From positions 33,175,540 to 33,239,539 of the forward strand of contig NC_091134.1 of the NCBI RefSeq assembly GCF_041381155.1: a DNA stretch of 64,000 nucleotides, written 5' to 3'. The notes beneath the pieces were generated by a model. It did no database searches. It was given only the letters and a program-made list of their open reading frames with translations, and was not told where the DNA came from. Positions 1 through 64,000 of this stretch are shown one piece after another. How positions within the stretch are numbered: position 1 is the stretch's first letter; every line of letters starts with the position of its first letter. The translations under genes and the position numbers were made by a program. The DNA is from Argopecten irradians (taxonomy: Eukaryota > Mollusca > Bivalvia > Pectinida > Pectinidae).

Positions 1-1275
1 ATTAGAACAATAAAAATTGAGGAAAATTAGTAGAAAAATGATACCTGGTCAGTCCCTAAAAGATAGAAATGATGACCATCTTCTAGCAGGGATTCCGGAC
101 ACCCAACTGTGAATGTAAACCAGTATCAATATGTTAATGGCAATATTCATCTTCTGTACCATAGTGGTTGGCATGGATTGGCAATGAAGTTGGCAATGGT
201 GGTAGTGGGTAGGAAGAGGGAGTGGGGTGCTGAGGCTGGAGTTTCGAGAGATATCACTTGGTTTATTTTGTCAAACATCCTATTAGCAGCCAGGGTCATT
301 TTTGAATTCATTCGTTATGGCTGAAGAGGTAGCTGGATAATTTGGATAATGTACATTGAAACTATAGTGAAGTTCAGTGCCTAAGAACTGCTTTTCATGG
401 TTTGAACATGCAACCTAGATGTTAGAGAGCTGGTGGCTGAATGTTCAGGAACCTTAACCACTAGGTCATTGCATGGTAAGGAGATCAGAAAAGATTTTAA
501 TAAAACATGATAATATCCAAATTGATATAAATGTGACTTTTAAGGACAGGACTGAATGTTCCGAGCTTTCGGAAACGGACTGCTACATAAAACACAACAA
601 AAGTATTTTACCAAAGGGTTGATAGTTATTTGAGTGGTACTTGTTGTAGGGTTTCCACACCTCTCTCAGATGATTCTGCAAAAGACAAGAAAGAAAGGAA
701 TATAGAAATATCTAGGACATAAATATTCCATTATAGGACAGGACTGGAAAGGATGGGGGCAGGACTGGAAAGGATGGGGCAGGACTGGAAAGGAGATGGG
801 GCAGGACTAGAAAGGATGGGGTAGGACCGGAAAGGATGGGGCAGGACTGGAAAGGATGGGACAGGACTGGAAAGGATGGGGCAGGACAGATCTGGGTTAC
901 ACTATACATTGTATACCTTTCATATTTCATGATAAGAGGCATACACATTCCTGAGGTAGGTAAGTTAAGTTTTGTTTGGCCTTCCACACTCGTAATAGGA
1001 GTTTTTTAAGACAATCTGAGTAAAATGATCACATACACATCATCACAGACCTACAGGATGCTTTATTTTACCGGAGCATGGTAAAAACTGTAGCCTGATT
1101 TCTCATCCTCCGGTGAAATTTCTCTCATTGGCCTCAACAAACACATAGGATTTGAGAGCGTCCAGACAGATAAATGTGGGCGCCGTTCACATGGAAATAC
1201 CATTGATGGAGTTGTATGTTGTGAAGAAACGGTAAAATGGGTTAGAAACATTCGATTATGGAAATATGTAATGAA
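1..1275 (-). pseudogene. Partial second copy of the PRKN exon 6-exon 7 region
   Basis: This stretch matches 47,906-49,228 almost base for base over long runs. It carries a perfect-looking copy of PRKN exon 7 (106-45) and a damaged copy of exon 6 (about 1,212-1,072), with the same intron and the same 19-bp minisatellite between them. The differences from the right copy are mostly one-base length changes, many of them extra bases, and exon 6 cannot be read through. The copy stops just before the run of Ns at 1,289. No other PRKN exon is present here. A true segmental duplication is possible, but the error style and the gap point to an unpolished or uncollapsed haplotype piece joined by scaffolding. 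Confidence 0.85.
732..890. repeat. 19-bp minisatellite (GGACTGGAAAGGATGGGGCA-like), left copy
   Basis: About eight tandem units of roughly 19-20 bp, the same array as in PRKN intron 6 at 48,625-48,852 but shorter. Open frames read through it in several directions only because the repeat lacks stop codons. Confidence 0.9.
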
Positions 1276-1288
1276 ATGTCCCAACATG

Positions 1289-1298
1289 NNNNNNNNNN
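1289..1298. other. Assembly gap (10 Ns)
   Basis: Ten Ns in a row separate the partial PRKN duplicate from unrelated repeat sequence, which suggests a scaffold join of unknown size. Confidence 0.99.
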
Positions 1299-1735
1299 TG
1301 GACAAAGTGTTTTGTTCAAATGAATGACCTTTGACCTTCATTCAAGGTCAGCAGGGGTCATATAAGGTTAAAATCTGTTTATAACAACTTTTGTGTAATA
1401 TTGCTGAGGACCTGATATTGGGCCCTTGTTATGCTCGGATGAAGGGCTATCAAGTTTGTTCAAAGGAATGACCTTGATTTTTCATTCAGGTCACAGGGGT
1501 CAAAAAATAGTTCAAAATTTTTAAACGGACTTCTTCTCAAGAACCAGAAGGCCCAGGGTAACTCATATCGGGCCCTGCAATATGCTGTGGATTGAAGGGC
1601 TACCAAGTTTGTTAAAATGAATAACCTTGACCTTCATTCAAGGTCACAGGGGTCAAAATGGCTTAAAATCTTTAAATGACTATGTTGTATTGTGCCCAAT
1701 AGTCAGACGGCCGTTAAGGCCCATGGGCCTCTTGT
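1299..1735. repeat. Dispersed repeat with internal ~120-bp units
   Basis: Three or so diverged units share 'gaagggctatcaagtttgtt' and 'gaccttcattcaaggtcac' and finish in 'aaggcccatgggcctcttgt'. The same ending closes the repeat at 32,874-33,482 in MORC3 intron 13. No coding potential is seen. It looks like a dispersed molluscan repeat. Confidence 0.7.
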
Positions 1736-1739
1736 TAAA

Positions 1740-2524
1740 GTTGGATAACATCTATGTACACTTATCCTTTTAGCTAAGGATGAATGGTTCTTAATAGCTG
1801 ACACTAACACATCATTCTGATCTACCAGTGTTACTTCCCCTTAGTTCATTCTGTCAGTACTAACAGTGAATCAGAGGAAAAGAATTCGGATCACATGATA
1901 GATCGGAATGTTACACAGGCTATTTCTAGGGTAAGGGTTCAAATGAGCTCATATACCACAAATCTAAATTCAGCTAATACAGCGCCCGGACTAATAAAAC
2001 ATCCAGACTAAGACAGCGTCCAGAATGACTGTTCCATGTTAGGAAATAAGCTGCTATATAAATAGACTTTGCTATCATGTGTATTTAAAGCAGTTGTTTG
2101 TTTAGATTACACAGTATTCATTGACTAGAATAATATAGTGACTTACCAAGCACTGCTCACGTTGTTATGTTTATTTGTATAATATGATCTATGTAAATGT
2201 CACTAAAATTGTTTTAATTATGAATTGATGTAAACAAGCATGCAGCTGCAAAAGTTACCCAAATCCTCCCACAGCATAGCGAAATAAAATGTTCTGCATA
2301 TAACATATTTGAAACTTATCAAATACTGCCTCTACTAAAATTGATAGTGCATACGTTATCAAGCTTAGGTAGACTGATGGCTTGACTAAACACCATTGAC
2401 ATAAAGGAAGTGAGTTAATAAAAGAGTGAAAATACCATTTACAATAGTGTACTAATTAGAGCTAATGATAGAGTGAAAAAAACATTTACCGTAGTGTACT
2501 AATTAGACAAGGCTTTGATTTGAT
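1740..2524. other. Intergenic, nothing recognised
   Basis: AT-rich sequence with no convincing exon, RNA gene or repeat structure on either strand. Confidence 0.6.
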
Positions 2525-2544
2525 TCTAAACAACAATGAATCTT

Positions 2545-2919
2545 GAATCTCTATGTCCAAATTCTGTATATACCCCATCTTGAACCTCTGTGTAGAGATG
2601 GCTGAACCAATGACCTAATTCTGTATTCCCCCACCTTGAACCTCTGTAAAGATGGCTGAACCAGTGTCCTAATTCTATATATCCCCACCTTGAACCTCTG
2701 TAAAGATGGCTGAACCAGTGTCCTAATTCTATATACCCCAACCTTGAACTTCTATGTACAGATGGCTGAACTAACAACCTAATTCTGTGTACCCCTCACC
2801 TTGAACCTGTGTACAGATGGATGAACCAACAACCTTAATTCTGGATACTCCCACCTTGAACTTGTGTACAGATGGATGAACCAATATGACCTAATTCTGT
2901 AAACCCCTCACTTGACTCT
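2545..2919. repeat. 55-bp minisatellite, left part
   Basis: Six to seven units of about 55 bp (core 'acctaattctgtatacccc' then 'accttgaac' and 'acagatgg'). The array continues at 9,466-9,965 on the far side of the LTR retrotransposon, which inserted into it. The repeated peptide read on the minus strand here is a by-product of the array. Confidence 0.9.
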
Positions 2920-2923
2920 GTAT

Positions 2924-3681
2924 TGTTACATTAACGAATAACAGAAAAGGAGAAACCAGCAGCTAAATTCAAAACACAATTTGATTATATATACAATATC
3001 CCCTCCGTATACAGAGATGGTTTACAATATCTAAAGTAATTGGTGGTGGTAACAAGGACTAGTACGGATGATTTAAAGTGTTACTTATCTGTATGCGAAT
3101 GTCCTGGTATAATCCTTGATCCTTCCAGGTTTCCAAATTAACAAATAATCACAAATCCACAAGGAATTGAATGTCCACCGATGAGTTTTGTAAAGTTCCA
3201 GGCAATATGAATAAATCCACACAAAGTGTTGTAATAATCCATTTGATAAAGTCACAATAGCACTCCTCCCAATTAGAATCTTATATGGCAACTGTCACAA
3301 TCCTTGATATGCTCTTATTACAGTATCTTCATTACATTCTGATTTTATTCTTGGATATGTCTTATTACAGGTACAACCATTACAGTTCTAAGAAAATTGG
3401 ATAACCTTATCACTTCTAGCAATATCATAACTAAAAAGCAGTAAACAATTAATAACACGACAATCAACTTTCTGGAAATATGATCTTATAGGATCATCTA
3501 CTAAACTCGTCAAATTTACAGAAATATTGGATATTTGTTTAAACAAGATAATACAAATTCTAGAAAGTTTCTAATAACCTAAATCAATGTTAAGTACCTA
3601 CATAGGATGTTATTATAGAAAAAAAACTATAGGAGTTATACTCCGTATCTTCAAAACATGTATTTAGTGTCATACATAACA
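2924..3681 (-). repeat. 3' LTR of the Gmr1-like element
   Basis: 758 bp, matching 8,756-9,461 along its length. It begins TGTTAC and ends CATAACA on the plus strand. A purine-rich tract in element sense adjoins it at about 3,682-3,700. Confidence 0.9.
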
Positions 3682-3818
3682 CACACTCACCCTCACTTAA
3701 AGAAAAAGAAATTTTTCTTGAAAAGGAAACTTTCTTGACATATCAAGTAATATTTAAATCCTTGATAAAGCATCAGCTAGAAATATTGTCTTTTCATTCC
3801 CTTTGATAAGTTTTGATC

Positions 3819-6800
3819 TCAAGATGTATTCTTGCAAATCAACTCCATCCTGAGAATTCTTTGATTTTGGTCGGTCATTTTCCCAATGAATGTCAAAGGG
3901 TTGTGGTCGGTGAAGACCAACACAGGCACAACTGTAGTGCAGAGATACACATCAAATTGGTTCAAGGCCAAAATCAACGCTAAACATTCTTTCTCAATGG
4001 TGGAATAATTTCTCTGGTGTTTGTCAAACTTTTTCGAGAAATAACAAATTGGATGGTCAATTTGTTCAGTACCTTCTTGCATCAAAACAGCACCAACACC
4101 TACATCGCTGGCGTCAACAAACAGTTTTAAACTGTTTATTAAAATCTGGAGCAGTCAGAACTGGTGAGTTTGATAGTATGGCTTTCAATTTCTCAAAGGC
4201 AGACTTACATTCGTCTGACCAGACAAAATTTGACATTTTTCTTTAACAAAGCAGTAAGTGGAGCTGCTATAACAGAGAAATTTTGACAAAATTTTCTGTA
4301 GTATCCAGCCATACCAAGAAATCTCATCAGCTCTCTCTTGCCTCCAGGAGCTGGAAAATCTATAATTGATTCTACTTTTGCCTGAACAGGTTTAACCTGC
4401 CCCTGTCCTACAACATGGCCTAAAAATTCAACAGTTGCATGACAAAATTCACATTTCAATAAGTTTACAGTCAATTTCATGGTAGTGAGTCTCTCGAAGA
4501 ATTCACGAATCCCGCGTAGATGGTCTTCCCACGTGTCGTGGTAGTTGATGACGTCATCAATGTATCCATCACAGCCTTCCAGGTCTGATATCACGCTGTT
4601 AAGAAGACGTTGAAATGTTGCCGGGGCATTCTTCATACCAAATGGCATAACTTTGTACTGGTACAAACCTTGCGAGGTTACAAATGCCGACACTTCTTTA
4701 GCTCTTTCTGTTAATGGCACCTGCCAATATCCTTTCAACAGGTCAAACTTGCTTACGTACTTGGCTTTGCCAACTTTGTCAATACACGAGTCAATCCTTG
4801 GAATTGGATAAGAGTCTGTTTTACTGACAGAGTTTACTTTTCTGAAGTCAGTACAGAACCGGTATGTCTTGTCTGGCTTTGGCACCAGAACACATGGAGA
4901 GCTCCATTCACTTTTGCTTGGTTCAATAATATCATTGTCCAACATGTATTGAATTTCTTTCTTTAAGTGTTCTTCTTTCAAAGGATTGACACGGTAAGGA
5001 TGTTGCTTGACAGGTGGCGCATCGCCTACATCCACGTCGTGATAGATAGCATCTGTTTTGCCTGGTGTATCCGGAAACAAATGTTTATACTCAAGTATCA
5101 AATCTTTAAGTTCATTGCGTTCCTTTTCCGATAGATGACATAGTTTCTTGTCCAAGTTCGCGAGCACATCTGAATTCCTTAACTTAACACCACAGTCTAA
5201 ACCTACATCTTGTACACCACCATCTAAGTCTAATTTACAAATATCAGCTGTACTTTCACTTTGTGATGGTACAGAGGCCAAAGTAGCAATAGGTTGAGAG
5301 GTCTTGCTCTCTTCTCTATCTACATATTTCTTAAGCATATTAACATGACATAATTGAGTTTTCTTGCGCCTCCCTGGAGTTTGTACAATGTAGTTAACAT
5401 CATCGACCTTTTTCTCAACAACATAAGGTCCAAAATATCTAGCTTGCAAAGGCTGACCCGGTATTGGTAATAGAGCCAAAATTTTGTCACCTGGATCAAA
5501 ACTTCTTGCACGGGCATCTTTATCATACCATGTTTTCATTTTGGTTTGAGTAACGGCCAAATTTTCTTTTGCCAGTTCACATGCCCTTGTCAACCTTTGC
5601 TTAAAGTTAGACACATACTCTAAGAGATTCACTTTAGAATCTTCGTCCAAAATTTTGTCTTTCAAAATTTTCAAAGGACCACGTACAGTATGTCCAAACA
5701 CAAGTTCAAAGGGACTAAAGCCAAGAGATTCTTGTACAGATTCTCTAACGCCAAACAACAACATGTGTATACCTTCGTCCCAATCTCTTTTGTTTTCAAA
5801 ACAATAAGATCTCATCATATTCTTCAATGTCTGATGAAAACGTTCTAAAGCACCCTGAGACTCTGGATGATAAGCACTAGACTTATACTGCTTGATCTGG
5901 AGCTGGTACATGACTTGTTGAAAAATACCAGACATGAAATTCGAACCTTGGTCCGATTGGACAGCTTTTGGAAGACCAACCAATGTAAAGAATTTAACCA
6001 AAGCCTTGACTATGTTAGGGGCTTTAATATTCCTGAGTGGAATGGCTTCAGGAAAGCGTGTGGAAGCACACATAATAGTTAAAAGATACTCATTCCCAGA
6101 CTTAGTTTTGGGTAGAGGACCTACACAGTCCTATAATGACTCTACTAAATGGTTCCTCAAATGCTGGAATGGGGTGCAAAGGTGCAACAGGGATTTTTCT
6201 GATTAGGTTTCCCTACCACCTGACAAGTATGACAAGACCTACAAAAATCAGCCACATCCCGTTTCAACTTGGGCCAAAAGAAGTGATCTAAGATCCTGTT
6301 ATAAGTCTTGGTCACACCTAAATGCCCTGCCATAGGTACATCATGAGACAAACTTAGAATATCTTGCCTATACCTCGGTGGGACAACTATTTGATTGACA
6401 ACCTTCCAGTCTTCCTCGGGAGACACATCAGGGGGGCGCCACTTGCGCATCAACACACCTGACTGACGGAAGTAACAAACCGGGACTTTCTCAGCCTCTT
6501 CCTCACTCAAAACCCGATTACACAATAAGGAGATTTCAGGATCTTTCTCCTGTTCTACTATAAGCTCCTCTCTAGACAAAGATGATTTACTCATCATGTC
6601 AGACAAAAGAAGTACCCTTGTTAGGAACAATTCTATCACTATCAAAGTCTACAGGATTGCTCAAAAGATCACACTTGCCCCCGATATCCTCTATATCATG
6701 AGCCAAGAAAGTGTCACCTAACCCTGGACTATAATGATCCTCAACTACTGCAACATCAGAAACCTTCTTACTCATTGAACGAGTTACAGCACAAGAAGGG

Positions 6801-8627
6801 AAAATACCAGGAAATTCCTGTTGAATAGTCTCAGCATCATCTGTTTTATCAGGGATACTGGACACTAAGGGATCTACCCTAACTTTCTCTCCAGCCAAGT
6901 CATTGCCTAAAATGAGCGACACGCCCTCTATGGGAAGTTCCGGTCTAACACCAATGGTGACAGGCCCAGTAACCAAGTCTGACTTTAAATAAACAGAATG
7001 GAGAGGCACATTAACAAAACCTAACTCTACACCTTGAAGCAAAAACACTAGACTACCACATGAGGTCTCCTCAGACAAAGGCACTACGCCATCTAATATC
7101 AAAGAATGAGAAGCCCCAGTATCTCGCAAAATCTTCACAGGTTTTAAGTTGGTCATATCACTAGTAAGTGACACAAAAACCTTCAGAAATGAAGGGAGAG
7201 TACTTCTCCAAGACACTATCAGACTCTGAGCTCTTAATCTCAACAGACACTTTAGAATCTTCCACAATATCACTAAGTTTCTGACTAGGCTTTGACATAG
7301 CTAACACAGAAGGAACTGACTGTTTACGCCTTTGCTCCTTACGCTGGAGAGAATAACATTCAGACATAACATGTCCTACTTTCTTGCAATAATTACAAAC
7401 AGGACCAGAAGGAGACCCCACACCTGCCCTATGATCTGTTTTAGAAGCAGACTTAGTCTTATCACCTAATTTAGGTTTGTCGTTAGAAGGGCCACTAAAG
7501 GTTGGGTTCCTAGGCTGACCAAATTTACTAGTACCTGTGGTACTGTTTTTGTCTTGAGAACTGTTTTTAACAAATGAGCCTTTGTGGGTGAGTAGCGTTA
7601 ATCATCAGCATTGTAGCTGCTTCACTAAGTGTTTTCAACTTTTCTCTCATCTAATGAGTTTTTATGTTTGTGTGGACACAACGTTTTAAACACCTCTATC
7701 AACAATAATTGCCTCTATTTACCGAAATCCTCATCAATTTCTTTTAGAATCACACCACCTATTAAAATAATTGTTCCTTTTCTCTGGCAAATTCTACATG
7801 AGTTTGTTCATCTCTCTTTTCTCGAGTTTTGAAATTTCTGGCGGTAAGCCTCAGGAACTAACGTCATAAGCTTTCAAAATAGCTTTCTTGACTACTTGGT
7901 AATTTGAAATGTCATCTACAGATAAAAAAGAATAAATGTCTCTAGCTTTACCTATCAAGACACTTTGAAGAAGCATTGTAAGCTTATCTTCAGGCCATTT
8001 CATACTATCAGCTATTTTCTCAAAATGCAGAAAATACTTGTCAACTTCTTTCTCTTGAAAAGGAGGAACTAACCTAATGTTTCTACTGACATCAAAACCT
8101 CTGTTTCCTTGTAAACCCCTAAAAGTTAGATTACTTGAACTGTCTTGAGAAGCTAGCTCTAATTCTTTCATTCTAAGTTCTGTTTCAGCTTGAATTTTCT
8201 GCTTCTCTAGCTCTAACATCTGATCTCTCTCAATTTCTTTTTCTCTTAACTCTCTTTCTTTGTCTATTTCTTTTTCTCTTAACTCTCTTTCTTTGTCTAT
8301 TTCTTTTTCTCTTAACTCCTTTTCTATTTCTCTTTCTCTCATTTCTTTCTCTATTTGTTTCATTTTCATTTCATGTTCAAGTTCCATTTGTCTAATTTGG
8401 ATTTCTGAAGTGACTGTTTCCTCTATACTATCTAATGCACTAGAGTCAAATTTGCCATTGTCAACAAAATATCTTATAATTACATTCCGAATTTCAGCTT
8501 TCCTCAAATTAGTTTTGATAGCTAGGCCTAAATGTTTACTCAATAACAATAAATCCTTCTTAGTAACTTGCAAAAGAACTTCCAGGGATGGCGCTTTAAC
8601 AAACTGTTCTACCTGCATAGTAGTCAT
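3819..8627 (-). pseudogene. Fossil gag-pol region of the LTR element
   Basis: Recognisable parts, in element order: Gag-like segment rich in Glu/Lys/Arg repeats (8,627-7,851), CCHC knuckle (about 7,400-7,350), protease with a DTGAS motif (about 7,130), HHCC integrase finger (about 6,370-6,210), integrase core with DQGSNF (about 5,950), reverse transcriptase with YIDD (about 4,560), and RNase H with TDHNPLTF (about 3,900). Integrase core and reverse transcriptase share one reading frame (6,073-4,205), which fixes their order directly. The region is interrupted in several places and is treated as a fossil. Confidence 0.88.
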
Positions 8628-8733
8628 ATTTATCTAGCTGTTGGTTTCAAATGTAAACTCAAAGTTTGTACACAAATTTTTGACAATTTCTAAATTAATA
8701 TTTTCAAAGTTAGATTTCACAAATTAAATATCG

Positions 8734-8751
8734 ATCCCGGACGAGCCCCCA
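8734..8751 (-). promoter_or_regulatory. Primer binding site matching tRNA-Pro
   Basis: On the minus strand this reads TGGGGGCTCGTCCGGGAT, four bases inside the 5' LTR. It is the 18-nt complement of the tRNA-Pro 3' end, the same primer site as in murine leukaemia virus. It confirms the element's orientation. Confidence 0.9.
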
Positions 8752-8755
8752 ATTC

Positions 8756-9461
8756 TGTTATATTAACGAATAACAGAAAGGAGAAACCAGCAGCTAAATT
8801 CAAAACACAATTTGATTATATATACAATATTATACAGAGATGGTTTACAATATCTAAAGTAATTGGTGGTGGTACAAGACTAGTACGATGATTTAAAGTG
8901 TTACTTATCTGTATGCGAATGTCCTGGTATAATCCTTGATCCTTCCAGGTTTCAAATTAACAATAATCACAAATCCACAAGGAAATTGAATGTCCACCGA
9001 TGATTTGTAAAGTTCCAGGCAATATGAATAAATCCACACAAAGTGTTGTAATAATCCACAGATAAAGTCACAATAGCTCTCCCAATAGAATCTTATATGG
9101 CACTGTACAATTCTTGATATGTCTTATTACAGGTCTCATTACAGTTCTGATTAGCCTTGGACAGCTGGAGTATATATAGCTAAACCGTAATTTAAGAATA
9201 TTGGAGAACCTTCTACTTCTAGAAATATCTAACTAAAAACAGTAAACAAGTAAACACACATAACTTTCTGGAAATAGATCATTCTAGATCTCTACTTAAA
9301 ATCAACATGTTTACAAACATATTTGTTTATACATGATTATATTCTAGAAAGTTCTATAACCTAGATCAATGATATGACCTTCATAGGATGTATTGATAAA
9401 AAAACTATAGGAGTTATCTCCCTTATCTCATAACTACATGTATTTAGTGTCATACATAACA
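8756..9461 (-). repeat. 5' LTR of the Gmr1-like element
   Basis: 706 bp; it pairs with 2,924-3,681 and differs from it mainly by short length changes. It is next to the tRNA-Pro primer site. Confidence 0.9.
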
Positions 9462-9465
9462 GTAT

Positions 9466-9965
9466 ACAGATGGATGAACCAACAACCTAATTCTGGATAC
9501 TCCCACCTTGAACTTGTGTACATATGGATGAACCAATATGACCTCATTCTGTATACCCCTCACCTTGAACTTGTGTACAGATGGATGAACCACAACCTAA
9601 TTTGATACCCTCACCTTGAACTTGTGTACAGACGACAACCAACAACCTAATTCTGTATACCCCTCACCTTGAACTTGTGTACAGATGGATGAACCAACAA
9701 CCTAATTCTGTAAACCCCTCACCTTGAACTTGTGTACAGACGGATGAACCAACAACCTAATTCTGTAAACCCCTCACCTTGAATCTGTATACAGATGGAT
9801 GAACCCAATTACCTTATTCTGTATACACCCACCTTGAACACCTGTGTAAAGACAAATGAACCTATGACCTTATTCTGTATACTCCCATCTTGAACCTCTA
9901 TAAAAATGAATGAATCAACAACCGTATTCTGTATACCCCATGTTGAACCTGTAAAACAGGGATTA
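9466..9965. repeat. 55-bp minisatellite, right part
   Basis: About nine units of the same 55-bp repeat seen at 2,545-2,919. Together they mark the array that the LTR element split. Confidence 0.9.
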
Positions 9966-10902
9966 CAGGCGGATGAACCAATGCCCTAATTTTGAATTTG
10001 CTAACCTTGTGTTCACGGAGATATTTAACATTTTGGATGAATGAAGGACTTAATATCAGTATCCTTTTAATTTGCTTAACAAATTTTTTCAGCTTACGTC
10101 TATAAACAAGGTTAAACCAATAAACTATTATATATACTAGTGACAGACATATGCCTCCAATACATAAAACAACAGCATCCAATACACAGGGTGTGTTAAC
10201 CTTGATAACCTTTCTGACATTATGTGTACACTGTAAATCAGCATTATGCACTAAAAAACAGCAATCCCCCCACAATCCCTCCAGTGTTGTGACGTCAACA
10301 AACAACTGTTATAACACACCAAACTATCCTACTAACATACACCCGTACCCTACAAATCATATGGCGTCAATGGACCAGCTAATGTCAAACAAAATATTAC
10401 AGATACTACACACATAATGCATTGATTATTTTTTTCACCCTGTGACACATGTGGCGAAGTCTAGATTGTGATTTCACACAAGGGGGAGATAATCTAGTAT
10501 TAGATCTTTGAGCTGATAAAATCTTATCAATAATGTAGGGGATCTGATGGCCAATTTAAAACTAATAACAGGGACTTGTCATGTTAAATACTTCTGTTCC
10601 ATAAACTACATTGTTAACTGAAAATGAAATAGCTCTTCTTTTTTTATCATTATGAAAATTATACTATGAGCAGTAAAACCTGTCTTAGTGACCCCACCTC
10701 TGTATAAAAACCACCTGCTTAATTAGGGTTTCCCACATTGTCTTTATATAATATAATTAATTTACCATATGTATAAAGACCACTGGCTATAAATGTAAAA
10801 TAAACGACCTTTCCCTTTTCTGGTCCTTGCATCTGTGGTCTTAGATAGCAAACAGGTATCACGAGACATATATCAAACTTTAAACTCACAAACATTACTC
10901 AC
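9966..10902. other. Intergenic or SETD4 3' region
   Basis: A minus-strand frame (10,305-9,898) has one hydrophobic stretch but runs into the minisatellite and shows no splice-supported structure. A stretch at about 10,675-10,830 with 'taaaaaccacctg' and 'taaagaccactgg' looks like a decayed dispersed repeat. The last SETD4 exons may lie here but were not found. Confidence 0.4.
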
Positions 10903-11060
10903 CTAAGCCTATCATATGCATCGTCACCTGTCATCTTGTAAAAAGAAGATCTTTTCTCTACTGGACAACGTAACTGTGAGCTGCGCTCGAGGTATGATAG
11001 TCTTAACGGTGTGCCTTCCATACAGATTCTCGCCATGAAAGATAACACGATGGATGATCC
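10903..11060 (-). CDS. SETD4: Candidate C-terminal exon of SETD4
   Basis: A minus-strand frame reading ...LSFMARICMEGTPLRLSYLE... aligns with the C-terminal helix of vertebrate SETD4 (around LTALKLLCLEAEKF) and ends at a good donor (AG|GTGAGT). Its acceptor and the exon linking it to 11,472 are not resolved, and at least one more exon would have to follow. The assignment rests on weak similarity plus position. Confidence 0.35.
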
Positions 11061-11471
11061 TAACCAGACTTCTTGTCAATCACTTAGATAAAGAGCTTCC
11101 TAGAGGACTTCATTGCGCTTCTATCCCTAGTGACGTGGTTTTCATGAGACCCTCAGTTACTATCAATAGCCGACATCACAGTGAATAATCATATGGAATT
11201 TTATTCCATGAATCCGTATCTAAGTATTGGAATGAATTTGATCATGATCTATTCCTTAATAATCATTAACTAGTATTTAAAGAATGATTTTTTCTGTCTT
11301 TGCTAACATTTGATAATTCGTTAATGAAAAAAATGTTACCAATTATGCTGTGTGGCAGTTTTAATTTGCCTTCTTCTATTAAAATCTTACCATGATCCTC
11401 ATTAGGAATCTTACACATATATTAAATGGAGCATCAGAGAAAATTCAAGAACATTTCAAACCCCAACTTAC

Positions 11472-14400
11472 CAAACTAAATTCTATAACATCATTATGGA
11501 TTGTTGGGCAGATAACAAAGCCGTACTCCACTAACAAGTGTGTGTTGTCATGGTTACCGTATGATATGAACACCTCATCGTATTTCCTGTACGTGTCCTC
11601 AGTTTGGATCTCATAACAGTTACTTTTCTTATTGAATGATGCAGTTATCTGAAAATCAAACCAAGATTCTTACATCAGTTTTGTAAATTTTATCACACAA
11701 GATTTATAGTGTATCATGTTGTATTTTTGTTTTGATTTCTTTTCTTGCTTTACCTATTGAACCTCATATTACTTGGTTGATGATATATTCTCTATATTTC
11801 CCCACAGGGAGATTAAGAGATTCAAGTGGGAATACATTTAAAATAAATGGGTTTTTAAGATTTTACCTTATATAATAGGAGATAAAATTCACATTACGCA
11901 CATGATAAAACCAGAAACCGTTTGTGCGGATCATAAGTATCTCCAGTAGTGATGGAATGCAAATTCTTTGTAATCTTCCTGGCTGAATTCATCACCAAAA
12001 GAAATAATAGTCCTGCACACAGCGTTATCAGCATGTTCATGTGGTAACAAGATTTTGTCCTATTTATTTCTTTTACATGGCCTTTGCTAACGATTTAAGG
12101 TGAAATCAAAGATTGAGGAAGAATATTTTCACCACATACCAAAGTTCAAACTGAGTCAACATGTGATAATCATTTACTATGTATAACTAAACTCAACTTT
12201 ACATTAACAAACAATCAAGCGGTATAGTTCATGATAACAGACTTCAAGTCTTTAATGAGTATTTGCTTTGAAATACCTTTTTGTCTATCTCAGATATATT
12301 TGTGTAATACAATTTTTTCGGTTCATAGGGCAATTCCATCTTTGCATATTACAGAGTTATATGCCTGTGCGGGTGGGTATCAATTGTGGCGCTATTATTT
12401 TGTAAACAATATTCGGGTTGTTTTTTGGTGAAAATAAGGATGTTGTGCATGTAAATACATGACAAATACCTGCAAGGGCAGGTAACCCTCTGATATGAAA
12501 CAAGTTCTTACATTAGCGCAATGCGAATGGTTAAGCAGATCCAGAAATGGAGCCAGAGCTATGTAGTTCTTGTCATCAACGAATTCTTCACACATCTCGT
12601 GTTTATAGAAAACAGATCGGGTATTAACAGAATACCATGCCCCACAAAAAATCATTTAATGTAAAATCTAACTCTGGCCAGACATCTCTTACAAAGTTTG
12701 TAGATAATTTATAGGCTGTGTGCACTTTGGAAATCTCTGTTAAAGCTCTCGACTTTACATTGTGCGGCAAGAGATTCACTTCAGTCTCGGAAAAAAAGGC
12801 AGGTGTATTATATGTCTTTGGTAAAATGTTTATGTATGGAAACCAAAAGGATGATTTTTGTTTTTTCCTTTCAGCTATAAGGAAAATGGACATGGCTTGT
12901 TGAGATGATAACTGTTTGTCCCATCTGAAAAAGAAAGGAAAACAATATAAAAGCATCTTTTTGTAAAAGTGTAGTGTGGAATTCTGCCCGTGATACTGAT
13001 TGACATACACTATTCCCTGATTTGTCAATGGTTTTATTTTATAACCAGCCATGAGAAGTTTGGTCAAAACAATTACATGACATCATGGATTAATAGGATG
13101 TCATCAAGGACCCATGACCATAGCATGGTCAAATCCTGTGGGTTATGATTTTATTGTCAGGCTTCAAAGCCTTTGGGTTGGATGATTTTATTGTCAGGCT
13201 TCAAAGCCTTTGGGTTGTGATTTTACTGTCAGGCTTTCAAAGCCTTTGGGTTGTGATTTTATTGTCAGGCTTCAAAGCCTTTGGGTTGTGATTTTATTTT
13301 CAGGCTTCAAAGCCTTTGGGAGTTATTTTATAAATCATCCAATTGACCACAATGTCTTGCCCCTAAGGGTTATATATGACAATCAATAGTGTAATCTTGC
13401 TCTATGATGTGCACAGCGGTTTCTATTAATATTTGTCTGATTGTAAAATTGTGTTGTGATATTGTATTGTATATAGGTATAAATTGTTTGATAATGTGAA
13501 AATAATTGCCCTTTAGCTATATTGAGGGCATGACAAACAAATTCCAGACTTCTTGCAAGGCAATATATATAAGAACAAACAAAATCACTATTTCAGGGAT
13601 TCTCAAGTGGGTAGGTATATAGGTTTAAGGCAAACAAACAATATTTCAATTTTTAACAATATTTCAATGAGGCCTAAAAGGAAATAAAGTTGTTTTATTG
13701 CCAAAGATAAACACATAATATATATACTGTATACATGCATTACCAGCTATATTATGGTCAGTTAAATTGATACATGATAAATGTATAGATTTTTCATTGA
13801 ATGAAGAATCTATGTAACTAATGAGTGATTACAGAGAAGAAACAATTAGCTTCTAAAGACCAAAACAGTAAACTGTTATTATCATACTTACTTTGTTATG
13901 TGTTGTTGAAGACTTGTCAGAACTGTATGTGGGGTGATGAGGAGATGTTTTGGTATAGACACTATTGTATTTCCAGCATGGATGGCATGATGTGTCATCA
14001 AACCTCGACCTGTAGCTGTGTCAAATAAAATCATGTATATCTATGTACTGCTAATCAATATACATAAGCTTAGAAGTTACAATGGCTTTTATATATGATA
14101 TACTAAAATTTGAAATCGTGCAAGAAACAGATATTAGTACATGTGCAATCAGTACTTTATTCCATATAGGATATAGTGCCACAGAATTTTTTCGGGATGC
14201 AATTAATTATTTTTCATATTTGTATCGTGGAGTAAAATTAGAAACTCAAACTTCTCAATGACGGTAATGGTGTAAAGTAAGTAAATTTTGTAACTGAAGA
14301 AAAATAATAAATGGCCTGCTCCTGTTTTTTGATAGTGAAAAAATACCATTTGTCGGCGGTGGAGCATCTTTAAATGGGCTTATTGCTAAAATATTTAACA

Positions 14401-15413
14401 TTCTCTTATATTCCAGCATAATTAATTTAAGGGAAAGATTGACTTAAAGTGTTATAAATTTAAAACTGTTGTACATGTAGTTAATTGTGTGTACATGTAA
14501 TTGTCCCTACTCCTATAGCTACGGTTCAATGAGATCATTTTGGTTATGAATACGCTTTATGTGTTTCTGATTTATAGCCTATCTTAGTTACATATATGAT
14601 TTAATATGTACAGTCTCCAAGTGTTCTAAATATAAAGACCTATCAGGTATTAATAAGAGCGCAGCTCTCTGCGCGGCTGAAATTTTTGTACTTGACTAAA
14701 TGTGTTTTCAGTATACGCTTTAAAATTACTGTAAGTATTTTTAATTCACACATATACAAGAACAATGCAATAAATGTACTGGTCCAATATATAATGTGTA
14801 TGTTCTCAAGCACACAGCACCGTTAGCAGTGACGTCACAAAACCTGACACCAAAGATGATGGCACAGATTCGCACATATTTTTGATAGCATGGCATGATG
14901 CCAAGTTTTCTCTGCATCTGATAAAAACAAGATTAAAGTATATTGAACTATTCCATTTGGATTATTTTTTTATTCTTTCTAACTATCAATAGTATGTGCA
15001 TGTCAGTGAAATATTTCATTGTTAATCTCGTAGAAAAATATAGACAATGTAAAGTTATTATGTTATAATCTTTTACATGTAGCTCTTCTGAGGCTTTGCC
15101 TTAAATTCATATTATATATATGTAGCTAGAGTACAACAAATTTGTAGCCATATTACATTTGATATTAAAACAAATAATTCTAATAATTAATTTACTATAA
15201 CAAGGATTTATAAGTGATTGACTATAAATAGAATTTACTTTTAAATGTGGCCGCGCTTAGAAATGGTCGCTGTTGTCTAAATTTATTTCTTTTCATCCAT
15301 TGTCCCAAGGCAATGTATTCCTCATCAAGACAAGGAATCTGTGAATGAAGTGATTTTCTGTTCCTTTTTCGTCTCCGTAATGTCCGACTAGCTTTGCTTT
15401 GATTACTAGCCAT
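11472..15413 (-). CDS. SETD4: SETD4, SET-domain lysine methyltransferase (5' and central exons)
   Basis: SETD4 proteins methylate lysines on histones and other targets. Four coding exons are clear: 15,413-15,239, 14,015-13,892, 12,924-12,512 and 11,648-11,472, with matching GT/AG sites and phases. Exon 1 gives a basic N-terminus (RTLRRRKRNRK) and a WMKRNKF segment; exon 2 has TTGRGLM, the SAM-binding part of the SET domain; exon 3 has WFPYINILPK and DLLNHS; exon 4 has CYEIQTEDTYRKYDEVFISY and EYGF. This covers about 296 of an expected ~440 residues; the C-terminus is unresolved. Exon 3 contains one extra base near 12,640-12,651 (runs of four C and six A) that shifts the frame in the middle of LWGAWYSVNTR; the downstream phases fit only if that base is absent. 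A homopolymer error is most likely, a null allele possible. The gene starts head-to-head with MORC3. Confidence 0.85.
11955..12040. repeat. Diverged copy of the MITE found at 26,308
   Basis: The segments 'gtatctccagtagtgatgga' and 'catcaccaaaagaaataata' match the inverse of the middle of the 26,308-26,480 element. The ends are lost. It lies in SETD4 intron 3. The open frame read through it on the minus strand is not a gene. Confidence 0.5.
13138..13322. repeat. 35-bp tandem repeat with a short palindrome
   Basis: Five units of about 35 bp, each containing AGGCTTCAAAGCCT, whose two ends pair with each other. It is in SETD4 intron 2. Spacers are also repeated, so it is not a CRISPR array. Confidence 0.9.
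14137..14369 (-). mobile_element. Truncated MITE of the 'CTCCACCGCCGACA' family
   Basis: This is the inverse of most of the element at 40,499-40,853. It keeps one terminal repeat (tgtcggcggtggagcatct, followed by TTAA at 14,370) and has lost the other. It lies in SETD4 intron 1. Confidence 0.75.
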
Positions 15414-15808
15414 GTTCCGGTGTTTTCAATTTTGCATGTAAACGAGTCAGATTATATATACATGGAATATGATGAAGCTTCAGATATTTGTATGTAGGCT
15501 ACATGACATGCTACATATTGTTGACATCAATCACATGGCCGACACTTGCCGGAAGTTGATAAAGTGAAACTATAACGAGGCACGAAATAAATGACATCAT
15601 TTCCGAAAATATATTTCCTTTGGGACCGAATTACTTAATATGTAATCCTCAAATCACACGAAGTGAAATTTTTTTGTCTCTTTTATATATCATATAAGTT
15701 CAGCTTGTGGATTTTGTCAGTTTCAAATTCGTTTATCACTTTCTTTAGTTTTCTTTCAAAACGTCACTTTCCAACATCCCATTTAGGTCACATATATACA
15801 CAACAAAA
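15414..15808. promoter_or_regulatory. Shared SETD4/MORC3 divergent promoter region
   Basis: 395 bp separate the two start codons, which face away from each other. The spacer holds an ETS/GABP-type motif CCGGAAGT (15,549-15,556) and no clear TATA box, as is common in divergent housekeeping promoters. Transcription starts are not visible from sequence. Confidence 0.55.
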
Positions 15809-18800
15809 ATGGCCGCCCGTTATCCGTCGGGCATCCAAACGAGCAGAGTAAGTTTCGAAACATTGCGGGAATTATGAAAATTGTGAAATTGTTTTTCTAA
15901 CTTGTTAATGTTAAGGAATCATTTTATTTGTTTTCATCAATTTCAGGTCAGTCCATCCTATCTCCATGGAAATTCAACCAGTCACACTTGGGCATTTAGT
16001 GCTGTTGCAGAACTAATCGGTACAGTAGGCCTATGACTGACCATCACTTTCCTAAAAATAGCACCATTATAATTTTGATAAGGTGCTAGATCTATATGCA
16101 CAAACAAAATAGTTCCATTGTTATTTTGAAGTTGGCTTACTTGCAACTAACTTACTTACTGCCTTAAAAGTAGTTACATTACTGCAAAAGAATTTAAAAA
16201 AAAAAAGAGGAAAACCCACGAAAGTGATCATGCATATGTTGTATGAATTTTTAGACTGAGAAAAGTCAGATTAGAATCTGGTATTGGCTTATGATTTTTT
16301 CTATCTCTGTAAAAGTAAAATATTGTCTAATACATACATTCTATATTTGTATACAATGTGTGAAAAAAAAATCTATAGAAAAAATTGTTTTCTCAGAATT
16401 CATAAAACAAAACTAAAAGAAAAAATAATCCGCCTACTTTCTAAGAAACATCCGAAATGAAAATATATATGAATTAATTTATTATTTTAAAGGAATAGTA
16501 CAGAAGCCTGTTAGCTAGGGCCACATTGAAAAAAAAAAAATGTCGTTCTAATGATGTCGTAGTAACAACATAGTATCTTGTTAAAATAACTTTGTTATGT
16601 TGTAATAGTAACATATTATTGATATCTTGTATTAACAAATTAACTACATATGTCATTAGAACAACTTATGTTATGGTAATAACGACTTACAGTACCATGC
16701 CAAAAGTATTCGGTCACAATGGCGGCGTGTTTACATGACGGTTAAAACGAAACGAATTCCAAATTACTTTTACTGATATACTACACAGTCGATTGCAACG
16801 GTATTACACACTTACCTTCAGTATTTTGTAAGATGTCCTTTCAATCTGATTACGTTTAAAATTCGTTTAGGGATCGTGTTGTACAAGCTTTGAATGTAGC
16901 AAGGTGTGATTTCCGTCCAAATCCTCTGAATCTCGGAGAACAAGTCATTTGCCGATTTCACAGCTGCTACTCGAGACTGAAGTTTTCTTTTTATTAATAA
17001 CCAAAGATTTTCAATTATGTTTAAATCTGGTGATTGAGCGGGCCAACTCATTCCATTAATTCCGTTCTGGGCGATGTAGTCTTGGGTGGACCTCGCACGG
17101 TGAACTGGGGCATTGTCGTCTTGGAAAAAATAGCCACCAGTAGGAAAATGTCTGGCAAGAACTGGCCAAAGATTTTCCTCCAAAACCTCCTGATATTTTG
17201 CAGCATTAATATTTCCTTCCACTCGAGCTAATGTCCCCACACCGTTCCAACAAATGCACCCCCAAATCATAACCTCGAGTTTGTTTTGGGTATTACGCGG
17301 CTGCACAAGATCCGGTCGCCATCCTTCACCCCGCTTTCTCCATATATAAACTCTGTGGTCCTGTCCAATAACTATTTTGCTTTCATCCGAGAAAATAACT
17401 CGCTTCCAATTATATATTGTCCATCTCCGCTTTTCTCTACACCAAGCAAGTCTCTTAGTTCGGTTACTCTGCTTCACGACAAGTTTCTTCCTAGAAACAC
17501 ACCTGGTATACCCATGTTGGCTCAGATGTCGCTGAAGTGTTCTTTTAGAAGTCGAAACATTACTTTGCTCATTGTATTTAATGGTAACATCAGTAAGGGA
17601 ATCCCTCCTATTGTTTTTAACAATCCTCTCCAAAGAACGATAATCCCGCAAATTCACTAACTTTGGTCGTCCGCTTCTCGGCCTGTTTTCCACTGAACCA
17701 CATGTACAAAATTTGTTAACAATGTCAATAACTGTGGACTTGGGTATTTTTAACATCATACCTATCTTTCGTCGTGAATATCCACTCCTAAACATCCCTA
17801 CGATCATATTTTTAACGCCCATTGATAGTTCTTTTCCTTTTCGGCCCATCTTGGCAATACACGGCCACGGGAAAAACAGAAAGCAGACGACAACAAAAAA
17901 TTGTGTGACGTAACATGACGTCATACGCAAACCTAAAAATGACGCACGTCATCATCAGTGACGTTTACAATGAATGCCAAGGCCATTTTCAGCGATGTTA
18001 TTGACACGACGTTAACACGCCGCCATTGTGACCGAATACTTTTGGCACGGCACTGTAGCTATATGTCGTTATATCGACTCAGTATCTTGTAATAACTTCT
18101 TACGTATGTCATTATAACGACATACCTATGTGGTTAGTCTCTCATAATAACTACTTACCTATGCAATAATAACAACTTACCTATGCCGTTATAACAGCTT
18201 AGTATCCTGGGCTTGCACTAACTTTCCTGTTTGCTTAGCAAAAGTTATGAAAGTGATTTTTTCTCTTTAGCAAATAAAAATTTCATTCAACAAATTGTGC
18301 ATTCACAGCATTTCATCATGAAATACATTAATTTACTAAGAAGCATTTAATAATGTATGTTATGCATCAATTGAAAAGTACACACAAACCATACTTCGTC
18401 ATGCATATTGTTACTTTACATCCCTTCAACATTAAAATATATATGGTACAGTAACTGATTAATTTATCAACTATAACAGTGTTTTAGACTTGCTATGAAA
18501 GTAATCCGATTGAAAAAAAACAGATGTTTGAAGCTTGTGTCTGCGTGATAGGATATCAGATGTGTGATAAAAAACTTCAGCATTTTTTTTGCGAATTAGG
18601 ATGAATTTATTTTAGCAATTAGCCAGATCGATTCCTTAATAACGAAAATGCGAATGGGAAGCGTAAGCCCAGGTATCTCATTATAATGACTTATGTCTTT
18701 ATAACGATTAAATATCTCCTTATAACAACATACCTATGTCGAAATAACAACTTACCTATGTTGTTATAACAACTTGGTATCTCATAATAAAGACTTACCT

Positions 18801-21800
18801 ATGTCGTTATAACAAATTAGTATTTCGTAATAACGACTTAGTATCTCGTTATTACGACATAGGTATAATACCTCTTAATAACAACTTAGCTGTAAGTATG
18901 TTGTAATAGCGACTTAGTACATTTGTATATCATAATAATGACTTAGCTATATATGTTGTTCATGGTTCGTTCAGAAATTATAAAAAGAAAATCAAAGACT
19001 TTTTAATGACTTTTCAAGGCCTTTTTTGTCATTTTCAAGGCCCCATTGAAATCAAATTTAGATTCATTCAATACAAAAATAATATGTTATGTTGGCTTCA
19101 ACTTTTGGAATGATTGCTGAATTGATTATTAACCATCACTGATGATTATGAATGAAGAAACAGTTCATTAAATGAAGTTCTGGGATGTGTCTATATCAGA
19201 ATGAGTGCACGGTCCAGAGTATGCAATTGAAAATATGGATTTCAGGTCGATTCACCCTGAATTTTGAATGTGGGATCAAATGTCATTTTAGAGCAAATGT
19301 ATTTTTTAAGGACTTTTCAAGGCTGTTGGTGAATTTCAAGGACTTTCAAGGCCAAACACTTAATTTAAGGACTTTCAAGGCCAACCATAAATTCAAGTAT
19401 CTCGTTGTGTTCTTCAGTGCTTCTCTTGTAAAGAGTATGGCCACAAACAAAAAATGTGTAGTGTTTCAAATATCTGTTAGGGACTCGGCAAAGAAGGTGT
19501 TGCCTTAACTACCAAATCCTATAACAAACTACCATATTTAGAAAACTCTGTGCATGTCTTCACTTCAAATTATGTTTCTGTAAATCGCTTTAACATCCTA
19601 AACCATATGGACTTATGTAACTCATGTGAAAATGAGAAATGCTCATGTATTGCTAATTCATCTGCTATCATAGTTAAAAAACCATATAATCAAAAGCAGT
19701 TGACTCAAAAATCCTCAAAAGGATCAAATGAGATTTGTATTTCAAATGTAAGGACAGAAAAGGGGTCTCTACCGAACAATAATAAAACTCCTGATAAATC
19801 TTTATCAATTTCAGGAAATACATGTAATTCTAAATCAAATAACATATTACAAACTCTAGATAAAAGAACAACAAGTGTACATAATGATACCAATATATCA
19901 CACACTAAGTCTATTCCTTCTAGTCAACCTAATAGTAAATATACTGATCCCAACATCAACGTGAATTTAAATACTTTAAATTTTCTGAGTAAAGGCCTTC
20001 ACATAGGTAGTTGGAATATTAGACATTTGTTACCAAAAATTGATGAAATAACTTTTCTTTTACAACAGAATCACTCTATTCATGTGCTTGGTTTATGTGA
20101 AACTTTCCTATCAGATATTGTCAATGACACCTTAATAAACATTGAAGGATTTAATATGGAGAGACGAGATAGAACAAACCGAGTAGGTGGAGGTATTGTG
20201 ACTTACATTAAAGAAAGCATACCATATACCAGAAGAAGTGATCTAGAAGAAGAAGCAATAGAATGTATTTGGCTACAAATTAATCCTAGCCATAGTAAAA
20301 GTATTCTGATTTGCCACCTTTATAGACCTCCTAGCAGTAATGTGTCCTGGATTGATGTATTTGATCATATGATGGATAAAGCAACAAGTGAAGATCTTGA
20401 AGTACTTATCATGGGAGATTTTAATATTGACCTACTAAATACAGCCAATACTCAAAATATAAAATGGGAAAATGTGATATCAGAACATAACCTTACTCAA
20501 CTTGTGAACCAACCAACTCGAGTAACTGAAAATACTAGTACTCTGATCGATCATATATACTGCAGTAATCCTGATATCACTACAGATGTCATAGTGCCTA
20601 GCATAGCAATAAGTGACCATTATCCAGTGTGTATCACAGTAAAAACCAAATCGTCTAAACAAGCATCTTCATCACACAAAACAATATCATACAGGTGTTT
20701 TAAAGAATTCAATGAACATAATTTCTTATCAGACCTATCATCATCAACAATCAATGAAATTTTCCTAATAGAAGACCCAAATGAGGCTTTATCTCACCTA
20801 ACCTCTTCAATTTTAGATACATTAAACAAGCATGCACCAATCAAATCTAAAAGAGTGAAAATACCCAAACAGCCTAGCTGGTATAATACCGAGATATCAA
20901 ATGCAAGGAATCTCAGAGACAATTATCACAAAAATAAAGATATGGTTAACTACCGATTATGGAGAAACAAAACAAACACCTTAATATTGAAGTCAAAAAG
21001 AGAACTCTTTAAGAACGCAATTAAAAATAAAGTACCTAGTAACACTTTATGGAATCATTTAAGTAGCATGACGAAAACTGCAAACAAAAATCAATTACCA
21101 ACAGAAATCTTCTGTGAAAATGAGCATATTACTGGTAAACAAAACATCCTAAATTATCTTAATAATCATTTTGTGAATATCTCTGACAATATTAAGAAAA
21201 AGCCATTTAATGAAAGTGATCATGCCCTTTTTCACAAACAGGTAAACGAAAAAGTAGGTAATAGCCCAGCTTTTTGTATTCCATTAATTAAAGTGGATGA
21301 AACTTATGATTACATAACTAGGCTTGATGCTACTAAAGCAGTGGGGAATGATGGAATAGGTCCTAAAATTCTTAAACTATGTAAAGACTTAATATCATCA
21401 CATATTTCACATATAATTAATATTAGTGTGAATAAAAATATCTTCCCTAATATATTAAAGGAAGCTAGAGTAGTTACAATACATAAAGGCAAAGAAAAGG
21501 AAAATCCAAATAATTATAGACCAATTTCAATTTTACCAACTCTTTCAAAAATATTTGAAAAACATGTAACTAAGCATCTTTACAAATATCTGACCAAATA
21601 TAACATACTGCATAGCTCTCAGTCAGGCTTTCGATCTCAGCACTCGTGTCAAACAGCTCTCATTAATCTGCTGGACACTTGGCTTAAAGGTATAGACAAC
21701 AGTCAAATGATAGGAACGCTTTTTATAGATCTACAAAAAGCTTTTGACCTTGTTGATCACAAAATACTTCTTCATAAACTTAAACTTTTAAATGTATCAA

Positions 21801-24800
21801 TGTCAAGTCTGCAGTGGTTTACATCTTATCTATCTGGCAGATTTCAATCTATACAATCAAATGGTATGTCATCCTCTCCTAAATTGATAAAAACAGGTGT
21901 ACCTCAGGGCTCAATTCTTGGTCCACTTATGTTTCTTATTTATATTAATGATTTACCAATGTATGTAAAACAATGTAATGTTGATATGTATGCTGATGAT
22001 ACGACTATACACACAAAAGGCAGTACTTTACCTGAAATTGAACAAAGCCTTCAAGAAGATATTAAAAACATTTTTAGGTGGTGCCAATTTAATAATATGA
22101 ACATAAATTTACAAAAAACAAATAGTATGCTTATTGGGAGTAAGAGGAAAATAGCAGGAATGGATATCCATCTAGTAGTAAATGATACACATATCAATCA
22201 TTCAAATTGTCAGAAAGTCTTAGGTATTTACATAGATAAATTTTTAAACTGGTCAGAACAAGTAAAAAAGGTAGCATCTAAGCTCTCAATAGCAATTGCA
22301 TTACTACGAAAAATGAAAAGCTATCTACCAAGAGAAGCTAGGAAAATTTACTACAATTCCTACATTTTACCAATTTTAGATTATGCCGCTATAGTCTGGG
22401 GTAATGGTTTGACAAAACAACAAATAAATCATATTACAAAACTACAAAAGAAAGCTCTTAGAATAATGCTAGATAAACCAATACTATCTGACAGTTTGGC
22501 CCTTTTTAAAGAAGCTAAAGCACTCCCTTTTGAACTCAGATTAAAATATCATACTGTAATTTTGGTTTATAAAGCACTGCATAATATGACACCGGATTAT
22601 ATATGTACTTTAATTGAAACTTGTCAAAATTCTTGCTTGTACAAACTCAGATCAGCTACAGAAAATAAACTCCTTTTACCTAAGTTACAATCAGAGACAA
22701 TGAGGAAGTCATTCAGCTACTCTGGAGCTGTATCTTGGAATAATCTTCCACTTGATATAACACACTCCACATCCCTTGTAACTTTTAAGCAAAAGTTAAG
22801 AAATTATTTACTATCAAACTTGATAATCTAAATGAATTATTTATTTACATTATGCTTAATATATGTTACCTATATCAAAACAGTTCCTATTATTTCGTTT
22901 AAGGAATATATACTATACAGTATACTGTATATGAAACAGTAATGTATGTGTTTCATTTCACTTGTGTTTTTCCATTGTATTCTATATAGATTGTTATCAT
23001 ATGCATGTGATGTATATTTTGATGATTTATGTCAATTTTGTTTGTGTTTATATAATTGAGGGCCATATGGAAGATTAGCTCCATGCTAAATATGCCACCC
23101 TCAATAAATAAAGTATTATTATTATTATTATTATTAAGGACTTTTCAAGGCCTTTAACCACCATGTTGTTATAACAAAAAAGCTAAGTCATAATTATGAC
23201 ATCTTAAGTCGTTATAATGACATAGGTAAGTCGTTATTATGACATACTAAAGCCTAATTAGACCCAACTTAGAATATGCAACCCAGGTATGGTCTCCACT
23301 GCTAAAAAAAGATCAGATTGCTCTTGAAAACGTCCAACGAAGAGCCACTAAAAGAGTTCACTCTATTGAAAATCTACCATACCATTCAAGACTTAAAAAG
23401 TTGGGACTTCCCACTTTAGAATACAGACGTAAAAGGAACGATGTGATCGAAGTCTATAAAATTCTGAACGGAATAGATAAACTAGATAAAGACAACTTAT
23501 TTATAATGTCTTCAGCTAGTACTAGAGGTAATAGTTTAAAACTCTTTAAGAAACAGAGCAGGACTAAAGTCACACAAAGTATATTTAGTCGGCGAGTTAG
23601 TAGTTATAACGACATAGGTAAGTCGTCATTACAACATACTAAGTCGTTTTAATAACATAGCTAATTGTCGTTAAGCAGTCACCCAAAACACACATTTCGC
23701 ACTTCACACACTCTACACACTGCATATACATACGAAGTTGTTATTGCGATAAAGGTAAGTTGTTATTACGAAATACTAAGTCATTATAATGACATAGCTA
23801 AGTCGTTATGACAAGACACTATGTCATTATTAGGATATCCTAAGTCATTATAACAACATGATATTTTTTTCAATGTGATCCTTAAAGTGTTCCGTAATAT
23901 AGTAATTATATAAATGATATAATTTTACAAGTTAGCACTTGCAAACATTTCTGTCAATATAAATTTGATTTTAACCTACGTTAGTTTGGATTCAAGTCAT
24001 AAGTAATTATGGTAGTAGTGTGTGATTTTTTTTATCACATACATATACACCATTATCTATAATCATTTCCTCTGATGATTTCAGACAATGCCTATGACCC
24101 TGATGTTAATGCGTCCGAGATCTGGATTGACCAGCGATTGATTGACAATAAAGTGTGTCTCACATTTGTAGACAATGGTAATGGAATGACACCAGATAAA
24201 CTACACAAAATGTTGAGGTATGTGGCTTTATGACATGTTCTACACAAACATCTACGTACTTTATAATGTTAAAAATTAAATTAAATTAATTAAAAAAATA
24301 TCAGTAAAGTTTCCAATTTAATGAAAATATGCTTGAATCATATTGGTTAAAATTTTGAATTTATTTATTGTATCACGCCTGATCTTCTCCTTTCAATTTC
24401 CTTATTAAAGTTAATTTTCAATTTTGTACTGGTAATAAGTAATTATATATGATAAATTGATAATAAGTAAAAATAATATTACATTTTAGGTTACATTGTG
24501 CATATAAGATTAAACAAAATGTAAAATGTTAAGAGATATATGTAAATATGTATTATCAATTTATTTGTAAAAAATATTGAATATTATTTTATAAAGTATG
24601 TAATATCTGCCTTTTCAGCTTCGGCTATTGTGAAAAAGATAAGTTTACATCTGGTAAACACCAGGCTGTGGGACAGTACGGCAATGGGTTTAAGTCTGGA
24701 TCCATGCGATTGGGCAAAGACGCCATAGTGTTTACACGTCAAGTGAACACCATGAGTGTTGGGCTCCTGTCACAGACCTACCTACACAACATCAACGCAC

Positions 24801-27800
24801 AGACGGTGCTGGTTCCAATCGTCACCTGGAATCTGCCTGATAGTATCCTAATAAATAAGACACTGTTTTATTGTTTCAAACTGTATATATATAAGGCCCT
24901 GTTTTCACAACTTTTAAGGCAGAACTTAAGTCATCTTCTTAAAATGCAAGTCAAATTGTTCTTGTCTAAGTTTGTTTTGAGAAATAGGGCCAGGTATATT
25001 ATTACATGTTTATCATTTAATTTTGTATGCTATCTAGTTATTCATGTTATTTGTTATGAATATGGAACTGCATATTATCATATTATTTGTATGCTGCAAG
25101 TTAAAATACAAATATATATATGACATTGTTGACAACTTGTCAAGAATATGCTTTAAGCTCCATATAACAAGATCTTAAGTCGGTTGTAACCATAGTTATT
25201 TGACTTTGATATTTTTCAAGAATTACAAAAAAACAACCCAATTTTTTAGAAAAATAATATTGATTTATTTTAAATAAAAAAACAAGAGCGAACGAAAAAG
25301 AAACAAACAAAATAAAATGCTGTATTTAAGGATTTATCACAATGTTACAAAAATAAATTCATGTAATTGAAGAGAGCAAATCTATCCTATAGAAGCCATA
25401 GTAAACATCATCTTAAGCACTATTAAAATCTAATAAACCTTGACCAATCTAAGAGAAAAGAAGACCCACACCAGATATGGCCCACAACCTTCGAGCCATC
25501 TGCCAACATTCCATATTCAGGACAGAAAAAGATTTACTAGAGGAATTGGAGGTGATGGAAAAGTTAAGGACAGGAACTAAGATTATGGTTTATAATTTAA
25601 AAAGGTAAAGGACTAGTAGGCATAATGCTAATGCACATAACTTTTGCTAAGACAGATGTGGGATTTGATTCTTAAATCAAAGTTGAATAGATAAGAGGTC
25701 ACTTGTTCAGCCACGTAGATTTTGTTGCCAATCTGATTAAATCAGTTTGTTGATTTAACGGTAGTACTGGATTGTAGAGTGTCCACGTCCGTGGTGATTG
25801 TGATCCAGAAAGATCTGGTTTTAATCAGATTGATTTATAGCTTGTTTGGCATTGTCATTTTAATATAAGTAACCCTTATCTTTGTTATTATAGCAGCATT
25901 AGAAGAATTCAGAAATTATAATTATGTTATATGAATCCTGTGTTTGTACTTCATGATAAAGCAATTCTTATGCATTTGTTAAATCTCCCGTGGACCGCAA
26001 AACTTATTGGTAGATAACTGCAGTCACTACACCCAACTAGATAGAGATCATAGTGTGTATATACATAACGATACATGTTTTTCTATTTCTAACTTCTTAC
26101 CATTGTAGGAAAGAAAACAAGATGCTGGAACTAGATTTCAGCAGTGATCCATCTGATATACGAAATCCCGAAACACACATGATGGACTTCTCTACGATAA
26201 ACAGGGCAACCACCGATCACATACCTGCCTACATGGTCTCCCTTAGGGTAGGTGCGAGGGAAGCACTTAGTTGCTTAATGTGATTTGCTATATAGTCACT
26301 GTAAATAATTAGACTAATTTATGTACCATGTGATACCTGGTAACATTTGTGTGGGACAATTGTTTCTATTGGTGATGAAATGGCATTAAAAGCTCGCATG
26401 GTTATGTTCCATCACCACTGGAGATACTAGTCCTGCATAAATGTTATCAGGTATCACGTGGTACATGAACTAGTCCAATTGATGACCAAGCGTACCTATA
26501 GTTGAACAAGAGGTTCAGAGGACCTGTGTCGCTCACCTGGATAATTTTGTTGGTTATTTTTTGCAGTAATTAAAAACACGATAATAATCGCTATTGTTTG
26601 GTTACAATCCAAGATGTGGAGATAACTGTTTGTTTTTAATTTCAAAAAAACATATTTTGTTTAAAAATGTATATTTAGAAAATGAAGTTAGTCTTCCATT
26701 TTATGTCGTTTTCTCTCATCCATATGAACTATCCTTCAGAACATTTTTTGATTGATAAAGTCTCTATTTAGTCATAGATGCCAAATTTATGCTTATTCAA
26801 TTTGGGTATTGCAGGAATATTGCAGTATATTGTACTTGAAGCCCAGGATGAAAATCGTGCTGAGAGGAAAGAAAGTGAAGACTAAACTAATCCACAAATC
26901 ACTGTCCCAAACAGAGACTGATGTCTACAAACCAACATGGGCAGTATCCTTCTTATCAAACACCAATCTCAAACATGTCTTTTATATCAATATGAGAAGT
27001 ATACTTAGTAGGATTAGTATTGGACATGACACAATACTTGATACTCTACTGATTACATAATTAATAGTATTTAAGATTTAGTTGAAACAAAAACAGCTTT
27101 TTAAAACATATGTTGTACAAAATCCAATATATTACCAGATCAGACCCTGTAGGATGTGTCTATAAAATATAAGATGTGTCAAATGCTTATATTCAACCTT
27201 GAAAATAAGAGTAAAAAATATATTAACATGTCATAGGAAAAAACTGAAGAAAATGTGAAATGACCAGTTTAGTTTAATTTAGGATTACATTTCACCAAGT
27301 GTCACTATAAGCTGTCTTGTTCAAGATAATTTTTGTATCAAAGAAATATTTTGTTTTCGGTATAATATTTTACGCCATCAGTTTCCTTAACCTTGTTTAG
27401 CCCAAACCTATACCCATCAAATTTGGGTTTGCTCCCCGAAAGAATTACAAAGATTACGGTGTTATGTTGTATCACAAAAACAGACTGATAAGAGCCTATG
27501 AGAAACTCGGATATCAGAAACAGGTAAATATGGATTGTGTAGTGTTTTATAAACTCTATAAAGAGCTCATTGATTTTGAGAACTCATTTAATTTCTATAA
27601 TTCACTTTAAAATAAGAACAGAAAACAGTGGAGAGGTGAATGGATTGTCTGACTTCTGACTTATTATAAACCCTGACATGTACATTTAATGAGAAAAGTT
27701 TGATTTCATAATGAAAATTTGATTTAGATGTTCAATACATGTTGTAACTGTAGATTTAGTTGAAAGAATTTGCACAAGGTTTCAGAAAATGATTTTAATG

Positions 27801-30800
27801 GACTTTCAGGGGAAGAAAATGGATCTCTTTAATTTAATATGATTAAAAATTCTTTGAGTGGTGTAAATGCAGAACCTATTTGAATCATCTTCGGTGTCTA
27901 AAAATGGGTTTATAAAACCAGAAGTTGACCGGATCAATAGCAAATTGAATTAAAAGTGTGTATAACTATTAGACTTGGAACATTAGGACAATGAATATAC
28001 ACATATTTATCAAAGATTGTAAGCATGAGTTTTGCCTTGTCTATAGCCCAATGAACTTGGTATTGGTGTGGTTGGTGTGGTCGAGGCCTACTTTTTGACC
28101 CCAACTCACAATAAACAGGACTTCAACAAAGATGAAAAGTACAAGTAAGTCAAATATATTGACATATGATCACAACTTTACCATTAGAAAGTGATATTAA
28201 GATTTTTTTTTTTAACTCTTAGATAATGACGTATTGTGTTCGGTTTGCAGAATTTATTGATAACATTGTTATCTATTTGGAATGTATATAGCAGATCTCA
28301 GACCTATTATATAATAGTAGATTATGCCCATCATTATTGACAATATTTTTTTTTTAAATTGGTCTTGAAAAGTGTGTTCAAAATTCATATTTCATTGGTT
28401 TAATTTTGAAGTAAAGAAAAAGCAGTATTTCCATATTAGTAAAGAAATGAGATTCCTTCTCATAGTAATGCATATTTATATGAAGTTGAAAGTTAGCACC
28501 TAAATATAGTTACTGCATTTTTAAGAATTGATAGGTTTGGGAGACATGTGTTAATTACAGGTACATTGATTTCAGTGCACTGATCAGCAGCGTTTCCCTC
28601 AAGTTGAATGACTACTGGAATGAGAAAAGAGGCACTGGTGTAGCATTGTAAGAATGATCTGTCATTATTACACATACTTTGTTGTCTTAAAATGGGAGGT
28701 TCATAATGAATAGCACAGGCTTCTCAATTATTTTCCTGTAAAACATGTTTGTGATGACTTAAGACAGTGAACAGATGTATGATTTAACTGGGCTCCAGAG
28801 AACAAAAGCCAGCATAACAAAAAGTTCAGTAAATAAAGGTTCACAATTATAATGCTTGTGAAATTATGAAATTGTACAGGTAAATTTTATGGAACAAAGA
28901 TTGAATTATAGGCCAGAGTGTCCAACTTTAATATGGCAATAACTCTTGTTGGTCAGCCATAACTCTTTTTTGTCAGTAGTGACTCATCTTTATCAACATT
29001 AACTATTCTTGGTCACACTGACTTATCTTAAGCATGACCATGATATGTAGTCATTGTCAAACAAACTGGAAATTATAATATACAAGAGGACACAAAACTG
29101 TATTACTCATGGTTATCAATGGGAACATATCAACATTTGATGATTTCAGGGGAACCCCTGGCCAGCCAGCACAAGCAGTGGCCAATGTAAATCCAGATTG
29201 GACCTGGGCGCAGTGTGATAACTGTCTACAGTGGAGACGTCTGCCCATACAATTCAGGTCCGAGGATCTCCCTGACAAGTGGTACTGTCACATGAATCCA
29301 GACGCACAGTTCAAGTATGTATCGAGGATTATTGCGTAAAAGCTAACTCTCAGACATAACCTGTTATAGTTTTGATAATATCATCATACCAGTACTAAGG
29401 AAATCATAATTGATCATTTGCCTTGATTAATATGATATGAAACTTATGATTTACTGTATGAAAAGGAATTGTAGGCCTACTTAATAAAATATAGAACCAG
29501 GTTTTTAAATATCAAAGTGAACTAATGAAGCATATGAAATTAGGTACAGTGGACCCGCGATAATCCGGACGCCAATAGTCCGGAAAACTCACAATCTGTA
29601 CAGAAATGTCAGGGAACAGATTTCCGGAACATTATTTATACTCACTAGACCAGAAATTCGGATTCCGAAACCGGAACTAACGGAATGTAATTTTCGTTAA
29701 TAAATCCACGCTATGGTCCGGATATTTTGTTGTCACCACGTGCCGAGAAAATCCAAGGCCAACTACAGCTAGATCAAACTTCAGTGTTGTAATTGAGATA
29801 CGCAATGTATTTTTAGCCACACACTTTTAAACATGTAGTTTGAGTTTGGGTACGGGTACATATGCTGTCGATTACTTACTGGTTTTGCATGCAGAGTTTC
29901 GGAAACATTAAAGTTGTATTTCTTGTAATTTTAGCTGTAACGATATGTCGTTTTAACATTTGATATTTGAATATGGACATGTAACTTGATGATTTAGCTC
30001 CCCAAAACCATATGTCAGTCTATAAAAGAGCCGAAATCTAGGGATCATATATTCCTGGTTGTGAATAAAACGCCTTCAATTTCCGCCATATTCAGTATCT
30101 TCGGGTTTTGTCGGAATTCCGAATCGTATCACATGACTGACGTCCACACGTCCTGCACGTGGTGACCCAGGTAACTAGCGTAAGCGCACATGTGTTTGTT
30201 TACGTTTTCCTTCTGGCTAATATGAGCAAATCGTGCTGGTTTATGTCCACAGAGCGAGTATTTGAAACATCTAATTCACACATTGCCGTAATTCAATATT
30301 GTGTGTATAAAAAATTGTAATGTGCGAGCATTAGTTCCTTTGTAGATCCAGTCTGCTATGGTCGAGCACGTGTTTTGTTTACGAAAAATTGTTGACACTT
30401 CTCTTGGTTTCACAACTCTTGTGTAACTTTGAGATTGTTGCGACAATGTTCGGAAGAGTTTGGCATCTTTCGAGCCTATTTTTTACGTGTACACGTTAAA
30501 AAGATTTTTTCACTTTTATAATTAAAATACTTCCAGTGCTGCAACTTGATAAAAAGTGCTAAAATTAGAAAGTTTAATCCTCGGACAGACGGAGAAAAAT
30601 GTGCATAGCACCCATACAGTTTTTATTATGACAAAAAGAGCGAAAGTGATAGACCATACAACTTTAATGTGAGATAATACTCACAAAATTAATAAGTATT
30701 TTAAATGTATGTGAATCTATTAGAATTTATCGTCTATGGTATAAGATATAAAGGCTATAGCACATATGTGACATTGTCCACGAAGTTAGACGTGAACGTG

Positions 30801-33800
30801 CGCAGGGTTATTACACACATCTGTAAGTCAAAAAGCAAAGACTTGTGGAAATGGTTAATAAAAACACACAATATACAAAATAACAATTATATTAGTTCTT
30901 AAAATGTTCACAAATATTTGTTATCATAGTTTTTTATGCCAAGAACGTAGATGATATTAATCCTTGGTTAGGCATTTTGAAACATAATTTTCGTACGACA
31001 GATCAAGAGTGGGATACGTGGCTATATGGATACATAGTACACAATTAACGATGGCTTTCGATTTTGTATTTTTAAACAGAAATACATTGTACATTTATTT
31101 AATTGTTAAACATAATAATATAAAAAAAACACACCTATAAAACATAACAATAGAAATATTTATTATAATACACGTACGTTACATAAAAGCCTATCATCGA
31201 TTACAAGGTAAAGGGGAGTAACTCGTACGTGATAATTTAATTAACTAAGAACATGGAATTCGGCAGTCCAGAAAACTCATAATCCGGATGGTTTAGGCTG
31301 GGAACGAAAGTGTCCTGATTATCGAGGGTCCACTGTACATAATCTGTAAAGCTTACAACTTTAAAATGAGTTTCATGAAGTCTTGCCTGAAATCAACATT
31401 TGTTTATGATGATTCTTTTCCATAGCTCGAAATGGTTACATTATTTTATAAGAGAATTTATTAATTTCAGTCGCTGCGACATACAAGAAGAACCTGAAGA
31501 TGAGGACGAAGCTCTTCATGGACCAACATACAAAAAGACCTTCAAAAAAATCCAGTAAGTATCCATATCATTTTATATAATCTGTCGTTGTGCACTTAGC
31601 CCAAATTTCCTGACAACTTTAACAAATATAGAAGGCATTCTTGGTAGGTAAAATTAGCAAATTTTTTTCGCCCTACTTTTTAGGTTGACATTTACACAAT
31701 TTTTTCATTTATATTGACATAAAATGTAAATCTTTAAAATGTTTACTTATTGATGACAGTATTAAAAATTCCATCCCCATTTTTTGCAGCCATTCTTCCA
31801 AACCAACATGATAACAAAACATACTGAACGATTACATATAGAAAGGAATGGTGAAAACATGGCCTATATCAAGATGATAGCATATTAGTGTAAAACTGGG
31901 GGACAAAGAAGGCAGACAGTATTATTAAAGTGAATAGTCGGGCAAAGAAAACCAGTTTAAATGCGTTCATTGGCCTTCCAAAAGTTCTCGCATATTAATA
32001 CGACGGCCAAGTTCTGCTTAGTTTCCCAGTTCTGACCATAAAGTAAAGAAAAGTTGAAAGCATTGGAAGCGAGGCTGCGTGGAAATGTAACCACGGACAT
32101 AGTGAGTCGGGAGGACGTTTTAGAATTCCCATACTTTAAATTAATTTCTTCGTACACAGACAGAATTTGACGAGAGATTTTATTTTTTCCATTTCATAAG
32201 AAATTATACTGGATACATTCACGCCATTTTTACCGACTTTTGCCATCCTTGCCCGACTGTTCACTTTAACCATCATTTGTGAATAAAATATTAATAGTGG
32301 CCATTAAATTATCATTTAAGTTATGTGTGATATGTATTGATTAGAAAAGAATAAATTATTATACAATTACTGATGTAGGGATTATGTTGCAAAAAAACCC
32401 TCATATTTAGTATGGGCAAAATTTTGGTGCTTTATATATATTGCTAGTGTTTATGGGCATGCCTTGGAATAATGTTGGTTTGTAATTTTTAAAGTAGAGT
32501 TTTTCACAAGAAGTTTAATTTTATGTTTTAAAGATTTGATTTAGTGAAAGTTTATGAAAAGGAATAAAATTAATGCTGATTATTTCAGGAATGAGAAGAA
32601 AATGCGTCTCAAAATGATGGAGGTAAGTGATGGTTATAATTCTGTTTGAATAATTTTTAATATTGAATAACTTCAAACTTTGAATAACTTAAAAGCAAAA
32701 TTGTTCTGTTTGTAAAAATTAAAAGTAGTATGTCTTTCTTTAGGCAAATTCCTACTGTTATGCAACAACAAAAAAGAATCTCCAACCAGGGCAAATCTCT
32801 CTTTTGTACTTTATATGACAATAGCTAGAATTTTATTCTCAATTTGTTGTACTTTACAATTGTAGTAATTTTTAGGTCACCTGAGACAAAGTGTCAAGTG
32901 ACCTATTCTAATCACCCTTTGTCCGTCATCGTGCGTCATATGTACATTTTTGACTTCTTCTCCAAAACTGAAGCAATTTCAATGAAATTTTTCACAAACC
33001 TTCTAAGGCATTAGGCTAACCAAAATTACGAATTATATGGTCCCCATCCCCCAGGGGGCTGTGGGAGGGGCCAAAAGGGGTAAAATTGACTAAATTTAAA
33101 AACTCTTCTTCTCCACTCACAAATGTGGTAGAATCAGATATTCTTCATAGATAGAAAGGTCTTAGGTCCTTTACAAAAATTGTAAATTATATGACCCTGG
33201 GGTCTCATGTTTCCTTCTGATGAGGGGGGTCAAGTTTACTATGGTTTATATAGGAAAAACACATTTATGATTATTATTTGCTCAATTTTTATAGGAAATG
33301 AGTCAAACTTGGTTAGAATTATTAGTCTGAGATAGCATTTTAACATCACATCCATATTGGTCCTGGCCCAAAAGGGGTAAAAATGGCTAAAATGCCTGAT
33401 GGACCAATATATAGTGTTTACATGTCTTTGTTTCATTCTTTATCCAAACTCAGGTGACCATTAAGGCCCATGGGCCTCTTGTATTCTTCATTTAGCCAAA
33501 ATCTGATTGTAAAATTATCATTGAATTCTCCATTTAGGCAAATCAGCAGCGAGCAAGGGAGATGGCATTACAAGCCAGAGAGCAAGCTCTCCGACAGCAA
33601 GAGGCCAACCAGATAAAAGGCTCTCCACAAAGCCAAAAGGTAGGAGTAAATGACTGGGCAAACTAGTGTCATAACATTGAATTAACACTCCCTAGTCCTG
33701 AAATAAAATAGTCTAAGGTGCTGATGTTTTATTTATACAAAGGTGCTTGCTAAAGCATGTTTAACTGTATTATAAACCCGCTTCATAAAAGTCTGAACGA

Positions 33801-36611
33801 CTCCTATTGCTGTCTACTTAAACACCATACATCATATACAAAACACTTTCCATCACCTTTACTGTTGATGAAATGTTGAAGAAAAAATATCAACTAAATC
33901 AAATGCTGAAACATATTTGACACATTTTTATGTCAGTTTTAGGTAAAGAATAGGTTTGTACATGATTTTTGAAATTAAGTGATATTAAACAAACATCGAA
34001 GAAAGTTTGCTCATCACATACCGATATTTATCAGAATTGTAATTTGTAAAAAATGTAATAGTTGAGTTTCCTTAATTGAAAATCGGGAAAATTGATTAAT
34101 TGAATAATGATTTGCTGTTTTTACCAAAACAGGTATCCAGCTCACAAGAGAAAAAGACAGAAAATGCACAAATGAATAAAATGATGGTGGAATTAGAAAA
34201 GTTCAAAAAGCAAGCTGAGCGCCAACAGAAAATAATTGAGCAGTTGCAGTCAAAAAGGAAGAAAGTTGATGAAAACCTCGAAAGAATAGTTGGTGGATTA
34301 GATACAGATGTAAGTACATGTATAAGATAAATTAAATAGCAACAGAAAATTAGCCTATTGAACAGAGTACTGTAATTGAGTAGAGAGAGAGAGAGCAATT
34401 TATATCCCTCACTTTAACTTCAGATCTTTGTAAGGCCTGATCAGGGAATGGAAAGGTTGTATTCAAATTATTCAGAATATGATAAACTGTAAACCAATTT
34501 AATATTGAAATACATTTGTAATTTAATTTCCTGGTTTTTAATAAAACGCGACGACTAGCGTTTGTATTAATGCTATCCGGTTTACTATTAATGCATGTGT
34601 AGGACTGAGTAGGACTTGCCCTACAATGACATCTAGTGGTGACCTCTTGAACCATTTCATTGATAAACTTCCATTCATAAATTCATTGAATAATATTCCT
34701 TTGGACCAATCAGTAGTCATGAGAAGGCTGCCTTTTGATTGGTAGAATACACAGAGTGTGTATAGAATACACAGAGTGTTATATAATACACAGCCCATCT
34801 AGGTCAACTGTTGCCTGCTGGTGACTCCTCTGTCCAACTTACATAATCTCTGTTACTGATAATTCAAATTGGACTTACTATCTAAGGCTTATAGACATAA
34901 GATTTTTAAAGTAAACTAATCACATGCCCTTTTTGTGTACTTTGAAATAATGTTTTTAAATGAATGTTAAACACAGATCTGAGGTAAAGGCAAAATAACT
35001 TATAAGGTTGCCCTCATATGTGCATGGTTTTACCAAAATAAGTGTATGTGCAACATAAGAAACAAGAGTATATTAAGGATAAAAACTCATTTTAATGAAG
35101 ACTTGTTTTCTTTGTAATTTTCATGTAGGAACTTTAATTAAGAAAAATGTCAAACAAGACATATTTATTTTCTGTGATCAGTTGAATGGTCTTGAAATAA
35201 TTGATATTAAAGTCTTTATGATATGGTTTATATATTTTGATTTTGGAAATTCATTTGATTTCGTTCTATTTTACTGTTTCTGCTGCGTTGTATTTGCAGT
35301 ACTTTGAGTACTTTGATTTCACTAACTGTGATTTAAAATGTTACACTACAATTGATTAATATGTGGATTCTTTCACCCACCAATTACTCAAAATTAAGTT
35401 TAAAATACATATAATGAAAATAATGGCTTGGAAACAGAAAATATGATTGTTTTGTTTGTTTACTTCTTTCCTGTTTGTATTGGTATTAAATTAATCATTA
35501 TTCAGATGTACAATATTGATTCAAAGCACATCTACAAATGTTTACATAAATTTTGAACACATTTTGTGAATAATCTAATTTTAATACCATATATCAATTT
35601 TCATTTGACAGAAACTTTTGGGAAATATTGCTGGAAGTAGTCCGAAGACAGTTTCATCAACAAGGTAGGAAGATACTGATGAATTTGTTTTATAGTCAGT
35701 ATTCATATCAAGGGTTGTGTTATGGTCAATCGTTAAAGATGTCTGACAATCTAATGCTAGGCCTCCAATTCTGTATCACATGCTTGAGGCCTAGCTACCA
35801 TACCTGGGGTAATTGTCGAAAAACATTTGTGATTAGGTGCATCCTCCCAAACTAATAAGACATACAAATGTATGACTCAACCAGAAGTAACATGTCCTGG
35901 AGATGTGTGACCAAAATTTTACCTTGTCTGATAAGTGGAAATTGGTGAAGATTCATCCTTTTAACTTTGCCAAAATGCAATACATTCTGTACAGTAAAGT
36001 GCATAATGTTGATTCTAATTCAGTTTCCAATAGAAAGAAATTGACACTAAACCTAAAATCTTAAAAAATCAAACAACCCTTCTTATAACATATCAGAACT
36101 AAGCTGTTCACTGCTTTTCATCCCTCATTCTTAGACTGTTCTATACTCCTCATTTTTCTTTGGTTTCAGTTCCAAGGACAATGAGGCGATCTGTATAAAG
36201 ACGGAGGATGGAGATGTTGTGGCTGTGATTCCATGTAACGAGCCTAGCTCTTCAAGTGACAAAGACATTGTTGATTTAACGCTCGACGACGAAGACTTTG
36301 AACCATCCACTCCAAAAAAAGCAAAAATTTCCTCCACAAACGAAGAACTTAAACCAGACATTAGCAAAATCAAAATAGAGAAGGACATCAGTAGTAATAA
36401 ACGTCACATTGGAATACAGACTACAGAGCGTGCACGAGGATGTACAAAGGATTGTGCCAAGAAAGTAGAGGAAGGTAAAAAACACTTATCAGAGCTTCAG
36501 AGGAAAGTGTATAAGCTTTTGAAAATCATAGTCCCGGACGAGGATATAGGAACGGCGGATGGTGTAGAGGATATAGTGACTGAAATGATCAAACACAACC
36601 AGCCATCGTAG
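15809..36611 (+). CDS. MORC3: MORC3-like GHKL ATPase with CW zinc finger
   Basis: MORC3 is a nuclear chromatin ATPase whose CW domain binds methylated histone H3K4. Seventeen coding exons join in phase to 750 residues: 15,809-15,847; 15,947-16,019; 24,085-24,217; 24,619-24,842; 25,454-25,604; 26,109-26,247; 26,815-26,943; 27,401-27,523; 28,047-28,144; 28,561-28,647; 29,150-29,314; 31,471-31,554; 32,589-32,622; 33,538-33,639; 34,133-34,309; 35,612-35,664; 36,170-36,611. The ATPase shows the N-box AELIDNAYD (E35, N39 as in human MORC3), DNGNGM (67-72) and [13 protein letters not shown]. An S5-like domain follows ([17 protein letters not shown]). The CW finger (about 414-465) keeps WAQCDNC, its tryptophans and four cysteines. 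Exons 13-15 and the C-terminus are coiled coil. Human MORC3 and MORC4 are longer (about 940). The GIVVG-region and CW best fit MORC3, but it may be the single ancestor-like MORC3/4 gene. Intron 2 is 8 kb of nested transposons. Confidence 0.92.
16690..18055 (-). mobile_element. Tc1-type DNA transposon
   Basis: 1,366 bp with terminal inverted repeats starting CAGT(A/G)CC(A/G)TGCCAAAAG and matching for about 45 bp, flanked by TA on both sides (16,688-16,689; 18,056-18,057). It encodes one transposase in an open frame. It inserted into the foldback array, whose sequence resumes on either side. Confidence 0.95.
16818..17849 (-). CDS. Tc1 transposase (DD34E)
   Basis: 343 residues from the ATG at 17,849, giving MGRKGKELS, the usual start and length for Tc1 transposases. 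An in-frame ATG 27 codons upstream would add a hydrophobic leader and is unlikely. The N-terminal half has paired-like helix-turn-helix segments ([16 protein letters not shown], then NRPRSGRPK). The catalytic core shows [18 protein letters not shown] and [11 protein letters not shown], with 34 residues between the second Asp and the Glu. The frame is uninterrupted, so the copy may be recently active. Confidence 0.93.
   Translation of the reverse strand: MGRKGKELSMGVKNMIVGMFRSGYSRRKIGMMLKIPKSTVIDIVNKFCTCGSVENRPRSGRPKLVNLRDYRSLERIVKNNRRDSLTDVTIKYNEQSNVSTSKRTLQRHLSQHGYTRCVSRKKLVVKQSNRTKRLAWCREKRRWTIYNWKRVIFSDESKIVIGQDHRVYIWRKRGEGWRPDLVQPRNTQNKLEVMIWGCICWNGVGTLARVEGNINAAKYQEVLEENLWPVLARHFPTGGYFFQDDNAPVHRARSTQDYIAQNGINGMSWPAQSPDLNIIENLWLLIKRKLQSRVAAVKSANDLFSEIQRIWTEITPCYIQSLYNTIPKRILNVIRLKGHLTKY
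18207..18672. mobile_element. 466-bp non-autonomous element with CTGGGCTT ends
   Basis: The ends are CTGGGCTTGCACTAACTTTC and the inverse of CTGGGCTTACGCTTCCCATT. A 5-bp duplication GTATC flanks it (18,202-18,206; 18,673-18,677), and the foldback array resumes on both sides. There is no open frame of note. Confidence 0.65.
19390..23136 (+). mobile_element. LINE (CR1/L2/Jockey-like) with ATT-repeat tail
   Basis: The element ends in AATAAATAAAG and a (TTA)n tail at about 23,113-23,136. Its 5' part appears truncated: only a CCHC zinc knuckle ([14 protein letters not shown], about 19,417-19,461) remains of a first ORF. The long frame at 19,550 follows. It lies in a repeat containing 'aaggactttcaaggcc', copies of which occur on both sides (19,310-19,390 and 23,137-23,155). 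Confidence 0.85.
19550..22831 (+). CDS. LINE endonuclease-reverse transcriptase
   Basis: 1,093 codons without interruption. After a low-complexity N-terminus come an APE-type endonuclease ([37 protein letters not shown]; about residues 150-370) and a reverse transcriptase ([46 protein letters not shown]; about 600-870). The C-terminal segment with [12 protein letters not shown] is typical of the CR1/L2/Jockey group. It runs in the same direction as MORC3, inside intron 2. The unbroken frame suggests a young insertion. Confidence 0.9.
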   Translation: MHVFTSNYVSVNRFNILNHMDLCNSCENEKCSCIANSSAIIVKKPYNQKQLTQKSSKGSNEICISNVRTEKGSLPNNNKTPDKSLSISGNTCNSKSNNILQTLDKRTTSVHNDTNISHTKSIPSSQPNSKYTDPNINVNLNTLNFLSKGLHIGSWNIRHLLPKIDEITFLLQQNHSIHVLGLCETFLSDIVNDTLINIEGFNMERRDRTNRVGGGIVTYIKESIPYTRRSDLEEEAIECIWLQINPSHSKSILICHLYRPPSSNVSWIDVFDHMMDKATSEDLEVLIMGDFNIDLLNTANTQNIKWENVISEHNLTQLVNQPTRVTENTSTLIDHIYCSNPDITTDVIVPSIAISDHYPVCITVKTKSSKQASSSHKTISYRCFKEFNEHNFLSDLSSSTINEIFLIEDPNEALSHLTSSILDTLNKHAPIKSKRVKIPKQPSWYNTEISNARNLRDNYHKNKDMVNYRLWRNKTNTLILKSKRELFKNAIKNKVPSNTLWNHLSSMTKTANKNQLPTEIFCENEHITGKQNILNYLNNHFVNISDNIKKKPFNESDHALFHKQVNEKVGNSPAFCIPLIKVDETYDYITRLDATKAVGNDGIGPKILKLCKDLISSHISHIINISVNKNIFPNILKEARVVTIHKGKEKENPNNYRPISILPTLSKIFEKHVTKHLYKYLTKYNILHSSQSGFRSQHSCQTALINLLDTWLKGIDNSQMIGTLFIDLQKAFDLVDHKILLHKLKLLNVSMSSLQWFTSYLSGRFQSIQSNGMSSSPKLIKTGVPQGSILGPLMFLIYINDLPMYVKQCNVDMYADDTTIHTKGSTLPEIEQSLQEDIKNIFRWCQFNNMNINLQKTNSMLIGSKRKIAGMDIHLVVNDTHINHSNCQKVLGIYIDKFLNWSEQVKKVASKLSIAIALLRKMKSYLPREARKIYYNSYILPILDYAAIVWGNGLTKQQINHITKLQKKALRIMLDKPILSDSLALFKEAKALPFELRLKYHTVILVYKALHNMTPDYICTLIETCQNSCLYKLRSATENKLLLPKLQSETMRKSFSYSGAVSWNNLPLDITHSTSLVTFKQKLRNYLLSNLII
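23253..23600 (+). pseudogene. LINE reverse-transcriptase C-terminal fragment
   Basis: Reads [20 protein letters not shown] then [20 protein letters not shown], the region after the reverse-transcriptase fingers in CR1-like LINEs. It is cut at both ends, comes from a different LINE family than the neighbour, and is embedded in the foldback array. Confidence 0.75.
26308..26480. mobile_element. MITE with ~50-bp inverted repeats
   Basis: The ends 'actaatttatgtaccatgtg' and the inverse of 'cacgtggtacatgaactagt' pair over about 50 bp, leaving a middle of roughly 70 bp. It lies in MORC3 intron 6. A diverged relative is at 11,955-12,040. Confidence 0.75.
26503..26550. repeat. Fragment of a dispersed molluscan repeat
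   Basis: 'acaagaggttcagaggacct' followed by 'gtgtcgctcacctgg' resembles the recurring start of a bivalve dispersed repeat family. Only this end is present. It is in MORC3 intron 6. Confidence 0.45.
29547..31335. mobile_element. Non-autonomous pogo/Tigger-like DNA transposon
   Basis: Terminal repeats read CAGTGGACCCGCGATAATCC on the left and the inverse of CAGTGGACCCTCGATAATCA on the right, with TA on both sides (29,545-29,546; 31,336-31,337). A second inner pair, 'agtccggaaaactca' and 'agtccagaaaactcat', also matches. The 1.8-kb interior has no transposase frame. It occupies most of MORC3 intron 11. Confidence 0.8.
31929..32265. mobile_element. 337-bp MITE with TTAA flanks
   Basis: Ends are AGTGAATAGTCGGGCAA and the inverse of AGTGAACAGTCGGGCAA, with TTAA on both sides (31,925-31,928; 32,266-32,269), as in piggyBac-type insertions. 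A TA target would also fit. It is in MORC3 intron 12. Confidence 0.75.
32874..33482. repeat. Dispersed repeat, 'ggtcacctgag...gggcctcttgt' family
   Basis: It starts with a short foldback (aggtcacctgagac / gtcaagtgacct) and ends 'aaggcccatgggcctcttgt', the same end as 1,299-1,735. No coding frame. It fills most of MORC3 intron 13. Confidence 0.7.
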
Positions 36612-38580
36612 TGCTATCAAAAGTCCCAGTAGTGCTCCTTATAACCCCAAATACCTAGACAAGCCGTTGTTGTTAACATCAACTTTACTCGCTTTTCCAT
36701 TCATTATAAAATCTTTAGGGCTTCTTGTCTAGGTGTTTAGGGTTGACAAAGACTAGCATTGTACATACAAACCAGTTTATGTGTGTTTTCGATGATACTT
36801 GTTAGTTTTCTATGTTATGTTGTGTTAGTGTATTTCTATTGTTTTTATTTGATCACTGTACCTCCCAAAGATGGTACAAATTGTCAAGGAATGCTATTTT
36901 TTATGGTATGTTTTTGTTCTAACTTGTACATAAAACTTCTTTTATTAAGTTAATTCCCAATGTGAGATAAAGTTTATGATCGATCTATATTAATGATCCT
37001 AAGATATTGGAAAATTTTTTTACTTTAAACTATGAAAAATTGTAGTAATACTCAAAATTGTAAGTTGACCTTGAGCTTAACTTGGCGTCTGTCGTCCCTC
37101 TACAACTGACTTCTTCATGAGAATTTTAGTATAATTGGTGTTATACATATAGGTTGGTGATCAGAAACTGAACAAGCTCTTGACCTTTTGTCTGGCAGGT
37201 TTTTAGAGCAAGCAAAAATTGTTCAATTAGGCTATATTAAACTTTTTCAGGAAATTACTCGAAAAAGCAGTACCGGGTAGATAGTCTTCATTTGTGTCTT
37301 AGGGCATGAGGGGCATGCTAAAGGGGTCATTTTGGCAATATTGTTATAAACAACTTCATCTCTGAAACAAAATTGTCTCCTTTGGGTCTTTTCTGACGGA
37401 AAAAAACCATGTATAGGTTATACACTGAAGCTGAGTCAAAGAGCTTTGTGGCAAAATGGGTGTATTTTGACTAAATTCATAGCATAGAAATTCACTTGAT
37501 TTTTCTTAAATCTTGCTTTGAAAGAAAAAGATTAATTCCTTTTTAAGACAGGTTCTAAACTAGGAAAGTGTTTTTGACTGAATAAGAACTGAATTCACCA
37601 GGTGAACCATTCAGGCCCTCTGAACCTTTTGTCAAATCTCTGAAATATATAGAATGTACAGAAATGCAATATATGATGTCCCTTAACATTTAGTTTTGTT
37701 ATTATGGTGACTTCTTTATACAATGGAACCTGGTTATATATATGTTGAAGTTCTTTGGGAATGGAAAATCTCTTCAAATTATCCAAATTTCAATACAACC
37801 AAGGAGAAAGACAATGAATATGTGTAATCAGAGATTTTCATTAATTTCAAATTAATCAGTATTTCAATATAACTGATTTCGAAGTAAGTGGGTTCCACTG
37901 TGTATGTAGTCAATCACATCAAAGATAATTTAAAGGTGATCAACAGCTGTGTTGTGTGTATTTTGTTGATAAGTGATATGTATTACATGATGTAGTTATT
38001 TAAATAGTCTTCCCATTATTAATCTGCATTATATAAAAAAAAACATTTATTTCACTTTGCAATACATTTTCATTAGTTTGTTACTATTTGTGATGTATTT
38101 ATCAACAAGTTTATTTTAGTTAATCTATGATTGAATATTTATTCCCCTTCAAAAATTATCCATCAGCTTCCGTCAAAAATAGTGATCTTTCAAATCATTC
38201 CTTCTGCTGTTCAATGAAAGGATCAGGACCTTATAGAACCTTATCAGACTAATAGAGGGTTTCATTATTATTGTTTATTAGTTATACGACTGAGGCGACT
38301 ATACTTAACTGAAACAACCTGATGGGGAGTAAATAATCACCCCAAACTTCAGGGATTCAACCTGTGATGCCATATACATGTAACATGAACTTGTGAATCT
38401 TTTACATGTGAATCACAAAATAATAATGTGTCTTAAATGATAAAAAGCATATACATGTTTACTGTAGCAGATCGATGTACTATGAGTACAGAAAGATTTA
38501 AAATATGACTGACTTTTCGCCCGCAGCTTACATTTTACTTCATTAATAAGCGCCGTTTCTGTTACAATTAATTAAGTGCC
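36612..38580. other. MORC3 3' region and intergenic DNA
   Basis: The 3' untranslated region of MORC3 should begin here, but no convincing poly(A) signal stands out. A stretch near 37,065-37,400 resembles a decayed dispersed repeat. No exon is supported before 38,580. Confidence 0.5.
37721..37900. mobile_element. Short pogo-like MITE
   Basis: Ends CAATGGAACCTGGTTATATA and the inverse of CAGTGGAACCCACTTAC, with TA on the left. Interior of about 140 bp, non-coding. Confidence 0.55.
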
Positions 38581-39089
38581 CTACGGCAAGTATGGTATGT
38601 ATTGTGTTCTGGTATAAATCCTGTTGGAATTTGAAGTCTTTGTGACAGCTTGTCTAAAGGCCATGTCTATCTCTAGGTTCTTGTTCTTCATCTCCTAAAC
38701 AAATGACTACATTTTTGTAGCATTGATATATATGAGCACTATACAGGGCTCTGGTGGCGGAAGCATTTTGACTTGATTGTAAAGATCGATAGAAACAACA
38801 ATATTTAGAGTCATGCACAGAGACTGGACAGTGTTCTAGCGGATGACTATTTTGAACAGCGAAACAAGTTTTTTCATTTCAAAGTATTTTATTAAATTAT
38901 TGGATTTAATAGGGATTGGGCAGCAGGCTATGCCTATATAAGCCCTCTCCCTGAAACAAGTCTATCGTATCAATATCTATATAATAATAAACACACATCT
39001 ATGTAACAAAGAACACACTTAACAAAGTTCGAATGTATTTCACATTTAAAGTTCTGATGAAGTAAAGGAAAGTATTTATTACAATACAC

Positions 39090-40301
39090 CAAGGGCGTAA
39101 ACCATCTCCTTGCAATAGTCCCAAGGATAATGAGCCAAAGTGCTAAGTACATGGGGACACCTGTTGCTGAGGATGATTTCATACTGGAAATTAAGGTTAG
39201 GAAGTAGTAAGCGAGCACTTAATGTCTAACAGACATATTTCTAGTTGTAACATGAAATAAATTTTGTGATGTACGATATTCAATTAAATCCTCACAAATA
39301 ACACTAACACAGATTGTAATTGTTTTCTTATTATTTGAAGTGATATGTTATTAGTCAACGTGTCTTTTTGTTGATTTTATACTATATTTTTTTATTTAAT
39401 TTAGTGTGTATACATTGTATATCATGATGTTTGTCACCAAAGTAACATTTCATATCCTTTTTCCGGTTTGCAAATACATGTACCATATAACCGGTTATTT
39501 TCACGGACCAAAATTTTCACGATTTGATCTGAAAACGAAAAAATCTTATGTTAGCGATTTTAAATTTTCACGATATGTATTAAGGGTAGATACCATTCAA
39601 CTATTATCCAATATTTCGCAGATCAAATTTTCACAAAATATCATCACAGGGAAAATAACCTGCTACACAATATGATATACTTTGTAATAGAATCTTTAAA
39701 AATCATTTTTCATAAAAGGATCACGAGTTAATAATTGCATTTTCTTGCCTTGATTTATGAATGTTTTGGGGTTTAATATGTGAATAGAATATTTTAATGT
39801 TTTTATCTCAATCACTATTCTGAACTACAGTATATATATAATAATTATCATCTAGTAGGCAAGTGAACGTTTCGTCATGGTAACTATATCATAGCTCATT
39901 CGTTTATCTGTAAAGATGGCCCAGCAATAATTGTGGCATGTTATATAATTAAACACCTTAGGTTAGATGGTCAACATTAACCCACCTTCAGCCATGCTCA
40001 CATTTTGAGTAATTCAAATGTACCAGGTACATGAAGTTGTATTTGAATCTTTTGAGACACTTTCATTTGCAGAGAAACTGTTCATTTGTTTTTTTCTCTC
40101 TCAAAATGATCATCTTATCCACATTATAGATCTACAGTGGTATAAGAAACTGCTATGGTAATCCAACCCATTACAACTAAATCTCTTGTCAAAGTTGATC
40201 ACGATCCATACTTGCACAGACCCCATGTCGCATTGAACTTCTTCATACAGGATCCCGGTAACGTAACAAGCCCATCTCTTATTGCAATAATAAAGTGCTT
40301 C
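39090..40301 (-). CDS. Unidentified spliced gene (3' exons)
   Basis: Two exons look real. The first (40,301-40,212, acceptor ACAG, donor CAA|GTATGG, 30 codons, phase 0) reads EALYYCNKRWACYVTGILYE and so on. The second (39,183-39,090, acceptor CCAG) reads YEIILSNRCPHVLSTLAHYP then WDYCKEMVYALG. The second may end in a stop 10 bases further on (GTATTGTAA) or splice at CTTG|GTGTAT to an exon near 38,694, where a short acidic tail GDEEQEPRDRHGL would follow. The segments are rich in Cys, Tyr and Trp. I do not recognise the family. Upstream exons were not found; a weak candidate is near 43,100-43,080 (LVYMYPDG). Codon use and splice sites favour a host gene. Confidence 0.45.
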
Positions 40302-40498
40302 CTGTAAAAAACACATATGCTTTCTTGTTGGTTTAGGTCAAGGTCATTGGGTAATGTTTAGGTACTCTGGTACTTGAGGTTGATCTTTCAGTCTGAATCT
40401 TAGATATTTTATTTTAATATTTCAGTTTACACAGGTTGTATTGATGAGAACATTCACACAGCAGGGTCCTTTCTAACTTGTTGTAATACTCTGTTTAA

Positions 40499-40853
40499 AG
40501 ATGCTCCACCGCCGACAAAAAGTATTTTTTCACTATCAAAAACAGGAGGAGACGATTTAGTATTTTTCTTCAGTTACAAAAATTACTTACTTTACACCAT
40601 TACCACCATTGAAAAGTTTGAGCTTTTAATTGTATGTCAAGTTAAAAATATGAAAAATAATTAATTGCATCCCGAAAAAATTCCGACGCACTATATCCTA
40701 TATGAAATGAAGTACTGATTGCGCATGCACCAAAGGCAAAATGAAAATATATATATTATTTTTGTGTTAATTAGACATACATACACACGATTGAACACCA
40801 ATTATTGTTCAAATGATGAATATCATTCATGCTCTGTCGGCGGTGGAGCATCT
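40499..40853. mobile_element. 355-bp MITE, 'CTCCACCGCCGACA' family
   Basis: Ends AGATGCTCCACCGCCGACA and its near-perfect inverse (TGTCGGCGGTGGAGCATCT), with TTAA on both sides (40,495-40,498; 40,854-40,857). A truncated inverse copy sits at 14,137-14,369. Confidence 0.85.
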
Positions 40854-41991
40854 TTAAGAAAGTGATTCCATTTTGATTTGCTCTTTTTCTTTTGTTCATT
40901 CTGGAAATATCTGAAATCTATAAATATTGGACAAGGAAGTAATTCCAACCAATTTGACAAAACAAAATTGTCAAATTTTCGAGGCGATCTGCCCCTTTAT
41001 CAAGACGATTGAGACTTGATGAGTGTAGTAGTTATTACCGATATTTATCATGAATAGATGTTCAGTCATATTAAGTTCTATTTGTATCATTGATTATAAG
41101 TCCAAGTTAGACATTTTTGAAAGGAAGCAATAAATTGTAAGAAACTATTTTGCTTATTAAGTAATGTATAATGTGTTACATGTATCATTATAATATTCAT
41201 GCAAATCAACTACTACAGACAAGACAATCTTTTGTTTAGTGCTAATACATCAGTAGGTACAATGATATTTTGATTTTGTTACTTCAGGTTTTATATTCAA
41301 TTACTGATCACCTACAGATAAGTGTAGATCTAGCTCTTATATATATGTGGTACCCAATATGGCGTTAACTTGTAAAGAAAGTCAATATGATGGTTTCGAA
41401 ATATTAAAGTGACAGTTTGAATGCAATTAGTCCAGTGACGGTGACGTATATCATACAGTTCCATGAAGATATTGTGTCACTATCACTGTAAAGACTTCAA
41501 CAACATCAGTTTCTCTATCTCAAAACACTAAATTAAATTTTGACAGTTGATATGTAGCTTACTGGTTAACTGTTCATTGTCATTGATGATTGATAGATGG
41601 CAGAAGTGTTGAGTATTAAATGCAAGAAATGTTCAGTAATTATTAAAATCCTTAAACGACCGACAACCCGTCCCTTTAAGTTTCAAATCAATCTTGTATC
41701 TTGATAACTCCTCTTAAAATTTAGGTTAAGTTTAGCAATCTAGTTCAGCATTTATATTTACTAAATAAATCATAGTGTTTATAATAAAGTTTAGTTAAAA
41801 CCAACCTCTAATTATGATACATTTTTGCAATGTATTTATGTAACGATATTAAAATATTAGACCAGGCAAAATCCACATGTACTCTATCAATCTTTATATT
41901 AATAAAAAAATATATTGTTTCAATACCTTTGTATGTAATTGCATGCACTTGTGCGTAAAGCACTGCAAATATTGATGAAGACCTGGCAATT

Positions 41992-42168
41992 GGTTTCAAG
42001 ATCACAAAACGACGTTGGTTAAGTACAATTTACCGTCGATTAGTCCCACCATCCGGTGATTATGACGTCATCATTTGACGTGAGTTTCGTGACGTTATAA
42101 TCACCGGAAGGTGGGACTAATTGACGGTAAATTGCACTTTACCTACATCGTTTTGGGATCTTGAAACC
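41992..42168. mobile_element. 177-bp foldback MITE
   Basis: Nearly the whole element is an inverted repeat of about 80-bp arms: 'ggtttcaagatcacaaaacg' pairs with 'gttttgggatcttgaaacc', and 'gattagtcccaccatccggt' with 'accggaaggtgggactaat'. The loop holds 'catcatttgacgtgag'. Confidence 0.85.
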
Positions 42169-42621
42169 CCCGTATTAGTATATTCTAATGCACATGTTGC
42201 TTATTATTCGGTACAACATTTTCCAATGTTAACATACCGTATTATAAAGTTTCCGATATAATTTTAGATGTACATAATAATGTTTATGTACATATACAGT
42301 CCTGTGTATTATCTATATACAGTTTCAGATATCATTTTAAATGTATAGACTAATGTTTACATTATCTAGAGTACTTTATCAATGGAATACAGTTACACGT
42401 AATTTTATATTTTGTAAATTTGAAAGAAAGTTTCTAATAAATGATGAATATATATGTAATTGAGAGTATTAGTTGTGATTCTCCATATTCAGCCATAGTA
42501 GGTGAAATGTTTTAGCTGGTCTGGCCCAAAGGATTGTTGAGCTTGTGTGCCATGGATGCAGGACTCTTCAAAATTCATTTTCTGCTTTTCCTATTTGGTC
42601 TGTTGCAATCTGATTAAACTA

Positions 42622-42940
42622 CATCCCCGATACTCCAGGGGTTCTGATCACTTACGATCTCTACAGCCCTGGACTATCTCATAGTAAAACTGGAGGCAAC
42701 AGTACAGAAACACCTAATTTAGTCCTTTGATGTGCATCAAAAAATTTGTATAACGGTACACTGTAGTTGACTATGTGGCTTTGAAGTTTGGCGCCGCTCT
42801 CTCTGAAGTCTTCAAAGAATTTTTTGCTAGCCCGTGATTGGTTCAATTTTTTTCCTCTGAGCTGCCTTCAGTTTTACTATGAGATAGTCCAGGGGTGTAG
42901 AGATTGTAAGTGATCGGAACCTCTGGAGTATCGAGGATGA
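42622..42940. mobile_element. MITE with ~75-bp inverted repeats
   Basis: Left arm 'ccccgatactccaggggttc' ... 'ctggactatctcatagtaaa'; right arm 'tttactatgagatagtccag' ... 'ctctggagtatcgaggat'. The interior is about 170 bp and non-coding. A diverged relative is at 45,426-45,712. Confidence 0.8.
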
Positions 42941-43179
42941 TTACTAAACTACAGATCATTATTCTCCGTTTCATAGAGTACATATCTGCTAACTTCCAAT
43001 TATGGGTCATGTTCTGGTAACCTTTCTGTTCCCTATAGTCCCAACTTCAGATTGATTGGGTACTCACCATCAGGATACATATACACCAGCTGAAAACGAC
43101 ATCACAGCAGTTGGATGTACTTAGATATCTGTTATCAATGTATGTGTAGATTAATGGCTACAAGTCCATACACAAACTA

Positions 43180-43440
43180 GAACTGTTGCGTAAGTAGCCA
43201 ACTAGTACCCTCTGCTGCACAAATTTAGTAATAACTCAATTAATAGGGGATGTTGCAGAACCCTATATAGTTAACTCAACTTCCCCTATGTCGGGGTTCT
43301 GTGTACCTAATTTTATTAAAATCTGTCCAGCAGTTTAGGAGTAGTTCGCCGGACAATGTTATGTCTACAGAAGGACAACCCAATTCCAGTATACACCCCC
43401 ACCCCTAACTTCGGGGGGTATAAAACAATTCTGGAAACTA
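43180..43440. repeat. Decayed dispersed repeat
   Basis: It contains 'aaatctgtccagcagtttag' and 'agtagttcgccggacaa', phrases that recur in molluscan dispersed repeats, followed by a C-rich then G-rich tract ('caccccta' ... 'cggggggta'). Ends are unclear. Confidence 0.4.
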
Positions 43441-44215
43441 TTTTGTCCCCTAAAATTTACTGTTAAGATTATGAAAGCAATCATTTGATTAGACAATCAA
43501 AAAGGTCATCAGAACATGACCCCTACTGGGATGTTGTCAGATTCTCTATAAAACGATGTGGAATTTTAATTAGATTAGGTTCATTGGATCTTTAGATAAC
43601 CTATATATAGTATGTGGGTCAGAACCATGGCTAGGACCCAATAATGGCCATTGAATAATTGAATTTTTTTTCTAAACAAAACAAACATCAATCCATGTAA
43701 TACAATATTAGACTATCACATTCTTCAGATGATTTTATTTTGTTTAACATAACAGCTGCTGGCATCATCACAGTATTCCTGATTTTGAAATGACTATAGT
43801 AAATAAATCAATCTACACAAAGTAAAAACATGTGTTAAAACAAGTATACCTGGTAATGAAACAAAACTTTCATAAATTACAATATTCATGTATATATTTC
43901 AGTATTAGCAAGCCACGAATAGATAAATGTTCAAATATTTATTTTACACTGAAATCATTTTATAGTGCAATGTACTTAATTTTTGTGAGGGGTAGATTTA
44001 AATCATGAAAAATCACATACTACATATCTTAATAAAGATGATACATGCTATATTGGTATTTTAATGCACATTGTTTTTTAACAGAGATACTTTTAAACTA
44101 GTTTCTAAACCTTAGGTTTGAGTGACTGGTTGGGCTGCAGTCCGTTTTCACTGGCAAGCTGCTGGTTATTGGACATAATTTGTATTATGAAGTGTTCCTA
44201 TATATACCCAATGGT

Positions 44216-44308
44216 AGTAGTAGCCATAGCCGGCAGCCGGAAGCCGTAAAGTAGCCGGTAAGTAGCCGGCAGCAGTAGCCGGTGGTATGTAGCCGGTAGC
44301 CGGTGGTC
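44216..44308. repeat. GTAGCCGG short tandem repeat
   Basis: An irregular array of GTAGCCGG and close variants (about ten). The frame read through it on the minus strand is a by-product. Confidence 0.8.
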
Positions 44309-44540
44309 GGATGCAAGTTCTGTTGGAACGTTGCCAAAATAATTGGTAAAGTGTCCAAAAATAGACCAGAGTGTATTCTGGATTGGGTTTGTATTATGAC
44401 AAACTATGAAATCTTCATTTTTTTTTTTTAAAAAGAAACACTCAAGAGCATGGATAAATTTAGTGATGTTTGTTGAACTTAGGTATAAGTAAACAAAGGT
44501 CTTTAGATTGTATGTTTGCATCAAGCTGTTTAAATAATGC

Positions 44541-45110
44541 TTAATTGACAAAAGTCCTTATGGTATTGACAAGGGATGCATACGCTCTATTGGATTGCTC
44601 ATCCGGACTTGTGGTGGGAGGGCGTAGAGGTGCTGATAGTGGAAGGCCATCATCCGTATTGATGTGGTTGGACTGATAGACTATAGATGTTCTTTCCATT
44701 GGTGGGAAGGATGGGGTTGGCAGTTGTTCCTCTAGTCCCTTTAGGAATGTGTCCAAGGCACCCTGGCACTGGCAGATAAAACCTGCGTTGGGTGGTGATA
44801 TGTGTGGCTAGTGTCACAGTTGAGTGGAATGTGCCATGGGCTAGCCAGCAGGTCGGTGGAGCTGTTAAACCTAGTCCCTTGTTGGGGCTCTTCGATGTGG
44901 GGATTAGGTGTGCTGGCAGAAGTTACATTGTTGGGGAGTGAGTTGCATCTGTTGGCCCGTAAGTAAACCATTCTCCGGTAAATGTTGCCACATCTGGAGC
45001 AGGTGACTGGTCCTTATGTGAGGTTCTAATGTCGCGGTGTAGGCTACTGGGGTGTTTAAATGTACGGGCGCAGTGGGTACATGTATGGTCAGCCATCATG
45101 GTAGTGAAGG
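44541..45110 (-). pseudogene. C2H2 zinc-finger-like fragments
   Basis: The minus strand from about 45,105 starts MADHTCTHCARTFKHPSSLH and so on, a good C2H2 finger (C-x2-C-x12-H-x6-H), and a second, weaker C-x2-C unit (CSRCGNIYRR) follows in another frame. Pro/Ser/Thr-rich frames continue to 44,541. No single frame or splice pattern joins them. It could be a decayed host gene or part of an unrecognised mobile element. Confidence 0.35.
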
Positions 45111-45425
45111 ATGGTAGCTAGGGTGGTTATAGTGTGACTTCATAAGTGTTATGACGTCATAAAGTGTTGGTGATCGTTAGATGTTCCCTTTCCTTTGAAG
45201 GGAGTAATCCATGTGGACCAGTAACCCGATATGCAGCTATGGCATGAGATCTATACTACCTGGGATAATTTCGGGATAGGGAATGCTAAAAGTAAGTGAA
45301 ATGACTGGGATCCCAGTTTTATCCGAAGGCATTGATCCCGACAGGATCTAACATACCCACTGCACAATTAATATAGAGATACAAAGGACTCAACTCGGTA
45401 CTGAACAGATCATTCTGGATATTCC

Positions 45426-45712
45426 AGGGCCTGGGGTTATTAACACTGACGTTATATCCAACCCTGGTATATGTCATGGCAAAACTGGAGTTACTCCAGG
45501 AAAAAAATACTGACCAATCACAGGCCTGTAAAAACTTCCTTTGAAGATTATTGTACAAAGCCCACCTTGAAAGTCACACAGTCAACCACAGTATACCGTT
45601 ATTCAATCCTTTTGATGTACATCAAAGGTTCAATCACCTGTTGCCTTCAGTTTTGCTATGACATATTCCAGGGATATAACCACAAAGACAGTAACCCCTA
45701 GAGTATCAAGGA
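45426..45712. mobile_element. Diverged MITE related to 42,622-42,940
   Basis: Inverted ends: 'cctggggttattaacactga' ... 'atatgtcatggcaaaactgg' against 'cttcagttttgctatgacat' ... 'agtaacccctagagtat'. The interior shares 'ccttttgatgtacatcaaag' with its relative. It lies just past the PRKN stop codon. Confidence 0.7.
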
Positions 45713-45757
45713 CGTTAGCAGATACATAGGAGACAAAAAGACGTCTGGTGTCTTTTG

Positions 45758-48700
45758 TCATCCAAACCAATGGTTGCCTTGGCAGTCTCTTGTCCATTCT
45801 TTTTCACACATCCAGCACCACTCAAAATAACACCGAGAACAAGACATATGCATACAGCCACCTGTCAAAATCAACAAATACTTGGTAAGTATACCAAGAA
45901 ACTGCTTTAAAACTATATACAGTAAACTACGAACATCATTATTTTAGCAAGTTAGCGATAATTCCTGTGCTCTATTTTGACATTAATATTATTTTGCAAA
46001 GTTTATAGTTTGAATGTGCTAAAATATGATAACCACTAATATTTGTACATTTACAGCATTAGGTTGTTGGTTTGACATTTGATGAATACCTGCTTTTTCT
46101 GTTTTTGTTTTACAGTTTGGACAAGGTTTAGAAATACGACCAATCGTCTCCAGCGATTCCAGGTCCCACCTGGCTCTCATCTCCTGTTCTTCACTCACGT
46201 TCAAGTTCTGTTCATATAAATACATGTTCACAAATTAATACATATACACAAATGAATATATCGACAGCCACCAGAACATATTAAATAGATAGAATAAGAA
46301 ACGAAGAGAATCGATGCTAGAGTTTGAATTTATAAGATCACAATAAATTATCAGTTGCAGACAACAAAAGTGATAAAAGGTTTTGTTTTTGTTTTATTTT
46401 GGTAAAGTCTTTTTATGCAAAAACTAATATGAAATTAAAACAAAATCAAATTAAAGATCATGCCTATTTCTATCTTTCTTTTTTTCTTATGGACTGTTCA
46501 AGTCATTTTAGGCCAAGCATTACGTGACATGGTTATAGTTTTATCTCACCTGTGAAGAAGCCTCTTGTGGCATCACAGCCTGACAGTCTGGGTCCTCGTG
46601 GTACTCGACCTTACACTCTCCACAGAAGGCATACTACACAGACAAAATTTTCTCTCTTAATTCAGTTTTTAGTTCACTGCTTCTTTGAATTAATGCTTTT
46701 TGACACAGGGGGCCAACTCAATGAAAATGGATGTTGTCATACATTTTTTGTATTTGGTGGATGAACTGATGAGTATATATGACAGTCATGTGATTTTTTT
46801 TGAGAAAATATGAAATTTGAAAAATTATTAAAAAAATCGGGATATTTTATAGTAAATATATTTTATAAAAAAATGTAAATATCCCGATTTTTTAAACAAT
46901 TTTTCAAATTTCATATTTTCTCAAAAAAATCACTTGACTGTCATATATACTCATCAGTCCATCCACCAAATACAAAAAATGTATGACATCATCCATTTTC
47001 ATTGAGTTGGCCCCCTGTGCTTTTTGATAGACATCAAATTTAAAACCATAATTCAATTGTGTGTGGTTTGGCAGTAAGGTATATATGCTGGAGTTTCTGG
47101 AGAAAAACCACAGACTCATAAATACAGTGTAGGATACACAGAAATTGGGAGGGGCATCAATATACAGTAATGATCAAATGGTTCAGGTATCTGACAACCT
47201 TCCAGTTGTCCTCAACCACTGGGTTATTAGTTTGAAGACTTAGTGGGGCAGTTCCTAAATAATGGTTTTTCTCCATGAACTCATGCTTTTTTCTGTCACC
47301 AAAACTTACACATCTGACCATAGATGTTAGTAAGACATAAGATACAAACAATTAAGTCAGAGCTTTATGATTCAACTATCCGAACAGCCTGGAACATAAT
47401 AAGCAGTGGAAAGCTATATATTGGGAAAATGTCAACCAGCTTACGTACTTGGCCATTTTGTACTTCAGTATGCACTTCAAAGACTGATGTTTTTTTTGAT
47501 ATAATAGACTTATATAAATTGATATCTTACCTGACAAGTTGGACAGGTAACCTTTCGAGATGCCTCGGACAAGATAAATCCTGATCCACAGCCGACAGCT
47601 GGACAGAGCATGCCTCCATTCTGTAGTACATATTCCTCTGTGGCAAAGTTCTTGTAACGCTCATACTGGGTCATCAATACAATAGTACATCATTGTAACG
47701 CTCATACTAAGTTGTCAATACAAAACAGAATATTTACTGTAGCAATTACATCTTTTCAATGATTGATTTCATTTATTGTATATAGTAAAATTCATAAAGG
47801 CAGCTTTTTTTAAAGAATCGTATAATTTCCACATGTGAGTTGGCATTAGGAATACATTAAAGGTGACAGAGAATTGGATGATGGTGGATAAATTATAATG
47901 ATAATATTAGAACAATAACAATTGAGGAAAATTAGTAGAAAAATGATACCTGGTCAGTCCCTAAAAGATAGAAATGATGACCATCTTCTAGCAGGGATTC
48001 CGGACACCCAACTGTGAATGTAAACCAGTATCAATATGTTAATGTCAATATTCATCTTCTGTACCATAGTGGTTGGCATGGATTGGCAATGAAGTTGGCA
48101 ATGGTGGTAGTGGGTAGGAAGAGGGAGTGGGGTGCTGAGGCTGGAGTTTCGAGAGATATCACTTGGTTTATTTTGTCAAACATCTTATTAGCAGCCAGGG
48201 TCATTTTTGAATCGTTCATTTGGCTGAAGAGGTAGCTGGATAATTTGGATAATGTACATTGAACTATAGTGAAGTCAGTGCCTAAGAACTGCTTTCATGG
48301 TTTGAACATGCAAACCAGAGTTAGAGAGCTGGTGGCTGAATGTTCAGGAACCTTAACCACTAGGTCATTGCATGGTAAGGAGATCAGAAAAGATTTTAAT
48401 AAAACCATGATATATCCAAATTGATATAAATGTGACTTTTAAGACAGACTGAATGTTCCGAGCTTTCGGAAACGACTGCTACATAAAACACAACAAAAGT
48501 ATTTTACCAAAGGTTAGATAGTTATTTGAGGTACTTGTTGTAGGGTTTCCCACCTCTCAGATGATGCAGAAGACAAGAAAGAAAGGAATATAGAAATATC
48601 TAGGACATAAACATTCCATAATAGGACATGACTGGAAAGGATGGGGCAGGACTGGAAAGGATGGGGCAGGACTGGAAAGGATGGGGTAGGACAGGAAAGG

Positions 48701-51700
48701 ATGGGGCAGGACTGGAAAGGATGGGGCAGGACTGAAAAGTATGGGACAGGACTGGAAAGGATGGGGCAGGACTGGAAAGGATGGGGTAGGACCGGAAAGG
48801 ATGGGACAGGACTGGAAAGGATGGGGCAGGACTGGAAAGGATGGGGCAGGACAGATCTGGGTTACACTATACATTGTATACATTTCATATTTCATGATAA
48901 AAGGCATATACATTCCTGAGGTAGGTAAGTTAAGTTTTGTTTGGCCTTCCACACTCGTAATAGGAGTTTTTTAAGACAATCTGAGTAAAATTATCACATA
49001 CACATCATCATAGACCTACAGGATGCTTTATTTTACCTGGACATGGTAAACTGTAGCCTATTTCCTCATCCTCGGTGAAATTCCTCTCATTCAGCCTCAC
49101 AACACCATAGGATTTGAAGCAGTCCAGACAGATAATGTGGCGCCGTTCACATGGGAACACCATGATAGGAGATCTGTATGTATGTGAAGAACAGTAAATT
49201 GGTATAGCACAACATCCGTAATGAAATAAAAAAAAGTGGTTTGTCACATCTATGTCATGTACTTGTCATGTACTTTAAAACACACTGCTGATCAAAATTT
49301 CATTTCAGACCTGTTACAATTCATCAAGTGAATGTTGCATTTTCTATATGCTACCAGCAATATTCCGTCGCTCAGCAAGTAGACCTTTTCTATTTTATTA
49401 TCAAGTCTTTTAGTAAAATACATCTACATTTTCATACATAAATTGTGTATCTTCATTTCAAACAAAAGATCTCACAGTGCCTGTATCATTCACTTGGATA
49501 TCAACAATACAGGTAGTGAAAATCATGTGGCTTATAAGTATGATTAGTCCCACAATCTAGCGATATCGATTCTGATGTCATATTTTGGCAGAACTGTTTG
49601 ATGTGAACAGTCACCAAAAGGTGAGAACATTCATACTGTAATGATATGTAAAAGGAACCGATCAGTGTGGCTTGTACATAGTGTTAAATACGGTCTCTGT
49701 CACTCAGCTGACGGAGCATGCTTCTTTGGCTCAGTCAGTAGAGCCATAGATTTTTTTACACTGGAGACCCAGATTCAATTCCTGATGAGGACACTAGACA
49801 GGAATCGTGTGTATTTTTACCTGTTCTACAGATGCATTATCATCTCAAAATTGAGATATCTACATCCAATACCAAGAACTCACTCTATTTCTGAGCACAC
49901 GACACAAGTTCTGCGTTTCCTGTTTGGACGAACATGTTTTAACACTGCAGCAGTTTCTCCCTCTTCGCTTTGGTGTCCTGTACATTTGAAGTAAAAATTC
50001 TGAAATACAAATAGGTGTTTTATGTTAATGAATGTTCAGTTGATGTTATTTTGAAACTTGACATATAAGCCAAAAAAAATATGTCTGTTTAGGGTTACAT
50101 TGGCAAAAAAAATAGGGAAGGTAAGTCGGGAGGATTCTTAAGTAATGGCCTGAGCCGGAGTCTGAGATCGAAATCCAGAATTTTAATTTTTTTTTCGTCG
50201 AAAAGTGGGGGAAAAATTAAGGTCGGGGGTAAAATATTGGGGTCAGTCTAAACAGACTTATTATTTTTTTTGGCCTTATATCAATTATGAATCTTTATTG
50301 AGGTCCATATGGTGTTATACCGCCCTAGCAGAACAAATGATAATCCAGGGCATAGATTTTTATGTTAGATACCAGTAGTTTCTTTGACAAATATCAAAAT
50401 ATTCTCTGATGTGCATGCTAAATTACTACAAAAAATATAGTCATAAGACAACACCCTGAAGAGCTCAGTGTTTGGGAAATGAAGTTCTAAAAGAAGTATT
50501 GACTCTGTATTATGTTGGTAACACATGAATGTACCATGCATCTACATCACACATTCTGGGAATGATTGTCTATAAATGATTTTAAAAGTTATATGTGCCG
50601 TAACTTGTCAAACATTTTTGACCAGTATTTTTTTCGTTCAGAAATCTACTGAAATCCACAAGTTTTGATGAAATATTAAAAGCCAATGGCAAACATGTGT
50701 ATAATAAGATTAATAACAATACAGATTTTACACTATGTAAAAACCCTGTGTCTGTGAATCTGACTGTCAGTTTGACTTCCTTCCTGTCTGTTCATACATT
50801 TAATTTGTTACACTCTTCTAATCTATACTCAACGCTTCACTTTGTTACAGTTGTCTGTCTGTTTGCCTGTCTGTTTTTGTATTTGTTTGTTATTTGTTAG
50901 ACTATTTTATACTCACCACTTCCCTTTCCTGTCCATCACACTGTTCACTTTTACATTCTCCTAGGATACGCCCTCGTTTTAATACATCATCAAAGTTATC
51001 AGGATCCTGTGAAAACATCAAACGATTTTTCCTCAGCATAAACTTACAGGTAAAAATAAGACATATGTAAGAAGATTACTTCTTGTACAGGTATCTGATT
51101 CACAAAGTAGAAAATATCTGTAACACTTGAACACCCATTCCTCCATGGTCCAAAGTATTATAGGACAAACATGGATGGGACCATAAAAATATTGAAGAAG
51201 TAAATGTGAACATTAGAGATGAGGCAGAATCAAGGTGGAAAACAACAGATCAAGTGCAAACAAATGATGAACTTGAAACAATGTCTGGTAAATTGGTAAT
51301 GACTTTCATACTTACAGTAAGTGAATGTAACAGTCTTACCCTGGACAGGACGATGTGTCCACTCCTACACGATAAACACCGGACCCTCAGCTTTCCTGGA
51401 CGCAGACACTCACAATCTTTACAGTAGACAAAGTACTGGTAGTTAGGTTCTCCTGGTCAAGGCAGAAACATCAGATAGAATTAAAAGTATACACCAATTG
51501 AATTCTAATAGTTATTAATTAGTAATGTATACCTTTATGCTAGTAAAACACTAATCCTGTTTAAGTCTGTTTCAACCCCAGCTTTTTGCTAACCTATATG
51601 AGTCTGTTTTAACCTCAACTTTTGCTAACCTGTTTGAGTCTGTTTTAACCTCAACTTTTGCTTACCTGTTTGAGTCTGTTTTAACCTCAACTTTTGCTAA

Positions 51701-52921
51701 CCCTGTAAGAGTTTATTTAATCTCATCTTTTACTAACCTTATTTGAGTCTGTTTTAACCTCATCTTTTACTTAACTTGTTTGAGTCAATTTTACCTCAAC
51801 TTTCACTTACCCTATTTGAGTCAGCTTTAACCTCATCTTCCACTAACCCTATTTGAGTCAGTTTTAACCTCATATTTCACTAACCCTGTTTGAGTCAGTT
51901 TTTAACCTCAACATTCACTTATCCTTTTTAAGACTACTTTAACAACATATTTCAGTAATCCTATTTGAGTCAGTTTTATAATCTTACCATTCTTAACTCC
52001 AGTATGTGTTACACTTGTTGCACCACTTGCTGAGATTTCTCCCACTTTTATGTCCAACTGTGGTGGTTTCTGTGTGAAGGCATGTAGAACTGAACAGTTA
52101 CTTATACAGAGATCCTGAAATACAGAATTGAGATATATGCTTACATGATCAGGCAATGTGGGAAACAGTACCATAAGGATGTTATCCATTAAATGTATGA
52201 CTGACAGAACACCGTGCCCCGACTTCTCGAAACAAACTTCAGTCAAAAAATGACTGTAAGTCATAAATTTCATACAAGTTACATAAGGAGGAAAACTTAA
52301 AGTTTTGACTTAAGTCCGCACTTAAGTTTCGAGAAATCGGGGCCAGGACACACATGGAAGAACTATAAATAGACACACAGGTAAACAGGACACATTCCCT
52401 GTAGACAGCAATGTAACGAATACACAACACAGACAAATGAACGATATACATTTAACCCTATGACATTTGTAATAGAGAATCTTATCTAAATTGATCAAAT
52501 CCATACTTGAATTTGGTCTATTAGAAACATTATACATGTACTGTAAAATATGTATATAACAAACACACTTACTACAAATTCATAGTTAAAACAAAGTACT
52601 ATTCATTCTCCGTTAACATTCCTATATGATTTTTATGATATAACAAACTATGCATGCATGATGAAGTGTAAATTTGTTGGTCCCCAGAGGTTTATATTTG
52701 CTACTTTAAAACTATGTTTTACAGTACAAGTATTATATTACCTTGATAGTTGATTTATCATCCAAGATTCTTCCTGCGAGAATAATCTGTATTTCCTCGG
52801 TAGGAATTTGTAGTTTTTCAGACAGGATTGATTTCACATCAAGAATACTTGATTCAATGTCTGCCTCTACACTACAGGAGCATGAGGAACTAAACTTCAC
52901 ATTGAGGAGAATAGAGGACAT
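45758..52921 (-). CDS. PRKN: Parkin, RBR-type E3 ubiquitin ligase
   Basis: Parkin marks damaged mitochondria with ubiquitin after activation by the kinase PINK1. Eleven coding exons join in phase to 421 residues (human 465): 52,921-52,742; 52,114-51,988; 51,452-51,340; 51,006-50,917; 49,999-49,884; 49,173-49,037; 48,011-47,950; 47,665-47,531; 46,633-46,550; 46,207-46,090; 45,861-45,758. Domains in order: ubiquitin-like domain (LNVKFSS ... [10 protein letters not shown]), RING0 ([15 protein letters not shown]), RING1 ([16 protein letters not shown]), IBR ([19 protein letters not shown]), REP ([10 protein letters not shown], keeping the Trp) and RING2 (KPCPNC, GGCMHM with the catalytic Cys and His, FEWCWMC), ending NHWFG. 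A Ser aligns with the PINK1 site Ser65 (CSVLHAF). The linker after the ubiquitin-like domain is short. Introns total only about 6 kb, against over 1 Mb in human. An upstream in-frame ATG is at 52,993. The gene is head-to-head with ISCU. Confidence 0.95.
46704..47019. mobile_element. hAT-type foldback MITE, 316 bp
   Basis: Two arms of about 150 bp are near-perfect inverses, starting CACAGGGGGCCAACTCAATG. An 8-bp duplication CTTTTTGA flanks it (46,696-46,703; 47,020-47,027), the hAT signature. It lies in PRKN intron 8 and would form a long hairpin in the pre-mRNA. Confidence 0.92.
48299..48367 (-). repeat. tRNA-derived SINE head
   Basis: On the minus strand there is an A-box-like TGACCTAGTGGTTAAGG (48,367-48,351) and, about 45 nt further, a B-box-like GTTCAAACC. 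The spacing fits a Ser/Leu-type tRNA-derived SINE in PRKN intron 6. The duplicate at the left edge carries the same feature (about 400-470). It does not fold as a working tRNA. Confidence 0.45.
48625..48852. repeat. 19-bp minisatellite in PRKN intron 6
   Basis: About eleven to twelve units of GGACTGGAAAGGATGGGGCA with few changes. The left-edge copy (732-890) has fewer units. It is G-rich on the plus strand. The long frames across it on both strands are artefacts. Confidence 0.92.
49727..49782 (+). repeat. tRNA-derived SINE head
   Basis: An A-box TGGCTCAGTCAGTAGAGC (49,727-49,744) and a B-box-like GATTCAATTCC (49,772-49,782) at tRNA spacing. The anticodon arm does not pair well, so it is not a working tRNA. 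It is in PRKN intron 5. Confidence 0.55.
50064..50280. mobile_element. MITE in PRKN intron 4
   Basis: Ends 'ataagccaaaaaaaatatgt' then 'ctgtttag', and the inverse of 'ataaggccaaaaaaaataat' with 'gtctgtttag'. About 215 bp, non-coding. Confidence 0.65.
51545..51968. repeat. 36-bp minisatellite in PRKN intron 2
   Basis: About eleven diverged units of roughly 36 bp, with the core 'tgtttgagtctgttttaacc' then 'tcaacttttgc'. It fills most of the intron between exons 2 and 3. Confidence 0.9.
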
Positions 52922-52993
52922 CTGAAGACCAGTCCTATTCCTTAAAGTGCTAAACAACAGTCCAACAGGCTCAATGCGTGTTCTCGGCAACAT

Positions 52994-53797
52994 TGTTGTC
53001 CATCTCAGTGTGCAGTCTAGCTGCTACATAATTTGTATCATAGCCATGTGTTTACATAATGGTGTTTTTATAAGATAACCTAGCTACATAAATCATATTC
53101 TGTATATTTTATCAGAGATTAAACTGAGATTTAGATAGTACATCTATAGTACTAGATAGACTATATACGTGTATCTAAATCTCTTATTTTAATTTATCTT
53201 TTAATTATTTTTGAAAGAAAGGAGAAACATTTATAAAAAAAACAAAGAACTGAATTCATCACTTGCATGCATTATCCATGAACATATTTACGAGTGTTTC
53301 CGAGTCATATCTACAACGTAATTTACGTTTTTATGCTTACTTTCTTTTTCCTATTATTTTACACAATGACTTACTTAAAACACATGTAAAATAGCTTTGC
53401 TTTAGTTTTAAATCGACTTTTAAATTATGATACTTTTCTTTCGTTTTGAGAACATCTATTTGTTAAAAATATCATTACATCATAAATACATTGATAGAAA
53501 AGTAGCTGTCATTTACAGTTTAGCTGACCTTTTACGTATGCCCTATCTTTACTCATCCGGAAGTTGCAAAATGATTTCTCCCTCACTTAATGTATACATA
53601 CGCGGTGATATTGTAAATTATTTCAAAGGGAAAGAACCATACACAAAAAAACATAAGATTGCACACCGATAGTTGTAAGAAGACCAAATTATAACTATTT
53701 GGTTATTCTAATTTAGGCTTAATCTCCAGATTTACTTTGCAGCTTCTAAACCGGAAGTGAGTGATTCTACCAGGAGAAGAAAACAAAAACATGTGAG
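52994..53797. promoter_or_regulatory. Shared PRKN/ISCU divergent promoter region
   Basis: The two genes start back to back across about 0.8-0.9 kb. CCGGAAGT occurs twice (53,557-53,564 and 53,751-53,758, the second 39 bp before the ISCU start codon). This is the ETS/GABP (NRF-2) motif typical of genes for mitochondrial proteins. No TATA box is evident. The start sites themselves are not visible. Confidence 0.55.
53791..53796 (+). promoter_or_regulatory. Start-stop uORF (ATGTGA) just before the ISCU start
   Basis: An ATG followed directly by TGA ends one base before the ISCU ATG (ATGTGAGATGG). Both ATGs have a purine at -3. If this part is in the mature leader, ribosomes would meet a one-codon uORF first. 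Confidence 0.5.
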
Positions 53798-56700
53798 ATG
53801 GCTCTTCTGCGTTCTACATCCCGTGTGCTGAAACCTTTCTTCGATTCCAAGCTTTCATCACCGGTGGCTTTTTATCACAAGAATGTAAATGTTTATCAAG
53901 CAAATCCAATCGAACTGTTTTGTTATCATCGATATTGTTTAAGCATGATCGTTCCCATGGATCATGACCTTCTAAACTGTGTAATGATTTTCTGTTCAAT
54001 ATAACACAATTATGCAATATCACATTTGTAGATAGAGACAAATTATAAACATGATTCGTTTCACGAAAATATCTAATGCAAGCCATTTTTGATTAAGCGT
54101 ATTTTAATTTAGTCTGTACTGTGTGTGCAGGATGAGACATAATTTGTTTCATAATCTAATAGAACAGGGGCGACAACACAGATGTAAATAACAGTATCAT
54201 TTTTGTTTATCGTGGAACTCATATGGTATAATATGACTGAAGACAAGGCCTTAAAGGGCACAGTCAGATGTTTTAATATGAATCATGTACAGCATAGAAA
54301 GAGCGAAGCTCTACTTGTTTATTTTATTTTCTATTTCATGTAGAAGACATATGATAATTTAGAAATAAAAGAACACACTTTAAACTATAGAAGTATAAGA
54401 TGTAATAATTGTCTAGCAAAAACTCAAAGAAATGAACTCACAGGTTCGAATTTCTCTGTGTCCATTCAAGGCCTGGAGTGCCGCGTATGCAAAATCCTAT
54501 GATTTCGCGCCATTTTTTGACGTTATGTGACGTCATGATTCCTTGTGCTCATCTTCGCCTTGGTGGATATTTTGACTGCATTCTATAGCTTTTAATAAAT
54601 AAAGTATTATTATTATTTTAAAAAAAATAATTAAAAAATGTTTAATTACCCCCGTTATACATTTGCATTAGTTAAATATCTATTTACTGGGGAGAGCAGT
54701 ACCGGAGCAACGCACAACCTCCCCATATATATGAAAAAATGGCGGCGGCAAACTGAAGCTGTCAGTGTGTAGGATTGAATTTTGAAGATTGTGTTTTTTC
54801 CAATATTTTCGTGTATCTGTTACCTTAGAAGTGCGTGCCCTGCGCCCTTATTATAGTCTATATATATTTATATTGATTCTTAAAAAAAATATGCAATTTG
54901 GCGAAAAATTTTAAAGATTTATATGGCATTGATTTTCTACTTGACCTAACAATCCTGAAAAGATATGAGTCATTCTCAGAAAAGTTCCAATTGCTGTCAT
55001 CTCTAATGTCGGGCGACCAGTTCTCACCGAGTACCAATTCTCAGCAATCGGATCTGTATCTATACAATTTCCATGCAACTTTTGTCAATAAAGCCTTCTT
55101 CTGAAAGAAGACACTACTATGCTGATTTCCACAAAAACATATCTCAAAATTTGTCTGTGATCATGCACGGCCAGAATTGGTACTCGACGAGAAGTGGTCG
55201 CTTGCCAGTATATATTGTCTTTTTAGAAATATTTTAATAAGAAAAGGTCTATGTTTGAGGTGGCACACTACTACCCTGTTACATTTGGTGCTGTGACAAC
55301 CCAGGTTTGAATTCTGGTCACGGCACCAAATGTAACACTAACAGGGCGGGTGCCACAAGCCACACTTGAACCCATGACCCAGGACTTACTGGTCCGCCGC
55401 TCTACCGACTGAGCTAAAAGGAATTCCCCCCTTGCTTTAAGCTAAAAGGTGACTGTATTACTTTGTACAATTAAAACTGCTACACTGCTAATAATACATG
55501 TGCAAGATGTTTTGTATATATAAACCGATCTCCTTTTCAACATTTGATAAAAAAATATAATAGTTTTAGTAAAAGTAATGCTCATAGAAGATGCCAAATT
55601 GACCCAAAATTCAAAGCATTACAGAAGTTAATGGAAAATCTAAAGTTAAGGAGCGCTTCCTTAAAATCTGTAATGCTTTCCTATGGAGAATTTTAAGTTA
55701 TGGAACTTAAGGGATTCCTTAAGTTTAAGGAATATTTAATGTTCATGAAACTGGGTCCAGGATAGCTATCCATTTCTTTACAATTTTGTATATGTGAAAC
55801 TGAATTAAGTAAGTTATAAATACTTGTAAACTTGTATTCAGTGATTTGTTTTGCAGGTGATTGACCATTATGAAAACCCAAGAAATGTGGGTTCCCTGGA
55901 CAAGAAAGATGTTAATGTTGGTACAGGTCTTGTTGGTGCCCCAGCATGTGGGGATGTTATGAAGCTTCAAGTAGGTACCTGGTAACACCTTATGATATGA
56001 CTTATCTTTTTATGTTGTATGTAATGTAGCTGAATGAAAAAAAAACTTAATTATGAGAAGTTTTCTTTTAAACATGAACAGAATCTTCATTGGACCCATT
56101 GGTACAAAGCATAATCAGATTTGTAATGTATTTTTGTGGGTATTTTTTGTTGTTTTTGTGTTGTTTCAGGGTGTTCTGCACATATACAAAAGTTGTTTGC
56201 TATGTTCTACATTATGACCTTTGTCCTTCATAAAAAAATATAATCTCTCTTGTAATCTAATCTAATTAATTTTAATTAGATTGTTATTTTGATAGAGTAT
56301 GTGTTGTAAACTGTTAGATTTGTAGTATACAGTATACAGTATTGTATACAAATTAATGAATTTGATTAATCATTATAATTACTGACAGAGTGAAACGAAG
56401 GGAAATAACCCTTGATAGAACAGAATGAAATTAACGTAGCCAACACAGATAAATAGGGAAATGCAGTCAAATTTGTTGGCTATCGGGTTCCATTAAACAT
56501 TTAGTAAGTACTCTAAGTATATATTCTGTTTGCTGAATTTTCTTGTTTCAATAGTTTTGTACTCATAGTGTACATTCTTCACACAGATAAAGGTGGATGA
56601 TGACGGGAAAATTGTGGATGCTAAATTCAAGACATTTGGATGTGGGTCAGCCATTGCTTCTAGTTCCCTGGCAACAGAATGGATTAAAGGAAAATCAGTA

Positions 56701-58752
56701 AGGATTTTATTTCATGTTAAATATATATAGTTAATGAAAACTGATGGTGTTAAAAGGGCTGGTTTATTGGTTATATGAATTCTGAAAGTTCTTGTTAACT
56801 ATAAAATAGATAAATACATGTAGAATAATTCAGGTAATGTTGCCAAGGAATATATAATAGTTTCATATATGAACATTTTTTAAATGTGGATATAATTTCT
56901 TATCTAGAGTGTGCATAATACATATTCATCCCACCATCATCAGATGGTGGGCTATTCAAATAGCTTTTTGTCTGTGGTCCGTCATCCGTCCTTCTGTCCA
57001 TTAACAATTCTTGTTATTGCTATATCTTAGAGAGTACTGAAGGGATCTTTCTCAAATTTCATATGCATGTTCCCCTAGGGCCTTAGTTACGCATATTGCA
57101 TTTTGGGACCAATCTGTCAACAAGATGGCCGCCAGGCCGCCATCTTGTATTTTGATAGTTCAGGTTTTTTTATCACGATTTTTCAGAAAGTACTGAAGGG
57201 ATCATATTCAAACTTCATGGTTTTTTCCCTTGTGCCCTAGTTGTGCATATTGCATTTTGGGATTGATCAGTCAACAAGATGGCCAACAGGACGTCATCTT
57301 GGATTTTGATAATTGAAGTTTGTTACCACTAAATCTCAGAAGTACTGAAATTGCATGTGCAGGTTTCCGTAGGACCTTAGTTGTGCATATTGCATTTTGG
57401 AACCAATCGGTCAACAAGATGGCTTACAGGCCACCATCTAGGGTTTTGATGATTGTTTGTTACTGCTCAGAAAGTACTGAAGGGCCTTTCTCAAATTTCA
57501 CATGTAGTATGCAGTAAAAGTTTGAAAAGCAGAGAAAAGATCCATCTTTCCATTGTCAGACATAGATCGATCTTTGGTGAGCACCAAGATCCCTTTGGGA
57601 TCTCTTGTTGTTTAAGAATTGAACCTTTTTGAAATAGTTTCACCTGAATCTGATTGGTACGATTTTTCCAAAGACATACAAGATTTTAAGACACGGTAGC
57701 ATTTTGTTTCAACAGGTGGATGATGCTGTGAAGATAAAGAATACAGATATTGCCAAGGAGCTCTGCCTTCCCCCTGTCAAGTTACACTGTTCAAGTAAGA
57801 CATTTAACTAAACTGTAACTCTGAGCCCCAATCCCCTCTAAACTGTGTTGTTATTCTAAGAAACCCCCTCCAAACTGTTACACAGAGTGAAATAAAGGGA
57901 AGTAACTCTGGGTGATCAGAATGGAAATTAGATTAGTTGGTTTTACTGTGATATGCCTGAAAAGCCCATGGTGGTGACATGTGTGTGAAATGTTCAATCT
58001 CGCTCGCTGTCCGCCATTACACACTGTGGTCGAACTTCTTGTATGCCGAACGTTAACCCTGTCCCTTGCTGATAGAGTAATGCAACTTTTGTCTAAAACT
58101 GCTCAGATCGCTCTGACAGTAGTGTGTTTACCTTATTAGGTGAATTGTCTTGCCTAAAAATCATTTTATCACCTTCTCAGTGGTTATGCAGTTCATTTGT
58201 TTAACGTGCATGACTTTGGCTCAGGCATGGGTACAGCTTCCATATTGTACCTGCTAAATAGTATTGATCAATGATTTGATATTTCAGCGATATTAATTAA
58301 AATACTTAACAATGTCGTGGAATTTGTCAATGTTTTACGTTATATGTTTCATAAGATATGTAGAACAAAACATTTATGCTATATTTTGCTTCTTGGTTAT
58401 GTAAAAGAATTAGCCTGAGTGAATTGTCTTTTTAATGATATAATATAAAAGTTGTTTATCGATTTTATATCTGTACATTATTTATTTATTACTTTGAATG
58501 AATGTCAAGGTCATTCATTTTAACGAGCTTAGTAGCCCTTCATGCCTGCATGCTAATATTACTTCACTGGGCCTCTTGGTTAACTAATATCAAGACAAAG
58601 TAAAAAATATTAATTGATTACAATTACTTACTTTATTTTCATTGTACTTACCAGTACAAAATATCTTTATATCTCTTGCAGTGTTGGCTGAAGATGCTAT
58701 CAAGGCAGCCCTTTCTAACTACAGACAGAAGAAAGAGGAGGCCAAGGCCTAA
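53798..58752 (+). CDS. ISCU: ISCU, mitochondrial iron-sulfur cluster scaffold
   Basis: ISCU is the scaffold on which NFS1, frataxin and ferredoxin build [2Fe-2S] clusters in the mitochondrial matrix. Five coding exons join in phase to 153 residues: 53,798-53,884; 55,857-55,970; 56,587-56,697; 57,716-57,794; 58,682-58,752. Exon 1 encodes a basic, Ser-rich mitochondrial presequence ([15 protein letters not shown]) and the start of the mature protein (YHKN). The core reads [20 protein letters not shown]. All three ligand cysteines are present (PACGD, FGCGSA, LHCS), as are the Asp after the first and the LPPVK motif that binds the HSC20/mortalin chaperones. The C-terminus ends in QKKEEAKA. Introns hold dispersed repeats. 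The gene shares a divergent promoter region with PRKN. Confidence 0.97.
54585..54620 (+). repeat. LINE 3' tail fragment
   Basis: 'taataaataaagtattatta' resembles the tail of the LINE at 19,390-23,136. Only the extreme 3' end is present, in ISCU intron 1. Confidence 0.5.
55282..55422 (-). repeat. tRNA-derived SINE with an adjoining short inverted repeat
   Basis: The minus strand has an A-box TAGCTCAGTCGGTAGAGC (55,416-55,399) and a B-box GGTTCAAGT (55,372-55,364). Beyond it, 'tacatttggtgctgtgac' and 'gtcacggcaccaaatgta' form a hairpin (55,280-55,336). No functional tRNA fold was found. It is in ISCU intron 1. Confidence 0.55.
56935..57612. repeat. Dispersed repeat 'catcagatggtgggctattc' with ~150-bp internal units
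   Basis: It begins 'ccaccatcatcagatggtgg', itself a small palindrome, and ends 'gatccctttgggatctcttg'. Inside, three units repeat 'gcatattgcattttgggac' and 'caacaagatgg'. A second copy is at 59,838-60,250. It is in ISCU intron 3. No coding frame. Confidence 0.75.
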
Positions 58753-59415
58753 ATTTCAGCTAAACCAACAAAAAATGAAGGATCAGCATTACCTTGATAA
58801 CTGAGGTGATCTTAGAAAACATCCAATATTTAACAACTTTGTGGTGGAAACAATGTATTTTATCTGTCTACGTAACCAACCAAATATCACCAATATAAAC
58901 AGTCTTATTATTTATTGAGAAGTTTAGCACCTATGTTATGTAGTCAGTTATATGAAGAAAAAAAATACCAATCTTTCAGTTACTGTGAAAAAATAAGTTT
59001 TTGTGCATGCAGAAGAGAGATGTCCTGAAATATGTGCAAAAAAAGAAAAGATAACAGTATTATTTTGATTTTATTCACCTACAGCGAGTTTTTAGTATCT
59101 CCTTGAATGATGATATTTTGACAATATTATTTTATTTTGCCTTTCACCGTTACTAGTTAAATTTTCTAATCTACTCTATATTCTGGAAATTTATTATAAT
59201 TTGATTGTATATCTACACTATTTGCAGTCTGTGGTATTCTCCAGATGTATTTTGTTTTCGATTTTTGCAAAAGTAACTTTATATGTACATGTATTGAAGT
59301 AACATGCACCCTCGCTTGAATGTTCTGTCCGACATAGATTGTGTTGTGATATGTGAAAGAGTTCTTCGAGTATTTGAGATACAAAAATCTTAATATGTTT
59401 TGTTGTTTTTGTACA

Positions 59416-59421
59416 AATAAA
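59416..59421 (+). terminator. ISCU: ISCU poly(A) signal
   Basis: AATAAA, 664 bp past the stop codon, followed by a T-rich/GT-rich stretch (tgtgcttgttattt). It is the best signal in the 3' region. Confidence 0.6.
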
Positions 59422-59837
59422 TGTTTAAAATGAAATGTGCTTGTTATTTAATTATCACAACCTTACTAAACCAAGTCAGTAGTTTGGGCAGATTGATATG
59501 ACGAGACCAAACAAAATTTTGGTGATATAACTTGAATTCAATGCCACATTGGTCAAATTTGTGTATGAAACTTAGAAGACTTTTGGATAAAGAACCTGTA
59601 GATATTTAGCCAATAAAACATATAATGCTGGTTAAAGCCCAACAAAATTTGCAAAATGACCTTGATCTACTTTGAATGTCACAAATAATTAAAGCAAAAG
59701 CTCATAAGTAATCGCTCAATGTGCAAAATTAAGATGACCCATACCAGTGTCAATTTTTGCAAGATTTTTTTAGGATTTTTTATTTCAATATTGTAACTTA
59801 AAACTGATTTGACCAGGTTTTCCTCATCAGCATCTTT

Positions 59838-60250
59838 TTAAGCCGACCATCATCAGATGGTGGGCTATTCAAATTGCATTTCATCTGTAGTCAGTTGCCT
59901 ATTCTTGTTACTGCTATTTCTCAGAAAGTAGTCGTTACTGTAGGGAATAGTCTCAACTTTCATTTGTACTTTCCCCAATGGCTCTAGTTGTGCAAATTGC
60001 ATTTTGGGACAGATTGTTGATTTTGATCATTGAAGTTTGTTACTACCATATCTCAAAGTACTTAAGGGATCTATAAAATATTTATATGTAGGTTCCTCCA
60101 TGACCCCAATTGTTCATATTTCAATTTGGGACCAAATGGTAAATAAGATGGCCGACATCTTGAATTTTGATAATTGAAGTTTTTTCCCCACTATTTCCTA
60201 GGAAGTAATGATAGTATCTTTCTCAAATTCCATATGCAGTTTGTAGTTGT
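59838..60250. repeat. Second copy of the 'catcagatggtgggctattc' repeat
   Basis: It shares the start and the 'gcattttgggac' and 'aagatggcc' units with 56,935-57,612. It lies between the convergent ISCU and RPL13A genes. Confidence 0.7.
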
Positions 60251-60475
60251 AGTTGACCCTTGAACATCAAAGTCACCATTTATACAAGATATCGGGGAGG
60301 GATTTTTGCATTTGCCATTTACGATTTGTAGCCATTTCCTTTGAAACAAGAGTATGGACCAATTACAAACTTAAAAACATGGCCACCTGTTATTTTGTCA
60401 AAAGGTCTTTCAAATTTATTTTTCTCAAACCCGAAAAAATCAAAAGCCACAAATTGAATCACTGTCCACAGGCTT

Positions 60476-60481
60476 TTTATT
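60476..60481 (-). terminator. RPL13A: RPL13A poly(A) signal
   Basis: AATAAA on the minus strand, 15 bp past the stop codon; a very short 3' UTR is usual for ribosomal protein genes. Confidence 0.75.
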
Positions 60482-60495
60482 GTATAATAAAATGT

Positions 60496-61216
60496 TTAAC
60501 TGAAACCATAGGCCTCAATGACTTTCTGGTATGGTGCAATTTTGGATGCTACATTCTTTGTCGCCTTGGCTCTCAACACCTACAAAATATAAAACAAACA
60601 ATCATTTATTATGCAAATCAAAAGAAATCTTTATGAATGTCTTTAACTCATTCATCCCTGTAATTTCACAATGAACTGGTCAAGTCGTAGAATGAGAAGA
60701 GTACAACTTTATCATAAGGGTGATGAGTTGCATCATATAAGTCCTGTTTATACAAGGCATTTCCGGTTCACTTTAATTATAACTTGTAGTTAATTAGTGA
60801 CATTTAAGACCAGGTGTTTGTAATCATTGTACAAATTCTTAATATGATTCGAACATATTTGGAAGTATAGATCAGCTAAAACATTTAAACCAACTTATTT
60901 TCAATGCGTTTCATTTATACCTTTTTGGTTTTCTATTATAATTGGTGAAAAATAAATCACAGTGAAAATTCCCTGCAAGTACAAAAGTGTTTTACATGTA
61001 AATCACGAAATTAAATTGCCATGTAAACGTCATTAGCAACGTGAAAATCAGTTGGTTTACAGTATATAACCTAGTAAATTATTGGTTACTTACAGCAGCT
61101 GCCTTCTTCTGCTGGTAGAACTGCTTTGATTTGACCTTCCTCTTGGCTTCAAGGGTAGAAATCACAGTCTGGTACTTCCATCCAACTTCATGGGCCAGAC
61201 GGTTGAGGTCACAGAA
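60496..61216 (-). CDS. RPL13A: Ribosomal protein uL13 (RPL13A), last two exons
   Basis: A protein of the large cytosolic ribosomal subunit. The exon at 61,216-61,094 (41 codons, phase 0 at both ends) reads [16 protein letters not shown] then [29 protein letters not shown] is the conserved uL13 signature. The last exon (60,579-60,496) reads [20 protein letters not shown] and ends YGFS. The two correspond to the last third of the human protein (203 residues). The N-terminal exons lie beyond the right edge: none was seen in 61,217-64,000, which appears to be a single intron loaded with snoRNAs. Confidence 0.95.
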
Positions 61217-61510
61217 CTGAAAAGGGAAAAAAGATTGTGGTAAAATCTAAGGTCCACTCTGTAAACTATACAATTAATGTCTTGGGTTGTATGTAAATCT
61301 AGGTTGGGTGTAAAATGTAAAATTCTGTATGTATTTGCTTTTGCATTTGACGATGTATCTTAACATACACTCTTGGACTCGTTTATTGAACTTTGACTCG
61401 CCTTTCAAAAAGAAAAGTGCTGACAAGGTGATAGTCATTTCACATCAACTTTCATGAACACGAGGTACAAATGTGATGTTCATCCCAATGGTTTAATTAA
61501 ATTGATAGAT

Positions 61511-61593
61511 GTCTGCCTCAGTTGGTGGTACATGAATTGTTTTCATGACTTGTCAACAAAGATTCGGTGTGACATGGTTTCTCATCATCAACA
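61511..61593 (-). ncRNA. Box C/D snoRNA, type A copy 1 (SNORD33-like)
   Basis: Minus strand: C box ATGATGA (61,588-61,582) and D box CTGA (61,521-61,518), with end stem TGTTTG/CAGACA. The 12 nt CATGTACCACCA just before the D box pair with the conserved 18S rRNA segment TGGTGGTGCATG (one G-U pair). The fifth base from the D box points to the uridine methylated by vertebrate U33. Confidence 0.88.
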
Positions 61594-61907
61594 AACATCT
61601 GATAAACGCAACATTGTCCGCAGGTTAAAATACTTAAATATAATTTTGTATACATGGTAATCCCCTGAATAACATAAATAATGAAAAGAAAATGAAAGAT
61701 GGAAAGAGAAATTTATTACAAAATCAATGATGCTTTCAAAGTCATTTTCCTTGTAATTCATCCAAAACCTATTGCCAATAACACAATTAAAACGCTCAAT
61801 TAACTTTTTAAGTTGGAACAAACTCTTTACTTATCCTTTTGTAATGTTTATACATGTATTAATGTCTCTAAAAACAATGATATCTGGATCATTCTGTGCC
61901 TGTCTCA

Positions 61908-61981
61908 GTTGGTGGTACATGAATTGTTTTCATGACATGTCAATTGGATTCGGTGTGACATGGTTTCTCATCATCAACAGG
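61908..61981 (-). ncRNA. Box C/D snoRNA, type A copy 2 (SNORD33-like)
   Basis: C box at 61,974-61,968, D box at 61,918-61,915; the same 18S guide as copy 1. End stem less clear (CTGTTG/CAGGCAC). Confidence 0.85.
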
Positions 61982-62230
61982 AACTAACAATAGACATATC
62001 CGTATTGACATATCAGGATAAGTATATCAATGTTTACATAACTTATACACTTCGACCAAGATTTAAGTCGCAGCCAAAAAGGAAAATAGCAATAAAAATG
62101 AAAATCACACACAAAACAAAAACAACAGGGGCTTGATAATATACAATACATACACTGAAATATGTTTTATTATCTATATATTGGACTCATCAAAAGGGCC
62201 ATTTTAGCATTTCAAAATGAAAGGCTTGGC

Positions 62231-62313
62231 GTCTGTCTCAGTTGGTGGTACATGAATTGTTTTCATAAAATGTCAACTAGATTCGGTGCGACATGATTTC
62301 TCATAATCAACAA
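62231..62313 (-). ncRNA. Box C/D snoRNA, type A copy 3, altered C box
   Basis: The D box (62,241-62,238) and 18S guide are kept, but the C box region reads TGATTATGA instead of TGATGATGA. The copy may be inactive. A 670-bp block starting here is repeated at 62,901. Confidence 0.7.
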
Positions 62314-62553
62314 GCATCACTGCACTGGTACAACATTTTATACTTTGAGGTGTTAATTATCAATCAAAAGAAGAATAGGTCTGGAAGTTGTTTCAAATAA
62401 AACTATTTTCAGTACTGCATATATCCCTAAAATGTGCTATTTCAAACTGATCTTGAAAATAATCTTAATCACAGATTATTTTACTTCATAAAGTTAACTG
62501 TATCAACAGACAGTGTTTACCTTGTTCTGCTACAAAGTTTAGAGATAATGGAA

Positions 62554-62635
62554 GCTTGTCTCAGTTGGTGGTAGAAGACAATGACCACATGTTCATCAAA
62601 CAATGAATCGGCGAGTTCATTCATCATTAACAAGC
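62554..62635 (-). ncRNA. Box C/D snoRNA, type B copy 1
   Basis: 82 nt with a perfect end stem GCTTGT/ACAAGC, C box ATGATGA (62,627-62,621) and D box CTGA (62,564-62,561). The sequence before the D box, TACCACCAA, overlaps the type A guide only in part; the middle differs (CTCGCCGATTCATTG before a D'-like TTGA). Its target is not recognised. Confidence 0.82.
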
Positions 62636-62900
62636 AAGTAAGTATGGTCAGATTGTAGAAATACATATATTTTTTAAATCAAATGTATTTTATATTTGCA
62701 CTTAAAAAAGCATGCATGAATTGATGACAAGTTTACTTTTGATATGTAGAGGAAAATCTGCTTAAGAAAGTATATACTTTTTCATCCCACAAATTACAAA
62801 GCATGGTGCATATACTGTAAATGTACCAACAAAAGCTATTCTTTATTTCAGAACTTTGTTTTTTATTTAACAACTTGAGAGTAACTACTTAATTTTCTGT

Positions 62901-62983
62901 GTCTGCCTCAGTTGGTGGTACATGAATTGTTTTCATGAAATGTCAACAAGATTCGGTGTGACATGGTTTCTCATCATCAGCAA
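62901..62983 (-). ncRNA. Box C/D snoRNA, type A copy 4 (SNORD33-like)
   Basis: C box 62,977-62,971, D box 62,911-62,908, 18S guide intact. The downstream sequence 'caagcatcactgcactgg' is shared with copy 3, showing block duplication. Confidence 0.88.
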
Positions 62984-63303
62984 GCATCACTGCACTGGTG
63001 GGACATTTTATACTTAAAACTATCCATTGAATTAATTTTAAGGTGTTATACTCATTACACCAATTGCAAGTCGAAAGAAATATAAGAAAAGAAGTGGTTT
63101 CAAATAAAATATTTTTAGTACTTGGTATACACCTTGTTATCTCAATGTAATCTTGAAAATAATCTTCATAACAGATTATTTTCTTTCATAAAGTTTACTG
63201 TATCAACAGTCAGTGTTTACTTTGTTCTATTTATAAGCTATTAAGTTTTGATATACTGGAGGTTGATTAATCAACTAATGCAACTTGACCTTTTGTTAAC
63301 CAA

Positions 63304-63385
63304 GCTTGTCTCAGTTGGTGGTAGAAGACAATGACCACATGTTCATCAAACAATGAATCGGCGAGTTCATTCATCATTAACAAGC
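63304..63385 (-). ncRNA. Box C/D snoRNA, type B copy 2
   Basis: Identical to type B copy 1 over the whole 82 nt, including the end stem, C box (63,377-63,371) and D box (63,314-63,311), while the flanks differ more. Confidence 0.85.
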
Positions 63386-63547
63386 AAGTAAGTATGGTCA
63401 GATTGTAGACATACATTTTTTAAAAACCAAATATATCCAAAGTATTGTAGTTGAAAATGACTACTGTATTTGAAATTTCTGTTTACCAACTAAAAGTATT
63501 TCTTTATTCCAGAACGTTAGAACAAATACATCAGGTAAATTTTCTTT

Positions 63548-63631
63548 GTCTGCCTCAGTTGGTGGTACATGAATTGTTTTCATGAAATGTCAACAAGATT
63601 CGGTGTGACATGGTTTCTCATCATCAGCAGA
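63548..63631 (-). ncRNA. Box C/D snoRNA, type A copy 5 (SNORD33-like)
   Basis: C box 63,624-63,618, D box 63,558-63,555, 18S guide intact; the same core as copy 4. Confidence 0.88.
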
Positions 63632-64000
63632 TATGCAATAGACAAAACATTTACATACAACTTTTTTTCTCACTGAAAGAAACAGAAACCACAACATAAT
63701 TTTCTTCCATTTCCTCTTTTCTGCAATTAAATATAACAGGCGGACGATACTACAAATCCCTTATTTAATACTAAACTTTGCACACATTGATTCAGTAAGC
63801 CATCCCTTCCATAATTGTTTCTGATCAAAATTTTCTTTTACTTAGGATATGAAAACTATTTTTTGGCCTAATATCACCGCAGATAAATATTTTTTTAAAT
63901 TTTTATAAAATGTAAAGTTTTACAGATAGTTTTGTTGAGAGCATTAATTAATATCAGTGCTTCCCAAATCATTGAAGTTTGTAAATTTTTTTCTGTGTCT

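Follow-up and report, generated by a model that had tools for sequence, protein, structure and literature searches.

Nine box C/D snoRNA-like copies lie in intron 5 of the ribosomal-protein gene RPL13A of the mollusc Argopecten irradians, six belonging to one type (type A) and three to another (type B). In the order of transcription, they are B3 A6 A5 B2 A4 B1 A3 A2 A1. The window analysed (64,000 nt, C1:33175540-33239539 of the 845.8 Mb genome, G000) stops within this intron; positions above 64000 carry the window count on into the adjoining genome DNA (record L009, whose coordinate plus 61000 is the window count). A preliminary description had counted seven copies of two alternating types. 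All seven are real and lie on the minus strand, but the adjoining DNA raises the count to nine, and although two types are present, their order is not strictly alternating. If an intronic snoRNA gene cluster is taken to be at least two snoRNA genes in one host intron, nine lie here between exons 5 and 6. Most intronic snoRNAs of animals are alone in their intron and are set free by debranching of the lariat and trimming at either end (PMC11028025); the contrast with such a rule, drawn for vertebrates in the preliminary description, agrees with that source.

The exons were searched by tblastn, using a human RPL13A sequence as query. On the minus strand, six gave matches; the short last exon reached E 0.024, and each of the other five had an E of at most 4.3e-7. 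The spliced translation was compared with solved structures and matched 56 distinct chains (E up to 1e-40), nearly all of them uL13/L13a/L16. On this sequence comparison, the host gene is RPL13A. Exon numbering assumes one further short exon upstream, the position of exon 1 not having been located. The intron is 3,637 nt long and runs on the minus strand from 64853 to 61217, between the end of exon 5 at 64854 and the start of exon 6 at 61216; its borders are GT and AG, and the exon junction (RK/FCDL) is in frame. Neither tblastn nor a six-frame reading by eye showed an RPL13A-like exon between the snoRNA copies, and the earlier reading of a single intron without RPL13A exons between the copies is supported at the level of coding sequence. 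A paralog or second haplotype copy of RPL13A was also sought: a C-terminal 85-aa query returned one genome locus at E up to 0.001. Coordinates are collected in Table 1.

Table 1. RPL13A exons, intron 5 and snoRNA-like copies (window count, unless a coordinate in the adjoining record L009 is given)
Feature	Position	Strand	Remarks
RPL13A exon 7 in this numbering (last coding exon)	60496..60579	-	ends ...EAYGFS stop; E 0.024
RPL13A exon 6	61094..61216	-	tblastn and reading frame
RPL13A intron 5, portion inside window	61217..64000	-	continues to 64853 (L009:217-3853)
A1, SNORD33-like, type A	61512..61595	-	RF00133 37.1 bits; stem 10; box D 61521-61518
A2, type A	61899..61981	-	RF00133 38.9 bits
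A3, type A	62232..62314	-	RF00133 27.9 bits; box C damaged (UUAUGA); missed by box scan
B1, type B	62554..62635	-	RF00147 27.8 and RF00133 25.5 bits, both below gathering score
A4, type A	62902..62984	-	RF00133 33.7 bits
B2, type B	63304..63385	-	core identical to B1
A5, type A	63549..63631	-	RF00133 38.7 bits
A6, type A	63998-64080 (L009:2998-3080)	-	RF00133 37.0 bits; only 3' tip 63998..64000 in window
B3, type B	64515-64596, beyond window end	-	adjoining genome DNA
SNORD34-like, intron 4	L009:4082-4153 and 4527-4598	-	Rfam relaxed match
SNORD34-like, intron 3	L009:4872-4943 and 5469-5541	-	Rfam relaxed match
SNORD34-like, intron 2	L009:5951-6015	-	Rfam relaxed match
SNORD91-like, intron 2	L009:8097-8185 and 7005-7091	-	39.9 and 36.3 bits; gathering score 51

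Other features of the region can be mentioned here. The window contains Pfam domains of a Tc1/mariner-type transposase (16818-17948, minus strand) and of a LINE-type reverse transcriptase (19481-22831, plus strand), a stretch that resembles a gypsy-type element by eye only (4205-8633, minus strand), and a translated short tandem repeat (48514-48970, minus strand). A 17-bp hairpin is found at about 64682-64726 (L009:3682-3726), in the spacer that separates B3 from the 5' splice site of intron 5; this spacer has a fold z of -2.96.

Box C (RUGAUGA) is present in eight of the nine intron 5 copies, and fails in A3. Box D (CUGA) is found in all nine, CUGA being part of the pattern by which the copies were listed. 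A terminal stem of 5 to 10 contiguous pairs was found in eight of the nine copies, A3 not being scanned as it is without box C. Both strands of 23 kb and 30 dinucleotide shuffles were scanned for the two boxes together with a terminal stem of five pairs or more. The scan yielded 14 candidates on the sense strand and none on the antisense strand, whereas the shuffles averaged 0.17 and never exceeded 1. Two of the 14 are double calls, and one more overlaps another call and is probably spurious; recovered were eight of the nine intron 5 copies, both SNORD91-like copies and one of the five SNORD34-like copies described below. With boxes and terminal stems in place and this excess over the shuffles, the box C/D type proposed earlier is supported. 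Family membership is less clear-cut: at gathering score, Rfam gave no match in the window. With relaxed E-values, type A matches RF00133 (SNORD33) at 27.9 to 38.9 bits without reaching the gathering score of 44, and it is therefore named SNORD33-like rather than a member of SNORD33. Against RF00147 (SNORD34), B1 and B2 score 27.8 bits, below the gathering score of 38, and B3 is not among the matches listed. The terminal stem of type A covaries only weakly: 83.3% of its cells are paired, a value as high in 35 of 500 shuffles, and its count of double changes was reached in 180 of 500 shuffles.

Comparison of the copies with one another indicated that cores are kept while flanks diverge, as had been proposed. 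A4, A5 and A6 share 97.6 to 98.8% identity over 83 nt. In the nearest 20 nt, identity is 10 to 25% in the 5' flank and 45 to 65% in the 3' flank, and out to 60 nt it is 10 to 40%, that is, at or near chance. Such kept cores with chance-level flanks could result from selection or from very short gene conversion confined to the snoRNA. The block duplication suggested in the preliminary description is shown for one block only, A3+B1 compared to A4+B2. Within this block, 158 of 165 core sites agree, compared to 302 of 416 aligned sites outside the cores (Fisher, P = 1.3e-11). All seven core differences lie between A3 and A4, B1 being equal to B2. From its sequence, A3 is likely a decaying copy.

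A DNA search of the 845.8 Mb, in which the best candidates were scored, found six type A copies, all of them in intron 5, so that the spread of type A appears to be local. Type B, searched likewise with the best candidates scored, was found four times, three in intron 5 and once at C3:37176856-37176931. This stray copy (L112:4957-5032, plus strand) is 92% identical to B1; judged by eye, its terminal stem is only some three pairs long, and a host gene was not recognised around it. The 14-mer made up of guide and box D occurs at 13 places in the genome, nine of them in intron 5, compared to eight places for a reversed control pattern; among the other four, box C was seen by eye only at the one on C3. 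Two further sources of copies were considered and set aside. Dispersed snoRNA retroposons find no support in the genome, where the search showed no type A copy and a single type B copy (that on C3) outside intron 5, and relatives were not recognised in viral contigs, where 65 loci share a 15-mer and none of the 65 has a box C in place.

All six type A copies read ...UUCAUGUACCACCAA upstream of box D. Nucleotides 2 to 14 of this guide pair with UGGUGGUGCAUGG of 18S rRNA over 13 bp, two of them G-U. Guide nucleotide 5 then faces position 1269 of a yeast-like 18S (record L016, counted with the U of GACUCAAC as 1191), the Rfam SNORD33 consensus having the same register. Yeast 1269 is taken here as the equivalent of human 1326, since each would lie equally far from a nearby modified U (1191 in yeast, 1248 in human). 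The pairing register was found in all seven records holding a eukaryote 18S (L012-L018); these come from viral and prokaryote collections, were retrieved by a pattern about 20 nt downstream of the target, and represent the 18S of other eukaryotes. The rDNA of the A. irradians genome was not found with three probes, the 28S probe giving only a stretch of about 90 nt, 83% identical. In controls, the score of the type A guide was reached by none of 100 shuffled 18S and by one of 300 shuffled guides. A pairing extending through box D with 18S CUUAGUUGGUGG was also examined; the rule of the fifth nucleotide would place it at about yeast 1293, and the register at 1269 is better. U33 is listed for 18S-U1326 in PMC6466398, which gives its host as RPL13A in the text and as RPL13 in a table. 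We conclude that type A probably directs 2'-O-methylation of the 18S rRNA position that corresponds to human U1326. It resembles SNORD33 (U33, RF00133) in its RPL13A host, its box C/D type and the register of the D guide to this U. The two differ in number, six copies being present in one intron here as opposed to one, and in sequence, the letters of the type A guide being different, with G-U pairs elsewhere, and its scores remaining at 27.9 to 38.9 bits where 44 are required.

Type B retains UACCACCAACUGAG, but preceded by CUUC, and the SNORD34 guide to 28S, UUACCUACAUUG, is absent from it. B1, B2 and B3 agree in all of the last 24 nt up to and including box D, although the core of B3 differs from that of B1 by 11%, and the guide therefore looks kept. 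Against 18S, type B finds 8 bp only, and 20 of 100 shuffled 18S do as well. Directly at box D, it forms ten Watson-Crick pairs with UUGGUGGUAG in the Rfam eukaryotic LSU consensus, a fit equalled in score by 19 of 300 shuffled guides; type A itself pairs over 9 bp with the same site. The 28S records differ at this site: type B pairs over 8 bp in L015, and in L017 its best match lies elsewhere, with 7 bp. Type B consists of relatives of type A with a changed guide, which possibly has another target, and 28S as that target is a lead only. For the D' guides of both types, nothing convincing was found in 18S and in a partial 28S from which the last third or so is missing.

RPL13A carries further snoRNA-like copies. 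SNORD34-like copies are present in introns 2, 3 and 4 (one, two and two, respectively), and intron 2 also contains two SNORD91-like copies, all of them below the Rfam gathering scores. Introns 2 to 5 thus each carry at least two snoRNA-like copies, and a relaxed Rfam search gave no snoRNA-like match in the last intron. The five SNORD34-like copies have little in common except box C, the guide UUACCUACAUUG and box D. In the two of the five that were examined, this guide pairs with AAUGUAGGUA of the 28S in L017. In 10 of the 11 pairs of their outer stem, a structure derived from the same sequences as those tested, both partners have changed, a count that none of 500 shuffles reached, with 69.1% of cells paired. 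As a control for dense packing of another family, U14 was searched in the genome; among 118 of 14,726 candidates scored, six SNORD14-like matches were found, none over the Rfam cut-off. These lie at C4:18918925-18924786, C4:33984639-34032280 and C16:13620377-13620472, and no coding host was recognised in the one region read.

How could nine copies leave a single intron? Debranching followed by end trimming would free no inner copy, and exonuclease stops alone, the first route named in the preliminary description, would free only the two outermost copies of the linear intron, so that either internal cuts or a long RNA with snoRNA ends would be needed. Yeast and plants cut between polycistronic snoRNAs. 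We consider it moderately probable that the locus is a local tandem-duplication cluster, that type A guides the equivalent of 18S U1326, and that the copies are released by internal cuts. The cluster would have grown by local tandem duplication within RPL13A. The gene would be transcribed and intron 5 spliced out as one piece, box C/D proteins assembling on every copy at the kink-turn and terminal stem; once the intron was debranched, an endonuclease would cut between the copies and exonucleases would trim to the protected ends. The copy number would serve dosage. What the sequence shows is the anatomy of the copies, the borders of the intron, the complementarity of the type A guide and the pattern of conservation, with no further type A copy found in the genome; expression, RNP assembly, internal cuts, methylation and the role in dosage are inferred. 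Internal cutting is preferred because the cores of the inner copies are kept. Besides the low Rfam scores, the weak stem covariation of type A and the lack of a convincing D' target, two observations count against the reading as a whole: the spacers between copies (163 to 434 nt) have no shared strong cleavage hairpin, only two of ten stretches having a fold z below -2, and 295 nt separate the 3' splice site from the closest copy. In vertebrates, a distance of roughly 70 to 80 nt between snoRNA and 3' splice site is favoured.

The same kept cores bear on a sno-lncRNA, in which exonucleases would stop at B3 on the 5' side and at A1 on the 3' side and leave about 3 kb of RNA bearing as many as nine snoRNPs. 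What such an RNA presupposes, two snoRNAs in one intron (PMC4234469 and PMC11028025), is given here by constitutive gene structure with nine copies, and PMC4234469 reports a mouse RPL13A sno-lncRNA ended by SNORD33 and SNORD34 and seen on Northern blot. We nevertheless regard this outcome as unlikely, the conservation of the inner cores fitting release, or at least function, of each copy. A more elaborate version, in which a poly-snoRNP of about 3 kb is constitutive and type B has drifted to a new 28S site (the fifth base of UUGGUGGUAG), appears improbable; if it were true, one ribosomal-protein intron would give both an extra dose and a new guide.

Function of every copy is questioned by a reading in which one or two genes work and the remaining copies are decaying or idle, kept alike by gene conversion. 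The damaged box C of A3 and its seven core differences from A4 point this way, as do the identity of B1 and B2 and the duplication of A3+B1 and A4+B2 as one block. The near-identity of A4, A5 and A6 between chance-level flanks is harder to accommodate, since conversion tracts would have to stop near the snoRNA ends, and the stems pair in the eight copies recovered by the scan; we think it rather doubtful that most copies are idle. Finally, hidden non-coding exons or recursive splicing might divide intron 5, and the copies would leave in smaller pieces. A juxtaposed ACAG/GTAAAG lies just after B3, at about 64503 (L009:3503), and there are four further AG/GT(A/G) sites. Sites of the GTRAG form, however, number just two in 3.6 kb, and the RPL13A protein requires no coding exon within intron 5, which makes a division of the intron the least probable of the readings considered.

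Intronic snoRNA clusters are already known; what is new here is that one ribosomal-protein intron carries so many copies and that type B has a changed guide. Intronic snoRNA gene clusters were described in rice and then in Drosophila (PMC2780460). Those clusters and the present one have in common at least two snoRNAs in one intron, and differ in that nine related copies occupy a ribosomal-protein intron here, a comparison made by kind and not by copy count. In the mouse RPL13A sno-lncRNA, SNORD33 likewise shares an RPL13A intron with a second snoRNA. According to PMC4234469, however, this requires alternative splicing and involves two snoRNAs, whereas gene structure gives nine here; the same source places SNORD34 in the shared intron, whereas the SNORD34-like copies of A. 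irradians lie in other introns. Cis-duplication in vertebrate host genes (PMC2653536) and in sponges (PMC3412847) also multiplies paralogs within one host, but usually in different or neighbouring introns rather than in one. No earlier description of mollusc RPL13A snoRNAs was found in the literature searched, most subscription papers being outside its coverage.

A nine-copy intron in a housekeeping gene, for which one locus was found, provides a natural test of cutting versus long RNA in animals. The cluster further illustrates the expansion and drift of a guide family, with kept cores, lost flanks, a decaying copy and a subgroup with a changed guide. The presence of SNORD33 and SNORD34 relatives in RPL13A, both here and in mammals, fits a very old association with this host.
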